Positions 1-64,000 of a stretch of DNA of 64,000 nt are shown in pieces; positions within the stretch are counted from its first letter, which is position 1, and each line of letters opens with the position of its first letter. The position numbers and the translations under genes are program-made. The notes below the pieces were generated by a model. It did not search any database, was not told the origin of the DNA, and saw only the letters and a program-made list of their open reading frames with translations. The DNA comes from Afipia sp. 64-13 (GTDB lineage Bacteria > Pseudomonadota > Alphaproteobacteria > Rhizobiales > Xanthobacteraceae), in contig MKUJ01000007.1 of assembly GCA_001897755.1 (NCBI GenBank), forward strand, positions 30,549-94,548, written 5' to 3'.

Positions 1-231
1 GACCCGCCACTTACAATCCCGTCGGAGAACTTCGAGTTCAGGATGCGCCCCCCGCTACCCCACGCAGCGGAGAAGATAACCAGTTGTAAACATGCTCGGT
101 TAACGGGAATTTACCCCCGTTTTCCGATCACGCAATTGCGAGCTAACGCGCCGAGTATGGCAAAAAAGCGCCCGGTGGAAGGTCGTCCGGGGTGACATGG
201 TTAATGCGGCAGGGGCCGCACCCGCCTGCAA

Positions 232-258
232 AAAGGGCCCCGCACGGTGCGGAGCCCT
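232..258 (-). terminator. Rho-independent terminator downstream of the L,D-transpeptidase
   Basis: On the minus strand GGGCTCCGCAC-cg-GTGCGGGGCCC is followed by TTTTT; it lies 3' of the 335..2515 CDS. Confidence 0.7.
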
Positions 259-334
259 GATTTTGCAGCCGGAATCGAGATGGAGGCCGGGGGCCGGACG
301 TCCGATCCGGCGCTTGGGCCGTCCCCTGTCTTTA

Positions 335-2515
335 TTAGTGCTGGGCGCGGCGGCGGGTCCGGGCCGGCGGTTCCGGCGGGGCCGAGGGGCCGCCGCCGAA
401 CAGCAACTGGAAGAAGTTCGGGCCGCTGTCGGCGTAGCGCTCCTCGCCCGGAATGCTGACATTGGTCGGGCGCGAATAGCTCGGCTGCGAGTGCGCGATC
501 ACCGCCTCGAGGTTCTTGCCCTCGGCGCCCTTGAGCAGGGAGATGATGCGCGCGTCGCGGCCGTAGATGTCCTTGCGGAATTCCAGCACGCCGGCATTGT
601 CCACGAACGCGGTCTGATAGGTGATGTTGACCGGGATCGGGGTCGGGAAGTTGATGTTGATCTCGCTGTGGCCGTACATGCCGCGGATCTTCTCCGGCGT
701 GTAGTGATCCTTCGGCAGCGCGATGCTGAGCAGGTTCGCGGCATACTGATCGGGATTCTGCACCCGCATGCAGCCGTGGCTGAAGGCGCGCTCGTCCTTG
801 GCGAACAGATGCTTGTCCGGCGTGTCGTGCTGATAGACCAGGAACTTGTTCGGGAAGTTGAAGCGGATGCGGCCGAGCGCGTTGCGTTCGCCCGGGGGCT
901 GCGAGATGTGCACCGAGCCGTCGCGGTTGCGCTCGAGCTTGAGGCCCATGCGTTGCAGCACGGTCGGGTCCTGCTGCAGCGCCGGCAGGTACTCGTTGTA
1001 GATGATCGACGGCGGCACGTTCCAGGTCGGATTGACCGTGATGTACTTCATCGTCTCGGTCAGTTCGGGCGTCGCATGCTTGCCCGGCTTGCCGACCACG
1101 ACGCGGGTCTTCCAGACCTGCTGGCCGTTATGCATCAGCTTCAGCGTGTAATCGGGGATGTTGAGCATCACATAGGCGTCGCCCAATTCCTTGGCGCCGA
1201 GCTGGCGCGGCAGCCACCGCCAGCGCTCCATGTTGGCGCGCACGATGTCGATCTTGCGCTCGCTCTTCTGTCCGTTGAGCGCCTGCACCGTGCGGGTATC
1301 GAGAATGCCGTTCGCCTTCAGGCCGCTCTCCGCCTGGAATTTGCGCACAGCGGCTGCAACGGCAGCGTCGTAATGGGTGTCGCTCGCATTCTCGGTGACA
1401 TGGAGCCGGGCGCGCAGCGCCGGGACGCGCTCGTCCTCGGCGATCGTCGGGTTCGGATTCTTCTTGGTCGGCTTGACGAATTTCAGCGCCTCGCCTTCGG
1501 CGATCTTCTTGGGGCCTTCATCGGTCACGCCGCGCAGCTCGGCGAGCTTGGCGCGGAGCGCCTGATAGCCCTGGTGCGGCGGGTTGTAGCCGTCGAGCGC
1601 CGCGGAGGCGTCCTTGGCGGTGGAGAGGTTGATCAGCACCTCGGTCGGATCGGTCGGGTGCTCCGGATATTTGATGTCGGCGCTGACCTGCGACCAGTGC
1701 ATGCGGCCGCTCTGGGCGTGGCGGGCGTAGTCGAGCAGGCTTTCGGTCAGTTTCAGTTCGGCGTCGGCCTGCGCTTCGGGCGTGGTGGCGGCGGCGAAAT
1801 TCGGCACCGGATAGTCGGCGGGATCGAGACCCTCGGCGGCGGCATCCTTCAGGCGCGCGGCCACGCTCTTGCCCCGCTCGCTGGCGGCGGCGCCGTTGGT
1901 CCATAGCGGCGCGTAGCTGCGGTCCTTGTAGAACGACTCGACCGCGGCGCGCTCGTTCTTGCGGTCGAAATAGCGGGCCGCCTTGGTCGCGATGAGGTCG
2001 CGCAGCTTCTCGCCGAACGGATCGGCAATGGTGACCGTGCCGGTGGCTTGCGCGGGCTCGGCGGCCGGCGCGGAAGCGGTCGCGGGCGTCTCGGATGCAG
2101 CGGCGGGAGCGGCGGCAGCCTTCGCCGCATCCGGCGCGGGCGTTTCGCTCTTGGCCGTGTCGCTCTTGATCGTCTCGTTCTTGATCGTTTCGTTGTTGGC
2201 GCTGCCGGTCTTCGGAGTCTCGGGGGCGGTCTCGGCCTTGGCGGCTTCCGGCTTCGCAGCGTCAGGCTTCGCGGCTTCGGGCTTGGCCGCTTCAGCGGCC
2301 TTCGGCGCGTCAGTCTTGACGTCGGCGGCGGTGGGTGGCGGCACGAGGGCGGTGTTGGGCATCGGCACGGCGGCGTCGATCGCGGCATCGGCCTGCGTCT
2401 TTGCCGATTCGGCATGAACCGAGGTGGCGACGCCCGCGATCAGGAAAGTCGCCACGATGGCGGCGAGGGCGCGGTCGTAACCGGAACGGCCAGTCGAAGA
2501 GTTGTGCATTCTCAA
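335..2515 (-). CDS. L,D-transpeptidase (YcbB/LdtD-like) with N-terminal signal/linker and peptidoglycan-binding domain
   Basis: Catalytic motif FSHGCMRVQNP; PG-binding-like AVAAAVRKFQAESGLKANGILDTRTVQALN; Ala/Lys/Pro/Glu-rich linker. Confidence 0.88.
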   Translation of the reverse strand: MRMHNSSTGRSGYDRALAAIVATFLIAGVATSVHAESAKTQADAAIDAAVPMPNTALVPPPTAADVKTDAPKAAEAAKPEAAKPDAAKPEAAKAETAPETPKTGSANNETIKNETIKSDTAKSETPAPDAAKAAAAPAAASETPATASAPAAEPAQATGTVTIADPFGEKLRDLIATKAARYFDRKNERAAVESFYKDRSYAPLWTNGAAASERGKSVAARLKDAAAEGLDPADYPVPNFAAATTPEAQADAELKLTESLLDYARHAQSGRMHWSQVSADIKYPEHPTDPTEVLINLSTAKDASAALDGYNPPHQGYQALRAKLAELRGVTDEGPKKIAEGEALKFVKPTKKNPNPTIAEDERVPALRARLHVTENASDTHYDAAVAAAVRKFQAESGLKANGILDTRTVQALNGQKSERKIDIVRANMERWRWLPRQLGAKELGDAYVMLNIPDYTLKLMHNGQQVWKTRVVVGKPGKHATPELTETMKYITVNPTWNVPPSIIYNEYLPALQQDPTVLQRMGLKLERNRDGSVHISQPPGERNALGRIRFNFPNKFLVYQHDTPDKHLFAKDERAFSHGCMRVQNPDQYAANLLSIALPKDHYTPEKIRGMYGHSEININFPTPIPVNITYQTAFVDNAGVLEFRKDIYGRDARIISLLKGAEGKNLEAVIAHSQPSYSRPTNVSIPGEERYADSGPNFFQLLFGGGPSAPPEPPARTRRRAQH

Positions 2516-2994
2516 CCTCTTGGGGCGAGCCGTCCGTGCGAGGGCCGGCAGGTGTCAATCTTGTCGGAACCTGTTGCGGGAGAACCGGCAAAGCGCCGTC
2601 CGGCGTCTTCGCCACGCATCCACGTTCGGCCGATTCAGCGCCGAAACGATACACGCGTCGGAAGGCTGCGCCTAGCAACGCTGTTTCAAGTCACGTGAAA
2701 CTGACCGCAATTCAGGGCGTGTTGCAATCATTCGCGCTGATCCGCCGCACGCTTTCTTGTGGTCTGTCACCAGCCCGCAACGGTTCAATGGCCGAGTGAG
2801 TTTTTTGAACGCACGCGCTGCGCATGAGTTCCGCCCGTCATCCTGGCCGACAGCGGAGGCGCCTCCGAAGCGTCGTGCAGGCGCAGGCCGGGGACTCATC
2901 ACCCGGTCGATGCTTTGTGAAGTAGCGAACTTGGAGTCTTTCTTGAGAATTCGGTGGTGAGGGTTCCGGTTTGCGCCGGGGACGATTCAACCCG

Positions 2995-4491
2995 TCATGT
3001 GCCAGCGGTATCATCGGAGGGCACGGCGTCCTCCAGCTTGCGATACAGCGTCGAGCGGCCGATTTTCAGCCGCCGCGCCACTTCCGACATCTGGCCGCGA
3101 TAATGCGCGATGGCGAAGCGGATCGCTTCGGCCTCCAGTTCTTCCAGCGGCCGCATCTCGCCGGCCTCATCGAGCATCCGCAGCGAGCCATGCGCCGGCT
3201 CGGCATGCATCGCGGGCACGATCGGCGTCTCGGTCTGCATCACGGCCTCGGTCGCGGCCATCGGCGGCGAGGCGATCAGCGTCAGCGGTTCGCCCGGCGC
3301 GGCGATGCTCGACGTCGCGGTGATCTGGGCGAAGTCCTGCGGCCGCAATTCGTCGCTCTCGCTCATCACCACGGCGCGATACACCGCGTTTTCGAGCTGG
3401 CGGACATTGCCCGGCCAGTCGGCATGGGTGAGATAGCTCACCGCCTCGCCGCTGATGCGGGTGATCGGGCGGTTCTCCTCGGCGCAGAAGCGGGCGAGGA
3501 AGTGGCGGAGCAGATGCGGGATGTCCTCGCGGCGCGCGCGCAGCGGCGGAATGGTCAGCGGCAGCACGTGCAGGCGATAGAACAGGTCTTCGCGGAAATG
3601 CCCGGCCTTCACATGGTTGAGTAGGTTGCGGTTGGTCGCCGAGATGATGCGGACATCGACCTTGACCGGTTTGCGGCCGCCGACGGCTTCCACTTCGCCC
3701 TGTTGCAGGGCGCGCAGCAGCTTGACCTGCGCGGCGAGCGGCAATTCGCTGATCTCGTCGAGGAACAGCGTGCCGCCATTGGCTTCGACGAACTTGCCGG
3801 CATGACGCTCGGTGGCGCCGGTGAACGCGCCCTTCTCGTGGCCGAACAGGATCGATTCCACCAGATTGTCCGGGATCGCGCCGCAATTGACGGTGACGAA
3901 CGGCTTGGCGGCGCGCTCGGAGGTGCCGTGGATGGCGCGCGCGATCAGTTCCTTGCCGACGCCGGATTCGCCCTCGATCAGCACCGGGATCGCGGAACTC
4001 GCGGCCTTGCGGCCCATCGCGATCACGCTGCCCATCGTCTCGGAACGGGTGACGATGTCCTTGAAGGTCAGCTTGCCCTCGCGCGAGTGGCGGATGCGCT
4101 GCAATTCGCCTTTCAGCGCGCTGGCGTCGAGCGCGTTGCGCAAGGAGACCTGCAACCGCTCGATGCCGACCGGCTTGACCACGAAATCCTGCGCGCCGGC
4201 CCGCATCGCCGACACCACGTTGTCGATGCCGCCATGCGCGGTCTGCACGATCACCGGAGCGGTGAGATCGAGTTCGCGCATCCGGGCGAGCACGCCGAGG
4301 CCGTCGAGGCCGGGCATTACGAGGTCGAGCACCACGGCGTCGATCGCCGGACCCTCGTCGCCGGTCAGCGCGGCGATCGCGGCATCGCCGCTATCCACCA
4401 CCACGGTCTTGTAGCCGCAGCGTTGCACCATATTCTCGACCAGACGCCGCTGGATTGCGTCGTCGTCAGCAATGAGAATGGTGGCGGGCAT
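2995..4491 (-). CDS. sigma54-dependent response regulator (NtrC family: REC-AAA+-Fis HTH)
   Basis: REC domain ILIADDD...[14 protein letters not shown]; Walker [15 protein letters not shown] motif; C-terminal Fis-type [22 protein letters not shown]. Confidence 0.93.
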
Positions 4492-4634
4492 GGTATTCCT
4501 CGATCATCGCGGCTATCTGTCTCGAATCGGGGCACTCTCGCCGATGCTGATTAACGGCCTCTTAAGAGTTGACGCCGGGATGGCGTAAGCGTCCCGTCGC
4601 CGGATCAGAAGCGCATAACACTGGGTTGGAAAAC

Positions 4635-6539
4635 ATGGCTGCACGTTCGTCCTCCGCTCTCCGCAAACCGTCCGCGACATCGAAGGCTGCGAAGCGGGCC
4701 AAGTCCAAGCCCGCCGCCAAATCCAGATCGGCCGTCAAGTCGAGGCCCGCCGCGAAGGCGAAAGCGCCGAAGCTGCCGGAATGGAATCTGACCGATCTTT
4801 ATGCCTCGATCGACGCGCCGGAGATCGCGCGCGACCTCGACAGGCTCGACGCCGACTGCGCGGCGTTCGAAAAAGAATATAGAGGCAGGCTTGCGGAAGA
4901 GACCGCCAAGCCCGAGGGCGGCGCCTGGCTTGCCGAAGCGGTGAGGGCCTATGAGGCGATCGACGATCTGATCGGCCGGCTGATTTCCTATGCCGGCCTC
5001 GTCCATGCCGGCGACACCGTCGATCCCAAGATCTCGAAATTTTACGGCGACGTCTCCGAGCGCATCACCAATGCCTCGACGCATCTGCTGTTCTTCGCCC
5101 TCGAACTCAACCGTATCGACGACGATGTGATCGAGCGCGCGATGCAGGCGCCGGCGCTCGGCCATTACCGGCCGTGGATCGAGGACAGCCGCAAGGACAA
5201 GCCCTATCAGCTCGAAGACCGCGTCGAGCAGCTCTTCCACGAGAAGTCCTCGACCAGCTACGGCGCCTGGAACCGGCAGTTCGACCAGACCATCGCCGGT
5301 CTGCGCTTCAAGGTCGGGGGCAAAGAGCTCGCCATCGAGCCGACGCTGAACCTGTTGCAGGACCGTGCGCCCGAGAAGCGCAAGGCGGCGGCGCAGGCAC
5401 TGGCGAAAACCTTCAAGGACAACGAGCGCACCTTCGCGCTGATCACCAACACACTGGCGAAAGACAAGGAAATCTCCGACCGCTGGCGCGGCTTCCAGGA
5501 TGTCGCGGACTCGCGTCATCTCGCCAACCGCGTCGAGCGCGAGGTGGTGGACGCGCTGGTGGCGTCGGTGCGCGCGGCCTATCCGCGGATTTCGCACCGC
5601 TATTATGCGCTGAAGGCCTCGTGGTTCAAAAAGAAGAGACTGGCGCATTGGGATCGCAACGCGCCGCTGCCCTTCGCCGCCACCGGCAGCATCGCATGGA
5701 ACGACGCCAAGGCTACCATCCTCAAAGCCTATGGCGATTTCTCGCCGCAGATGGCCGACATCGCCAGGCGCTTCTTCGACGATCGCTGGATCGATGCGCC
5801 GGTGCGGCCGGGCAAGGCGCCCGGCGCGTTCTCGCATCCGACCACGCCCTCGGCGCATCCGTATGTCTTGATGAACTATCAGGGCAAGCCGCGCGACGTG
5901 ATGACGCTCGCCCATGAACTCGGTCACGGCGTGCATCAGGTGCTGGCGGCCAAGCAGGGCGCGCTGATGGCGCCGACGCCGCTGACGCTGGCGGAGACCG
6001 CGAGCGTGTTCGGCGAGATGCTGACCTTCAAGCGCCTCCTCGCGCAGACCCAGAATGCGAAACAGCGTCAGGCGCTGCTCGCCGGCAAGGTCGAGGACAT
6101 GATCAACACGGTGGTGCGCCAGATCGCGTTCTATTCGTTCGAGCGCGCGATCCACACCGAGCGGCGCGCGGGCGAACTCACCGCGCAGCGCATCGGCGAG
6201 ATCTGGCTGTCGGTGCAGGGTGAGAGCCTTGGGCCGGCGATCGAGATCAAGCCCGGCTACGAGACGTTCTGGATGTACATCCCGCACTTCATCCATTCGC
6301 CGTTCTACGTCTACGCCTACGCCTTCGGCGATTGTCTGGTGAACTCGCTCTACGCGGTCTACGAGAACGCAAACGAGGGCTTCGCCGGGCGTTATCTCGA
6401 CATGCTCTCGGCCGGCGGCACCAAGCATTATTCCGAACTGCTGGCGCCGTTCGGGCTCGACGCCAAGAACCCGACCTTCTGGGACGGCGGCCTCGGCGTG
6501 ATCGAGAGCATGATCGGCGAGCTGGAGGCGATGGGCTAG
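4635..6539 (+). CDS. pepF: M3 family oligoendopeptidase F
   Basis: HELGHGVHQ zinc motif; full-length homology pattern of the PepF/M3 clade; start chosen at MAARSS (ORF opens at 4569). Confidence 0.87.
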   Translation: MAARSSSALRKPSATSKAAKRAKSKPAAKSRSAVKSRPAAKAKAPKLPEWNLTDLYASIDAPEIARDLDRLDADCAAFEKEYRGRLAEETAKPEGGAWLAEAVRAYEAIDDLIGRLISYAGLVHAGDTVDPKISKFYGDVSERITNASTHLLFFALELNRIDDDVIERAMQAPALGHYRPWIEDSRKDKPYQLEDRVEQLFHEKSSTSYGAWNRQFDQTIAGLRFKVGGKELAIEPTLNLLQDRAPEKRKAAAQALAKTFKDNERTFALITNTLAKDKEISDRWRGFQDVADSRHLANRVEREVVDALVASVRAAYPRISHRYYALKASWFKKKRLAHWDRNAPLPFAATGSIAWNDAKATILKAYGDFSPQMADIARRFFDDRWIDAPVRPGKAPGAFSHPTTPSAHPYVLMNYQGKPRDVMTLAHELGHGVHQVLAAKQGALMAPTPLTLAETASVFGEMLTFKRLLAQTQNAKQRQALLAGKVEDMINTVVRQIAFYSFERAIHTERRAGELTAQRIGEIWLSVQGESLGPAIEIKPGYETFWMYIPHFIHSPFYVYAYAFGDCLVNSLYAVYENANEGFAGRYLDMLSAGGTKHYSELLAPFGLDAKNPTFWDGGLGVIESMIGELEAMG

Positions 6540-6597
6540 GCGCCGACCGGTGGGGTAGGGCATCGACGGCCCGTAAAACATTTGTTGAACGGAACCG

Positions 6598-6632
6598 CTG
6601 TCTCCGTTATACATTCCGTATAACGGAGACAG
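6598..6632. promoter_or_regulatory. Perfect 15-bp inverted repeat with 5-nt spacer; predicted autoregulatory operator of the AbrB-Doc operon
   Basis: CTGTCTCCGTTATAC-ATTCC-GTATAACGGAGACAG; ends 3 nt before the antitoxin ATG (6636) and contains the candidate -10 and SD (GGAG). Confidence 0.75.
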
Positions 6633-6635
6633 GCC

Positions 6636-6896
6636 ATGAATGAGCATTCCCGAGACCCCAAGGCCGGCGACCAGGCGCTCCAGATTCGGAAGATTGGCAA
6701 TTCCGTTGGGCTGATCCTGCCCAAGGAGTTGCTCGCGCGCCTCAATCTCAAGGAAGGCGACAAGGTTTATCCGCTGGAGCAGCCGGACGGCAGCCTGCGG
6801 CTGTCCCCCTTCGACCCCAAGCACGCCAAGGCGATGGAAATCGCGCGTCAGGTGATGCACGAGTACCGCGACACGCTTGCCGCTCTGGCAAAATGA
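6636..6896 (+). CDS. AbrB/MazE (SpoVT-AbrB) family antitoxin
   Basis: IRKIGNSVGLILPKELLARLNLKEGDKVYPL, an AbrB swapped-hairpin signature; ATGA overlap with the downstream toxin. Confidence 0.9.
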   Translation: MNEHSRDPKAGDQALQIRKIGNSVGLILPKELLARLNLKEGDKVYPLEQPDGSLRLSPFDPKHAKAMEIARQVMHEYRDTLAALAK

Positions 6897-7291
6897 GCGA
6901 GCCTGTCTGGCTGGATAGCCGGGACGTGATCGACATTCATGCCGAGCAATTGGCGATGTTCGGCGGGCCGGAAGGTGTTCGCGATCACGGGCTATTGGAA
7001 TCGGCCATCCTGCGTCCGGTCAACCAATGGCACTATGGACAGAGCGATCTGGCGGTTCTCGCGGCAGCCTATGCCTTCGGGCTTGCGCGCAATCATCCGT
7101 TCATCGACGGAAACAAACGCATGGCGTTTCAGGCGATGATGGTGTTCCTGCGGATCAATGACGTGCCCTTCGCGCCGAAGCCGGCGGATGCGACCGCCAT
7201 CATCCTCGCGCTTGCCGCGGGCGAAGTCAGTGAGGAAAGCCTCGCCCGCTGGATCAGGGACAACTGGCCGCGAACGGATGCGTCATCCTGA
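6893..7291 (+). CDS. Death-on-curing (Doc/Fic) family toxin
   Basis: Doc-type motif NHPFIDGNKRMAF; 132 aa; translationally coupled to the antitoxin. Confidence 0.92.
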   Translation: MSEPVWLDSRDVIDIHAEQLAMFGGPEGVRDHGLLESAILRPVNQWHYGQSDLAVLAAAYAFGLARNHPFIDGNKRMAFQAMMVFLRINDVPFAPKPADATAIILALAAGEVSEESLARWIRDNWPRTDASS

Positions 7292-7664
7292 GCGGCGGTC
7301 GCGACCGCCTCGCTCGCGCAACTTCTTCCGCTTCGTCCGCGTGGGCCGAGGCGACCATCCCTGTCGATGCTTTTGAAGCGCAAACGCCGGCGGTGCCCTG
7401 AAAAGCTTGCCGGAACAGCCTGCCGGCCACGGGTTCCGGTCTGCGCCGGAACGGCTTACCGGAAACAGGCCACCGGAGGCCTGCAAGAAAATTCGCGAAA
7501 ATGCGGTGCAGGTGACCGTTTTATCCAAAAAACCGCGCTTTTGCCGATAGGAACGTGGCAATTGAGGCTCTCTACAACTTTTTGCCTAGTTGCGGGCCTT
7601 CCTGCCGTTGCTCTGCTGCCACAATTGCGGTATTGCGCCTCAAATACCAGCGCTGGAGGAACAG

Positions 7665-7817
7665 ATGGCTCATCACGGGGAGGTCGCCTACACGACCGCG
7701 GACGGCAATGATTACGCTGCCCATGAACAGACCTATGAAGGTTTTCTGGCGCTTGTGAAATACGGCAGCATCGCCGTTATCGTGGTCCTCGTTCTGATGG
7801 CCTTTTTCCTTCTCTGA
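7665..7817 (+). CDS. aa3-type cytochrome c oxidase subunit IV (small bacterial form)
   Basis: MAHHGEVAYTTADGNDYAAHEQTYEGFLALVKYGSIAVIVVLVLMAFFLL: soluble N-terminus plus single TM, good upstream GGAGGA. Confidence 0.8.
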   Translation: MAHHGEVAYTTADGNDYAAHEQTYEGFLALVKYGSIAVIVVLVLMAFFLL

Positions 7818-7967
7818 GCTTGCGATGCATGATCGTCCGCCCGTCGTTTCGGGCGTGGGTCTGCCATCTTGGGCTTTTCTGAACATCAATGGGCCATGTC
7901 GCCGCGAAGCGGTCTTTCCGTGCGGGATGGTCCAGTCATACGCGAGCGTGAGGTCGCGGGAGGCTTT

Positions 7968-9095
7968 ATGAAAATTGCGATTGCCAAGGAAGTTGACGCG
8001 GCTGAACCGCGCGTCGCGGCGACGCCCGACACGGTGAAGAAATTCAAGTCGCTGGGGATCGACGTTGCGATCGAGCCGGGTGCGGGCATCAAGTCCGGCC
8101 TGCGGGATGCCGACTACGAGGCCATGGGCGCCGTGGTCAGCGCCGACGCGGTGAAGGACGCCGACATCGTCATCAAGGTGAAGCGTCCTGAAGCAAGCGA
8201 GCTTGCGGCCTACAAGAAAGGCGCAGCCGTCATCGCCATCATGGACCCTTACGGTAACGATGCCGCGCTCAAGGCGCTGGCGTCGGCGGGCGTGTCCGCG
8301 TTCGCGATGGAGCTGATGCCGCGCATCACCCGCGCGCAGGTCATGGACGTGCTGTCGTCGCAGGCCAACCTCGCTGGCTATCGCGCCGTGGTCGAGGCCG
8401 CCGAAGCGTTCGGCCGCGCCTTCCCGATGATGATGACCGCCGCCGGCACCGTGCCCGCCGCCAAGGTGTTCGTGATGGGCGTCGGCGTTGCCGGTCTGCA
8501 GGCGATCGCGACCGCGCGCCGTCTCGGCGCCGTGGTCACCGCGACCGACGTACGTCCGGCGACCAAGGAGCAGGTCGAGTCGCTCGGCGCCAAGTTCCTC
8601 GCCGTCGAGGACGAGGAATTCAAGAACGCGCAGACCGCCGGCGGCTACGCCAAGGAAATGTCCAAGGAATATCAGGCCAAGCAGGCGGCGCTCACCGCCG
8701 AGCACCTCAAGAAGCAGGACATCGTCATCACCACCGCGCTGATCCCGGGCCGTCCGGCGCCGAAGCTGATCAGCCTCGACATGGTGAAGTCGATGAAGCC
8801 GGGTTCGGTGCTGGTCGATCTCGCGGTCGAGCGTGGCGGCAACGTCGAAGGCGTGAAGGCGGGCGAGATCGCGGAAGTCGATGGCGTCAAGATCGTCGGT
8901 TTCCCGAACCTGGCCAGCAAGGTCGCCGCATCGGCCTCGAGCCTTTACGCCCGCAACCTGCAGGCCTTCATCGAAACGCTTTACGACAAGGAGAGCAAGT
9001 CGCTCGCCGTGAAGTGGGACGATGAACTCGTCAAAGCCACCGCGCTGACCAAGGACGGCGCGGTCATCCATCCGAACTTCCAGCCGAAAGCATAG
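7968..9095 (+). CDS. pntA: NAD(P) transhydrogenase subunit alpha part 1
   Basis: [26 protein letters not shown]..., AlaDH/PNT domain; adjacent to pntA2 and pntB; internal start supported by family N-terminus. Confidence 0.92.
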
Positions 9096-9106
9096 GGAGC
9101 ACAGCC

Positions 9107-9427
9107 ATGCATGGTCTTGAGGCCGTCGATCCGTTTGTTTTCCGGTTATCGATTTTCGTTCTCGCCGTTTTCGTCGGCTATTTCGTGGTGTGGTCGGTGA
9201 CGCCCGCGCTGCATACGCCGCTGATGTCGGTCACCAACGCGATTTCCTCCGTCATCGTGGTCGGCGCGCTGCTCGCCGTCGGCGTGGCGCTGGTCGGCAA
9301 TGACGATGGCCCGCTGTGGGCGCGCGCGTTCGGTTTCATCGCGCTGGTCTTTGCCTGCGTGAATATTTTTGGCGGCTTCCTTGTGACCCAGCGCATGCTG
9401 GCGATGTACAAGAAGAAGCAGAAGTAA
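9107..9427 (+). CDS. pntAB: NAD(P) transhydrogenase subunit alpha part 2 (membrane)
   Basis: Short membrane protein between pntA and pnt[33 protein letters not shown]. Confidence 0.92.
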
Positions 9428-9442
9428 AGCGGGGCCGGGCCT

Positions 9443-10843
<1,401 letters not shown>

Positions 10844-10870
10844 TCCGGCTCTCCCGGTTTGCTTTGAATG

Positions 10871-10902
10871 AGCCCGGCTCGCTTCGCGCGGCCGGGCTTT
10901 TT
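10871..10902 (+). terminator. Rho-independent terminator after pntB
   Basis: AGCCCGGC...GCCGGGCT followed by TTTTT. Confidence 0.85.
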
Positions 10903-10927
10903 CATGTCCGCGGGCCGGGGCAGGCGA

Positions 10928-10943
10928 ATATTACAGGTAATAT
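10928..10943. promoter_or_regulatory. Inverted repeat, candidate repressor operator upstream of the calcium/proton antiporter gene
   Basis: Perfect ATATTAC-AG-GTAATAT with a third GTAATA half-site directly downstream. Confidence 0.5.
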
Positions 10944-11015
10944 AGTGGTAATACTGAATTCATGAACGCCGATTGGCGTTTTACAGCGCCGCCCCGGCTG
11001 ATCTAGTCTGATCCA

Positions 11016-12116
11016 ATGGGTGCCCCCACGCATATGCCGCGATCGGCCTGGATCTTTCCGGCGCTCGCCAGTGCGTTTTTTGTTGTGACCGCCATTCCAT
11101 CGCTCGGCATCGGCTTCACGCCGTCCATCGGCGGACTGGTGTTTGCGGCGATCCTGCTGGTGATCCTGTTCGGCACGGTGTTCGCCGCCGTCCATCACGC
11201 CGAGGTCATCGCCGAGCGTGTCGGCGAGCCCTACGGCACGCTGCTGCTGACGCTGGCGGTGACTGTCATCGAGGTCGCGCTGATCGCCACCATCATGCTC
11301 GGCGAGAAGTCGGCGCCGACCCTGGCGCGCGATACCGTGTTCGCCGTGGTGATGATCGTCTGCAACGGTCTTGTCGGCATCTGCATTCTGGTCGGCGGTT
11401 TGCGCTATCGCGAGCAGGATTTCCAGGTCACCGGCGCGAACCTCTATCTCAGCGTGCTGATCGTGTTCGCGACCATCACGCTGATCATGCCGAACTATAC
11501 GCTGACGACGCCGGGGCCGGTCTATTCCGCAACCCAACTCGGGTTCGTCAGCGTCGTCACCATCATCCTGTATGGCGTTTTTCTCTATACCCAGACCGTT
11601 CGCCATCGTGATTATTTCATCTTCGGCGAGAGGGACGACGACGCTCACGCCGTGACCTCGCCCGGCGTGTTGATCGCGAGCGCGGTGTTGCTGCTGGTTT
11701 CGCTGGTCGCCGTGGTGTTGCTGGCCAAGGTGTTTTCGCAGGTGGTCGATGCCGGTGCGGCGGCGATCAACGCGCCGCCGGCCTTTGCCGGCATTGTCGT
11801 TGCCGCATTGGTGCTGTTGCCGGAGAGCATTGCTGCGCTGGGCGCGGCGCGCAAGAACGACCTGCAGAAGAGCATCAACCTCGCGCTCGGCTCCTCGCTC
11901 GCCACCATCGGCCTGACCATTCCGGCGGTCTCGGCGACGGCGTATGTTCTCGATAAACCACTGGTTCTCGGCCTCGGCCCGCAGGAAATGGTGCTGCTGG
12001 TCATCACCATCTTGCTCAGCCTGCTCACCTTCGGGACCGGCCGCAGCAACATCCTGTTCGGCATGGTTCACACGCTTGTGTTCGCGATGTTTCTCTTCCT
12101 GGTGTTCGCGCCTTAA
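11016..12116 (+). CDS. Calcium:proton antiporter / CaCA family (ChaA, y4hA-like)
   Basis: Multi-TM CaCA signature VTVIEVALIATIMLGE and VLLPESIAALGAARKNDLQKSINLALGSSLATIGLTIP. Confidence 0.85.
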   Translation: MGAPTHMPRSAWIFPALASAFFVVTAIPSLGIGFTPSIGGLVFAAILLVILFGTVFAAVHHAEVIAERVGEPYGTLLLTLAVTVIEVALIATIMLGEKSAPTLARDTVFAVVMIVCNGLVGICILVGGLRYREQDFQVTGANLYLSVLIVFATITLIMPNYTLTTPGPVYSATQLGFVSVVTIILYGVFLYTQTVRHRDYFIFGERDDDAHAVTSPGVLIASAVLLLVSLVAVVLLAKVFSQVVDAGAAAINAPPAFAGIVVAALVLLPESIAALGAARKNDLQKSINLALGSSLATIGLTIPAVSATAYVLDKPLVLGLGPQEMVLLVITILLSLLTFGTGRSNILFGMVHTLVFAMFLFLVFAP

Positions 12117-12232
12117 CCGTCCGAAAAGTTTTCAAACCTACACCGCCTCCGATTGCCACCGATCGGTCGCAGTTGATCCCTTAATCGGCCCCAAAGTTCC
12201 GGCATGCAGACGGCGCGCGGGGAAGTGGTTTG

Positions 12233-13063
12233 ATGATGATCAGGAAATTGCTGTCGAAATATTTCATGGAAGTGATCCCTTCCATCGTCGCGACCGTGGT
12301 CGGCGCTTACATCGTCACGCATTACATCAACGCCAGGCCCGCCGCCGACAACAAGCCGCCCGCCGCGGCTGCCGCTCCCGCCGTGCCTGCCAAATCCGAG
12401 GCCGCCAAGTCCGAGCTATCCAAGCCTGAGCTCGCCCGGAGCGAGCCTGTGCGTTCGGAGGCTCGCAAGCCTGAGCCGGCGAAGTCGGAAACCGCGAAGG
12501 CCGACGAAACCGATACGCCGAACGAGAAGGCCGCGTCCCGCAATCCGCGCCATCACCCGCTCGCCGCGAAGGAGAAGGCCGCTGCCAAGTCCGCCGCGCC
12601 GGCGGAAGCCGCTTCCGCCGAGGATCGGCGTGACGCCAATGACATCGCGCGGGCCGCCATCGAGCGCCTGCGCGCCGAGCAGCCGCGCGCGGCGGAGGCA
12701 ACCAGATCGCTTGATAGCAAGACCGCAGACAAGATGCCCGAGCGCGCCAGGGTCAATGCGGTCGTCTATACGCCTCCTCCGGCGGTGGTCGCGCCGGCGA
12801 CTGTCGTGGCGCCCGTGCAGTCACTACCGCCCGCCGCCGCCACGGCGCAGCCTCCGGTGCGGGAGATCGCGATCCCGGCGGCTCCGATGCCGGTCGCGAC
12901 GCCATCGCCGGTCCGGACGATGGATGATGAACGTGCGGGCCTCACGCCGCCCGCCGACATTCCCGAGCGTCCGCTGGATCTGCGCGCCAAGGATAATAAA
13001 TCGGTCGCCGAAGACGTGGTGTCCGCCGCGCGCTCGGTGTTGCAGTCGGTGGTGCCGCACTAG
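12233..13063 (+). CDS. Hypothetical single-pass membrane protein with Ala/Lys/Pro/Glu-rich extended region
   Basis: N-terminal TM (VIPSIVATVVGAYIVTHYI) then low-complexity K/P/S/E repeats; open 277-codon frame. Confidence 0.6.
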   Translation: MMIRKLLSKYFMEVIPSIVATVVGAYIVTHYINARPAADNKPPAAAAAPAVPAKSEAAKSELSKPELARSEPVRSEARKPEPAKSETAKADETDTPNEKAASRNPRHHPLAAKEKAAAKSAAPAEAASAEDRRDANDIARAAIERLRAEQPRAAEATRSLDSKTADKMPERARVNAVVYTPPPAVVAPATVVAPVQSLPPAAATAQPPVREIAIPAAPMPVATPSPVRTMDDERAGLTPPADIPERPLDLRAKDNKSVAEDVVSAARSVLQSVVPH

Positions 13064-14220
13064 GCTTTGGCAGCCGCCTTGCGAACGGTCTTCTTCGGCT
13101 TCTTCGCGGGCGGTTTTTTCGAGGGGGCGGGCTGCTGCTGCGGGACCGCGACCTGTTCGAGAAACTCCTTCACCGTGCTGACATGGCCGGCATTGCTTGC
13201 CAGATAGCCGGGAAGCGTGGCGACGGCGTCGTGAAATTCACTACCCTTCATGATCTCGATGATGCGTTGCATCGGTTCGGTCTCGAGGAATGAGCGGCGT
13301 CCGACGAAAAAATAATCCTCGGTCAGCAGGCGAATGAAATCGAGCCCGAACTGGCGTGCGGCGGCTTCCACGCCGAAACAGGCGTCGGCCATGTCGCTGG
13401 CGACATAGGCCGCAACCGCTGCGTGGGTGAATTCCATCTGCTGCGCGTCGTTGATCCTGGACGGTTTGATCTTGCTGAGGTCGAGCAACTGGTCGAACAG
13501 CAGGCGCGTTCCTGAATCGTGATCGCGGTTGACGAAACGGGCTTTCCGCTCGATGAGATCGTTCAGCGAGTTGATCTTCAGCGGATTGCCGCGCCGGACC
13601 ATCAGTCCCATCTCGCGCGTCACGAAACTGATGACGCGGTCTTCCCGCGGGTCGAGCCATTCGGCGAGAGTTGCGATGTTGCGCGGACGCAGTTCGCCGC
13701 GCGGCAGATGCACGCCCGACAGATCGCATGCGCCCTGTGCCAGCGACACCAGCGAGTTCTGGTTGCTGACATAACGCAGGTCGACGCCGATGCCGGGTAC
13801 GCGATCGAAAAGTTCGCGCAGCTTGGACACCGCAAAGCCGTGGCTGGCGTGTACGCGGATCACCGATGGCTGCTGATGCAGGAACGGCTTGATCTCGGTA
13901 GCGAGCTCCTGCGCGAGGTTTTCAAGCTGCAGGCCGAGGCGCGCCTCGAGCCGCTGGCCGGCCCACACCAGCCTTTCGCCGAACGGCGTCAGCGTGGTGC
14001 CTTTGCCCCGTTGCCGTTCCACCAGCGGCACGCCGAAGAAGTCGGACCATTGCTCGATCAGATTCCACACATGCCGATACGACAGGCGCGCATGTGCCGC
14101 CGCGCTGGTGAGTTTCCCGGTTTGCCGGATCTCATTGAGGATTCCGAGCATCACCACTGCGGTCTGCGGGCTACCCTCCTTGTGAAACCGCCAGATGGTT
14201 TCGATCTCGATGTTCAGCAC
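13060..14220 (-). CDS. Transcriptional regulator: ModE-like N-terminal HTH fused to periplasmic-binding-like substrate domain
   Basis: GKLTSAAAHARLSYRHVWNLIEQWSDFFGVPLVERQRGKGTTLTPFGERL, then PBP-like domain. Confidence 0.8.
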   Translation of the reverse strand: MLNIEIETIWRFHKEGSPQTAVVMLGILNEIRQTGKLTSAAAHARLSYRHVWNLIEQWSDFFGVPLVERQRGKGTTLTPFGERLVWAGQRLEARLGLQLENLAQELATEIKPFLHQQPSVIRVHASHGFAVSKLRELFDRVPGIGVDLRYVSNQNSLVSLAQGACDLSGVHLPRGELRPRNIATLAEWLDPREDRVISFVTREMGLMVRRGNPLKINSLNDLIERKARFVNRDHDSGTRLLFDQLLDLSKIKPSRINDAQQMEFTHAAVAAYVASDMADACFGVEAAARQFGLDFIRLLTEDYFFVGRRSFLETEPMQRIIEIMKGSEFHDAVATLPGYLASNAGHVSTVKEFLEQVAVPQQQPAPSKKPPAKKPKKTVRKAAAKA

Positions 14221-14331
14221 GGTGCCTCTCTATATGAATTTTTGATCATATCAGCCAAGGACATCGGCGTGATTTATCATATTTACCAAAGGATATTTCC
14301 TTCCCATGCTGGATGCAACAACGGAGGAAAT

Positions 14332-15822
14332 ATGATGTCATTAGCATATAAGCTGGACCATGCCGAAACGCGCGCCGACGCACACATCCCGAGCAAGCTG
14401 CTCCTGATCGACGGTCGTCACGTCGCATCGGCATCCGGCCGGACCTTCAAGTCGATCAATCCGGCGACGGAAGAGGTGATCGCAACGGTCGCGGAGGCCG
14501 GCGAGGCCGACGTCAATCGCGCGGTCGCCGCCGCGCGCCGCGCCTTCGAGGGGCGGTGGCGCACCATGCGCGCGGCCGAGCGCGGTCACATCCTGCTGCG
14601 GCTTGCGGACCTGATGACGCGGCACGCCGACGAGATCGCCCGGCTGGAAAGCCTCGATGCCGGCAAGCCAATCGCCGGCGTTCTGCGTCAGGATCTTCCC
14701 GCCGCGATCGATACGCTGACCTACTATGCCGGTTGGGCCGACAAGATCCTGGGCGAAGTGGTGCCGACCCGCGACGACGCGCTGACCTACACGATGCGCG
14801 AGCCGGTCGGCGTGGTGGCGGCGATCGTGCCGTGGAATTTCCCGCTGATGATCGGCATGTGGAAGCTCGCGCCGGCGCTCGCATGCGGTTGCACCGTGGT
14901 GATGAAGCCGGCGGAGCTTACCTCGCTGTCGGCGCTTCGGATCGGCGAGCTTGCGCTCGAGGCCGGTCTGCCGACCGGCGTTCTCAACATCGTGCCGGGT
15001 CCGGGGCGCGTCGTGGGCGACGCGCTGGTCAATCATCCGGACGTCGACATGGTGACCTTCACCGGCTCGCCGGGTGTCGGACGCGGAATCATGCGCGGTG
15101 CCGCCGGCAGCTTCAAGCGCGTGTCGCTGGAGCTTGGCGGCAAGTCGGCCAATGTCATTTTCGACGATGCCGACCTCGTGGCCGCGACCCGCGCGGCGGC
15201 GTCCGGAATCTTCTTCAACGCCGGTCAGGTCTGCTCGGCGGGCTCGCGCGTGCTGGTGCAGGAGAAGGTCTATGACGAAGTCGTCGAGCGCCTGACACAA
15301 CGCGCCAGGTCGTTGCGGATGGGCGATCTGTCCGATCGCGCCACCTCGCTTGGGCCGGTGATTTCCGAGAAGCAGATGAACAGCATTCTCGATTACGTCG
15401 ATATCGGCCAGAAGGAGGGCGCTACGCTGGTCACCGGCGGTCAGCGGGTCGGTGAGCGGGGTTATTTCATCAGCCCGGCGGTGTTCGCGAACGTCGAGCA
15501 CGAGATGCGGATTTCGCAGGAGGAGATCTTCGGGCCGGTGGTCAGCGTCATCAAGTTCAAGGATGAGGACGACGCGATCCGCATTGCCAACGGCACCGCG
15601 TTCAGTCTCGCCGCCGGCGCGTGGAGCAAGGATATCGGCCGCCTGCAGCGGTTCGCCAAGCGCGCCAAGGCGGGCACGGTGTGGCTCAACACCTACGGCT
15701 ACACCAATGTGCGTCTGCCGTGGGGCGGGTCGGGCGATTCCGGCCTGGGCCGCGAGCATGGCACCGCCGCGCTCGAACATTTCACCGAACCGAAGGCGGT
15801 GTGGCTCAATCTGAACGGCTAG
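14332..15822 (+). CDS. NAD-dependent aldehyde dehydrogenase family protein
   Basis: VSLELGGKSANVIFDDADL, FFNAGQVCSAGSRVLV catalytic Cys, PWNFPLMIGMWKLAPAL; RBS GGAGGAAAT. Confidence 0.92.
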   Translation: MMSLAYKLDHAETRADAHIPSKLLLIDGRHVASASGRTFKSINPATEEVIATVAEAGEADVNRAVAAARRAFEGRWRTMRAAERGHILLRLADLMTRHADEIARLESLDAGKPIAGVLRQDLPAAIDTLTYYAGWADKILGEVVPTRDDALTYTMREPVGVVAAIVPWNFPLMIGMWKLAPALACGCTVVMKPAELTSLSALRIGELALEAGLPTGVLNIVPGPGRVVGDALVNHPDVDMVTFTGSPGVGRGIMRGAAGSFKRVSLELGGKSANVIFDDADLVAATRAAASGIFFNAGQVCSAGSRVLVQEKVYDEVVERLTQRARSLRMGDLSDRATSLGPVISEKQMNSILDYVDIGQKEGATLVTGGQRVGERGYFISPAVFANVEHEMRISQEEIFGPVVSVIKFKDEDDAIRIANGTAFSLAAGAWSKDIGRLQRFAKRAKAGTVWLNTYGYTNVRLPWGGSGDSGLGREHGTAALEHFTEPKAVWLNLNG

Positions 15823-15852
15823 AGTCTGTTTCAACTGCGTTGAAACAGACTC
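15822..15852. terminator. Perfect 13-bp hairpin after the aldehyde dehydrogenase gene
   Basis: GAGTCTGTTTCAA-CTGCG-TTGAAACAGACTC starting at the stop codon; downstream T-rich CTTTTTGTTT. Confidence 0.55.
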
Positions 15853-15874
15853 GTCGCTTATCTTTTTGTTTGAT

Positions 15875-15925
15875 CGAGCATGATCTTTTTCGAAAACCGG
15901 TTTCCGCTTTTCGGGGGCATGCTCT
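15875..15925. repeat. Rhizobiales dispersed intergenic palindromic repeat
   Basis: GAGCATGATCTTTTTCGAAAACCGGTTTCCGCTTTTCGGGGGCATGCTC; matches my recollection of a very common Bradyrhizobium-type intergenic repeat. Confidence 0.7.
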
Positions 15926-15981
15926 AGCGGCTAGTCGCCGGGCAGGCCTGTCCGGCTTGCGGGCGTCCACCTCTTCAAAGC

Positions 15982-16012
15982 AAAAACGCGGGCTTGTGGC
16001 CCGCGTTTTTGT
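15982..16012. terminator. Bidirectional terminator 3' of rpsU
   Basis: AAAAACGCGGGC-TTGTG-GCCCGCGTTTTTG. Confidence 0.85.
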
Positions 16013-16033
16013 TTTTGAAAATTGTCGGACGGC

Positions 16034-16327
16034 TTAGCGCGGAGCGCGCGGCCCGGCGCTGCGGCCGGCAGCACCACGATCGCCGCCGGGGCCGGCACCG
16101 AACACCGGCTTCGGCTTCATCGGCAGCAGGCCTTCGCGCTGCAGCTTCTTGCGCGCCAGCTTGCGGGCGCGGCGAACGGCTTCCGCCTTCTCGCGGGCCT
16201 TCTTTTCCGACGGCTTTTCGTAATGACCGCGAAGCTTCATTTCGCGGAAAATGCCCTCGCGCTGCATCTTCTTCTTCAGCGCCTTGAGAGCCTGGTCGAC
16301 ATTGTTATCGCGAACGAGAACCTGCAC
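16034..16327 (-). CDS. rpsU: 30S ribosomal protein S21 (GTG start)
   Basis: [61 protein letters not shown]; family N-terminus places the start at GTG 16327. Confidence 0.95.
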
Positions 16328-16592
16328 GCGGCATCCTTTACGGTTCAAAAGCTTGAAAATGGGGACGTAAGAAAGGGTCGCCAAAGGCAAAGCCCTTCAC
16401 GTCGAAGCCCGGTTTCTACCAGATCAGGGGGCGGGTGTCCACGTCTGTGGACAGGGTTTTTGGGGGATACGAATGTCGCAAATCCGGGGCAAATTGGGGC
16501 GATCAGGATCTGATTCTCCGGATTTTAGAGAGTTCAAATCCCGGAATCAGGGCTCTGTTCCACAGATCGGTCACCGTTCCGGGAGACGAGAG

Positions 16593-17309
16593 ATGAACGC
16601 GAAAAAATATGCCGCCGAGCTGATCGGCACCTTCTGGCTTACCTTCGCGGGCTGCGGCAGCGCGGTCCTGGCGGCGGCCTTTCCGCAGGTCGGCATCGGA
16701 CTGCTGGGCGTGGCGTTCACCTTCGGCCTCAGCGTCGTCACTATGGCTTTCGCCATCGGCCATATTTCCGGCTGCCATCTCAACCCCGCTGTGACGGTCG
16801 GGCTGGCGGCGGGTGGCCGCTTCCCGAGCAGCCAGATCGTTCCCTACATCATCGCGCAGGTGCTTGGCGCGATCCTCGGTGCGGCGGTGCTTTATGTCAT
16901 CGCCAGCGGCAAAGCGGGCTTCGATCTCGCCGGCGGTTTCGCCTCCAACGGCTATGGCGATCACTCGCCCGGTAAATACGGACTGATGGCCGGTTTCGTC
17001 TGCGAGGTGGTCATGACCGCGATGTTCCTGTTCGTCATCATGGGCGCGACCCATGGCAAGGCCCCGGCAGGCTTCGCGCCGCTCGCCATCGGTTTCGCGC
17101 TTGTCATGATTCATCTCGTCAGCATTCCGGTCACCAATACCTCGGTGAATCCGGCGCGCAGCACCGCTCCCGCTTTGTTCGTCGGCGGCTGGGCGGTGCA
17201 GCAGCTCTGGCTGTTCTGGGTCGCGCCGCTGATCGGCGGCGTCATCGGCGGTGTGGTCTATCGCTGGCTGAGCGACGAGCCGGCCGGCATCGTCGAGGGG
17301 CGGACGTAG
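16593..17309 (+). CDS. aqpZ: Aquaporin Z
   Basis: [24 protein letters not shown] and NPARS motifs. Confidence 0.95.
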
Positions 17310-17341
17310 GGGCTTCAGCCTCACCTCCGATATAACGGCTG

Positions 17342-17477
17342 ACGCGTTTCAGTTTTGATGGAAACGGGATTCGTCATTGCCGGGCTTGCCCGGCAATCCA
17401 TCCTTCAAAAATTTTTCTTTGCGATGGATGCGCGGGTCAAGCCCGCGCATGACGTTCCGAGCAAACTGAAACACGCG
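17342..17477. repeat. Nested palindromic repeat between aqpZ and purK 3' ends
   Basis: Outer CGCGTTTCAGTTT...AAACTGAAACaCGCG; inner CGTCAT...ATGACG and ATCCATC...GATGGAT with two GC hairpins. Confidence 0.7.
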
Positions 17478-17478
17478 A

Positions 17479-18573
17479 TTAGCGCGGCTTCACCTCGGTA
17501 ACATGCCCCATCTTGCGGCCGGGCCGCGGGGTGCCCTTGCCGTAGAGATGGACGGTGGCGCCGGGCCTGGTCAGCCACTGTCCGTAATCCAGAACCTCGT
17601 TCCCGATCAGGTTGGTCATGGTCACCGAACCATGACGCACCGGCTGGGCCAGCGGCCAGCCCGCGATCGCGCGGATGTGCTGCTCGAACTGCGAGACCGA
17701 AGCGCCGTCCAGCGTCCAGTGTCCTGAATTATGGACGCGCGGTGCGATCTCGTTGACCAGCAGGGTCGGTTCCTTGCCGCTGGTCACGACGAACAGCTCC
17801 ACCGCCAGCACGCCGACATAGTCGAGGGCGGTCGCGATCTTGCCGGCGATGTCGCGGGCCTGCGCGGCTAGCGCTTCGGAAATGGCTGCGGGGGCGTGCG
17901 AGGTCTTCAGGATGTGGTCTTTGTGCACGTTCTCGGTGACGTCGAAGCAGACCACCTCGCCATTGGCGCCGCGGGCGGCGATGACCGAAACCTCGCGCTC
18001 GAACGGGACGAAGCCCTCGAGGATGGCCGATTTGGTGGCAAGCCCCTGCCAGATGATCCGCGGATCGTCGCCTTCGCGGACGAGGATTTGGCCCTTGCCG
18101 TCATAGCCGAAACGGCGCGTCTTCAGCACGGCGGGCAAGCCGATTTTGCCGATGGCGTCGATCAGGTCCTGCGCTGAGGCGACGCTGGCGTAGGGCGCGG
18201 TCGGGATGCCGAGCGCGGTGACGAAATCCTTCTCGGCGATCCGGTCCTGCGTGGTCTCCAGCACCTTGGTGTTGGGCAGCACCGGGCGCCGCGCCGACAG
18301 GATCATCGCGGTGGCGGCGGGCACGTTCTCGAATTCGTAGGTGATGACGTCGACGTCGGCGGCGAACAGTTCCAGCGCCTCGACGTCGGCATATTCGGCA
18401 CAGGTCGCGTGTTGCACCACGTCGAAGGCGGGCGAGTCCGGATCGGGAGAAAACACCTGGGCCTTGAGGCCAAGACGGGCCGCGGCCAATGCCAGCATCC
18501 GTCCCAATTGTCCGCCGCCGAGAATTCCGATGGTGTCGCCGGGCTTCAGCGCCACCTGCTTGTTCGATGTCAC
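17479..18573 (-). CDS. purK: 5-(carboxyamino)imidazole ribonucleotide synthase
   Basis: [24 protein letters not shown]-grasp [26 protein letters not shown]. Confidence 0.96.
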
Positions 18574-19058
18574 GCGGAATCCTCCGGCCGTTCCTTGACG
18601 GCCTCGGTCTGTTGCTTGCGCCAGGCGGCGAGCCGTGCGGCAAGCTTGGTGTCGGTGAGCGCCAGAACGCTTGCAGCGAGCAGCGCCGCATTGATAGCGC
18701 CGGCCTTGCCGATGGCCAAGGTGCCGACCGGAATGCCGGCGGGCATTTGCACAATTGAATAAAGCGAATCGACGCCCGACAGCGCCTTGGATTCCACCGG
18801 AACGCCGAACACCGGCAGTTCGGTCAGCGCCGCGGTCATGCCGGGCAGATGGGCCGCGCCGCCCGCGCCGGCGACGATGACCTTGAAGCCCGCCGCTTTT
18901 GCCCCCTTGGCGAAGGCATACAGGCGGTCCGGCGTGCGGTGGGCGGAAACGATCAGCCGCTCATGGGCGATCTCAAGCGCGGTCAGCGTGGCGGCGGCAT
19001 GCTGCATGGTCTCCCAGTCGGACTGGCTTCCCATGATGATGGCGACGGGAGGGGACAT
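18570..19058 (-). CDS. purE: 5-(carboxyamino)imidazole ribonucleotide mutase
   Basis: [36 protein letters not shown]; overlaps purK. Confidence 0.96.
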
Positions 19059-19250
19059 GGCGGCTGGTCAGAGGAATCCGGAAAAAGAGCAAGGGATTAT
19101 AGAGGCGGGCCGGTGCCGGACAACCGGCGCGGGAGCCTCGCTGCATTCATGGTCAATATCGGTAAGTGCCGGCAAAATCCACCGGGAATGCAGCTTTGCC
19201 GAAGCCACGGCCGGCGCGTGACAAAACGGCCACGCGGCCCGATCCGGGTG

Positions 19251-19457
19251 TCAGGCGATGATGTCGGGGGTAATCTGATCTTCCAGAAAGGCGATGCGGT
19301 CGCGCAACTGCAGCTTTCGTTTCTTCAAGCGCTGCAACCGCAGCAGGTCCGGCGCCGGCGAATGCTGCAGCGCCTCGATCGCAGCGTCGAGGTCGCGATG
19401 TTCCTGCTGCAACCTCGCAAGCTCGAGGCCAAATTCGTGATTGTCCTGCTCTGCCAT
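19251..19457 (-). CDS. YdcH family (DUF465) protein
   Basis: EFGLELARLQQEHRDLDAAIEALQ...LLRLQRLKKRKLQLRDRIAFLED. Confidence 0.85.
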   Translation of the reverse strand: MAEQDNHEFGLELARLQQEHRDLDAAIEALQHSPAPDLLRLQRLKKRKLQLRDRIAFLEDQITPDIIA

Positions 19458-19759
19458 GGCGTATCGACTTAAGTGGCGTCCCGACGTGATCGTTTGCGCA
19501 GTGACGCGCAACAGGTAGCTGCATCGCGGACTCAGCCGAACGGTGCCTTGTCTTCATTGCAGAAAAAGCACCCGAGAGCCAGCCGTCCTCAAATAGTCCT
19601 GATTTGGCTAAAATGTCGCAATAGCATTTCAGTACTTCATTGCGAACACGGAGAAATCCGAGCGGTCGTTTCATCTATCCCCAGTCGACAGTTTGAAACG
19701 ATGATGTAGACTGATTTGTCCAGATTTCCACCGGGGCCCACGAGAGAAGGAGACTTCTT

Positions 19760-19945
19760 ATGGCAATTGAGGCGCATCTCGTTGAACTGGAACGCAAGCA
19801 CCGCAGTCTCGAAAACGAGTTGCACGAAGCCCTCCGGCATCTGTCGACCGACGACAGCCGGATCATCGAACTGAAGCGTCGCAAGCTGGTCCTGAAGGAC
19901 GAAATCGAGCGCATCAAACTCGCCAAGGGCGCGACAGTCCACTGA
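19760..19945 (+). CDS. YdcH family (DUF465) protein
   Basis: HLVELERKHRSLENELHEALRHLSTDDSRIIELKRRKLVLKDEIERIK. Confidence 0.88.
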   Translation: MAIEAHLVELERKHRSLENELHEALRHLSTDDSRIIELKRRKLVLKDEIERIKLAKGATVH

Positions 19946-20070
19946 AGCACCGGAATCAAATTCCGCATTCACCTGAAACCGACACTCGCCGGTGATGTCC
20001 CATCATCCGGCGCGTGGTGGATGTACGGAATAATCGGCTTCAGAGCCGGGGCCGGAAATCCGTGCTCCAG

Positions 20071-21174
20071 TCAGGCGTCGAGCAGCGTCATCACATGATC
20101 GGCGATCGCCAGGGATGACGTCAGCCCCGGCGACTCGATGCCGAACAGGTTGATCAATCCGTTGAGCCCGTGAGACTGGCGGTCCTGGATCAGGAAATCC
20201 TGCACCGCGACCGCCGGAGGCACGATCTTGGGCCGGATTCCGGAGTAGGCCGGGATCAGCGCGCCATCCGGCAGATCGGGCCAATAGCGCCGGATCGCCG
20301 GATAGAAGCGCTCCGCGCGTGCCGGATCGACCGCGTAGTCGAGCGTGTCCACCCATTCGACATCCGGACCGAACCGCGCCTGACCGGCCATGTCGAGCGT
20401 CAGATGGACGCCGAGCCCGCCGGGTTCGGGCACCGGATAAATCAGGTGCGAGAACGGGGCCCGCCGGGTGCAACTGAAGTAGTTGCCCTTGGCGAAATAT
20501 GTCGGCGGAATGTGTGCGAGCGGAAGGCTGTCGATCAGGCGCGCCACGGCGGTGGCCTGCAGGCCGGCCGCGTTGACGAGCAGGCGGCATGTCATGGTGA
20601 GAGGCTCTTCACCGCCGGCTTCGACGATGAACCCGCCGGTGTCCGCCTTGACGTGAAGCAACGGGGCGCGGAAGGCGAAAGCCGCCCCGCTATTCTCCGC
20701 ATCGCCGCGTAGCGCCAGCATGTAGGCATGGCTGTCGATGATGCCGGTTGAAGGGGACAGCAGTGCCCCGACACAGGCGAGGGCCGGCTCGCGCGCCTGA
20801 GCCTCGCCGGCGGTGAGCACCTCAAGGTCGGTGACGCCGTTGGCTTCGGCGCGCGCCTTGATCTCCAGCAGTCTGGCGCTTTCCTGCTCCGAGGTGGCGA
20901 CGATCAGCTTGCCGCAGCGGCGATGCGGCACGCCATGAGCGGCGCAGAATTCATACAGGGCCTGTTTGCCGCTGACGCACAGCCGCGCCATCAGGCTGCC
21001 GGCGGGATAATAGATGCCGGCGTGGATCACTTCGCTGTTGCGCGACGAGGTGCCGGTGCCGATGTCTGCCGCCGCCTCCAGCACCACCACCTCTCGGCCG
21101 GCCTGCGCCAGCCGCCGGGCAATCGCCAGACCGACCACTCCCGCTCCGACGACGACGCACTCAATATGATCCAT
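20071..21174 (-). CDS. FAD-dependent oxidoreductase, L-2-hydroxyglutarate oxidase (LhgO)-like
   Basis: [70 protein letters not shown]. Confidence 0.87.
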
Positions 21175-21384
21175 GCCGCCTCCTGTTGCGGCCGCGGCGG
21201 TGCGGGCGAGCACGCGGTTCAGATTGGGCCGGCATCGGTCAGGGGGACTGTCATTAGGAGGGCGTTAAGCATGCGGGACCAATTGGCTGCGCTTGAGAAA
21301 TAACTGCCCGCTCAGAGGGTACACGTTTACCTGATTCAAACTGCTTCAGCCAGAGACTTCGCATGAAGGTTTCTGCGAGACACA

Positions 21385-24078
21385 ATGTCGATTTGGCAAA
21401 AGCAGGCGGGATCGAAGGCACTCCGCGCGGGCGGGGGCTGCCTCTTTATGCTCCTGTCTTCGCAGGTCGCGCGCGCATGGGCACCGTTCGCATCCGACAA
21501 TCTGACCGTCGAGCACCGTCCTGAAGAGGCCGTGGTGATGATCTGGCAGATGCTCATCACCGGCTTTGTCATTTTCGTTTTTCTGGGCGGCCTCGTGCTC
21601 TGGATCATGGCGGCGCTGCGCAAGGCGAGGCGCGCCAATGCCCGCCGCGAGTTTTTTGTCGCCTCGGCGCTGAACAATCTCAGCCAGGGCATCGTGATGC
21701 TGAACGCGCAGCAGCGCGTGGTTTATTGCAACGATCGGTATCTCGAACTCTACGGACTGACCCGCGCCGATATCCGCAAGGGCATGACCGGGCGCGATCT
21801 GCTGGCCCTGCGTGCGGAGCGCGGCACGTTCGCCGGCAGCATCGATCACTATTCGAGGGACGCCGCGGACAATGAAGGACACGTCTGCAATCTGGTGAAT
21901 GGGCGGTCGATTTCCGTCAAGCGCCATATCCTGCCGAGCGGCGGCGTGGTCTCGACGCACGAGAATTGCACCGAGCAGCGCGCTCTGTCCACGCAACTTG
22001 CGGCGGCCAAGAATTTCCTGGAATCGGTCATCGACAACATCCCGGTCTGCGTGGTCGCCAAGACGATCGAGGATGGCCGCTTTACGCTGGTCAACCGGGC
22101 GTTCGAACAACTGACGCGCCGGCCGAGGGATCAGATCATAGGGCGCACGCCTGCCGAACTGTTCTCCGCCGAGATTGCCGCGGGCTTCAGGCAGCATGAT
22201 CGCGATGCGATCGAATCTCCGACCGGCCAGTGTCGCCACGAATTTTCCGTCGATCATGGCGGAGGCATCAGAGACATCGTCAGCAATCGGATCATCGTCC
22301 GCAACGAGCATGGCGAGCCCGAATATCTGATTGCGATGCTCGAGGACATGACCGGTCGCAAGGCGATGTCCCTCGAAGTGCAAAGCACCAAGAAGTTCCT
22401 CGAGCTCGTGGTCGACAACATTCCCGCCGCGCTGTTGGTCAAGCGTCTTAGCGACGGAAAATTTGTGCTGGCCAACCGCAGCGCCGAAGCCATCCTCAAC
22501 CGCACGCGCGCCGAAGTCATCGACCATACGGTTGAGGACGTGCACCCCGAGGCGGCCGCCAAATTCATCTCGATGCGCGACGACGCGGCCGTGAAGCAGG
22601 GCGGCCTCGTCACCGAGGAACATCCGATCCCGACCGACGCGGGACTCCGCCTGTTCGCGACGCGGCGTGTCACCGTGTTTGATGAGGCCGGCAAGCCGCA
22701 ATATCTGATCAAGACCAGCGAGGATATCACCGACCGCCGCGAGACCGAGTCGCGGATGGCGCATATGGCTTATCATGACGGCCTGACCGGGCTGCCCAAT
22801 CGCGCCGCCTTCCTGCAGGCGCTGGAGCAGTTGATCGATGCCTGCAGCGGCAGCAACGAGGAATTTGCGGTGGTCTCGGTCGACCTCGACCGCTTCAAGG
22901 AAGTCAACGACGTCTTCGGCCATGAGATTGGCGACAAGCTGCTGATCGAGGTTTCCAAGCGGATCGAGCGGGCGGTCGAGGGTGGTGTCGTCGCCCGCCT
23001 CGGCGGCGACGAATATGGCCTGATCATCGACGGCGCGCAGCCGGACGCCGCCAAGACCGTGACCAGCCACCTGTCCCAGATGATCGGCGAAGAATTCGTG
23101 CTCGATGGCAAGATCATTCGTGTCGGTCTGACCATGGGCATTTCGATCTTCCCGCGCAACGGCACCGACGGCGCCTCGCTGCTCGCCAACGCCGATGCCG
23201 CGCTGTTTCGTGCCAAGGCGAAGTCGCGTGGCTCCGTCAGCTTCTACGAAGCGGAGATGGATCAGCAGATTCGCAACCGCCGCGCCCTGCACCAGGATCT
23301 GTCGAAGGCGATCCGCAACGGCGAATTGCTGCTGCACTATCAGCCGCAGGCGCATGCCCGCCATCAGCCCACCGGCGACGATGTGATCGGGTTCGAGGCG
23401 CTGGCGCGCTGGATCCATCCGACCCGCGGCTCCATATCACCCGGCGATTTCATTCCGCTCGCCGAGGAAAGTGGCCTGATTGTCGAGATGGGCGAGTGGA
23501 TTTTGCGCGAGGCTTGCCGCGAGGCGGCTTCATGGCCGCGCCGTCTGCAAATCTCCGTCAACCTGTCGCCAGCGCAATTCATGCACGGAGATCTTGTCAG
23601 CCTGGTGCATTCGATTCTGCTCGAAACGGGCCTCACCCCCGGTCGCCTCGAGCTTGAAATCACCGAAGGCGTGCTGATCGACGATTTCGATCGCGGTCTG
23701 GCGCTGCTGCGCCGCCTGAAAGCGCTTGGCGTGCGTATCGCGATGGACGATTTCGGCAGCGGATACTCGTCGCTGACCTATCTGCAAGCCTTCCCGTTCG
23801 ACAAGATCAAGATCGACCGGACCTTCGTGATGAATCTCGGCCGCAACTCGCAATCCGCCGCGATCATCCGCTCGATGATCGGGCTCGGCCATGGTCTCGA
23901 CATCTCTATCGTTGCTGAAGGCGTCGAGACCCAGGAGCAGTTGAGCTTCCTGGCGGTGGAATCCTGCGATCAGGTGCAGGGCTATTTCCTCGGCAAGCCG
24001 GCGTCGATCGCGCAATACGATGCCTGGGTCGGCCGCACGCCGCGCACGCCGCCGGCGATGGTGCGCAAGACCGGCTGA
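21385..24078 (+). CDS. PAS-GGDEF-EAL bifunctional cyclic-di-GMP protein
   Basis: Multiple PAS segments; RLGGDEYGLI; GFEALARWIHP; MDDFGSGYSSLTYL. Confidence 0.93.
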   Translation: MSIWQKQAGSKALRAGGGCLFMLLSSQVARAWAPFASDNLTVEHRPEEAVVMIWQMLITGFVIFVFLGGLVLWIMAALRKARRANARREFFVASALNNLSQGIVMLNAQQRVVYCNDRYLELYGLTRADIRKGMTGRDLLALRAERGTFAGSIDHYSRDAADNEGHVCNLVNGRSISVKRHILPSGGVVSTHENCTEQRALSTQLAAAKNFLESVIDNIPVCVVAKTIEDGRFTLVNRAFEQLTRRPRDQIIGRTPAELFSAEIAAGFRQHDRDAIESPTGQCRHEFSVDHGGGIRDIVSNRIIVRNEHGEPEYLIAMLEDMTGRKAMSLEVQSTKKFLELVVDNIPAALLVKRLSDGKFVLANRSAEAILNRTRAEVIDHTVEDVHPEAAAKFISMRDDAAVKQGGLVTEEHPIPTDAGLRLFATRRVTVFDEAGKPQYLIKTSEDITDRRETESRMAHMAYHDGLTGLPNRAAFLQALEQLIDACSGSNEEFAVVSVDLDRFKEVNDVFGHEIGDKLLIEVSKRIERAVEGGVVARLGGDEYGLIIDGAQPDAAKTVTSHLSQMIGEEFVLDGKIIRVGLTMGISIFPRNGTDGASLLANADAALFRAKAKSRGSVSFYEAEMDQQIRNRRALHQDLSKAIRNGELLLHYQPQAHARHQPTGDDVIGFEALARWIHPTRGSISPGDFIPLAEESGLIVEMGEWILREACREAASWPRRLQISVNLSPAQFMHGDLVSLVHSILLETGLTPGRLELEITEGVLIDDFDRGLALLRRLKALGVRIAMDDFGSGYSSLTYLQAFPFDKIKIDRTFVMNLGRNSQSAAIIRSMIGLGHGLDISIVAEGVETQEQLSFLAVESCDQVQGYFLGKPASIAQYDAWVGRTPRTPPAMVRKTG

Positions 24079-24204
24079 ATCCGCGGCTTTCACCCATAAT
24101 TCGCCGTTTCGCCGGCGGGCCGATCGCGACCTATTGGCGCGAGGCGTCCCGATGCTTGAACGGGTGCGCGTTATCGTGATAGGGCGCGAGGCGGGGAGGG
24201 GCCG

Positions 24205-25314
24205 ATGACCAGCGATCTGCCGGAACAGCGCCGCGCCGTGTTGTTGCGCGTCAACGATGTCAGCAAGCGCTTTGGCGGCGTGACGGCTGTGGACCGCCTG
24301 TCGCTTGAGATCGGCGCCGGCGAGTTCTTCGCGCTGCTGGGGCCGAGCGGTTGTGGCAAGACCACGCTGCTGCGGATGCTGGCCGGATTCGAAACCCCCG
24401 ACGACGGGCAGATCTATCTCGACGGACAAGATATCGCGCCGGTGCCGCCGCATCTGCGCCCCGTGAACATGATGTTCCAGAGCTACGCGCTGTTCCCGCA
24501 TCTCAGCGTAGAAGCCAATATCGCGTTCGGGTTGAAGCGCGCGGGCTTGCCGAAATCCGATATCACGGCGCGGGTCGCGGAAATGGTCGCGCTCGCGCGG
24601 CTGCAGGGCATGGAAAAGCGCCGCCCCGATCAGCTTTCGGGCGGACAGCGTCAGCGCGTGGCGCTGGCGCGTTCGCTGGCGCGACGGCCGCGCATGTTGT
24701 TGCTGGACGAGCCGCTCGGCGCACTCGACAAGAAGCTGCGCGAAGAGACCCAGGCCGAGCTGCTGCAAGTGCAGCGTCAGCTCGGCATGACCTTCATTGT
24801 CGTGACGCATGATCAGAGCGAGGCGATGACTATGGCCGACCGCATCGGCGTCATGGACGGTGGACGCCTGGTGCAGGTGGCGGCGCCACGTACGCTCTAT
24901 GAAGCGCCGAACTCGCGTTGGATCGCGGGCTTTGTCGGCGACATCAACCTTATCGAGGGACGAGTCGCGCAATTCAGCGACGGCCGCGTGACGGTGGCAT
25001 CCGAAGGCGGCGCCTCGGTGATCGCCGGCGGATCGGCGAAAGTCGGCGCGGCGGTCGCGATCGCGGTGCGTCCGGAGAAAATCATGCTGTCCGCTGACGC
25101 CGCGCCGCAAGGCGCGGTCAACGCCTATGCGGGCCGCATCGCCGAAATCGGCTATCTTGGCGGTGCGTCGGTCTATCGGGTGACACTGGACAACGGTGTT
25201 GCGTTGCGGGTCTCGACCCCAAATGCGACGCGGCGTGCCTCCGAAGCCTTTGTCACGGGACAGCGCGTCATCGCCTCGTTCGCGCCGGATGATTGCGTGG
25301 TGCTCGAGCAATGA
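24205..25314 (+). CDS. potA: ABC transporter ATP-binding protein, spermidine/putrescine type
   Basis: LGPSGCGKTTLLRMLAGFE; LSGGQRQRVALARSLARRPRMLLLDEPLGALD; TOBE-like C-terminus. Confidence 0.85.
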   Translation: MTSDLPEQRRAVLLRVNDVSKRFGGVTAVDRLSLEIGAGEFFALLGPSGCGKTTLLRMLAGFETPDDGQIYLDGQDIAPVPPHLRPVNMMFQSYALFPHLSVEANIAFGLKRAGLPKSDITARVAEMVALARLQGMEKRRPDQLSGGQRQRVALARSLARRPRMLLLDEPLGALDKKLREETQAELLQVQRQLGMTFIVVTHDQSEAMTMADRIGVMDGGRLVQVAAPRTLYEAPNSRWIAGFVGDINLIEGRVAQFSDGRVTVASEGGASVIAGGSAKVGAAVAIAVRPEKIMLSADAAPQGAVNAYAGRIAEIGYLGGASVYRVTLDNGVALRVSTPNATRRASEAFVTGQRVIASFAPDDCVVLEQ

Positions 25315-26225
25315 GCGCGCGGAACATCTTCACCCGGCCGGCACGATTTGCGGCGATCGCACCCTATGCCTGGATGCTGCTGTTCTTCCTGGTGCCGTTC
25401 GGCTTTGTGCTGAAGATCGCGCTGTCGCAAACCACGATCGCGCAGCCGCCCTATCTGCCGACATTCGACCTCGCTGCCGGCCGGGACGCGGCGGCGTCCG
25501 CGTTCACGATGTTCTCGGCCGAGAATTTCAAGCTGCTGGTGTCGGACGATATCTACATCTTCTCCTATCTCCGCAGTCTTTTCGTCGCCATTGCCTCCAC
25601 CGCCATGCTGCTCGCAATCGGCTATCCGGTCGCGTACGGCATGAGCCGTCTGCCGCCGCGCTGGCAGCCGATCGCGATGACGCTGGTGATCGTGCCGTTC
25701 TGGACCTCGTTCCTGATCCGCATCTACGCCTGGATCAACATTCTGCAGCATGACGGCCTGTTCAATTCGCTGCTGCTTGCTCTCCATGTCATCGACAAGC
25801 CGCTGACATGGCTCGCCACCGACACGGCGATGTATATCGGCATCGTCTATTCGTATTTCCCGTTCATGATCCTGCCGCTCTACGCCACGCTGTCGAAGAT
25901 GGACGGTTCGTTGCTCGAAGCCGCCGCCGATCTTGGCTGCTCGCGGCTGAAGGCATTCTGGCTGGTGACGTTCCCGTTGTCGTTGTCGGGCGTGGGGGCC
26001 GGGGCGCTGCTGTGCTTTATCCCGATCGCGGGTGAGTTCGTGATTCCGGACCTGCTGGCCGGATCGGACCGGATGATGATCGGCCAGATGCTGTGGCTTG
26101 AATTCTTCACCAACAAGGATTGGCCGGTCGCCTCGGCGATTGCCATCGTTCTTCTGGTGCTGCTGCTCGCGCCGCTTCTGGTCTACGAGAAGCTGCAGAG
26201 CCGGCAGCTCGAGCGGGCGCGCTGA
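25311..26225 (+). CDS. potB: ABC transporter permease, PotB-like
   Basis: ATGA overlap with the ATPase; EAAADLGCSRLKAFWLVTFPLSLSGVGAGALLCFIPIAGEFVIPDLLAG. Confidence 0.85.
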   Translation: MSARNIFTRPARFAAIAPYAWMLLFFLVPFGFVLKIALSQTTIAQPPYLPTFDLAAGRDAAASAFTMFSAENFKLLVSDDIYIFSYLRSLFVAIASTAMLLAIGYPVAYGMSRLPPRWQPIAMTLVIVPFWTSFLIRIYAWINILQHDGLFNSLLLALHVIDKPLTWLATDTAMYIGIVYSYFPFMILPLYATLSKMDGSLLEAAADLGCSRLKAFWLVTFPLSLSGVGAGALLCFIPIAGEFVIPDLLAGSDRMMIGQMLWLEFFTNKDWPVASAIAIVLLVLLLAPLLVYEKLQSRQLERAR

Positions 26226-26227
26226 TC

Positions 26228-27046
26228 ATGGCCGTTCGCCCACTGACCAGGCCCTCGTCCTTCAACATCGTCTCGCTGGTGCTGGGCCTTGCGTTTCTGT
26301 ACCTGCCGATCGTCATTCTGGTGATCTATTCCTTCAATGCCTCGCGTCTGGTGACGGTATGGGGCGGCTGGTCGCTGCGTTGGTATCGCGAACTCCTCGA
26401 CAACGAAGCGATGCTGTCGGCGGCGTGGATGAGCCTGCGGGTCGGCGTGATGTCGGCGACGCTGGCGACCCTGCTCGGCACGCTCGCGGCCGTTGCGCTG
26501 TCGCGCGGCGGGCGCTTCGGCGGCCGGACGCTGTTCTCCGGCATGCTGTATGCGCCGCTGGTGATGCCGGAGGTGATCACCGGCCTGTCGCTGCTGCTGT
26601 TGTTCGTCGCGGTCAATGCCGAGCGCGGATTCTGGACCGTCACCATCGCCCACACCACGCTGACGATGTGTTTCGTCACCGTCGTGGTGCAATCGCGGCT
26701 CGGCGGCCTCGACCGCAGTCTTGAGGAAGCGGCGATGGATCTGGGTTGCGGACCGGCTCGGGCTTTCGTCGCAGTCACGCTGCCGCTGATCCTGCCCTCG
26801 ATTGTGGCGGGGTGGATGTTGGCCTTCACGCTGTCGCTCGACGATCTGGTGATCGCGAGCTTCACCACCGGCCCCGGCTCCTCGACACTGCCGATCCGGA
26901 TCTATTCGGAGGTGCGGCTTGGGGTGAAGCCGGAGATCAACGCGATCTGCACGCTGGTGATCGCGGGTGTCGCGGCCGTCATCGTTGCGGCGTCGCTCGC
27001 ATCGAAACTATCGAGCAGGCAGGGCGAAAGCGCCGCGCCGCTTTAA
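26228..27046 (+). CDS. potC: ABC transporter permease, PotC-like
   Basis: EEAAMDLGCGPARAFVAVTLPLILPSIVAGWMLAFTLSLDDLVIASFTTGPGSSTLPIRIYS. Confidence 0.87.
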   Translation: MAVRPLTRPSSFNIVSLVLGLAFLYLPIVILVIYSFNASRLVTVWGGWSLRWYRELLDNEAMLSAAWMSLRVGVMSATLATLLGTLAAVALSRGGRFGGRTLFSGMLYAPLVMPEVITGLSLLLLFVAVNAERGFWTVTIAHTTLTMCFVTVVVQSRLGGLDRSLEEAAMDLGCGPARAFVAVTLPLILPSIVAGWMLAFTLSLDDLVIASFTTGPGSSTLPIRIYSEVRLGVKPEINAICTLVIAGVAAVIVAASLASKLSSRQGESAAPL

Positions 27047-29055
27047 TTGGCGTTGGCGGCGGGAGGCTGTGACGGAGCCGCGGCCGGCGGATTGGCCGTG
27101 CTCGGTGATGGAGGTGTGTGCGCGGCTGATCCGTTAGTGGTGCCGCCGTGCGCGCCGTCAGACTGCGTTTTCTTGTTGCCGGTGAAACGGTCGATGACGG
27201 CCTTGACCGCATCGCGCGCAGAATGGCCCTTGAGCGAATCCAGCAGCGGCGCGGTGGCCGGCGAGCGGCGGATCAGGATGTCGGAATCCGGGAAGATCAG
27301 CGGATCGTCCCACGGGCCTTGCACCACGAACGGCAGTTGAAAGGCTTGTGTGTTGTCGGAGACCGGCACCAGGCTTGCCACGCCTTTCAGATCGTATTCA
27401 CGTGACGGAATGGAAGTCGTGCCGGTGATGGCCACGCGCGTTCCCGGTCCTTCGATCTGGACTTCATCGGCGGTCGCGACGCCATGATCGATGCTGAGCG
27501 CGACCTTCAGCGTGTTGAACGGCGTGGTGCCGCTGCGGTAATTGCCCGCCCCCGACAGTGGACGGCGCTCCAGACGCCGCAGCAATTGTTCGACATTGAA
27601 GCCCGAAATGGCGCCGTCGTGTCCGGTCAGCGTCGCGGCGCCGGTCAAGGATTGCGCGAGGCTGAAGGGATTGGCGCCGGACGCCTCCAGCGACACGCCG
27701 AGGTCGCCGCGCCCGCTCAGTTTGCGTGCGCCGAACATCTCGCTAACGGCGGCTTCGAGGTCGATATCGGTAAAGCGGAATTGGGCCTTGATGTCGGCAT
27801 TGTCATTGGTTCGGGTGAGGCCAAGCGAGCCCTTGACGATGCCGCGATAGATCTGCGCCTCGCCGATGCTCAGCGCCAATGCACCGTTGCGCAGGTTGGC
27901 GCCGACGGCGGTGCGCCCGAGCTTCGACGAGCCGATGGTGACCTTTGCCGCGGACAAGCGCATGTCGAGGTCGGTCGCCGACAGGCCGCGCAGATCGAAG
28001 GCTTGCCGGCTCCAGTCCCGCGCGCCGTTGGCGAGCAGCCGCACCGCGCCGATATAGGGCGTGAGATCGAGCGCGTCGGCGGCCAGCGTTCCCTGCAGCG
28101 TCGGCCGGCCGGTCGTGCTGTTGTAGGTCAGCACGCCTTCGGCGGCGTTGCCGTCGAGATCGACATTGACATTGGTGAGCGCGATGGAGTCGCCGACGAC
28201 ATTGGCGCGTGCTTTCAGATTGAAACGCCCGAATCCGCCGTCGCCGATCGGGCCGTGCCCGGTCCAGCGCAGCAGGTTGCGAAGAGAGGAACTGTCCGCG
28301 GTCAGCGTTCCCTCGAGCAGCAGGCTGCTGCGGTTGGCGATGATGCCGTCGAAGGCGAGTTTCAACGGGGCGCCGACCAGTCGTGCTTTCAGCCCGGTGC
28401 GCTCGCCGGAAATCGCCGCGGCGAAGTCGGTCACGCTCAGGCTGCTTTCGAGGCGCTCGCCGTGCCAGTCGAAATGGCCGGTCGCGGCGAAGGAACGCGC
28501 GATCGAGGGCCACGCCAGCGACAGATCGATGCCGCTCAGTTTTTCCGAAATCTGCCGTGCGTCGTCGCGATAATCGATGGCGCCCTGCATGATGCGGATT
28601 TCGGAGAACGAGATCGCAGGCTTGCCGCCCGGCTTCATGGAGCGGGCGAGGGCGTCGAGGATCGGCGTCCAGTTGCTGCCGCCCTCGGCGGTGCGGACGA
28701 TGTTGATCCTGGGATTGAGCAGGGAAAGATCGGTGATCTCGAAATGCCCGGCCAGGATAGGCAGCAGACCAAGATTGGCGGTCAGGGCTTCGGCGGTGAG
28801 CATGTCGGCGCCATCGCCGCTGTGTTTGAACCCGACCTGATACAGCGTCACATAGCTGGCCGGAAATACCGAAACTTCGGTCTTGCCGCCGATCACGAGG
28901 TCGAGACCGGTGGCCGCGCGGATCTGGGTTTCCACGGCCCGGCGCACCTGGTCGCGATCGATCAGCCAGGATGCCGCCATCAGCCCGACCAGCAAAAGGC
29001 CGAGAGCCGCCGCAGCAAGCGTCCCGAGGCGCTTCATCCCGTGGGCCATGGTCAA
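27043..29055 (-). CDS. AsmA family protein
   Basis: N-terminal TM, FEITDLSLLNPRINIVRTAEGGSNW; FDLRGLSATDLDMRLSAAKVTIGSSKLGRTAVGANLRNGALAL; length 670 aa. Confidence 0.85.
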   Translation of the reverse strand: MTMAHGMKRLGTLAAAALGLLLVGLMAASWLIDRDQVRRAVETQIRAATGLDLVIGGKTEVSVFPASYVTLYQVGFKHSGDGADMLTAEALTANLGLLPILAGHFEITDLSLLNPRINIVRTAEGGSNWTPILDALARSMKPGGKPAISFSEIRIMQGAIDYRDDARQISEKLSGIDLSLAWPSIARSFAATGHFDWHGERLESSLSVTDFAAAISGERTGLKARLVGAPLKLAFDGIIANRSSLLLEGTLTADSSSLRNLLRWTGHGPIGDGGFGRFNLKARANVVGDSIALTNVNVDLDGNAAEGVLTYNSTTGRPTLQGTLAADALDLTPYIGAVRLLANGARDWSRQAFDLRGLSATDLDMRLSAAKVTIGSSKLGRTAVGANLRNGALALSIGEAQIYRGIVKGSLGLTRTNDNADIKAQFRFTDIDLEAAVSEMFGARKLSGRGDLGVSLEASGANPFSLAQSLTGAATLTGHDGAISGFNVEQLLRRLERRPLSGAGNYRSGTTPFNTLKVALSIDHGVATADEVQIEGPGTRVAITGTTSIPSREYDLKGVASLVPVSDNTQAFQLPFVVQGPWDDPLIFPDSDILIRRSPATAPLLDSLKGHSARDAVKAVIDRFTGNKKTQSDGAHGGTTNGSAAHTPPSPSTANPPAAAPSQPPAANAN

Positions 29056-29319
29056 GTGGGCGATCCGATCAGGGTCTGGCTAAACCGGCCGCCGGCGGCC
29101 AGCATTCAATGGCGCGCAACTTGATCGGTTTTCTTGACGCTTTCAAGGCCGTAAGTGCTTCGTTCCACCTGTCAAATCGCCGTTTTGGCGCAGCTGTCAA
29201 TGAAAGCGCGGTGAGCGGCGCGTCTCACCGTTGAGTCCGATTGACGAGTTTTCGCGATTGAGCCTAATAGAGACCACCGGCCGCGCTCGCCATTTCTCTT
29301 TCCCCCGGGTTTGCAGCAC

Positions 29320-30021
29320 ATGAACAAGGTTTTTCCCGACGCAAAATCGGCGCTTGAGGGCGTCATCAAGGATGGCATGACGATCATGTCAGGCGGCTTC
29401 GGCCTCTGCGGGATCGCGGAGACCCTGGCGAACGCCATCGGCGAGCTTGGCGTGAAGAATCTCACGGTGATCTCGAACAATGCCGCGGTCGATGGCATCG
29501 GTCTGGGACAACTGCTCGCCAACAAGCAGATCAAAAAGATGATCTCGTCCTATGTCGGCGAGAACAAGACCTTCGCGCAGATGTATCTCGCCGGCGAGCT
29601 CGAACTCGAATTCAATCCGCAGGGCACGCTGGCGGAGCGCATTCGCGCCGGTGGCGCGGGCATTCCGGCGTTCTTCACCAAGACTGGCGTCGGCACGGTG
29701 ATCGCGGAAGGTAAGGAGATTCGCGAATTCGACGGTGAGAAATACGTTATGGAACGCTCGCTGTTCGCCGATCTGTCGATCGTCCATGCCTGGAAGGGCG
29801 ATACCGCCGGCAATCTCGTCTATCGCAAGACCGCGCGGAACTTCAACCCGATGATGGCGACCGCCTCGCGCATGACCATCGCCGAGGTCGAGCATCTGGT
29901 GCCGGCGGGCGAGATCGATCCGGATCAGATCCATACCCCCGGTATTTTCGTCAAGCGCATCGTTCAGGCCGATCCGGCGCTGAAGCATATCGAGCAGCGC
30001 ACCGTGCGCCAGCGCGCGTAA
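29320..30021 (+). CDS. scoA: 3-oxoacid CoA-transferase subunit A
   Basis: [37 protein letters not shown]. Confidence 0.93.
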
Positions 30022-30041
30022 GATTCTCAGAGGAGATTGCA

Positions 30042-30686
30042 ATGGCCTGGACCCGCGAACAGATGGCGGCCCGCGCAGCGAAGGAATTGCGCGACGGGTA
30101 TTACGTCAATTTGGGCATCGGCATTCCGACCCTGGTGTCGAACTACATTCCGGACGGCATGGATGTGCAGTTGCAGAGTGAGAACGGCATGCTCGGCACC
30201 GGGCCGTTTCCTTATGAGGGCGAGGAAGATCCCGATCTCATCAATGCCGGCAAGCAGACGGTGACCGAACTGCCGACCACCAGCTATTTCTCCAGCGCCG
30301 ATTCCTTCGCGATGGTGCGTGGCGGGCATATCGACCTGTCGATCCTCGGCGCGATGCAGGTGGCCGAGAACGGCGATCTGGCCAACTGGATGATCCCCGG
30401 CAAGATGGTCAAGGGCATGGGCGGCGCGATGGACCTCGTCGCCGGCGTCAAGCGCGTCGTGGTGGTGATGGAGCACAGCGCCAAGGACGGTGCGAAGCTG
30501 TTGCATCGCTGCACGTTGCCGCTGACCGGGCAGGGCGTGGTCGATCTGGTGATCACCGATCTTGCGGTGTTCACCATCGACAAGCATGGCCCCGGCGGCA
30601 TGCAGTTGATCGAACTGGCCGATAGCGTGACGCTCGACGAGGTCAAGGCCAAGACCGAAGCCAATTACACCGTGGCGCTGGGGTAG
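30042..30686 (+). CDS. scoB: 3-oxoacid CoA-transferase subunit B
   Basis: [42 protein letters not shown]. Confidence 0.95.
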
Positions 30687-30691
30687 CCTGC

Positions 30692-32347
30692 TTACGCCGG
30701 CCCGGTCGGCACGTCGGCAAACCGCGTCAGCCACGCCACCGGACCAATGCTCGCGGCCACGATCAGCAGCGCCGCGAGCGCGCCGTCCTCGAAGCTGCCG
30801 CGGCTCGCATATTGATAGATCGAGGTGGCGAGCGTCTCGACATTGAGCGGCCGCAGCAGCAGGGTGGCCGGCAGTTCTTTCAGACAATCGACGAACACGA
30901 TGATCGCGCCGCCGAGCAACGCGGGCGTGAGCAGCGGCAGATGGATTTTCCGCAAGATGGTCGCCTGCGGCGCGCCGGCAATCCGCGCGCTGTCGTCATA
31001 GTCGCGCGGGATGCGGGCAAAGCCGGCCTGAATGAAGCCGGCCGGCACCGCCAGAAAGCGGATCACATAGGCGATCACCACGGCTGCGCCGGATCCGATG
31101 ATGACGAGGCCTGGCGAAGCGAAGCCGAGCGTCTTGAGAAGTGCGCTAAGGCCATTGTCGAGCGCGAGCAGCGGCGTCAGCAGGCCGAGCGCGAGCACCA
31201 ATCCCGGCAATGCATAGCCGGCGCGGGCAAGGCCGGTGAGGACCTCACGCCAATAGGTCGGCGACCAGCGATGGGCCAGCACGCTCGCGAGTCCCAGCAC
31301 CAGTGCGATCAGCGTTGCGATGGTGGCGAAGGCGAGCGAACTGAGCGCATCTTGCCACAGCGCGATGGAACTGTGCGAGACGAGGCCGCGCCGCAGGCTC
31401 TCGCGCGCCAGAAACAGCAGCGGGACGACAAAGCCGAGCAGCACCGGCAGGGCGCAGGCGAGGGTCGCCAGCCAGCGCCGCGCGCCGGTCAGCGCGGTGC
31501 AACGCGCGATCTGCGGATGATCCGAGTCGGCATAGAGACGATGGCGTCGGCCCTGCCGCTCCAGCATGACAATCAGCGCGACCACGATCAGCGCGAATGC
31601 GGAAATCTGCGCGGCGCCCGCAAGGCTGCTGCGGTTGAGCCAGGTCGCGAAGATCGAGACCGTCAGCGTGCGCACGCCGAGATATTCGCTGGCGCCGATG
31701 TCGTTGAGCGTCTCCAGCGCCACCAGCGCGAGGCCGACAGCAAGCGCCGGGCGAGCCATCGGCAGCGAGACGCGCCAGAAGATGGTCAGCGGCCGCGCGC
31801 CCAAAGTCTTCGCCGCTTCGATGGCGTCGGTGCCCTGGGTCTGGAACATCGCTCGCGTCGAAAGATAGACGTAAGGGTAGAGCACGAGGCCGATGATCAG
31901 GATGGCGCCGGGCAGCGAGCGCATGCTCGGCAGCCACGCGGCCGCGGTCGCTGGCATCAGCACCGTGCCGAGGGCTTGATGGGCGAGGCCGAGCGGCTCG
32001 AACAGATCGACATAGACATAGGCGCCGATATAGGTCGGGATCGCCAGCGGCATCGGCATCAGCCAGACGAAAAAGCGGCGGCCCGGAAAATCGTGCGACG
32101 ACATCAGCCATGCCGTGCCGGCGCCAATCACGAGCGTAACCACGCCGACGCCGGCCAGCAGCAGCGCGGTGTCGCTGATGGTGCCCGGCAGTACATAGGC
32201 GAGCAGATGCGACCACAGATCGGCCGTCGGCTGCAGCGCCAGCACGGCGATGCTGATCACCGGGGTCGCCACCAGCGCCGCGGCAAGGCCGGCGGCTAGC
32301 AGAACAATCGCTTCCGTGGAGCGTGCCGGTGTCATCGGGACGGGCAA
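30692..32347 (-). CDS. Fe3+ ABC transporter permease (two fused permease halves, FbpB-like)
   Basis: Two EAA-like loops (EAAKTLGARPLTIFWRVSLPMARPAL; DSARIAGAPQATILRKIHLPLLTPALLGG); ~12 TM. Confidence 0.87.
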   Translation of the reverse strand: MPVPMTPARSTEAIVLLAAGLAAALVATPVISIAVLALQPTADLWSHLLAYVLPGTISDTALLLAGVGVVTLVIGAGTAWLMSSHDFPGRRFFVWLMPMPLAIPTYIGAYVYVDLFEPLGLAHQALGTVLMPATAAAWLPSMRSLPGAILIIGLVLYPYVYLSTRAMFQTQGTDAIEAAKTLGARPLTIFWRVSLPMARPALAVGLALVALETLNDIGASEYLGVRTLTVSIFATWLNRSSLAGAAQISAFALIVVALIVMLERQGRRHRLYADSDHPQIARCTALTGARRWLATLACALPVLLGFVVPLLFLARESLRRGLVSHSSIALWQDALSSLAFATIATLIALVLGLASVLAHRWSPTYWREVLTGLARAGYALPGLVLALGLLTPLLALDNGLSALLKTLGFASPGLVIIGSGAAVVIAYVIRFLAVPAGFIQAGFARIPRDYDDSARIAGAPQATILRKIHLPLLTPALLGGAIIVFVDCLKELPATLLLRPLNVETLATSIYQYASRGSFEDGALAALLIVAASIGPVAWLTRFADVPTGPA

Positions 32348-32439
32348 TTCCGGAAAATATATGGGCCGCGCATCGTCATGATCGTGGTGGTCGCCTTCGA
32401 GGTATTTGTCTTTTCACGCGTGCGACCGACAAGACAAGG

Positions 32440-32463
32440 ATGCCCGGTATAAGCCGGGCATCT
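32440..32463. other. Intercistronic hairpin between substrate-binding protein and permease genes
   Basis: GATGCCCGG-TATAAG-CCGGGCATC, perfect 9-bp arms. Confidence 0.6.
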
Positions 32464-32493
32464 TCCGATCGTCAGACGGACACGCCGCTCGGG

Positions 32494-33519
32494 TCACTGA
32501 TCGAAGCCGACCTTGTCCACCAGGGTCGACGCGGTCTTGCGATTCTCCGCGATCTTGGAGACCGGCAGCTTGTCGGCGTTGAGCGTTCCGTAGCCGGCGA
32601 TTGTCGGATTGACCGCAACGCCGGCGCGAATGGGATATTCGTAATTCGCATCGGCGTACATTTTCTGCGCGGTCTCCCCCGCCAGCCACTCGATCAGTTT
32701 CACGCCGTTGGCCTTGTTCGGCGCGTTCTTCATCAGCAGTACGCCGGACAAGTTCACATGGGTGCCGCCGCCCGCGAAGGTCGGCAGGATCACCTTGGTG
32801 GCTTCCGCCCACGGCTTCTTGTCCGGGTCGTTGTTCATCATCAGCGCCCAGTAATAGGTGTTGCCGATGCCGAGGTCGCATTTGCCGGCCGCGACATCGC
32901 GCGCGGTCTCGCGGTCGCCGCCGGAGGGCTTCTGCGCCAGATTGGCCTTCACGCCGCGCAGCCATTCCTCGGCCTTGGCCTCGCCGTGATGGGCGACATA
33001 GGCGGCGAACAGCGCGTTGTTGTAGATGTGCTGGCCGGAGCGGATGCAGATCTTGCCCTTCCACTTCGGGTCCGCGAGCTCCTCATAGGTGATCGCATCC
33101 TGCTTCACCCGATCCTTCGATGCGTAGATCACGCGCGCGCGCATCGAGATCCCGGCCCAGTGGCCATCCGGATCGCGATACTGCGCCGGCACGGTCTTGT
33201 CGATGATTTCGGACTTGATCGGCTGGGTAATCTCGGCTTTCACCGCGCCGTCGATGCGGCCGATATCGACCGTCAGCATCACGTCCGCCGGGCTGTTGGC
33301 GCCCTCGGCCTTGATGCGCTGCTCGAGGCCGGAGCTTGCCGACACCACGTTGACCTTGATGCCGGTGTCCTTGGTGAAGGCATCGAACAGCGGCTGCATC
33401 AGTTTGGTTTCGCGGTAGCTGTAGACGTTGACCTCGCCCGATTGGGCCGAGGCGGGCGCTGCGCTCCAGACAAACGCGCACGCCAGGATCGCTGCACCGG
33501 TGGGACGAAAATGCGACAT
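32494..33519 (-). CDS. Fe3+ ABC transporter substrate-binding protein (FbpA/FutA-like)
   Basis: Signal peptide; EVNVYSYRETKLMQPLFDAFTKDTGIKVNVV; GIGNTYYWALMMN (Tyr-Tyr iron ligand motif). Confidence 0.9.
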   Translation of the reverse strand: MSHFRPTGAAILACAFVWSAAPASAQSGEVNVYSYRETKLMQPLFDAFTKDTGIKVNVVSASSGLEQRIKAEGANSPADVMLTVDIGRIDGAVKAEITQPIKSEIIDKTVPAQYRDPDGHWAGISMRARVIYASKDRVKQDAITYEELADPKWKGKICIRSGQHIYNNALFAAYVAHHGEAKAEEWLRGVKANLAQKPSGGDRETARDVAAGKCDLGIGNTYYWALMMNNDPDKKPWAEATKVILPTFAGGGTHVNLSGVLLMKNAPNKANGVKLIEWLAGETAQKMYADANYEYPIRAGVAVNPTIAGYGTLNADKLPVSKIAENRKTASTLVDKVGFDQ

Positions 33520-33700
33520 GGGAAGCTCCGCCGAATATGAAAACAGTCTCGCTGCGGCGCGGGCTTGCTGACGCGGCGCGCGAGGCCTGTCCTTATCTAG
33601 CGTGCGGATGAAAAGGTGATGCGCGACGCAGTGTCGCGCAATGCTCTGTTTATAGGAATTCCAGAGCGCGGTCGGTGTTTGTGGTCAAAGTGCGGGCCGC

Positions 33701-36700
33701 TCAGATGGCTTGCGCTGTCGTATGCGCGAAAACCACCTCGATCAGCGTGCCGATTTGCGGCGCGCTCTTGATGTGGAACTGGCCGCCATTGGCTTCAACC
33801 AGGGCCTTGGTCAGCGGCAGGCTGACGCTGTTGTTCGACAGCAGGTGATCGGATGCCGCCGGCGTGTGGAACGGCGCCATGGCTGCGGCAATTTCGCTCT
33901 CGTTCAGCCCGTGGCCGGTGTCGCGCACCCGCAGCACCACGTCGCCGCGATCGGTCAGCGCGGTGGAGACGATCACCTGGCCGCCGGCATTGGCGAGGTG
34001 GATCGAGTTGCCGATCAGGTTGAGCGCGATCTGCCGCAGGGCGCGGGTATCGGCCCGCACGGTCGGGAGCGCATGCGCGAGCGAGGTCCGGATGATGATG
34101 CGTTCGCGATTGGCTTGGGGCTGCATCACCGCGACGCACTGTTCGATCAGTGGATTGATGTCCTGATCGACCAAGGCAAGATCGAGCTTGCCGGATTCGA
34201 TCCGGGACAGGTTGAGCATGTCCTCGATGATGGCGATGACGCGCTCGCCCGAGGCGCGGATGTCCTTCATGTAGTCGACATAGCGCTCATTGCCGAGCGG
34301 CCCGAACCGTTCGTCGATCATCACCTCGGAAAATCCGATGATGGCGTTGACCGGCGCGCGGATCTCGTGGCTGAGGCGCGTCAGCATTTCCGCTTTTGCA
34401 TTGGCGAGTTGATCGTTGCTGCGGCGGGCCGATTGGGGTTCGCCTGTCCGGACCGGCGATGTGTCGCGGAAGATCGCAAAATAGCGGCCGGTTTCGGCGC
34501 CGGTGCGGCCGACCGTCATCGACAGCGGCACGGTGCTGCCGCTCGGCGTGCGGCCGAGCACCTCGCGTCCCTGATCGAGCAGGCTCGCCACGCCCGAAGC
34601 CTTGATGCCGTCGATATAATCGAGGATGGCGCGCTGGCTTTCCGGCGCGAACAGCTCGGTCAGCGGGCGGCCTTTGACGTCGCCGCTGCGCACGTTGAAC
34701 AGCGCCTCCGCGCTGCGGTTGCAGGAACTGATATGACCGGCTGCGTCGAAGATCAGGATGCCCTCGGCCGTGGTCTCCAGGATGGCCGCCATCTCATCCG
34801 CTCCGATCTGGTCGGCGGATGCCGCAGCAGCGGTTGGCGCGAGATCGCGCTGGGGGTGGACATTCTGCGCGGGCGCGAAAATCAGCGCATGCGCGCTTTC
34901 ACCGTCCCATGTCACGGCATGCAGGCGCGCGGGCGCGGCCGCCGTGCCTGACGTTGAAATCAGCACCGGCGTGCCGCCTTGCGTCGTTTCGTCGGAATTG
35001 CCCGGCTCGACGTACAAGGCATCAAGGCCACCCGCCTCGTCGAGCGCGGCGAGGCTCGCAAAGCCGGTGTGCTCGAGGAAGGCGCGGTTGGCGTGGATCA
35101 GCCGGTCGATCTGATAGATCAGCATGCCGACCGGAATGTGATCGAGCAATTGCCCGTCTTGCGTTGCGTACGCATGCAGCGGGAGATCGGGCTGCTCCAC
35201 CATCGGTGAGGACGGAGAGTGCCCGGCCGGAGAAGTCGGTGCGCTTGCATCGGCCGCCACTGCGTCGTCCGTTTTGGCGTCCTGCTGCGGGATATCGGAT
35301 GCGCGGTTGCTGTCGGCTTCGAGCCGTGCGGACAACTGCCGGGCGATTTCGTGAAAGGCGCTGTTCTCGGTCGCCGTCAGCGACGGCGCGCGGGTGTCCT
35401 GAGCCGAGGGAAACAGCACGACATTGGCGGGTGTATCCTCGGCAGATGTATCCACGGTGTGGTCCGTTTCAGTAGGTGAAGGCGGGGTTTCGATCACGGC
35501 GGGCGGTTCGCTGCCCGGGGCGGGATCCGGTGCGAACGTCGCATGCTGGCTCGCGGTTGTCTGCGCCGGCGACGATGGAACCTGTGGTGATGCTGTGGAT
35601 GGCGGATTGCCGAACAGCGCATCGTGTCGGCGCTGCGCGGCGAGGCGCGTCAATCCTTCCAGATCGCGGCAGATGCCGAATCCGCGATAGCCGGCGAATT
35701 GCCGGTCGCGATCGTAGACCGGCAGGCCCGACAGCTCGACCGGCAGGCGCGCACCCAGACCGTCAACGGGCCAGTTGACGGCGATGCCGCTCCAGGTCGC
35801 GCGGGGTGCGATCGCAGCGGCCACGCGGCCTTCCGGATCGAGGTCGAGCGCTTCGGCGAGCTCGTTCCACAGCCGGCCGAACGCAGCGGCGGTGCGCCAG
35901 CCGATCAGGCGCGTGAATTCATCCGAACCGAGCGAGAAGCGGCCATCGGCATCCATCTGCCACATGAAACGCAGCGGGTGACGTCGCCGCGGAGACCATG
36001 ACTCGTCATCGAAGGGAGCGCTGGCTGTAGTTTGCCCCCCAGATGGGCGATGTTCCGACGGAGGAGGCGTTGTCGTTGGAGAAGGCGACACGTCGGTCTC
36101 CGTGGGGTGTGCTTCGATGGCGTCGGATAAGACGTGATTGGGGTCGTTGTCGTTCCATTCCGCCTCCGATGTGTCCGCAGGCGTATCCATCGGCGATTCG
36201 GGGGCGACAAACGAATCCAGAGCGGATGGCGACGCTTCCACTGCGGCGGAAGTCGTTTCCAAGGCGCCCTCGCACGTCCGTTCACCGGGTTGAACGGGTG
36301 GCGGAGATGCGGTCTCCGCGATCGTGTTTTCGATACCGGACGGCGCGATCAGTCCGACGATGCCGGACTCTGCATCGAGACCGACACGATACAGGGTGAT
36401 CGGGCCGAACGATGTGGAAACGGTGACCGGATCGCGGCTCGCGCCTTGCGGCGGCAGCCGCATCTCCGGTGCATCGGCCGCAAAGTCCGGCAGCGATCCG
36501 GCGGCGCGATTGCCGCCGACCAGTCTGCCGTCGCGTGTGAAGGCGAGTGCGGGGTTATCCAGTCCCTCGATCAGGGCGGTCAGCCGTTCCTCCAGCGGAA
36601 GCACGCGGCCGGCGGGCTGCGCCGCTGCGACAAGAATGCCAACGCCGTTGCCGAAAGCGAGACGGGCGCATGCGCAGGTCATCAGGTTGCCCGGTGCTGC

Positions 36701-36976
36701 GCCAAATCCGCGCAGGCGTTCGAGGCGCAATGCGCCGGTTGGCGACAGGCGCCCGGCGAGCTGCGTCACCTGGCGGCGGTGCGGATCGGCGGGCCCGATC
36801 GCTTTGTCCGCCAGCGCGCGCTGGTCGGGAACGCCGAGAAATTTCAACCCGGCGGCATTGGCCCACAGAATCCGCGCGCCATCGCTCGACCAGATCAACG
36901 CCGGGGCGCTGCTGAGGGCGTGAGCCGCGAGTTTTGGGTCGCGGATGGTCTGCAATGACAGATCGACCGGGTTCAT
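33701..36976 (-). CDS. Multi-PAS sensor histidine kinase (PleC/DivJ-like HisKA core)
   Basis: LSHEIRAPVNAIIGFSEVMIDERFGPLGNERYVDYMKDI; RDTGHGLNESEI; PAS ILETTAEGILIFDAAGHISSCNRSAEALF. Confidence 0.88.
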   Translation of the reverse strand: MNPVDLSLQTIRDPKLAAHALSSAPALIWSSDGARILWANAAGLKFLGVPDQRALADKAIGPADPHRRQVTQLAGRLSPTGALRLERLRGFGAAPGNLMTCACARLAFGNGVGILVAAAQPAGRVLPLEERLTALIEGLDNPALAFTRDGRLVGGNRAAGSLPDFAADAPEMRLPPQGASRDPVTVSTSFGPITLYRVGLDAESGIVGLIAPSGIENTIAETASPPPVQPGERTCEGALETTSAAVEASPSALDSFVAPESPMDTPADTSEAEWNDNDPNHVLSDAIEAHPTETDVSPSPTTTPPPSEHRPSGGQTTASAPFDDESWSPRRRHPLRFMWQMDADGRFSLGSDEFTRLIGWRTAAAFGRLWNELAEALDLDPEGRVAAAIAPRATWSGIAVNWPVDGLGARLPVELSGLPVYDRDRQFAGYRGFGICRDLEGLTRLAAQRRHDALFGNPPSTASPQVPSSPAQTTASQHATFAPDPAPGSEPPAVIETPPSPTETDHTVDTSAEDTPANVVLFPSAQDTRAPSLTATENSAFHEIARQLSARLEADSNRASDIPQQDAKTDDAVAADASAPTSPAGHSPSSPMVEQPDLPLHAYATQDGQLLDHIPVGMLIYQIDRLIHANRAFLEHTGFASLAALDEAGGLDALYVEPGNSDETTQGGTPVLISTSGTAAAPARLHAVTWDGESAHALIFAPAQNVHPQRDLAPTAAAASADQIGADEMAAILETTAEGILIFDAAGHISSCNRSAEALFNVRSGDVKGRPLTELFAPESQRAILDYIDGIKASGVASLLDQGREVLGRTPSGSTVPLSMTVGRTGAETGRYFAIFRDTSPVRTGEPQSARRSNDQLANAKAEMLTRLSHEIRAPVNAIIGFSEVMIDERFGPLGNERYVDYMKDIRASGERVIAIIEDMLNLSRIESGKLDLALVDQDINPLIEQCVAVMQPQANRERIIIRTSLAHALPTVRADTRALRQIALNLIGNSIHLANAGGQVIVSTALTDRGDVVLRVRDTGHGLNESEIAAAMAPFHTPAASDHLLSNNSVSLPLTKALVEANGGQFHIKSAPQIGTLIEVVFAHTTAQAI

Positions 36977-37322
36977 GCTGTCTCGTCGGGCGTCTTTCGC
37001 AAGGGAGGATGTGCCGGCCTCGGGCCGTGCGTAGTCTTAACAAATGATTATCAGGAGCAGGGGAGCCTAATCCACGGCAACGGGCCGCTCCTGCCTGCGA
37101 AACCGCCGATAACCTTAATTCGTGGCTCGGGGGAGTGAACCTTGGGGCGAGCCAAACCGTTGCAAAAAATATTCAAAGGTTCACGATGCGTGCCTGAAGG
37201 TTGTCATGGCGGCCGCGCATGCTGCGGTGGCGATTTGCGATCTGGACCTCCGAATCCAAGCGAGGCCACCGCCCGGCGCGGCGCAGGACGCGGACGGAAG
37301 CGATTCAACAGGAGCGATTCAC

Positions 37323-37700
37323 ATGGCTGACGGCAACGAACGGTTCGAAATCCCAAAAGAGATGCGCTCCATGGCGGAAGCCAGCTTCGATCAGGCCCGC
37401 AAGGCGTTCGAGGCCTTCATGGGGACCGCGCAGCAAACGGCGACCACGTTTAACGGCACCGGCGAGGCCGCCAGGGCGAATGCCAAGGAGATCAGCGCCA
37501 AGGCCATCACCTTCGCGGAAAAGAACGTGCAGGCCTCTCTGGCCTATGCGCAGCAGTTGATCCATGCCACCGACCTCGCCGAGGTCATGCGGCTGCATGC
37601 CGAGTATGTCCAGACCCAGATGCGCACGCTGGCCGATCAGGCGTCGGAAATCGGGCAGGCGGTGACCAGGGCCGCGCTCGACGCCACCAAGCCGAAATAG
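37323..37700 (+). CDS. Phasin family protein
   Basis: IPKEMRSMAEASFDQARKAFEAFMGTAQQT...MRLHAEYVQTQMRTLADQASEIGQAVTRAA. Confidence 0.9.
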   Translation: MADGNERFEIPKEMRSMAEASFDQARKAFEAFMGTAQQTATTFNGTGEAARANAKEISAKAITFAEKNVQASLAYAQQLIHATDLAEVMRLHAEYVQTQMRTLADQASEIGQAVTRAALDATKPK

Positions 37701-37729
37701 CGGGGCGGATTTCGGGTACTCAATATGTA

Positions 37730-37778
37730 AGGTATTTAAATACCTGAAGTGCATTGCAATATTTTTATTGCAATGCAC
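37730..37778. promoter_or_regulatory. Two adjacent perfect palindromes upstream of the second phasin gene
   Basis: AGGTATTTAAATACCT (37730-37745) and GTGCATTGCAAT-ATTTTT-ATTGCAATGCAC (37749-37778). Confidence 0.65.
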
Positions 37779-37888
37779 AATAATGCTTCTATATTCATCA
37801 CTGAGAAGCTGTTGGCGAGGGTCGCCACGGTGGCTGCGCCATTGCCTTCAGACCAGGCAGCTTGAAACCCAATCAAAGGATGTCTGCC

Positions 37889-38314
37889 ATGAGCTCCGAT
37901 CCGTTCTCCACTGTCGTTCCGTTCCAGGTCCCTGAGCAGGTCCGCGCTTTCGCTGAAACCGGCGTGAGCCACGCGCGCGAGGGCTACCAGAAGTTCAAGG
38001 CTGTCGCCGAGACCAACAACGAAGCCATTGAGGCGGCCTGCGCGTCGGCTACCAAGGGCGTTGGCGACTTCACCGCCAAGCTGGTGGATATTGCCAAGGC
38101 CAACACCACTTCGGCCTTCGACTTCGCCCAGGCGCTGCTTGCGGTGAAAACCTTCCCGGAGGCGTTCGAGCTGCTGAACGAGCATGCCCGCAAGCAATTC
38201 GAGGCTGTCACCGCCCAGTCCAAGGATCTCACCGAACTCGGCCAGAAGCTGGCGACCGAAACCGTCGAGCCGTTCAAGGCCGGCGCGGCGAAAGCGTTCA
38301 AGGCGGTCGGCTGA
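37889..38314 (+). CDS. Phasin family protein
   Basis: VPEQVRAFAETGVSHAREGYQKFKAVAETNNEAIEAACASATKGVGDF...EHARKQFEAVTAQSKDLTELGQKLATETVEPFK; alternative start at 37880. Confidence 0.9.
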   Translation: MSSDPFSTVVPFQVPEQVRAFAETGVSHAREGYQKFKAVAETNNEAIEAACASATKGVGDFTAKLVDIAKANTTSAFDFAQALLAVKTFPEAFELLNEHARKQFEAVTAQSKDLTELGQKLATETVEPFKAGAAKAFKAVG

Positions 38315-38352
38315 TTTCGCCTGTCGCTGATTTCGTCTTTAAAAATTGAGAG

Positions 38353-38381
38353 AAGTCCGGGTCTTTGGCCCGGACTTTTTT
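38353..38381 (+). terminator. Rho-independent terminator after the second phasin
   Basis: AAGTCCGGG-TCTTTGG-CCCGGACTT followed by TTTT. Confidence 0.88.
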
Positions 38382-38554
38382 GTCCAGCCTGCTTTTGTCG
38401 GGTCCGAACTTCTTGCCTCTGCCGTGACATCCACAATATGTCTGAAATCGGCGGAGCGGGGCCGGCCGAACAGCGACTCGGTCTTGCCAAAGTGCGGCGT
38501 TGCACCTAGTTTCCGCGCGTTCGCGCTCCTCCCCTGAGAGGTGGCCCGACGGAT

Positions 38555-38631
38555 GCAGTTGTAGCTCAGCTGGTTAGAGCGCCGGATTGTGGATCCGGAG
38601 GTCGGTGGTTCGATCCCACCCAACTGTACCA
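38555..38631 (+). tRNA. tRNA-His (anticodon GTG)
   Basis: Full cloverleaf: GCAGTTG/CAACTGT acceptor, anticodon loop TTGTGGA, GGTGG-TTCGATC-CCACC T-arm, encoded CCA. Confidence 0.95.
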
Positions 38632-38656
38632 TCCCCGTTCAGGTGGATTTTCAGTC

Positions 38657-41077
38657 TCAGCCAGCCTTTGCGATCGGCGGTCGTGTCGCCGCCCCGCCAT
38701 GAGTCAGCTCGCGGAACTGACGGATCGATGCCGGCCGGCCGATCAGAAAACCTTGAATCCCGTCGCAGTTCTGATCCCGCAGGAATTGCAATTCGGCGGC
38801 GGTCTCCACGCCCTCGGCGAGGACCGGCAACCCCAGCCCGCGTCCCAGCGCAAGCACGGTGCGAACGATCGTCGCCGCCTGATCATTATGGTCGACAGAT
38901 TTGATGAACGAGCCGTCGATCTTGATCTTGTCGAAGGGAAAGGCACGCAGGTTGGAGAGCGACGAATAGCCGGTCCCGAAATCGTCCATCGCGATCTGCA
39001 CGCCAAGCGCCTTGATCTGCCGGAGGGAGAGCAGGGCACGGTTCAGTTCACGGATGAGAGCCGTTTCGGTGATTTCGAGCTCGAGCCGGCGCGGCTCCAG
39101 ACCGGTCTCCAGCAGAACGGTGTGAACCGTCTGCGCGAAATTGGGATCATAAATCTGCATTGGCGAGACGTTCACTGCGACCATGAGCGGCTGCGTCCAT
39201 GAGGCGGCCTCACGGCAGGCCTGGCGCAGCACCCATTCGCCGATCGTTGTGATCGCACCGGCTTCTTCCGCAATCGGAATGAAGACGGCGGGTGAGACGC
39301 TGCCGCGTTCGGGATGATGCCAGCGCAGGAGCGCCTCGAAGCCGGTCACCTGGCCGGTCTGAACGTCCAGTTGCGGTTGATAGACCAGTTGCAGTTCGTT
39401 GCGCGCGATGGCTTGGCGCAGATCGTGCTCGATCCGGCGGCGCTCGCGCATCTCATGACCCATATCGGTCTCGAAGAAGCGGTACCCGCTGCGGCCTTCG
39501 GTCTTGACCCGGTAGAGCGCAGTGTCGGCATGAGTGAACAGCGTTTCCCGATCGGTTGCGTCGTCGGGATAGGTGGCGATGCCGATGCTGCATGAAATGC
39601 TGCCGGTTTCCGGGGTGTCGCCCTTGACCCGCAATGCGCTGAGAATCTGTTCGACGAACGAGCGCGCGGTATCGGCCTCCGACAGCTCCGTCAGCATGAT
39701 GGCGAATTCATCGCCGCCAAGGCGCGCCATCATGTGATTATCGTCCAGCAATCTCCCGACACGGCGGGCCACGGTCTGTAGTACCTTGTCGCCGGTGGCA
39801 TGGCCGAACAGATCGTTGATCTCCTTGAAGCGGTCGAGGTCGAGACAGAGCACCGCGATCATCTTGTCCTGCGGACAGCGGGCGATTTCCTCTTCGAGCC
39901 GGCTGTTGAAATAAGTCCGGTTCGGCAGCGACGTCAGCGCATCGTGATGCGCGAGATAACGGATGTGCTGTTCGCTCTTGCGTCGAGCCCGCAGGTCGCG
40001 CACCGCGAGAACCTGCGCGGGGCGTCCGGCATAGTCGATTTGCCGGCGCATGATTTCGGCAGGAATCATCGAGCCGTCGTGACGACGCAGATTGGTTTCC
40101 AGCGCCTGATTTGATTTTGCGAAAAGGCTGGTGCGCGCCGCATCGTCCGTGAGCCAGGACTCGACACTGGAGCCGGCAAGTCTCGCGGCCGGCTGACCGA
40201 TCAGAGTGGCGAAGCTGTCGTTGACCGTCACGATGACGTTGCCGTCGCAAACGACAAGACCTTCCACTGCTGCATTGGCGAGACCGTGCATGCGGTCCGC
40301 TTCGCGCTCGGCGCGATGGCGCTCCCGTACATCAAGCGCAACGGCTCCGAGGGCCAGCAGGATGATGATGAAGCTTGCCACGCAGACCAGAATAGCCAGC
40401 GGCGTCGTCGGCAGGGCGGTGGATGACACCGATTGAGTGGGGTCCGGAAGGATCGAGACGGCCGCCATGCCGGTAAAGTGATGGCTGCAGACCGCCAGCG
40501 TCAGGAGGATGGCGCCGGCAGCCCGCCATCGGCTGGATTCGCTATGAAGCACAACAGCGAGCGCGGCAGCGCCGAGCACGGCGCCAAGCGCGATCGATAC
40601 CGCGACCAGGTCCATATCCCAGATCAGCGTGCCTGCGATCTCGAATGCGGCCATGCCTGTGTAGTGCATCGCGGCAATGCCGCCTGCGACGAATGCGCCG
40701 CCGACCCACGGTCCATGACGCCAATCGGCAATGGCGATTCCGAATCCGATGCCTGTCAGCAGGATTGCTGCGACCAGAGAGGTGAAGGTCAGCGCGATAT
40801 TGTAGCCGCTCGGAACGCCCGGCGTAAAAGCCAGCATGGCGATGAAATGCGTTGCCCAGATTCCGAAGCCGATGGCGATGGCGGCAACGCCGAGCCACAA
40901 CATTCGCATCCGGTTATGGCTGCCGATGGCGTGGTGCAACAGGCGCGTCGCGGCAAACGACGAAAGCGTACAGATGAATGCGGCGAGGACAACCAGTCTC
41001 AGGTCATGCGCCGTCGCGATGCAGTTGTAGACTTTCAGCATGATGTCGGGTGCCCAGGTAAAATGGTCCGGCACCAT
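38657..41077 (-). CDS. MHYT-GGDEF-EAL membrane cyclic-di-GMP protein
   Basis: GIWATHFIAML, AMHYTGMAAF, SHHFTGMAA MHYT motifs; RLGGDEFAIM; GFEALLRWHHP. Confidence 0.95.
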   Translation of the reverse strand: MVPDHFTWAPDIMLKVYNCIATAHDLRLVVLAAFICTLSSFAATRLLHHAIGSHNRMRMLWLGVAAIAIGFGIWATHFIAMLAFTPGVPSGYNIALTFTSLVAAILLTGIGFGIAIADWRHGPWVGGAFVAGGIAAMHYTGMAAFEIAGTLIWDMDLVAVSIALGAVLGAAALAVVLHSESSRWRAAGAILLTLAVCSHHFTGMAAVSILPDPTQSVSSTALPTTPLAILVCVASFIIILLALGAVALDVRERHRAEREADRMHGLANAAVEGLVVCDGNVIVTVNDSFATLIGQPAARLAGSSVESWLTDDAARTSLFAKSNQALETNLRRHDGSMIPAEIMRRQIDYAGRPAQVLAVRDLRARRKSEQHIRYLAHHDALTSLPNRTYFNSRLEEEIARCPQDKMIAVLCLDLDRFKEINDLFGHATGDKVLQTVARRVGRLLDDNHMMARLGGDEFAIMLTELSEADTARSFVEQILSALRVKGDTPETGSISCSIGIATYPDDATDRETLFTHADTALYRVKTEGRSGYRFFETDMGHEMRERRRIEHDLRQAIARNELQLVYQPQLDVQTGQVTGFEALLRWHHPERGSVSPAVFIPIAEEAGAITTIGEWVLRQACREAASWTQPLMVAVNVSPMQIYDPNFAQTVHTVLLETGLEPRRLELEITETALIRELNRALLSLRQIKALGVQIAMDDFGTGYSSLSNLRAFPFDKIKIDGSFIKSVDHNDQAATIVRTVLALGRGLGLPVLAEGVETAAELQFLRDQNCDGIQGFLIGRPASIRQFRELTHGGAATRPPIAKAG

Positions 41078-41171
41078 AGGAAGGGATTACGTAACAACTC
41101 GTGAATCGACGGGTAACCGTACGTAAACCATCACGCTTTCAGCGAAAATGAACGCTCGGCATCTCGAATTT

Positions 41172-41447
41172 TTAGCGGTCGGCGCGGCTCACGACATCCA
41201 TCAGTTCGGCGATCTTGCGGCGCTGATCGGCCTTGTTTCCCGATCTGATCGCATGTTCGACGCAGTGGGCGACGTGATCGCGCAGAATCTCTTCTTCCAC
41301 GCGGCGCAAAGCGGCGCGCGCTGCGGCAATCTGCGTCACCACATCGATGCAGTAGCGGTCGGCGGCGATCATCTCGCTCAGTCCGCGAACCTGGCCCTCG
41401 ATCCGTTTCAACCGTTTTTGACAGGATGTCTTGATCTCGTCGCGCAT
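41172..41447 (-). CDS. CsoR/RcnR family metal-sensing repressor
   Basis: [56 protein letters not shown], a DUF156 signature; divergent from copA. Confidence 0.92.
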
Positions 41448-41456
41448 GTCGCTAAT

Positions 41457-41473
41457 ATACCCCCATGGGGTAT
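41457..41473. promoter_or_regulatory. CsoR-type operator between csoR and copA
   Basis: ATACCCC-CAT-GGGGTAT, perfect 7-bp arms, resembling CsoR operators. Confidence 0.8.
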
Positions 41474-41487
41474 CAAGATCAAGAGCG

Positions 41488-43911
41488 ATGGATGCGATGA
41501 ATCAACCGGCGAAAGACACCGCGACCCCCAGTTGCTGCGCGCACAAGCAGGCTGCGCAGCATCAGGGGCATGACCATGGCGGCCATCATCACCATGATGG
41601 AACGGTTGCCGCCGAGGCGCCGGATGACGGGCGGGTGATCGATCCCGTCTGCGGCATGCGGGTCGATCCCAAAAAATCGGACCGCAAATTTTCCTATCGC
41701 GGGCAGGATTATTTCTTCTGCTGCGATCGTTGCCGTACCCGCTTCGAAGCCGATCCGGAGAAGTATCTGGCGCCGAAACAGGAACCGGAGCCGGTCATTC
41801 CCGGCGCGGTCTATACCTGTCCGATGCATCCCGAAGTGCGGCAGATCGGGCCGGGCAGTTGTCCGAAATGCGGCATGGCGCTGGAGCCGGAAACGGTTTC
41901 GCTCGACGACAAGCCCGACCCCGAACTGATCGATATGACACGCCGGTTCTGGATCGGTCTTGTGCTGACCCTGCCGGTGTTCGTGCTCGAGATGGGCGCG
42001 CACGTCTTCGGACTTCATTTTCTGCCGATGGCCTGGGTCAACTGGCTGTCGTTTGCGCTGGCGACTCCGGTGGTGCTGTGGGCCGGCGCGCCGTTCTTCG
42101 AGCGCGGCTGGCGTTCGGTCGTCACCGGTCATCTCAACATGTTCACGCTGATCGCGATGGGCGTCGGCATCGCCTATCTCTACAGCGTGGTCGCGACCGT
42201 CGCGCCGCAGCTTTTCCCGGATGCCTTCCGCGACGCCCATGGCGCGGTCGCGGTCTATTTCGAATCGGCAATGGTCATCACCGTTCTGGTGCTGCTCGGG
42301 CAGGTGCTGGAGCTGCGCGCGCGCGAACGAACCTCGGGCGCGATCCGCGCGCTGCTCGGTCTTGCGCCAAAGACGGCCCGGCGCATCGGCCCGCATGGCG
42401 AGGAAGACGTCGCGATCGATCTGATTGCGGTCGGCGACATGCTGCGCGTGCGGCCCGGAGAGGCGATCCCGATCGACGGCGTGGTGAACGATGGCCACTC
42501 TTATGTCGACGAATCGATGGTCACGGGTGAATCGATGCCGGTGGCGAAGGCCGTCGGAGCGCAGGTCATCGGCGGAACGCTGAACCAGAGCGGCGCGCTG
42601 GTGATCCGCACCGAGAAGGTCGGACGCGACACCATGCTGGCTCGCATCGTCGACCTCGTGGCAAAGGCGCAGCGCTCGCGTGCGCCGGTCCAGCGTCTGG
42701 CCGACTACGTCTCGGGATGGTTCGTGCCGGCGGTGATCGCTTCCGCCGTGCTGGCGTTCGCGGCCTGGGCGATCTTCGGGCCTGAGCCGCGTTTCTCGTT
42801 CGCGCTGGTTGCCGCGGTCACGGTTCTCATCATCGCCTGCCCCTGCGCGCTGGGACTCGCCACGCCGATGTCGATCATGGTCGGCGTCGGTCGGGGCGCG
42901 CGTGCCGGCGTGCTGGTGCGCGACGCCGAGGCGCTGGAGCGCATGGAGCGCGTCGACACGCTGGTGATCGACAAGACCGGCACCCTCACCGAGGGCAAGC
43001 CGAAAGTGGTCGCCATCATGGCGGCGCAGGGCTTCGACGAGAACGAGGTGCTGCGGCTCGCCGCAAGTGTCGAGCGCGCCAGCGAGCATCCTCTTGCCTC
43101 CGCCATTTTCAATGCGGCCAAGGATCGCAAACTGGCGCTGGAGGAGGTACGGGACTTCGATTCTCCGTCCGGCAAGGGCGCGATCGGTATGGTCGGCGGA
43201 AAGAAGATCGCGCTCGGCAATGCCGTGCTGATGCAGCAACTGCGGATCGAGACAAAGGAGATGGACGCCGCCGCCGAGACCCAGCGCGGGTCGGGCGCCA
43301 CCGCGATCTATGTCGCGGTCGATGGCCGCGTCGCGGGCGTCATCGCGATCGCCGACCCGATCAAGGACGGGGCGAAACGGGCGCTCGATCTGCTTCGGCA
43401 GGAAGGTTTGCGCATCGTGATGCTGACCGGAGACAATGTGACGACGGCGCGGGCCGTCGCGGCGCAACTCGGCATCGAGGACGTCGAAGCCGATGTGCTG
43501 CCGGATCGCAAGAGCGCGGTGGTGCAGCATTTGCAGAAGCAGGGTCGCCGTGTCGCCATGGCGGGCGACGGCATCAACGACGCGCCGGCGCTGGCGGCCG
43601 CCGATGTCGGCATTGCGATGGGCGGCGGCACCGATGCGGCGATCGAGAGCGCGGGCATCACGTTGCTGCGCGGCGATCTGATCGGCCTGGTCCATGCCCG
43701 TGAGCTGTCGCTCGCGACCATGAGCAACATCCGCCAGAATCTGGCCTTTGCGTTTATCTATAATGCGGCGGGTGTTCCGATCGCGGCCGGCGTGCTCTAT
43801 CCGGTGTTCGGATTGCTGTTGTCGCCGATGGTTGGCGCCGCGGCGATGGCGATGTCGTCGATCAGCGTGATCAGCAACGCCTTGCGGTTGTCGAGGGTTA
43901 AGCTGAGCTAG
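41488..43911 (+). CDS. copA: Copper-translocating P-type ATPase with YHS and heavy-metal-binding N-terminal domains
   Basis: [32 protein letters not shown] (YHS); [54 protein letters not shown]. Confidence 0.93.
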
Positions 43912-43931
43912 TCTGGAACCGCTCTGCCAAG

Positions 43932-43961
43932 AAAAAAGCCGGGCTATGCGCCCGGCTTTTT
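43932..43961. terminator. Terminator after copA
   Basis: AAAAAAGCCGGGC-TATGC-GCCCGGCTTTTTAG. Confidence 0.88.
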
Positions 43962-44139
43962 AGTTTCGACCCTGATCGGTCAACACAATCACCTTCCAGG
44001 AAGGGGTGCTGAGCGGCTCCGCCCTGGAGGAGGGGGACAGTTCGGCGAAGCCTCAGCACCGGGAAAGTATCGGCCGCGCGCAGGAGTACAGGCAAGCGCC
44101 GGTTGGGCATGTCAGTCATGCGGACACGGCGGTCGTGCC

Positions 44140-45063
44140 TTACGAGGGCCAGCGCTGCGCCTTGCTCACGATAAAGTCACGGAACACCTGAACGCGGGCG
44201 ACCGTCTTCAATTCTTCCGGATAGACGAAATACGTATCGAGCTGGATCGAGTCGGCCTCGCCGAAAAGCTGGATCAGGCGATTGGTGTCCTCGACCAGAT
44301 AGTCGGGCAGGGCTGCAATGCCGAGACCCTGCTGGCAGGCGCGCACCAGACCCAGCACATTGTTGACCTTGAAAAACGGCTCGCGCGGGCCGGCGCCGTT
44401 GCGGCCGGCTTCGATCAGCCAGGTTCGGTTTTGCAGATGCTGCGGCGCGTTGATGTCGGTCAGGATGATCAGACGGTGATCGTCGAGCTCGTCGAGCGTA
44501 CGCGGCGTGCCGAAACGCTTGGCGTATTCCGGCGAGCAATAGGCGTGGAAGCCGAGCGAGAACAGCTTGCGCTGGATCAGATCGGGCTGCGTCGGCTTGC
44601 GGGTGCGGATAGCGACGTCCGCCTCGCGCATCGACAGATCGAGTTCCTCGTCCGTCACCATCATCGAGATCCGGATTTCCGGATAGAGCGTGGTGAATTC
44701 GCCGAGGCGGGGGATCAGCCAGTTGATGCCGAGGCCGGGCGTTGTCGTGACCTTGAGGTCGCCGCTCGGGCGCTCCCGGCTGTCGGTCAGTTTCGCTCGC
44801 GCCGCCTGCAACTGCATGAAGACGTCGTGCGCCGTGCGGAACAGCAGGTCGCCCTGCTCGGTGAGGATCAAGCCGCGGGCGTGGCGATGAAACAGCGACA
44901 CCGACAATTCCTGTTCGAGCGCGCTGACCTGCCGCGACACCGCCGATTGCGACAGCCCAAGCTGCTCGCCGGCATGCGTGAAGCTTCCCGCTTCCGCCGC
45001 GGCGTGGAAAACCTTCAGCTTGTCCCAATCCATGTCGGCCATTCCGTCCCGCGTCCGTCCCAT
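44140..45063 (-). CDS. LysR family transcriptional regulator
   Basis: DWDKLKVFHAAAEAGSFTHAGEQLGLSQSAVSRQVSALEQELSVSLFHRHARGLILTEQG; start may be a few codons internal. Confidence 0.92.
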   Translation of the reverse strand: MGRTRDGMADMDWDKLKVFHAAAEAGSFTHAGEQLGLSQSAVSRQVSALEQELSVSLFHRHARGLILTEQGDLLFRTAHDVFMQLQAARAKLTDSRERPSGDLKVTTTPGLGINWLIPRLGEFTTLYPEIRISMMVTDEELDLSMREADVAIRTRKPTQPDLIQRKLFSLGFHAYCSPEYAKRFGTPRTLDELDDHRLIILTDINAPQHLQNRTWLIEAGRNGAGPREPFFKVNNVLGLVRACQQGLGIAALPDYLVEDTNRLIQLFGEADSIQLDTYFVYPEELKTVARVQVFRDFIVSKAQRWPS

Positions 45064-45065
45064 GA

Positions 45066-46031
45066 TTACTCAGCCGCCGCGCGATCGCTCGCGTGTGCGG
45101 CGATGAACCGCTCCGCTTCCAAGGCGGCCATGCAGCCGAGGCCGGCCGCCGTCACCGCCTGTCGATAGGTCTCGTCCGCGACATCGCCGGCCGCGAACAC
45201 GCCGGGCACCGAGGTCGCGGTCGAATGCGGCGCGACCTGGACGTAGCCCGATGGCTTCAGCGCAAGCTGGTCGGCGACGAGTTCGGTTGCCGGTGCATGT
45301 CCGATCGCGATGAACACCCCATCGGTGGTTTGCTCGGTGATCGCGCCGGTCTTGAGATTCTTCAGACGGACATGCGTGACTTTCGCCGGGTCCGCGCTGC
45401 CGCAGATTTCCTCGATCTCGCTGTCCCACACCACCTTGATCTTGGGATGGTTGAACAGCCGGTCTTGCAGGATGCGTTCGGAGCGCAAGCTGTCGCGGCG
45501 ATGCACCAGCGTCACCGACGAGGCATGGTTGGTGAGATAGAGCGCTTCCTCGACCGCGGTGTTGCCGCCGCCGACCACGATGACGTTCTTGTTGCGATAG
45601 AAGAAGCCGTCGCAGGTGGCGCAGGCCGAGACGCCGAAGCCCTTGAACTTTTCTTCGGACGGCAGGCCGAGCCAGCGCGCCTGGGCGCCGGTGGCGAGAA
45701 TGACCACTTCGGCGAGATAGACGTCGCCGGAATCGCAGGTGATGCGGAAGGGGCGCTGCCCGAGTTCAAGCTTGTTGACGTGATCGGTCACGATCCGCGT
45801 GCCGACATGGGTCGCCTGCTTCTCCATCTGTTCCATCAGCCAGGGACCCTGGATGACATCGGCGAAGCCCGGGTAGTTCTCCACATCCGTGGTGATGGTG
45901 AGCTGTCCGCCGGGCTGGATGCCCTGGATCAGGATCGGCTCCAGCATCGCGCGCGCGGCGTAAATGCCGGCGGTGTAGCCAGCCGGACCGGAGCCGATGA
46001 TGACAACCTTGGCGTGAGTAGGCGCGGCCAT
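45066..46031 (-). CDS. trxB: Thioredoxin-disulfide reductase
   Basis: IIGSGPAGYTAGIYAARA; CATCDGFFYRNKNVIVVGGGNTAVEEALYLT; GVFAAGDVADETYRQAVTAAGLGCMAAL. Confidence 0.97.
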   Translation of the reverse strand: MAAPTHAKVVIIGSGPAGYTAGIYAARAMLEPILIQGIQPGGQLTITTDVENYPGFADVIQGPWLMEQMEKQATHVGTRIVTDHVNKLELGQRPFRITCDSGDVYLAEVVILATGAQARWLGLPSEEKFKGFGVSACATCDGFFYRNKNVIVVGGGNTAVEEALYLTNHASSVTLVHRRDSLRSERILQDRLFNHPKIKVVWDSEIEEICGSADPAKVTHVRLKNLKTGAITEQTTDGVFIAIGHAPATELVADQLALKPSGYVQVAPHSTATSVPGVFAAGDVADETYRQAVTAAGLGCMAALEAERFIAAHASDRAAAE

Positions 46032-46280
46032 AATCGACCCTTTGATTTAATTGAGAGAATTCTTTAGCGCAGGGAGCGGGGTCGCCTGAGAAACGGCGCC
46101 GCCGCGTCGAGAACTGTCCCAGCACCCAATCTAGGGTATCTTTGCAGCCATGCAAGATTTGCAACCCGCTTGAAACAATTTTCCCCAGCGAACACGGACG
46201 GTTACAAACTCGCGCAATAAAATTGCGCAACCTGTCACTGGTGGCTAAAACGACCGGACCAAGGCTGCGGATTCGGGATA

Positions 46281-46772
46281 GTGGGCGGACTGGTGAAAGA
46301 GCTTGATGAAATCGATCTGAAGATTCTCCATGAGATCCAGGAGGATGGCCGCATCACCAATGTGGAGCTGGCCAAGCGGGTCGGCATTTCGCCGCCGCCC
46401 TGCCTGCGCCGGGTCCGGGCGCTGGAGGAGGAAGGGTATATCCAGGGCTATCGTGGATTGCTCGATCCGGGCACGCTCGGCTTCGATGTCACCGTGTTCG
46501 CCGCGGTTCATTTGTCGAGCCAGGCAGACGCCGATCTGCGGGCGTTCGAGGATTTCGTGCGCGGCCAGCCTTTGGTGCGCGAATGCTGGATGCTGTCGGG
46601 CGAGGTGGATTTCATCCTCAAATGCGTCGCGCCGGACATGGCGACGTTTCAGGATTTCGTCTCGCATCTGACGGCCGCGCCGCATGTGCAGAACGTCCGC
46701 ACCTCGCTGGTGCTGCATAATTCGAAATATGCGCCGGCGGTGCCGCTCGAACTGAAGATGCCGCAAGGCTGA
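46281..46772 (+). CDS. Lrp/AsnC family transcriptional regulator
   Basis: LDEIDLKILHEIQEDGRITNVELAKRVGISPPPCLRRVRALEEEGYIQGYRGLLDP. Confidence 0.94.
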   Translation: MGGLVKELDEIDLKILHEIQEDGRITNVELAKRVGISPPPCLRRVRALEEEGYIQGYRGLLDPGTLGFDVTVFAAVHLSSQADADLRAFEDFVRGQPLVRECWMLSGEVDFILKCVAPDMATFQDFVSHLTAAPHVQNVRTSLVLHNSKYAPAVPLELKMPQG

Positions 46773-46795
46773 TTGGCACCTCGGCTTGCATCATG

Positions 46796-46832
46796 AAAAA
46801 CCGCGCCGTGGCGAGGCCAACGGCGCGGGTTT
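46796..46832. terminator. Convergent terminator between Lrp and DoxX genes
   Basis: AAAAACCGCGCCG...CGGCGCGGGTTT. Confidence 0.65.
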
Positions 46833-46857
46833 GAGAGTGAGATTCTTCGGGTGACGA

Positions 46858-47259
46858 TCAGGTCCGCCCCCGTGCAGCGTCGACGCTCCACGGTCCCGGT
46901 CCGGAAAACACGAAATAAAGAAAAACGAAGCAGTAGAGCACGGCGAGTTCGCCGCCGTTCAGGATCGGATAGAAGCTCTTCGGCGCATGTGCCATGAAGT
47001 AGGCTGCGGCCATCAGACCCGAGCACAAAAATGCGACCGGCCGCGTAAACAGGCCGACAACGAGCAGGGCGCCGCCGATCAGTTCGATAATGCCGGCAAA
47101 TCCGCTCGGTGTGGTGGGGGAGACATTGGCGAACTGCTGTACCGCCGGGATGCCGACATATTTGGCCATGCCGTGCTGCAAGAACAGCAGTCCCGACACA
47201 ATGCGCAGCACGCTGAGCATGCGCGGCGCCCACGAATTCAAGGTCGTTTCAATAGCCAT
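46858..47259 (-). CDS. DoxX family membrane protein
   Basis: LRIVSGLLFLQHGMAKYVG...GFAGIIELIGGALLVVGLFTRPVAFLCSGLMAAAYFMAHAPKSFYPILNGGELAVLYCFVFLYF. Confidence 0.92.
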   Translation of the reverse strand: MAIETTLNSWAPRMLSVLRIVSGLLFLQHGMAKYVGIPAVQQFANVSPTTPSGFAGIIELIGGALLVVGLFTRPVAFLCSGLMAAAYFMAHAPKSFYPILNGGELAVLYCFVFLYFVFSGPGPWSVDAARGRT

Positions 47260-47437
47260 ATGAGCCCTCTGCTGAGAAAATCGTGGTCTCTCGCTAGCAA
47301 TAAATCGGCGGCGGTTGGATCACGATACGTTGAAACACCGGACAAGCACGTTTTATTCAAAAACAGACATCAGCTTATGGATCGGGAATCGCGGCGCGAG
47401 CGGAATGTGCAGGCCGGGTGATGCCCTGACATTGGAA

Positions 47438-47740
47438 TCACTTGAGTTGCGGTTGCTCCTGCGCGGGTGCGTCCGCGAGACAGCGAATCTTTTTGGGCTG
47501 GCAGGCCATGCCGATGTTGGAGCAGACCGGCACGCCGTCGGCGCTGTCCCGCGTACAATTGACGCACTCGTCGGTCCATCGCGCGCAACGAGGTTGATCG
47601 GCCTGAACGGGACGATCCGTCGATGCCGGCTGCGGCGATGACGATGAATCCTCCGCCATGGTGGGCGGAAGTCCCAGGCTGATCATGGCAGCAGTCGCGA
47701 TCAGGATGATCCGGGGCGCTCGCATGGATTTCTCGCGCAT
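47438..47740 (-). CDS. Small secreted Cys-rich hypothetical protein
   Basis: Signal peptide MRAPRIILIATAAMISLGLPPTMA; CARWTDECVNC...VCSNIGMACQPKKIRC. Confidence 0.6.
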   Translation of the reverse strand: MREKSMRAPRIILIATAAMISLGLPPTMAEDSSSSPQPASTDRPVQADQPRCARWTDECVNCTRDSADGVPVCSNIGMACQPKKIRCLADAPAQEQPQLK

Positions 47741-47762
47741 AGGGCTTGCGTATCGACCGCCA

Positions 47763-47790
47763 TAAAAATGGCCGGGGCGAGACCCCGGCC
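47763..47790 (-). terminator. Terminator after greA
   Basis: Minus strand GGCCGGGG-TCTCG-CCCCGGCC followed by ATTTTTA. Confidence 0.8.
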
Positions 47791-47816
47791 GTTCGTCAAA
47801 ATCCGGTCGGACGATC

Positions 47817-48293
47817 TTACTTCCAGTCCACCTTGGCGATCTCATACGCCTTGGCGCCGCCGGGCGCGACGACCTCGACGGAAGCGCCTTTCTTCTTGCC
47901 GATCAGCGCGCGCGCGAGCGGAGAGGAGATCGAGATGCGGCCTTTCTTGGCGTCGGCCTCGGTGTCGCCGACGATCTGCCAGATCGCCTTCTTGTCGGTG
48001 TCCTCGTCGATCAGCGTGACGGTCGCGCCGAATTTGATGGTGTCGCCCGACAGCTTGGAGACATCGATGATGTCTGCGCGCGCGAGCTTGTCCTCGAGCT
48101 CGGCGATGCGGCCCTCGTTGTGGGACTGAGCTTCCTTCGCGGCATGATATTCGGCGTTTTCCGACAGGTCGCCATGTGATCGCGCTTCGGAGATCGCCTC
48201 CACGATCCGCGGGCGCTCGATCGACTGGCGCTGCTTCAATTCCTCTTCCAGGGCGGCATGTCCCGCCACCGTCATCGGCACTTTTTCAACCAT
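47817..48293 (-). CDS. greA: Transcription elongation factor GreA
   Basis: [55 protein letters not shown]. Confidence 0.97.
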
Positions 48294-48467
48294 TCTTCCT
48301 CGTCCTTGCCCTTGTGGCGCCGGAGCGGCGGCGCCATCGGCACGAAAAAATTCTCATCCGCCCGAATGCCTGGGGGCATCGAGCTGATGAGCAACAAGCT
48401 CTCGAGCGGCCGGTTCCTTCGCTGGCCTGCGAGCCAGGATCGCCGGTCCCTTCGGGACTGACGTTCG

Positions 48468-51932
<3,465 letters not shown>

Positions 51933-51966
51933 GCAGTCACTTGGGCAGGAAGCGTCGGAAACGGCA

Positions 51967-51998
51967 TAAAAAAAGGACGCGCAACCGCGCGTCCTTTG
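51967..51998 (-). terminator. Minus-strand terminator between the tRNA-like gene and carB
   Basis: Minus strand AAAGGACGCGCGGTTGCGCGTCCTTTTTTT. Confidence 0.8.
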
Positions 51999-52259
51999 AA
52001 CCGTGCGCGAGGTTTTCCCCGGCGCGCGGGGTGTCTTTAGACCAGATTCCGAAACGTTGGAAGGCTTGCGGCTTCAATTAACCGCAGATTTCGGAGTATT
52101 TCCGAGCTTTTGTTTCGCTTCACGAGGCGGTGGCGAATGTCGTGGCTGGCGACCAGTCGCCGCAAAACGTCCGGGCCAACCTCATGACGCCGACGACCCG
52201 GTGCCGGTGGGTGCGGACGAAGGCAGTGCCCAGATCTGTCTGGGTAACAAAGGGGAAGT

Positions 52260-52335
52260 TGGAGGCCCGGCCTGGATTTGAACCAGGATAAAAAGCTTTG
52301 CACAGCTCCCGCGTAGACGTTTCCGCCACCGGGCC
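52260..52335 (-). tRNA. tRNA-Cys-like gene (probable anticodon GCA) with irregular anticodon arm and D-loop
   Basis: Minus strand GGCCCGG TGGCGGAAACGTCTACGCGGGAGCTGTGCAAAGCTTTTTAT CCTGG TTCAAAT CCAGG CCGGGCC T CCA: perfect 7-bp acceptor, 5-bp T-stem, encoded CCA, U73. Confidence 0.7.
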
Positions 52336-52542
52336 AAGATCAGGCTACTGCGAGATGTGGCGGTTCGCCACACCTGCCGCGGTATAAGGTTAAGGAACCG
52401 GGAACGGCATGTCTTTGGTTTAACCATCGGCCTTGTGAGGCTCCCGGGATCAGGGAGGGCGCGGGCGCCCGTGCTACACTTTTGCTCGAATCAGCATGGA
52501 TCCGTGTGCGTAGCCGCACCTGCATCATCAAGGGAGAACCCC

Positions 52543-52983
52543 ATGTCCTTGTCATCCGCTCTGCGCGCCGGGCTGATTGCTTTGTTTGCGCTTGCCGGCC
52601 TCGGCCTGTCGTCCGCCGCCCATGCCGATAGCGGCACGGTGTCGTTAACCATCTATAAAGCCGGCTGGTTCATCGGCGGCTCCGGCGGCAGCGGTACGCT
52701 CAATTTCCGTGGCCGGCGCTACGCGCTGTCCACCGGCGGGCTGGATTACGGTCTGGTGTTCGGCGGATCGAAGACCGTGCTGCGCGGCCGGGTTCGCAAT
52801 ATCAACCGTCCTTCCGACGTTGCCGGCGTTTACGGCGCGGCCGGCGCGGGCCTCGCCATCGGCGGCGGTGCGCGCGCGATCGTCCTGACCAATCAGAAGG
52901 GGGCGGTGCTCGAATTGTCCGGGCGGCAGACCGGCCTGATGGCCAACGCCGACCTGAGCGGACTTGCGATTACGATGAGGTAA
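52543..52983 (+). CDS. Secreted hypothetical protein, possibly DUF1134/EipA-like
   Basis: Signal peptide ending SAAHA; glycine-rich GGSGGSGTLNFRGRRYALSTGGLDYG...GVYGAAGAGLAIGGGARAIVLTNQKGAVLELSG. Confidence 0.6.
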   Translation: MSLSSALRAGLIALFALAGLGLSSAAHADSGTVSLTIYKAGWFIGGSGGSGTLNFRGRRYALSTGGLDYGLVFGGSKTVLRGRVRNINRPSDVAGVYGAAGAGLAIGGGARAIVLTNQKGAVLELSGRQTGLMANADLSGLAITMR

Positions 52984-53001
52984 AGGAAGGAGGCGGGCAG
53001 G

Positions 53002-53544
53002 ATGTTCTCCTTGCGCCGCTGCCTTGTTCTGATCGCTTGCGTGATGTCGGCGCCCCTGCTGGCGCAGACATCGGATTCGCAGAATGCGCTGCTGGCAAAG
53101 TATCGCTGCCAGTTGTCGGATATGCTGCGGCAGGTCTACGAAGCGCCGAGTGCCTATAAGCAACTCAATCGATTTCTGGTGCTGTCAGGCCCCTCTCGCT
53201 CGTCCGATTATGTGCAGTGCATGTTCGGGGAGAACCGCACCAAGCTCTACTGCGAAGCATCCACGGGCTACTACGATGTGGCCGAGGACAAGCCGCGCAG
53301 ACGCTATCCGTCCGACACCGTCAATGAGGCATTCCGGCGACTCGGATTTGCAGTCGGTAGCGGCGAGAAGAATTATCCGTACGAGCGGGACTTCACCGGA
53401 ACGCCGGATTTCGACGAGATCGCAAAATTGATGTTGCTGACCATGCACGACGGATACGGCGCGCGCGCACAGACCACATTGAAGGTCCATGCACCTTTCG
53501 CGAGGAAGCCACCCGCGGGCTGTGGCGCTCAGCCCACGAGATGA
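53002..53544 (+). CDS. Secreted hypothetical protein
   Basis: Signal peptide MFSLRRCLVLIACVMSAPLLAQ; RBS GGAGG; 4 Cys in mature part. Confidence 0.55.
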   Translation: MFSLRRCLVLIACVMSAPLLAQTSDSQNALLAKYRCQLSDMLRQVYEAPSAYKQLNRFLVLSGPSRSSDYVQCMFGENRTKLYCEASTGYYDVAEDKPRRRYPSDTVNEAFRRLGFAVGSGEKNYPYERDFTGTPDFDEIAKLMLLTMHDGYGARAQTTLKVHAPFARKPPAGCGAQPTR

Positions 53545-53616
53545 TGGTCAGGTTCGCGATTGCACGGCGATAGGAGATCAATTCCTTCCCGCGTTCATGT
53601 TTCCGCCCACAAACGG

Positions 53617-53659
53617 ATGCCCGGGGCATCCCCGATCAGGTCGGGGATGCCCCGGGCAT
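53617..53659. repeat. Perfect 19-bp inverted repeat between a convergent gene pair
   Basis: ATGCCCGGGGCATCCCCGA-TCAGG-TCGGGGATGCCCCGGGCAT. Confidence 0.85.
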
Positions 53660-53682
53660 GATGTGCATCAGCAAACGCTTCC

Positions 53683-55656
<1,974 letters not shown>

Positions 55657-55702
55657 CTAAACTCTTGTTCGGTGCGGCCCGATGGGCCGGCCGCATGCAA
55701 TC

Positions 55703-56311
55703 TCAGGCGGCTTGCGAGTATTGGCCGAGCCAGGCGCGCACCCGCGCGTCCGGATCGGCATTCATGGTGACGTCGCTGACGACGGCGATGGAATTGGCGC
55801 CGGCGGCGAAGATCGCCTCGGCCTGTTCGAGCTTGATGCCGCCGATCGCCACCAGCGGCATGTCGCCGATCCGCAGTTTCCAGGCGGTGATGCGCTCGAG
55901 GCCCTGCGGCGCGAACCGCATTTTCTTCAGCGTGGTCTCATAGATCGGCCCAAGCGCGACATAGTCCGGCTTGTATTGCAGGGCGTTGTCGAGTTCGGCT
56001 TCGTCATGCGTGGACAGCCCGAGCGTCAGACCGGCGCGGCGGATCGCCGGAATGTCGGCGGTGGCAAGGTCCTCCTGGCCGAGATGCAGATGCTGCGCGC
56101 CGCAATCGATCGCCGCCTGCCAGTAGTCGTTGACCACAAGCTTCGTCGGCGTGCCGGCTACGGCGGCGAGCGCGTCGCGCACGAGTTGGTTGGCCTCAGC
56201 CGCGCCGAGGTTCTTGGTGCGAAGCTGCACGGTACCGGCGCCGAGTTTTGCAAGCCGGGCGACCCACGCGACGCTATCGACGACAGGATAAAAGCGATCA
56301 GGATACGGCAT
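55703..56311 (-). CDS. thiE: Thiamine phosphate synthase
   Basis: [70 protein letters not shown]. Confidence 0.9.
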
Positions 56312-57098
56312 GCCAGAACGGTGTCCCAACGACAGGGGTGGATGGGGAGGCGAAATCGCGCGCGTCCATCAGGCCGGCCTCGAAGCCTGAGCGGCCGGCA
56401 TCGACCGCGAGACGGAACGCCTTCGCCATCGCCACCGGATCGGCGGCCTTGGCGACGGCGGTGTTGAGCAGTACGGCGTCGAAGCCGAGCTCGAGCGCCT
56501 GCGCGGCGTGGCTCGGCGCGCCGATCCCGGCGTCGACCACCAGCGTGATGTCGGGCAGGCGGGTGCGCAGCAGCCTGAGCGCATCGCGATTGACGATGCC
56601 GCGCGCGCTGCCGATCGGAGAGGCCCATGGCATCACTACGCGGCAGCCGGCATCGACGAGACGCTGCGCGACCGACAGATCCTCGGTGCAATACGGAAAC
56701 ACCTCGAAGCCGTCCTTGATCAGGATGCCGGCCGCTTCGACCAGCCCCACCACGTCGGGCTGCAGCGTTTCGTTGTCGGCGATCACCTCGAGCTTGACCC
56801 ACGAGGTGCCGAACAATTCGCGTGCAAGCTGCGCCGTGGTGACGGCCTCGCGCACGCTTTTGCAGCCGGCGGTGTTGGGCAGCACGGTGACGTGCAACTC
56901 GCGGATCAGCGACCAGAAGGCATCGCCGGTCTTGCCGCCGGCGGTCTCGCGGCGCACCGAGACGGTGACGATCTCGCTGCCGGCGGCGCGGATCGAATCC
57001 TGCATGATCTTCGGCGACGGATAGAGCGCGGTGCCGATCAGCAGGCGCGAGGAGAATTCCTTGTCGTAGAACTTCACAGTGCTTTGCGTCATCATCAT
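56298..57098 (-). CDS. thiG: Thiazole synthase
   Basis: [87 protein letters not shown]. Confidence 0.96.
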
Positions 57099-57292
57099 CC
57101 CCCCTGCCGGGGCGTCAGGATTTCAACCGCGTCGTCGTCCTTGAGCGGCGTCTCCGCCCAGCGCGCGCGCGGCACCACGTCATAGTTCAAGGCCACCGCG
57201 AGATGAGTGCCATGATAGTCGAGCTCGGCCAGCAGCGCGTCAATGCGCGTGGCGCTGACCTTGCGGCGTTCGCCGTTGACGGTCACGAACAT
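57095..57292 (-). CDS. thiS: Sulfur carrier protein ThiS
   Basis: [66 protein letters not shown]-terminal GG. Confidence 0.93.
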
Positions 57293-58308
57293 TGCATTAC
57301 CTCGTTGTCGATCTCGCCGCGCTGCACGTAGTTCAGCGTCAGCTCCGCCAGTGCCGGCGCCAGCAGGAAGCCGTGGCGATAAAGCCCGTTGACGGAAATT
57401 TTCGATTTCTCGATCGCGATGCGCGGCAGATTGTCGGGCAGGGCGGGGCGCAGGCCTGCGCCGATCTCGACGATGCGCGCTTCGCCGAACGCAGGATGCA
57501 CCGCATAGGCGGCCGACAGCAATTCCAGCGCCGAGCGCACGCTGACGCGATCGTCCTCGCTTTCGATCGAGGTCGCGCCGATCATGAAATGATGGTCGTC
57601 GCGCGGAATGACATAAAGCGGCCAGCGCGGATGCATCAGCCGCACCGGGCGCGACAGCGCGACCTCGTCGGTATGGACGATGATCATCTCGCCCTTGACG
57701 CCGCGCAGTTCGGGAAACCTGTCGCGCGCGGCAAGGCCGCGGCAATCGATCACCAGGTTCGACTGCTGCGCCAGTTCGTCGGGGTCGCACTCGGTCTGGA
57801 ATTTGATGGTGCCGCCGGCGGCGGTGAGCCTGGCATGCAGTTTCGGCAGCACATGGCGCGGCTCGACATGGCCTTCCCTGGCGAAGAACAGCGCGTCATG
57901 GAAGCGCCCTTCGAGCGAGGGTTCCAGCGCGGCGATGGCGGCGGCATCGAGGCGGTCATGTTCGCCGGTGAGACGGGCGAAGCGGTCGAAATCGGCGCGG
58001 TCGCGCGCATGCGCGATAACCAGAGAGCCGTTGAACGGCGTTTCGGGAAGCTCCGCGCGCCACAGATCGAGCGAGCGGGCGCCGAGGCGGGTGATGACAG
58101 GCTCGGAGGCTTCGGCTTCGCACCATGGCGCCAGCATCCCGCCGGCGAAATGGCTGGTGGCGCGCGTCATGCTGGCGTCATCGCGATCGAAGAGAGTGAC
58201 CGCGAAGCCGGCTTTTGCGAACGACAGCGCGTGCCATGCACCCGCGATGCCTGCGCCGATAATACTGACGGATTGATGTGCGTGCGATGACGCCGAATTC
58301 TGATGCAT
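57283..58308 (-). CDS. thiO: Glycine oxidase ThiO
   Basis: VSIIGAGIAGAWHALSFAKAGFAVTLFDRDD; operon context. Confidence 0.9.
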   Translation of the reverse strand: MHQNSASSHAHQSVSIIGAGIAGAWHALSFAKAGFAVTLFDRDDASMTRATSHFAGGMLAPWCEAEASEPVITRLGARSLDLWRAELPETPFNGSLVIAHARDRADFDRFARLTGEHDRLDAAAIAALEPSLEGRFHDALFFAREGHVEPRHVLPKLHARLTAAGGTIKFQTECDPDELAQQSNLVIDCRGLAARDRFPELRGVKGEMIIVHTDEVALSRPVRLMHPRWPLYVIPRDDHHFMIGATSIESEDDRVSVRSALELLSAAYAVHPAFGEARIVEIGAGLRPALPDNLPRIAIEKSKISVNGLYRHGFLLAPALAELTLNYVQRGEIDNEVMQCS

Positions 58309-58402
58309 CCCTGTCCCTTCGCCGGCATGACCCGGATCAGGTTCAAAGGGTCACCGCACCCACTGCGGTATCTCAGCTCCACACCGGAGCCCCCCTCGGA
58401 AC
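58309..58402 (-). promoter_or_regulatory. TPP riboswitch (THI element)
   Basis: Minus strand GGAGCTGAGATACCGCAGTGGGTGCGGTGACCCTTTGAACCTGATCCGGGTCATGCCGGCGAAGGGACAGGG; canonical CTGAGA and ACCTGATCCGGGTCATGCCGGCGAAGGGA. Confidence 0.97.
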
Positions 58403-58767
58403 TGCTCTCTATAATATGGCGGAGAATTTTAGAGTCAATCTCATGTTCCCGGTTTGTGCGGAGTAATAATTACCGGGTGGGAAGACATCTGTCGTCGTCA
58501 CGGCGATTCACATCGCGCGCGCGAGTCGCGAAACGGAACCGCGATGCTTGCGTAAGAGCTTTCGCCGATTCAGGGATTCGCGTCGAAGTGTGTTTTCTCA
58601 AAACGCAATAGTTTCGCCTTTTGATGCGCGGCATGCGTTTTATTCTCCGGCATACAGCGCTGGCATATGCGGGTTGCTCTTTTTCCATATGCGTCAATTC
58701 GGCGGTCGCATACGCGGCGCAAATCAGTTATAAGATTCTTCGTACGACGCAGCGGAGAGGCAAAGCC

Positions 58768-58863
58768 ATGATGCCTTCGAAGATGATCGAACAGATCTCA
58801 CGCCACATCGTTTCGCGCACATCTCAAGCCTGTATGGCCGCCGGCGTACAACGCGCCGGTTGA
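58768..58863 (+). CDS. Candidate small ORF (31 aa)
   Basis: MMPSKMIEQISRHIVSRTSQACMAAGVQRAG preceded by GGAGAGGCAAAGCC RBS. Confidence 0.3.
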   Translation: MMPSKMIEQISRHIVSRTSQACMAAGVQRAG

Positions 58864-58930
58864 TGGAACTTTTCCCGATCTTTCGTGTTTATCGGCAAGA
58901 GGAACCGGATCGTTTCCGGATTGAGATGCC

Positions 58931-59125
58931 ATGTCGGATACCTACATCATCGAAGTGAAATCAGAAGCAGCGGGCATCGTCGTCCGCGACAAAGCGGGTT
59001 TTCGTTTTTTCGCGGCGAACGAACGCTTCCGCCAGCTTGAAGGCAAGCTGTTCCGCAGCGCGCGCGAAGCGGAACGTATGGCCAAGCAGCTTCTTGCGAC
59101 ACGGTCGGAGCCCGTGATCGCCTGA
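58931..59125 (+). CDS. Conserved-looking hypothetical protein (64 aa)
   Basis: MSDTYIIEVKSEAAGIVVRDKAGFRFFAANERFRQLEGKLFRSAREAERMAKQLLATRSEPVIA; followed by a terminator. Confidence 0.6.
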   Translation: MSDTYIIEVKSEAAGIVVRDKAGFRFFAANERFRQLEGKLFRSAREAERMAKQLLATRSEPVIA

Positions 59126-59216
59126 CGCTGGTTGCCGACGCGGTCGCGTGGCCTCGCATCGACGGCGAGCCTCAATCGACGAACGTGAGCGAGGTTTCGC
59201 TGGGCAGCATAGCGAT

Positions 59217-59243
59217 AAGGGCCGGGAGCGATCCCGGCCTTTT
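59217..59243 (+). terminator. Rho-independent terminator after the 64-aa ORF
   Basis: AAGGGCCGGGA-GCGA-TCCCGGCCTTTT. Confidence 0.8.
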
Positions 59244-59275
59244 GTCGTGAATCGGTGGACTGTCGCGAAGTTCGG

Positions 59276-59782
59276 TTACGGCCTGACGCCGAGGAAATCG
59301 AATTTGCCGAGTTCGACATTGTTGTGCCGCAGGATGTCGTAGGCGGTGGTGCAGTGAAAAAAGAAATTCGGCAAAGCGACGTGATTGAAGAATTGCTGAC
59401 CGGGCAGCGTCTTGGATTTGTCCTTGCCGGTGGGGAAGGTCACATCGCGGGTATCCGCGCCTTCATATTTGCCGGCCGGAATCGCCTGAATGTTGGCGAT
59501 CACTTTCTCGATCCGCGCCTGCAACTGCTCGAACGTGGTTTCGTCGTCCGGCATCATAGGCACTTCGGTGCCGGCGAGGCGGGCGCAGGCCTTGCCTGAA
59601 AAATCGCAAGCCAGCTGCACCTGGCGGGTCAGCGTGAACATGGTCGGATGCAGCCGCGCATTGAGCAGCACGGATGGCTCGATCTTGTTGGCCTCGGCAT
59701 AGGCTTGGCCTTTGGCCAGCACGCCCGAGAGCGCGTTAAGCATGTGGACGAAGACCGGCGCAGAGCCGTCGTAAAACGACAT
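59276..59782 (-). CDS. DUF1993 domain-containing protein
   Basis: ML NALSGVLAKGQAYAEANKIEPSVLLNARLHPTMFTLTRQVQLACDFSGKACARLAG; PGQQFFNHVALPNFFFHCTTAYDILRHNNVELGKFDFLG. Confidence 0.9.
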   Translation of the reverse strand: MSFYDGSAPVFVHMLNALSGVLAKGQAYAEANKIEPSVLLNARLHPTMFTLTRQVQLACDFSGKACARLAGTEVPMMPDDETTFEQLQARIEKVIANIQAIPAGKYEGADTRDVTFPTGKDKSKTLPGQQFFNHVALPNFFFHCTTAYDILRHNNVELGKFDFLGVRP

Positions 59783-59883
59783 GGCAAAACCTTTCAGGGT
59801 TGAAGGCGTAGCGGGATGGTTCCGACCAGCTAGTGGGTTTCAACGCCCCTGCAAGATGCGGCGAGGCAGAAAATCCCGGTTGT

Positions 59884-61098
59884 TCAACGGCCGCGCATTC
59901 GCGCCAGCAGTTCGGCGGTCGGCCATGAATCGGCGGGCAAACCGTATTTCTTCTGCACGGTCTTGATCGCGATCCGGCTTTGCTGGCCCAGAATGCCGTC
60001 GATCTTGCCGACATTGAATCCCTGCCGCGCCAGCAATTGCTGCAATTCCTTGATCTCGTTGAACGGCAGTTGCGTCACCGGCGCTGTCGGCTTGCGCATC
60101 GGCGCCGCGCCGCCGATGCGGGTGGCGAGGTAGGCGGCCGTGGTCGAATAGATCAGCGAGTTGTTCCATTCGGTGTAGGCCGCGAAATTCGGATAAGCGA
60201 GGAAGGCCGGGCCGTGGCGTCCCATCGGCAGCAGCACGGAAGCGGGGAGGTTGTCGTTCGGCAGCGGCCGGCCGTCGGCGTAAGTCACGCCCCACGCGGC
60301 CCATTGCGAGCGCGGATGCTTGATGGTGAGGTCGGCCTGATCCCACGGAAGACTGGCGGGCACGCGAACTTCCTGCAGCCACGGTTCACCGCGCCGCCAT
60401 TTCAGCGCGGTGGCGATGTAGTTGGCGGTCGAGCCGATCACATCCGGCGCGCTGCGCAGCATATTGCGATGGCCATCGCCGTCATAGTCCACGGCGTAAT
60501 TGTAGTAATGCGTCGGCAGGAATTGCGTCTGCCCGAGCTCGCCCGCCCATGAGCCGATCATTTCCGAGGGCGCCAGATCGCCGCGATCGATGATTTTCAA
60601 TGCGGCGATGGTCTCGTCGTGAAACATCTGAGCGCGGCGGCAGTCGTAGGCCAGCGACACCAGCGAGCGCAGCGTCGGCAGCTTGCCCATGTTGGCGCCG
60701 AAATCGCTTTCCAGGCCCCAGAACGCGGCGATCACCTCCGGCGGCACGCCATATTCCTTCTCGGCGCGTGCGAAGGCATGGGCATAGGTTTTGATTTTCG
60801 CGCGACCCTGCTCCATCCGGTAGTTCGCCGCCATGCGCCCGGCGAATTCGGTGAACACCTGACCGAACACGCGCTGACCGCGGTCGCGATTGACGATGCT
60901 CTGGTCGTACACCAATCTAGGGGATGCAGCGGCAATCGCGCGCTGCGAAACGCCGGCGGCGGCCGCGTCCTGCTTCAATTGCGTCAGGAATTGCTCGAAG
61001 CTCTTGCCGCCGTGACAGGCTGCGCCGCGCTGGGCGAGCGCGGGAGAGGCCAACGCCAGCGCGATTGCCAGAACAGATGCTGCAATGAATTTCGTCAT
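59884..61098 (-). CDS. Lytic murein transglycosylase (MltB family) with C-terminal PG-binding domain
   Basis: YGVPPEVIAAFWGLESDFGANMGKLPTLRSLVSLAYDCRRAQMFHDE; QTQFLPTHYYNYAVDYDGDG; PG-binding QQLLARQGFNVGKIDGILGQQSRIAIKTVQKKYGLPAD. Confidence 0.92.
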   Translation of the reverse strand: MTKFIAASVLAIALALASPALAQRGAACHGGKSFEQFLTQLKQDAAAAGVSQRAIAAASPRLVYDQSIVNRDRGQRVFGQVFTEFAGRMAANYRMEQGRAKIKTYAHAFARAEKEYGVPPEVIAAFWGLESDFGANMGKLPTLRSLVSLAYDCRRAQMFHDETIAALKIIDRGDLAPSEMIGSWAGELGQTQFLPTHYYNYAVDYDGDGHRNMLRSAPDVIGSTANYIATALKWRRGEPWLQEVRVPASLPWDQADLTIKHPRSQWAAWGVTYADGRPLPNDNLPASVLLPMGRHGPAFLAYPNFAAYTEWNNSLIYSTTAAYLATRIGGAAPMRKPTAPVTQLPFNEIKELQQLLARQGFNVGKIDGILGQQSRIAIKTVQKKYGLPADSWPTAELLARMRGR

Positions 61099-61141
61099 GA
61101 TATCGCCGTTTCAATTTGTTGGGTGATCATAGTCGCCGCTT

Positions 61142-61232
61142 CGTCATCACGCCCGGCCTCGTGCCGGGCATCCACGCCTTTCTTTGATGCATGAGTGAGA
61201 TGTGGATGGCCGGGTCAAGCCCGGCCATGACG
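61142..61232. repeat. Two-hairpin palindromic repeat, same family as 17372-17454
   Basis: CGTCAT...GCCCGGCctcGTGCCGGGCATCCAC...GTGGATGGCCGGGTCAAGCCCGGCCATGACG. Confidence 0.7.
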
Positions 61233-61267
61233 CTTAGAACCCTGCAAAGAAGTAGGAGCGCGTGTCG

Positions 61268-62719
61268 TCACAACTCCCGCGCGCTGGAGAACGAGAACGA
61301 CGACACCCGCCGCGTATTCTCGTCGAGGATCAGGCTGCGGGTGAGCGGCGGCTCGGCGCGCTGGCTGCAATTCTCGCGCTCGCACAGCCGGCAATTGACG
61401 CCGATCGGCGTGCCTTCGACTTTGTCGAGATCCATGCCGCTGGTGTAGACCAGTTTCGAGGCATGGCGGATTTCGCAGCCAAGCCCGATGGCGAAGCGGG
61501 GGCGCGGATGCGGCCACGGCGTTGCCGGTCGCCGCAGCGTCTGCGCCACCGAGAAATAGCGGCTGCCGTCCGGCAGTTCGACCACCTGCTGCAATAGCCG
61601 GTCGGGCGTGTCGAACGTCGAGTGCACGTTCCACAGCGGGCAGGTGCCGCCGAATTTCGAGAACGGGAAGGTGCCGGACGAAAACCGTTTCGAGACGTTG
61701 CCGGCATTGTCCACGCGCAGCAGGAAGAACGGCACGCCGCGCGCGTTCGGTCGCTGCAGCGTGGTGAGACGGTGGCAGACCTGCTCGAAGCCGGCACTGA
61801 AGCGGCGCGCCAGCACCTGCAGATCGTAGCCAAGCTGCTCGGCGGCGGCGAGGAACGGCTGATACGGCATCATCACCGCCGCGGCATAGTAGTTGGCGAG
61901 GGTGATGCGATAGAGCCGCCGCGCGGTGTCGTCGAGCGGCCCCGCGCGGTTGCAGATCGAATCGAACAGCGTGCCGCATTCGGCAAGGCCGAGCTGGATC
62001 GCAAGCTGGAAGACCCGGCCTGCCGGATCGACCATCTCCGAGAGCAGCACCTGGCGGCGATGGCGATCCCAGCGTCGCAATGTCTCGCGCATCACGTCCA
62101 CCGGCATGATCCGCACCGTGGTCGAATGGCGTTCGCGCAGCCGCTCGATCAGCGCGGCGAACAGGTCCTGCGCGGGAACATTGATTTCGTCGCGCAGCGT
62201 CTCGGCGGCGGTCTCCAGTTCGGGGAAATAGTTGCGGTTGGCCTCGATCAGGTCGCGCACGCGTTCAATCGGGTTGGCCTCGAACCGCGTGCTCGGTGTC
62301 TCGTTGCGGTCGGCGAACTGCGCCGCCACCATGGTTTCGCCGCGCCTCGCCTCGGTGTAGGCAGCGTAGAGGCGCTGCAGAGCGTGGGTGACGCCGGGGC
62401 AAAGCTCGGCGAGATCGCGCAATTCCTGTTTCGGCAGATCGATCTGGCGAAACAGCGGATCGGAGAAAATCTCGTTGAGCTCGGCGAAGAATCGGTCCTC
62501 ATCGGAAGTCGCAAGATCGCGCAGATCGAGGTCATAGGTCTCGGCGAGGCGCAGCAGAATCTGCGCCGTCACCGGACGCTGGTTGCGCTCGATCAGGTTG
62601 ATGTAGCTCGGCGACAGTCCCAGCCCTTCGGCGATCTGGGTCTGTGACAGCCCGAGCTGCTGGCGGATGCGTCGGAAGCGTGGTCCGACGAAGAGTTTTC
62701 TGCCCGATTCCGAGGCCAT
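61268..62719 (-). CDS. XRE-family regulator with short-chain-fatty-acyl sensing domain (ScfR/RamB type)
   Basis: HTH RIRQQLGLSQTQIAEGLGLSPSYINLIERNQRPVTAQILLRLAE; IrrE/DUF2083-like C-terminus with CRLCERENCSQRAEPPL; divergent from aceA. Confidence 0.87.
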   Translation of the reverse strand: MASESGRKLFVGPRFRRIRQQLGLSQTQIAEGLGLSPSYINLIERNQRPVTAQILLRLAETYDLDLRDLATSDEDRFFAELNEIFSDPLFRQIDLPKQELRDLAELCPGVTHALQRLYAAYTEARRGETMVAAQFADRNETPSTRFEANPIERVRDLIEANRNYFPELETAAETLRDEINVPAQDLFAALIERLRERHSTTVRIMPVDVMRETLRRWDRHRRQVLLSEMVDPAGRVFQLAIQLGLAECGTLFDSICNRAGPLDDTARRLYRITLANYYAAAVMMPYQPFLAAAEQLGYDLQVLARRFSAGFEQVCHRLTTLQRPNARGVPFFLLRVDNAGNVSKRFSSGTFPFSKFGGTCPLWNVHSTFDTPDRLLQQVVELPDGSRYFSVAQTLRRPATPWPHPRPRFAIGLGCEIRHASKLVYTSGMDLDKVEGTPIGVNCRLCERENCSQRAEPPLTRSLILDENTRRVSSFSFSSAREL

Positions 62720-62886
62720 GACGTTCCCGATATTTACAAGAGTTACATTTCGACTGCTTGCATAGATCGTATTCTTACAAGCTGGCACGATCTATTTCCA
62801 GTCTGTCTGGACGATATTCAGGGAAATCGGTTGTATTCAAGTAGCGGTTTTTGCGCCGCCATGTAACAAATGTGATGGGATTTGAT

Positions 62887-64000
62887 ATGCCACAGACATT
62901 CGAGCAGCTGACCCCCGCCCCCAAAGGTCGTTTCGATGGCATCGAGCGTCCTTATTCTCCTGCTGAAGTGGAGCGTCTGCGCGGCTCGGTGACGGTCGCC
63001 TATACGCTGGCCGAAAAGGGCGCCAACCGGCTCTGGCAGTCGCTGAAGACCGAGCCGTTCGTGCATTCGCTCGGCGCCGTCACCGGCAACCAGGCGATGC
63101 AGCAGGCTCGCGCCGGCCTGCAGGCGATCTATCTGTCCGGCTGGCAGGTGGCGGCCGACGCCAACACGGCGAGCGCGATGTATCCCGACCAGAGTCTCTA
63201 CCCGGCGAATGCCGGCCCGGAGCTGGCGCGTCGCATCAACCGCACCTTCCAGCGTGCCGACCAGATCGAGCACGCCGAGGGCGGCGCCAAGATCGACTGG
63301 TTCGTGCCGATCGTCGCCGACGCCGAAGCCGGTTTCGGCGGGCCGCTGAACGCATTCGAGATCATGAAGGCCTATATCGAGGCGGGCGCGGCCGGCGTTC
63401 ATTTCGAGGACCAACTCGCGTCCGAGAAGAAGTGCGGCCACATGGGCGGCAAGGTGCTGATCCCGACCGCCGCGCATGAACGCAATCTGATCGCGGCGCG
63501 TCTTGCGGCCGACGTCTGCGGCGTGCCCTCGCTGGTGATGGCGCGGACCGACGCGGAAAGCGCCAAGCTCATCACCTCGGATGTCGACGAGCGCGACCGC
63601 GAGTTCCTGACCGGCGAGCGCACGGCGGAAGGCTTCTATCGCCTCAAGCCGGGCACCGGCCTTGCGCATTGCATCAAGCGCGGCATCAGCTTCGCGAAAT
63701 ACGCGGATCTGCTGTGGTGGGAGACCTCGACGCCGAACCTCAAGGAAGCGAAGGAATTCGCCGAGGCGGTGCGCAAGGTCTATCCGGACAAGATGCTCGC
63801 CTACAACTGTTCGCCGTCCTTCAACTGGGAAGCGAACATCGACAAGGCGACCATCGCCAAGTTCCAGCGCGAGATTGGCGCGATGGGCTACAAGTTCCAG
63901 TTCGTGACGCTGGCGGGCTTCCACTCGCTCAACCACGGCATGTTCGAGCTGGCGCGCGGCTATCGCACCGAGGGCATGGCGGCCTACTCACGCCTGCAGC
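62887..64000 (+). CDS. aceA: Isocitrate lyase (3'-truncated by window end)
   Basis: Own translation [34 protein letters not shown]...[27 protein letters not shown] active-site motif; alternative in-frame start 62875; absent from the ORF track because no stop is reached. Confidence 0.96.

Follow-up and report, generated by a model that had tools for sequence, protein, structure and literature searches.

A putative second, non-canonical tRNA-Cys with a 6-bp anticodon stem and a 6-nt loop in Afipia and its relatives

The non-proteinogenic tRNA-Gly species of Staphylococcus aureus, extra isoacceptors that are kept beside the normal ones, have an intact acceptor end but have lost GG at positions 18-19, which is replaced, and feed the cell wall as donors for peptidoglycan (PMC4052509). 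The selC* tRNA-Cys and allo-tRNAs (8/4 and 9/3) are minor tRNAs of the cysteine type with an unusual cloverleaf, U73 and GCA or UCA (PMC7609411). Non-canonical tRNAs such as tRNA-Pyl function in translation (PMC7609411). In Bacillus cereus, tRNA-Other, a tRNA-like pseudo-tRNA, is reported to be non-functional in translation and, in a single lineage, to flank a genomic island (PMC3399842).

The tRNA-like gene of Afipia sp. 64-13 described here resembles each of these RNAs in part. With the staphylococcal tRNA-Gly it shares the status of an extra isoacceptor, the loss of GG from the D-loop and the intact acceptor end, and that set is the nearest worked example for the cysteine donor model considered below; however, the staphylococcal tRNAs carry glycine and work with FemXAB, whereas the tRNA described here has no FemAB link, and anticodon-arm changes like those seen here are not described in PMC4052509. 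Compared with the selC* tRNA-Cys and the allo-tRNAs, it has a 12-bp acceptor branch of 7/5, neither 8/4 nor 9/3, a short variable region and no second CysRS, and its oddities sit in the anticodon arm and the D-loop. It has in common with tRNA-Pyl the longer anticodon stem and the D-loop without G18G19, but keeps the T-loop TTC, U8 and the cysteine determinants, whereas tRNA-Pyl has CUA, a 5-nt D-loop and its own synthetase; unlike tRNA-Other, it belongs to a broad family with cysteine determinants. A tRNA with this 6-bp/6-nt anticodon arm, conserved alongside the normal tRNA-Cys in rhizobia and purple bacteria that are well studied, appears not to have been described so far: the open-access literature yielded no account of it.

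The gene lies on the minus strand of the window, that is, the whole stretch of 64,000 nt that was analysed (contig MKUJ01000007.1, positions 30,549 to 94,548). The first-pass annotation of this DNA had noticed an irregular tRNA-Cys-like gene, and its sequence and coordinates (52335-52260, minus strand) proved exact, as did the D-loop without GG (GAAACGTCTA), U73, GCA and CCA. The parts of the gene are:

52260..52335, minus strand: whole tRNA, 76 nt, with a 7-bp acceptor stem (GGCCCGG/CCGGGCC) and U73; homologues known
52262-52260, minus strand: encoded CCA
52314..52323, minus strand: D-loop, without G18G19
52292..52309, minus strand: anticodon arm GGAGCU-GUGCAA-AGCUUU, 18 nt, 6-bp stem and 6-nt loop
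52304:52297, minus strand: sixth anticodon-stem pair, covarying
52299..52301, minus strand: GCA triplet at the anticodon position
52271..52287, minus strand: T-arm CCTGG-TTCAAAT-CCAGG, its stem the best-conserved part

ARAGORN calls the gene at 52260-52335 (minus strand) 'tRNA-?(Ala|Cys)', with the 2-base anticodon 'gc' and the same 6-bp stem and 6-nt loop, and the Rfam tRNA model (RF00005) gives it 46.3 bits (E 7e-8; cut-off 29), the weakest of 46 tRNA matches genome-wide. Neither the acceptor stem nor the T-arm, U73 or CCA is damaged, U33 is present in the window copy, and U73 together with GCA is the combination of a tRNA-Cys isoacceptor. It departs from the isoacceptor norm of a 5-bp stem and a 7-nt loop with U33 in having an anticodon arm of 18 nt, against the normal 17, divided into 6 bp and 6 nt, and the window copy also lacks the G18G19 of the D-loop/T-loop contact. 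On folding, the transcript is more stable than its dinucleotide shuffles (z -2.4), and in the window copy the 6-bp anticodon arm beats a 5-bp arm by 2.7 kcal/mol.

Among 114 distinct homologous sequences, separated by a simple parse on the length of the anticodon arm, the arm is 18 nt long in 89, 19 nt in 18 and 17 nt in 7. All 114 have U73, 105 have GCA at the loop (82 of the 89 with an 18-nt arm), and GG is absent from the D-loop in 101. Copies with the 18-nt arm retain U33 in 80 of 89 cases and usually have the loop GUGCAA or GUGCAU, the loop sequence varying between subgroups, and their D-loops take 39 different sequences. In the 19-nt-arm class, a 6-bp stem with a 7-nt loop predominates, and position 33 is C, G or A in 16 of the 18 sequences.

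The anticodon stem had at first been described as ambiguous, with either an 8-nt loop or an additional U-A pair that leaves 6 nt; the additional pair is real and the 8-nt loop falls away, as judged by the covariation of the sixth pair. Across 36 distinct sequences, this pair is GC in 9, UA in 9, CG in 7, UG in 7 and AU in 3, and unpaired in 1, so that it is paired in 35/36 and is the most variable of all pairs, although it lies outside the fitted model of the alignment. It is Watson-Crick in 70/89 of the 18-nt arms, a level reached in 0/10,000 shuffles; shared ancestry inflates this result, but four Watson-Crick types are nevertheless present. By this covariation, the structure of the main class is a 6-bp anticodon stem with a 6-nt loop.

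Pairing is close to complete in the other helices as well. In 23 Afipia-centred sequences, 459/459 stem cells are paired, and among the 36 distinct sequences (several genera and two other families), the alignment of which was fitted to a model and is hence biased towards that structure, 99.9% of 756 stem cells are paired, with 12 pairs changed on both sides compared to 5.5 in shuffles. The comparison with relatives that had been proposed for this gene thus yields compensatory changes in all stems. Mean pairwise differences per site are lowest in the T-stem (0.004), followed by the anticodon triplet (0.049), the acceptor stem (0.066) and the anticodon stem (0.359); GCA is stable although the surrounding stem varies freely. 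Judged by this pattern of substitution, the gene is maintained as an RNA under strong selection and is not a pseudogene.

An ordinary tRNA-Cys(GCA) is encoded in the same genome (C10:139044), where the first-pass annotation had advised looking for one, which fits its option of a second, non-canonical tRNA. By a pattern search, the canonical gene occurs exactly once in 78/80 genomes, nearly all of the 80 being carriers of the atypical gene, with the two exceptions in other families. This excludes the option that the atypical gene is the normal but degenerate tRNA-Cys, and hence the sole one, of the lineage. The canonical and atypical tRNAs share U73, GCA, the D-stem GCG/CGC, a 4-nt variable region, the 7/5 acceptor and T arms and CCA. 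The canonical form differs in that its anticodon stem has 5 bp, its loop reads CUGCAAA and its D-loop contains GG (all 21 canonical tRNAs taken in full have the CTGCAAA loop and GG), and also in its acceptor and T-stem sequences, the T-stem of the atypical form departing from it in C49-G65 and U51-A63. A tree of these short sequences, which limit its resolution, separates the paralogues from the canonical tRNA-Cys (SH-aLRT 95); a few second copies from other families (L225, L229, L232 and L233) fall nearer the canonical tRNA-Cys. The atypical tRNA is best described as an extra gene, a putative ancient paralogue of tRNA-Cys. Each of 22 genomes encodes one full-length CysRS. Further matches cover just a short part of a longer protein, as would be anticipated for related synthetases; a second CysRS was found in none of the 22.

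Within the genus, the atypical tRNA was detected in most of the 28 congeners among 60 relatives searched with BLAST, and a pattern scan of genomes gave matches in Bradyrhizobium, Afipia, Nitrobacter, Rhodopseudomonas and Tardiphaga. By the acceptor/T-arm pattern, it is present in 145/300 genomes of the family and in 22/47 genera; some genera, for example, g49 and g52, have it in full and g50 nearly so, and g47, g65, g3, g36 and g48 are wholly without it. In a sample of 385 genomes of the class, the strong matches outside the family are canonical tRNA-Cys; the threshold was strict and would have passed over divergent forms. A sister form occurs in another family of the order (f35), where GAA replaces GCA and position 33 is G, but U73 points to cysteine despite GAA. 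This paralogue (L221-L224 and L226-L228) has the loop GGGAAC and is kept between a gyrA-like and a coaD-like gene, both assigned by eye from translations. An origin from mobile elements or phages was considered and dropped, there being no match to the atypical tRNA in plasmids, phages or viral contigs.

The surroundings of the gene contain the following features:

52384..52394, minus strand: CTTAACCTTAT, a degenerate version of the TTA-N4-TAA dyad that lies upstream, near -58, in most homologues
52367..52370, minus strand: TGGC, conserved -35-like element at -35 to -32, from the column profile
52342..52347, minus strand: -10-like position, family consensus AATGAT, here TAGCCT, from the column profile
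51967..51998, minus strand: intrinsic terminator in the carB leader, not part of the tRNA gene
48468..51932, minus strand: carB, carbamoyl-phosphate synthase large subunit, which lies next downstream on the same strand in most homologous loci

The TTA-N4-TAA dyad is found in 118/169 upstream regions (-70 to -40), compared to 0.9 expected after shuffling, and in 0/20 ordinary tRNA promoters of the genome that contains the window, that of the canonical tRNA-Cys included. An AATGAT-like box occupies -12 to -7. By eye, similar dyads also precede several copies of the sister family, which sit at another locus. The atypical tRNA has a putative promoter element of its own. Downstream, carB follows on the same strand in 126/162 loci, about 0.25-1.3 kb away and about 2 kb away in many Bradyrhizobium, and copies at other sites have unrelated neighbours. 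An operon partner was sought and none retained, as neighbours vary between loci and carB is kept without the tRNA. The terminator at 51967-51998 had been taken as an argument for expression of the tRNA, mistakenly: it adjoins carB and persists in genomes that lack the tRNA. The Afipia congeners G005 and G014, natural losses at the carB site, keep the carB leader with no trace of the tRNA, G005 also retaining the same upstream gene, and the terminator is present upstream of carB in other genera without the tRNA. The terminator therefore belongs to carB and provides no evidence for expression of the tRNA.

In some Afipia, a Ser-like tRNA gene lies 13-31 nt downstream of Cys-type copies with the 19-nt arm (L014, L015, L017-L021, L023 and L030). 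Its acceptor stem is 7 bp long, its D-loop contains GG, its variable arm is long and its T-stem bears one bulge; position 73 is U, as against G73 in the ordinary tRNA-Ser of the genus. Its anticodon arm consists of 4 bp and a 4-nt loop, UAAC or UAGC, without an anticodon; one divergent copy retains CGGAAA. ARAGORN does not detect it. The one viral match to its pattern, L342, has GGA in the anticodon arm and is without the features of interest. Both tRNAs are conserved, whereas the spacer and flanks are not, and the two genes apparently form a single operon of non-decoding tRNAs. What SerRS recognises in tRNA-Ser is the long variable arm, not the anticodon, and therefore the Ser-like RNA could be charged and yet not decode; the pair is what two chargeable, non-decoding tRNAs would resemble. 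The Ser-like gene is often followed by a terminator-like hairpin.

In our assessment, the best explanation, with a probability of slightly under one half (roughly 0.48), is that the atypical RNA is a Cys-tRNA that can be charged but decodes poorly and gives up its cysteine outside translation. It would be a tRNA-Cys paralogue that has gone from ordinary decoding and would be charged by the house CysRS, because it retains U73 and GCA, the two major cysteine determinants (PMC9976931). The malformed loop and the missing elbow contacts would make it a poor ribosomal substrate, and the Cys-tRNA might then serve a non-ribosomal acceptor via an enzyme that reads the acceptor/T half, since this half is the most conserved part. 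Constraint on the T-stem, acceptor stem, GCA and U73 is expected if the RNA is charged by CysRS and recognised through the acceptor/T half, and unexpected if accurate decoding is the main constraint; the malformed codon-reading loop suggests that the amino acid is handed to something other than the ribosome. U33 in 80/89 main-class copies, expected if some decoding or anticodon-loop recognition remains, counts against a cysteine donor, and so does GAA in place of GCA in the sister family, which should weaken recognition by CysRS. As a partner enzyme, FemAB finds no support: the FemAB-like domain PF02388, present in 4/24 genomes, does not track the atypical tRNA. PEARL (LanB-like, PF04738) was matched in 0/24 genomes, and the control genomes gave no match either.

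A regulatory or decoy tRNA-like RNA, made from a regulated promoter, perhaps charged, and binding CysRS, EF-Tu or RNA partners or acting through fragments, would account for the dedicated upstream dyad and the poor decoding features, but it seems unlikely given that U73, GCA and the acceptor stem are retained as for charging and that the loop, the likeliest site of base-pairing, differs between subgroups. A specialised decoder would still read UGY, or perhaps a rare context, at low speed or when the cell is stressed, and its architecture would recall that of tRNA-Pyl, one of the non-canonical tRNAs that do function in translation. GCA in 105/114 sequences and U33 in 80/89 of the 18-nt arms are in keeping with such a role, which we nonetheless regard as quite improbable in view of the 6-nt loop, the loss of U33 from one subgroup and the sister family, the canonical tRNA-Cys in 78/80 genomes and the co-encoded Ser-like tRNA without any anticodon. 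A frameshift type, one of the initial options, is not favoured either, since most copies truly have a 6-nt loop, U33 is mostly missing from the 19-nt-arm class, and the sister family has G at that position.

Decay of a duplicated tRNA-Cys could be read from the lowest tRNA score in the genome, the loss from two congeners and a degenerate, gapped copy in a related genome (L077). Nevertheless, the compensatory changes in all helices, with near-total pairing over many genera, and the conserved promoter make a pseudogene or relic extremely improbable, and true decay looks otherwise (L077:2013-2082); as a general account it is refuted by pairing retained with compensatory change, and the compensatory changes and broad distribution dispose of the pseudogene option of the first-pass annotation. 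From its four-option interpretation, the second non-canonical tRNA survives, and the sole tRNA-Cys, the pseudogene and the argument from the terminator do not.

Extending the donor reading to both tRNAs, it is fairly plausible, though rather less likely than not, that a dedicated set of non-decoding tRNAs, Cys-type and in some species also Ser-type, feeds an undescribed non-ribosomal pathway of cysteine or serine transfer under its own regulator in Bradyrhizobium, Rhodopseudomonas, Nitrobacter, Afipia and their relatives. If the atypical tRNA is a non-ribosomal cysteine donor, this would imply a missing enzyme and a missing product. The gene also tests which parts of a tRNA serve charging and which serve decoding. 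A survey of 42,109 bacterial genomes left out tRNAs of undetermined type (PMC13092985), a class that could include a gene for which only a 2-base anticodon is called.

Several minor observations accompany these results. Anticodon loops such as GAUGCAUC in L079 and L084 are self-complementary and could form kissing dimers, a feature that is not family-wide. The degenerate Cys-type copy at L077:2013-2082, which contains deletions, lies beside an intact one and exemplifies a true pseudogene. In the carB leader (window 52040-51933 and L326-L332), a conserved TCTGGTCTAA-like promoter stretch occurs together with the terminator, which is G+C-rich, includes a T run, directly precedes the start of carB and is kept family-wide; this conserved arrangement suggests attenuation of carB. 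A sub-threshold Rfam match to Leu_leader corresponds to the carB-leader hairpin.
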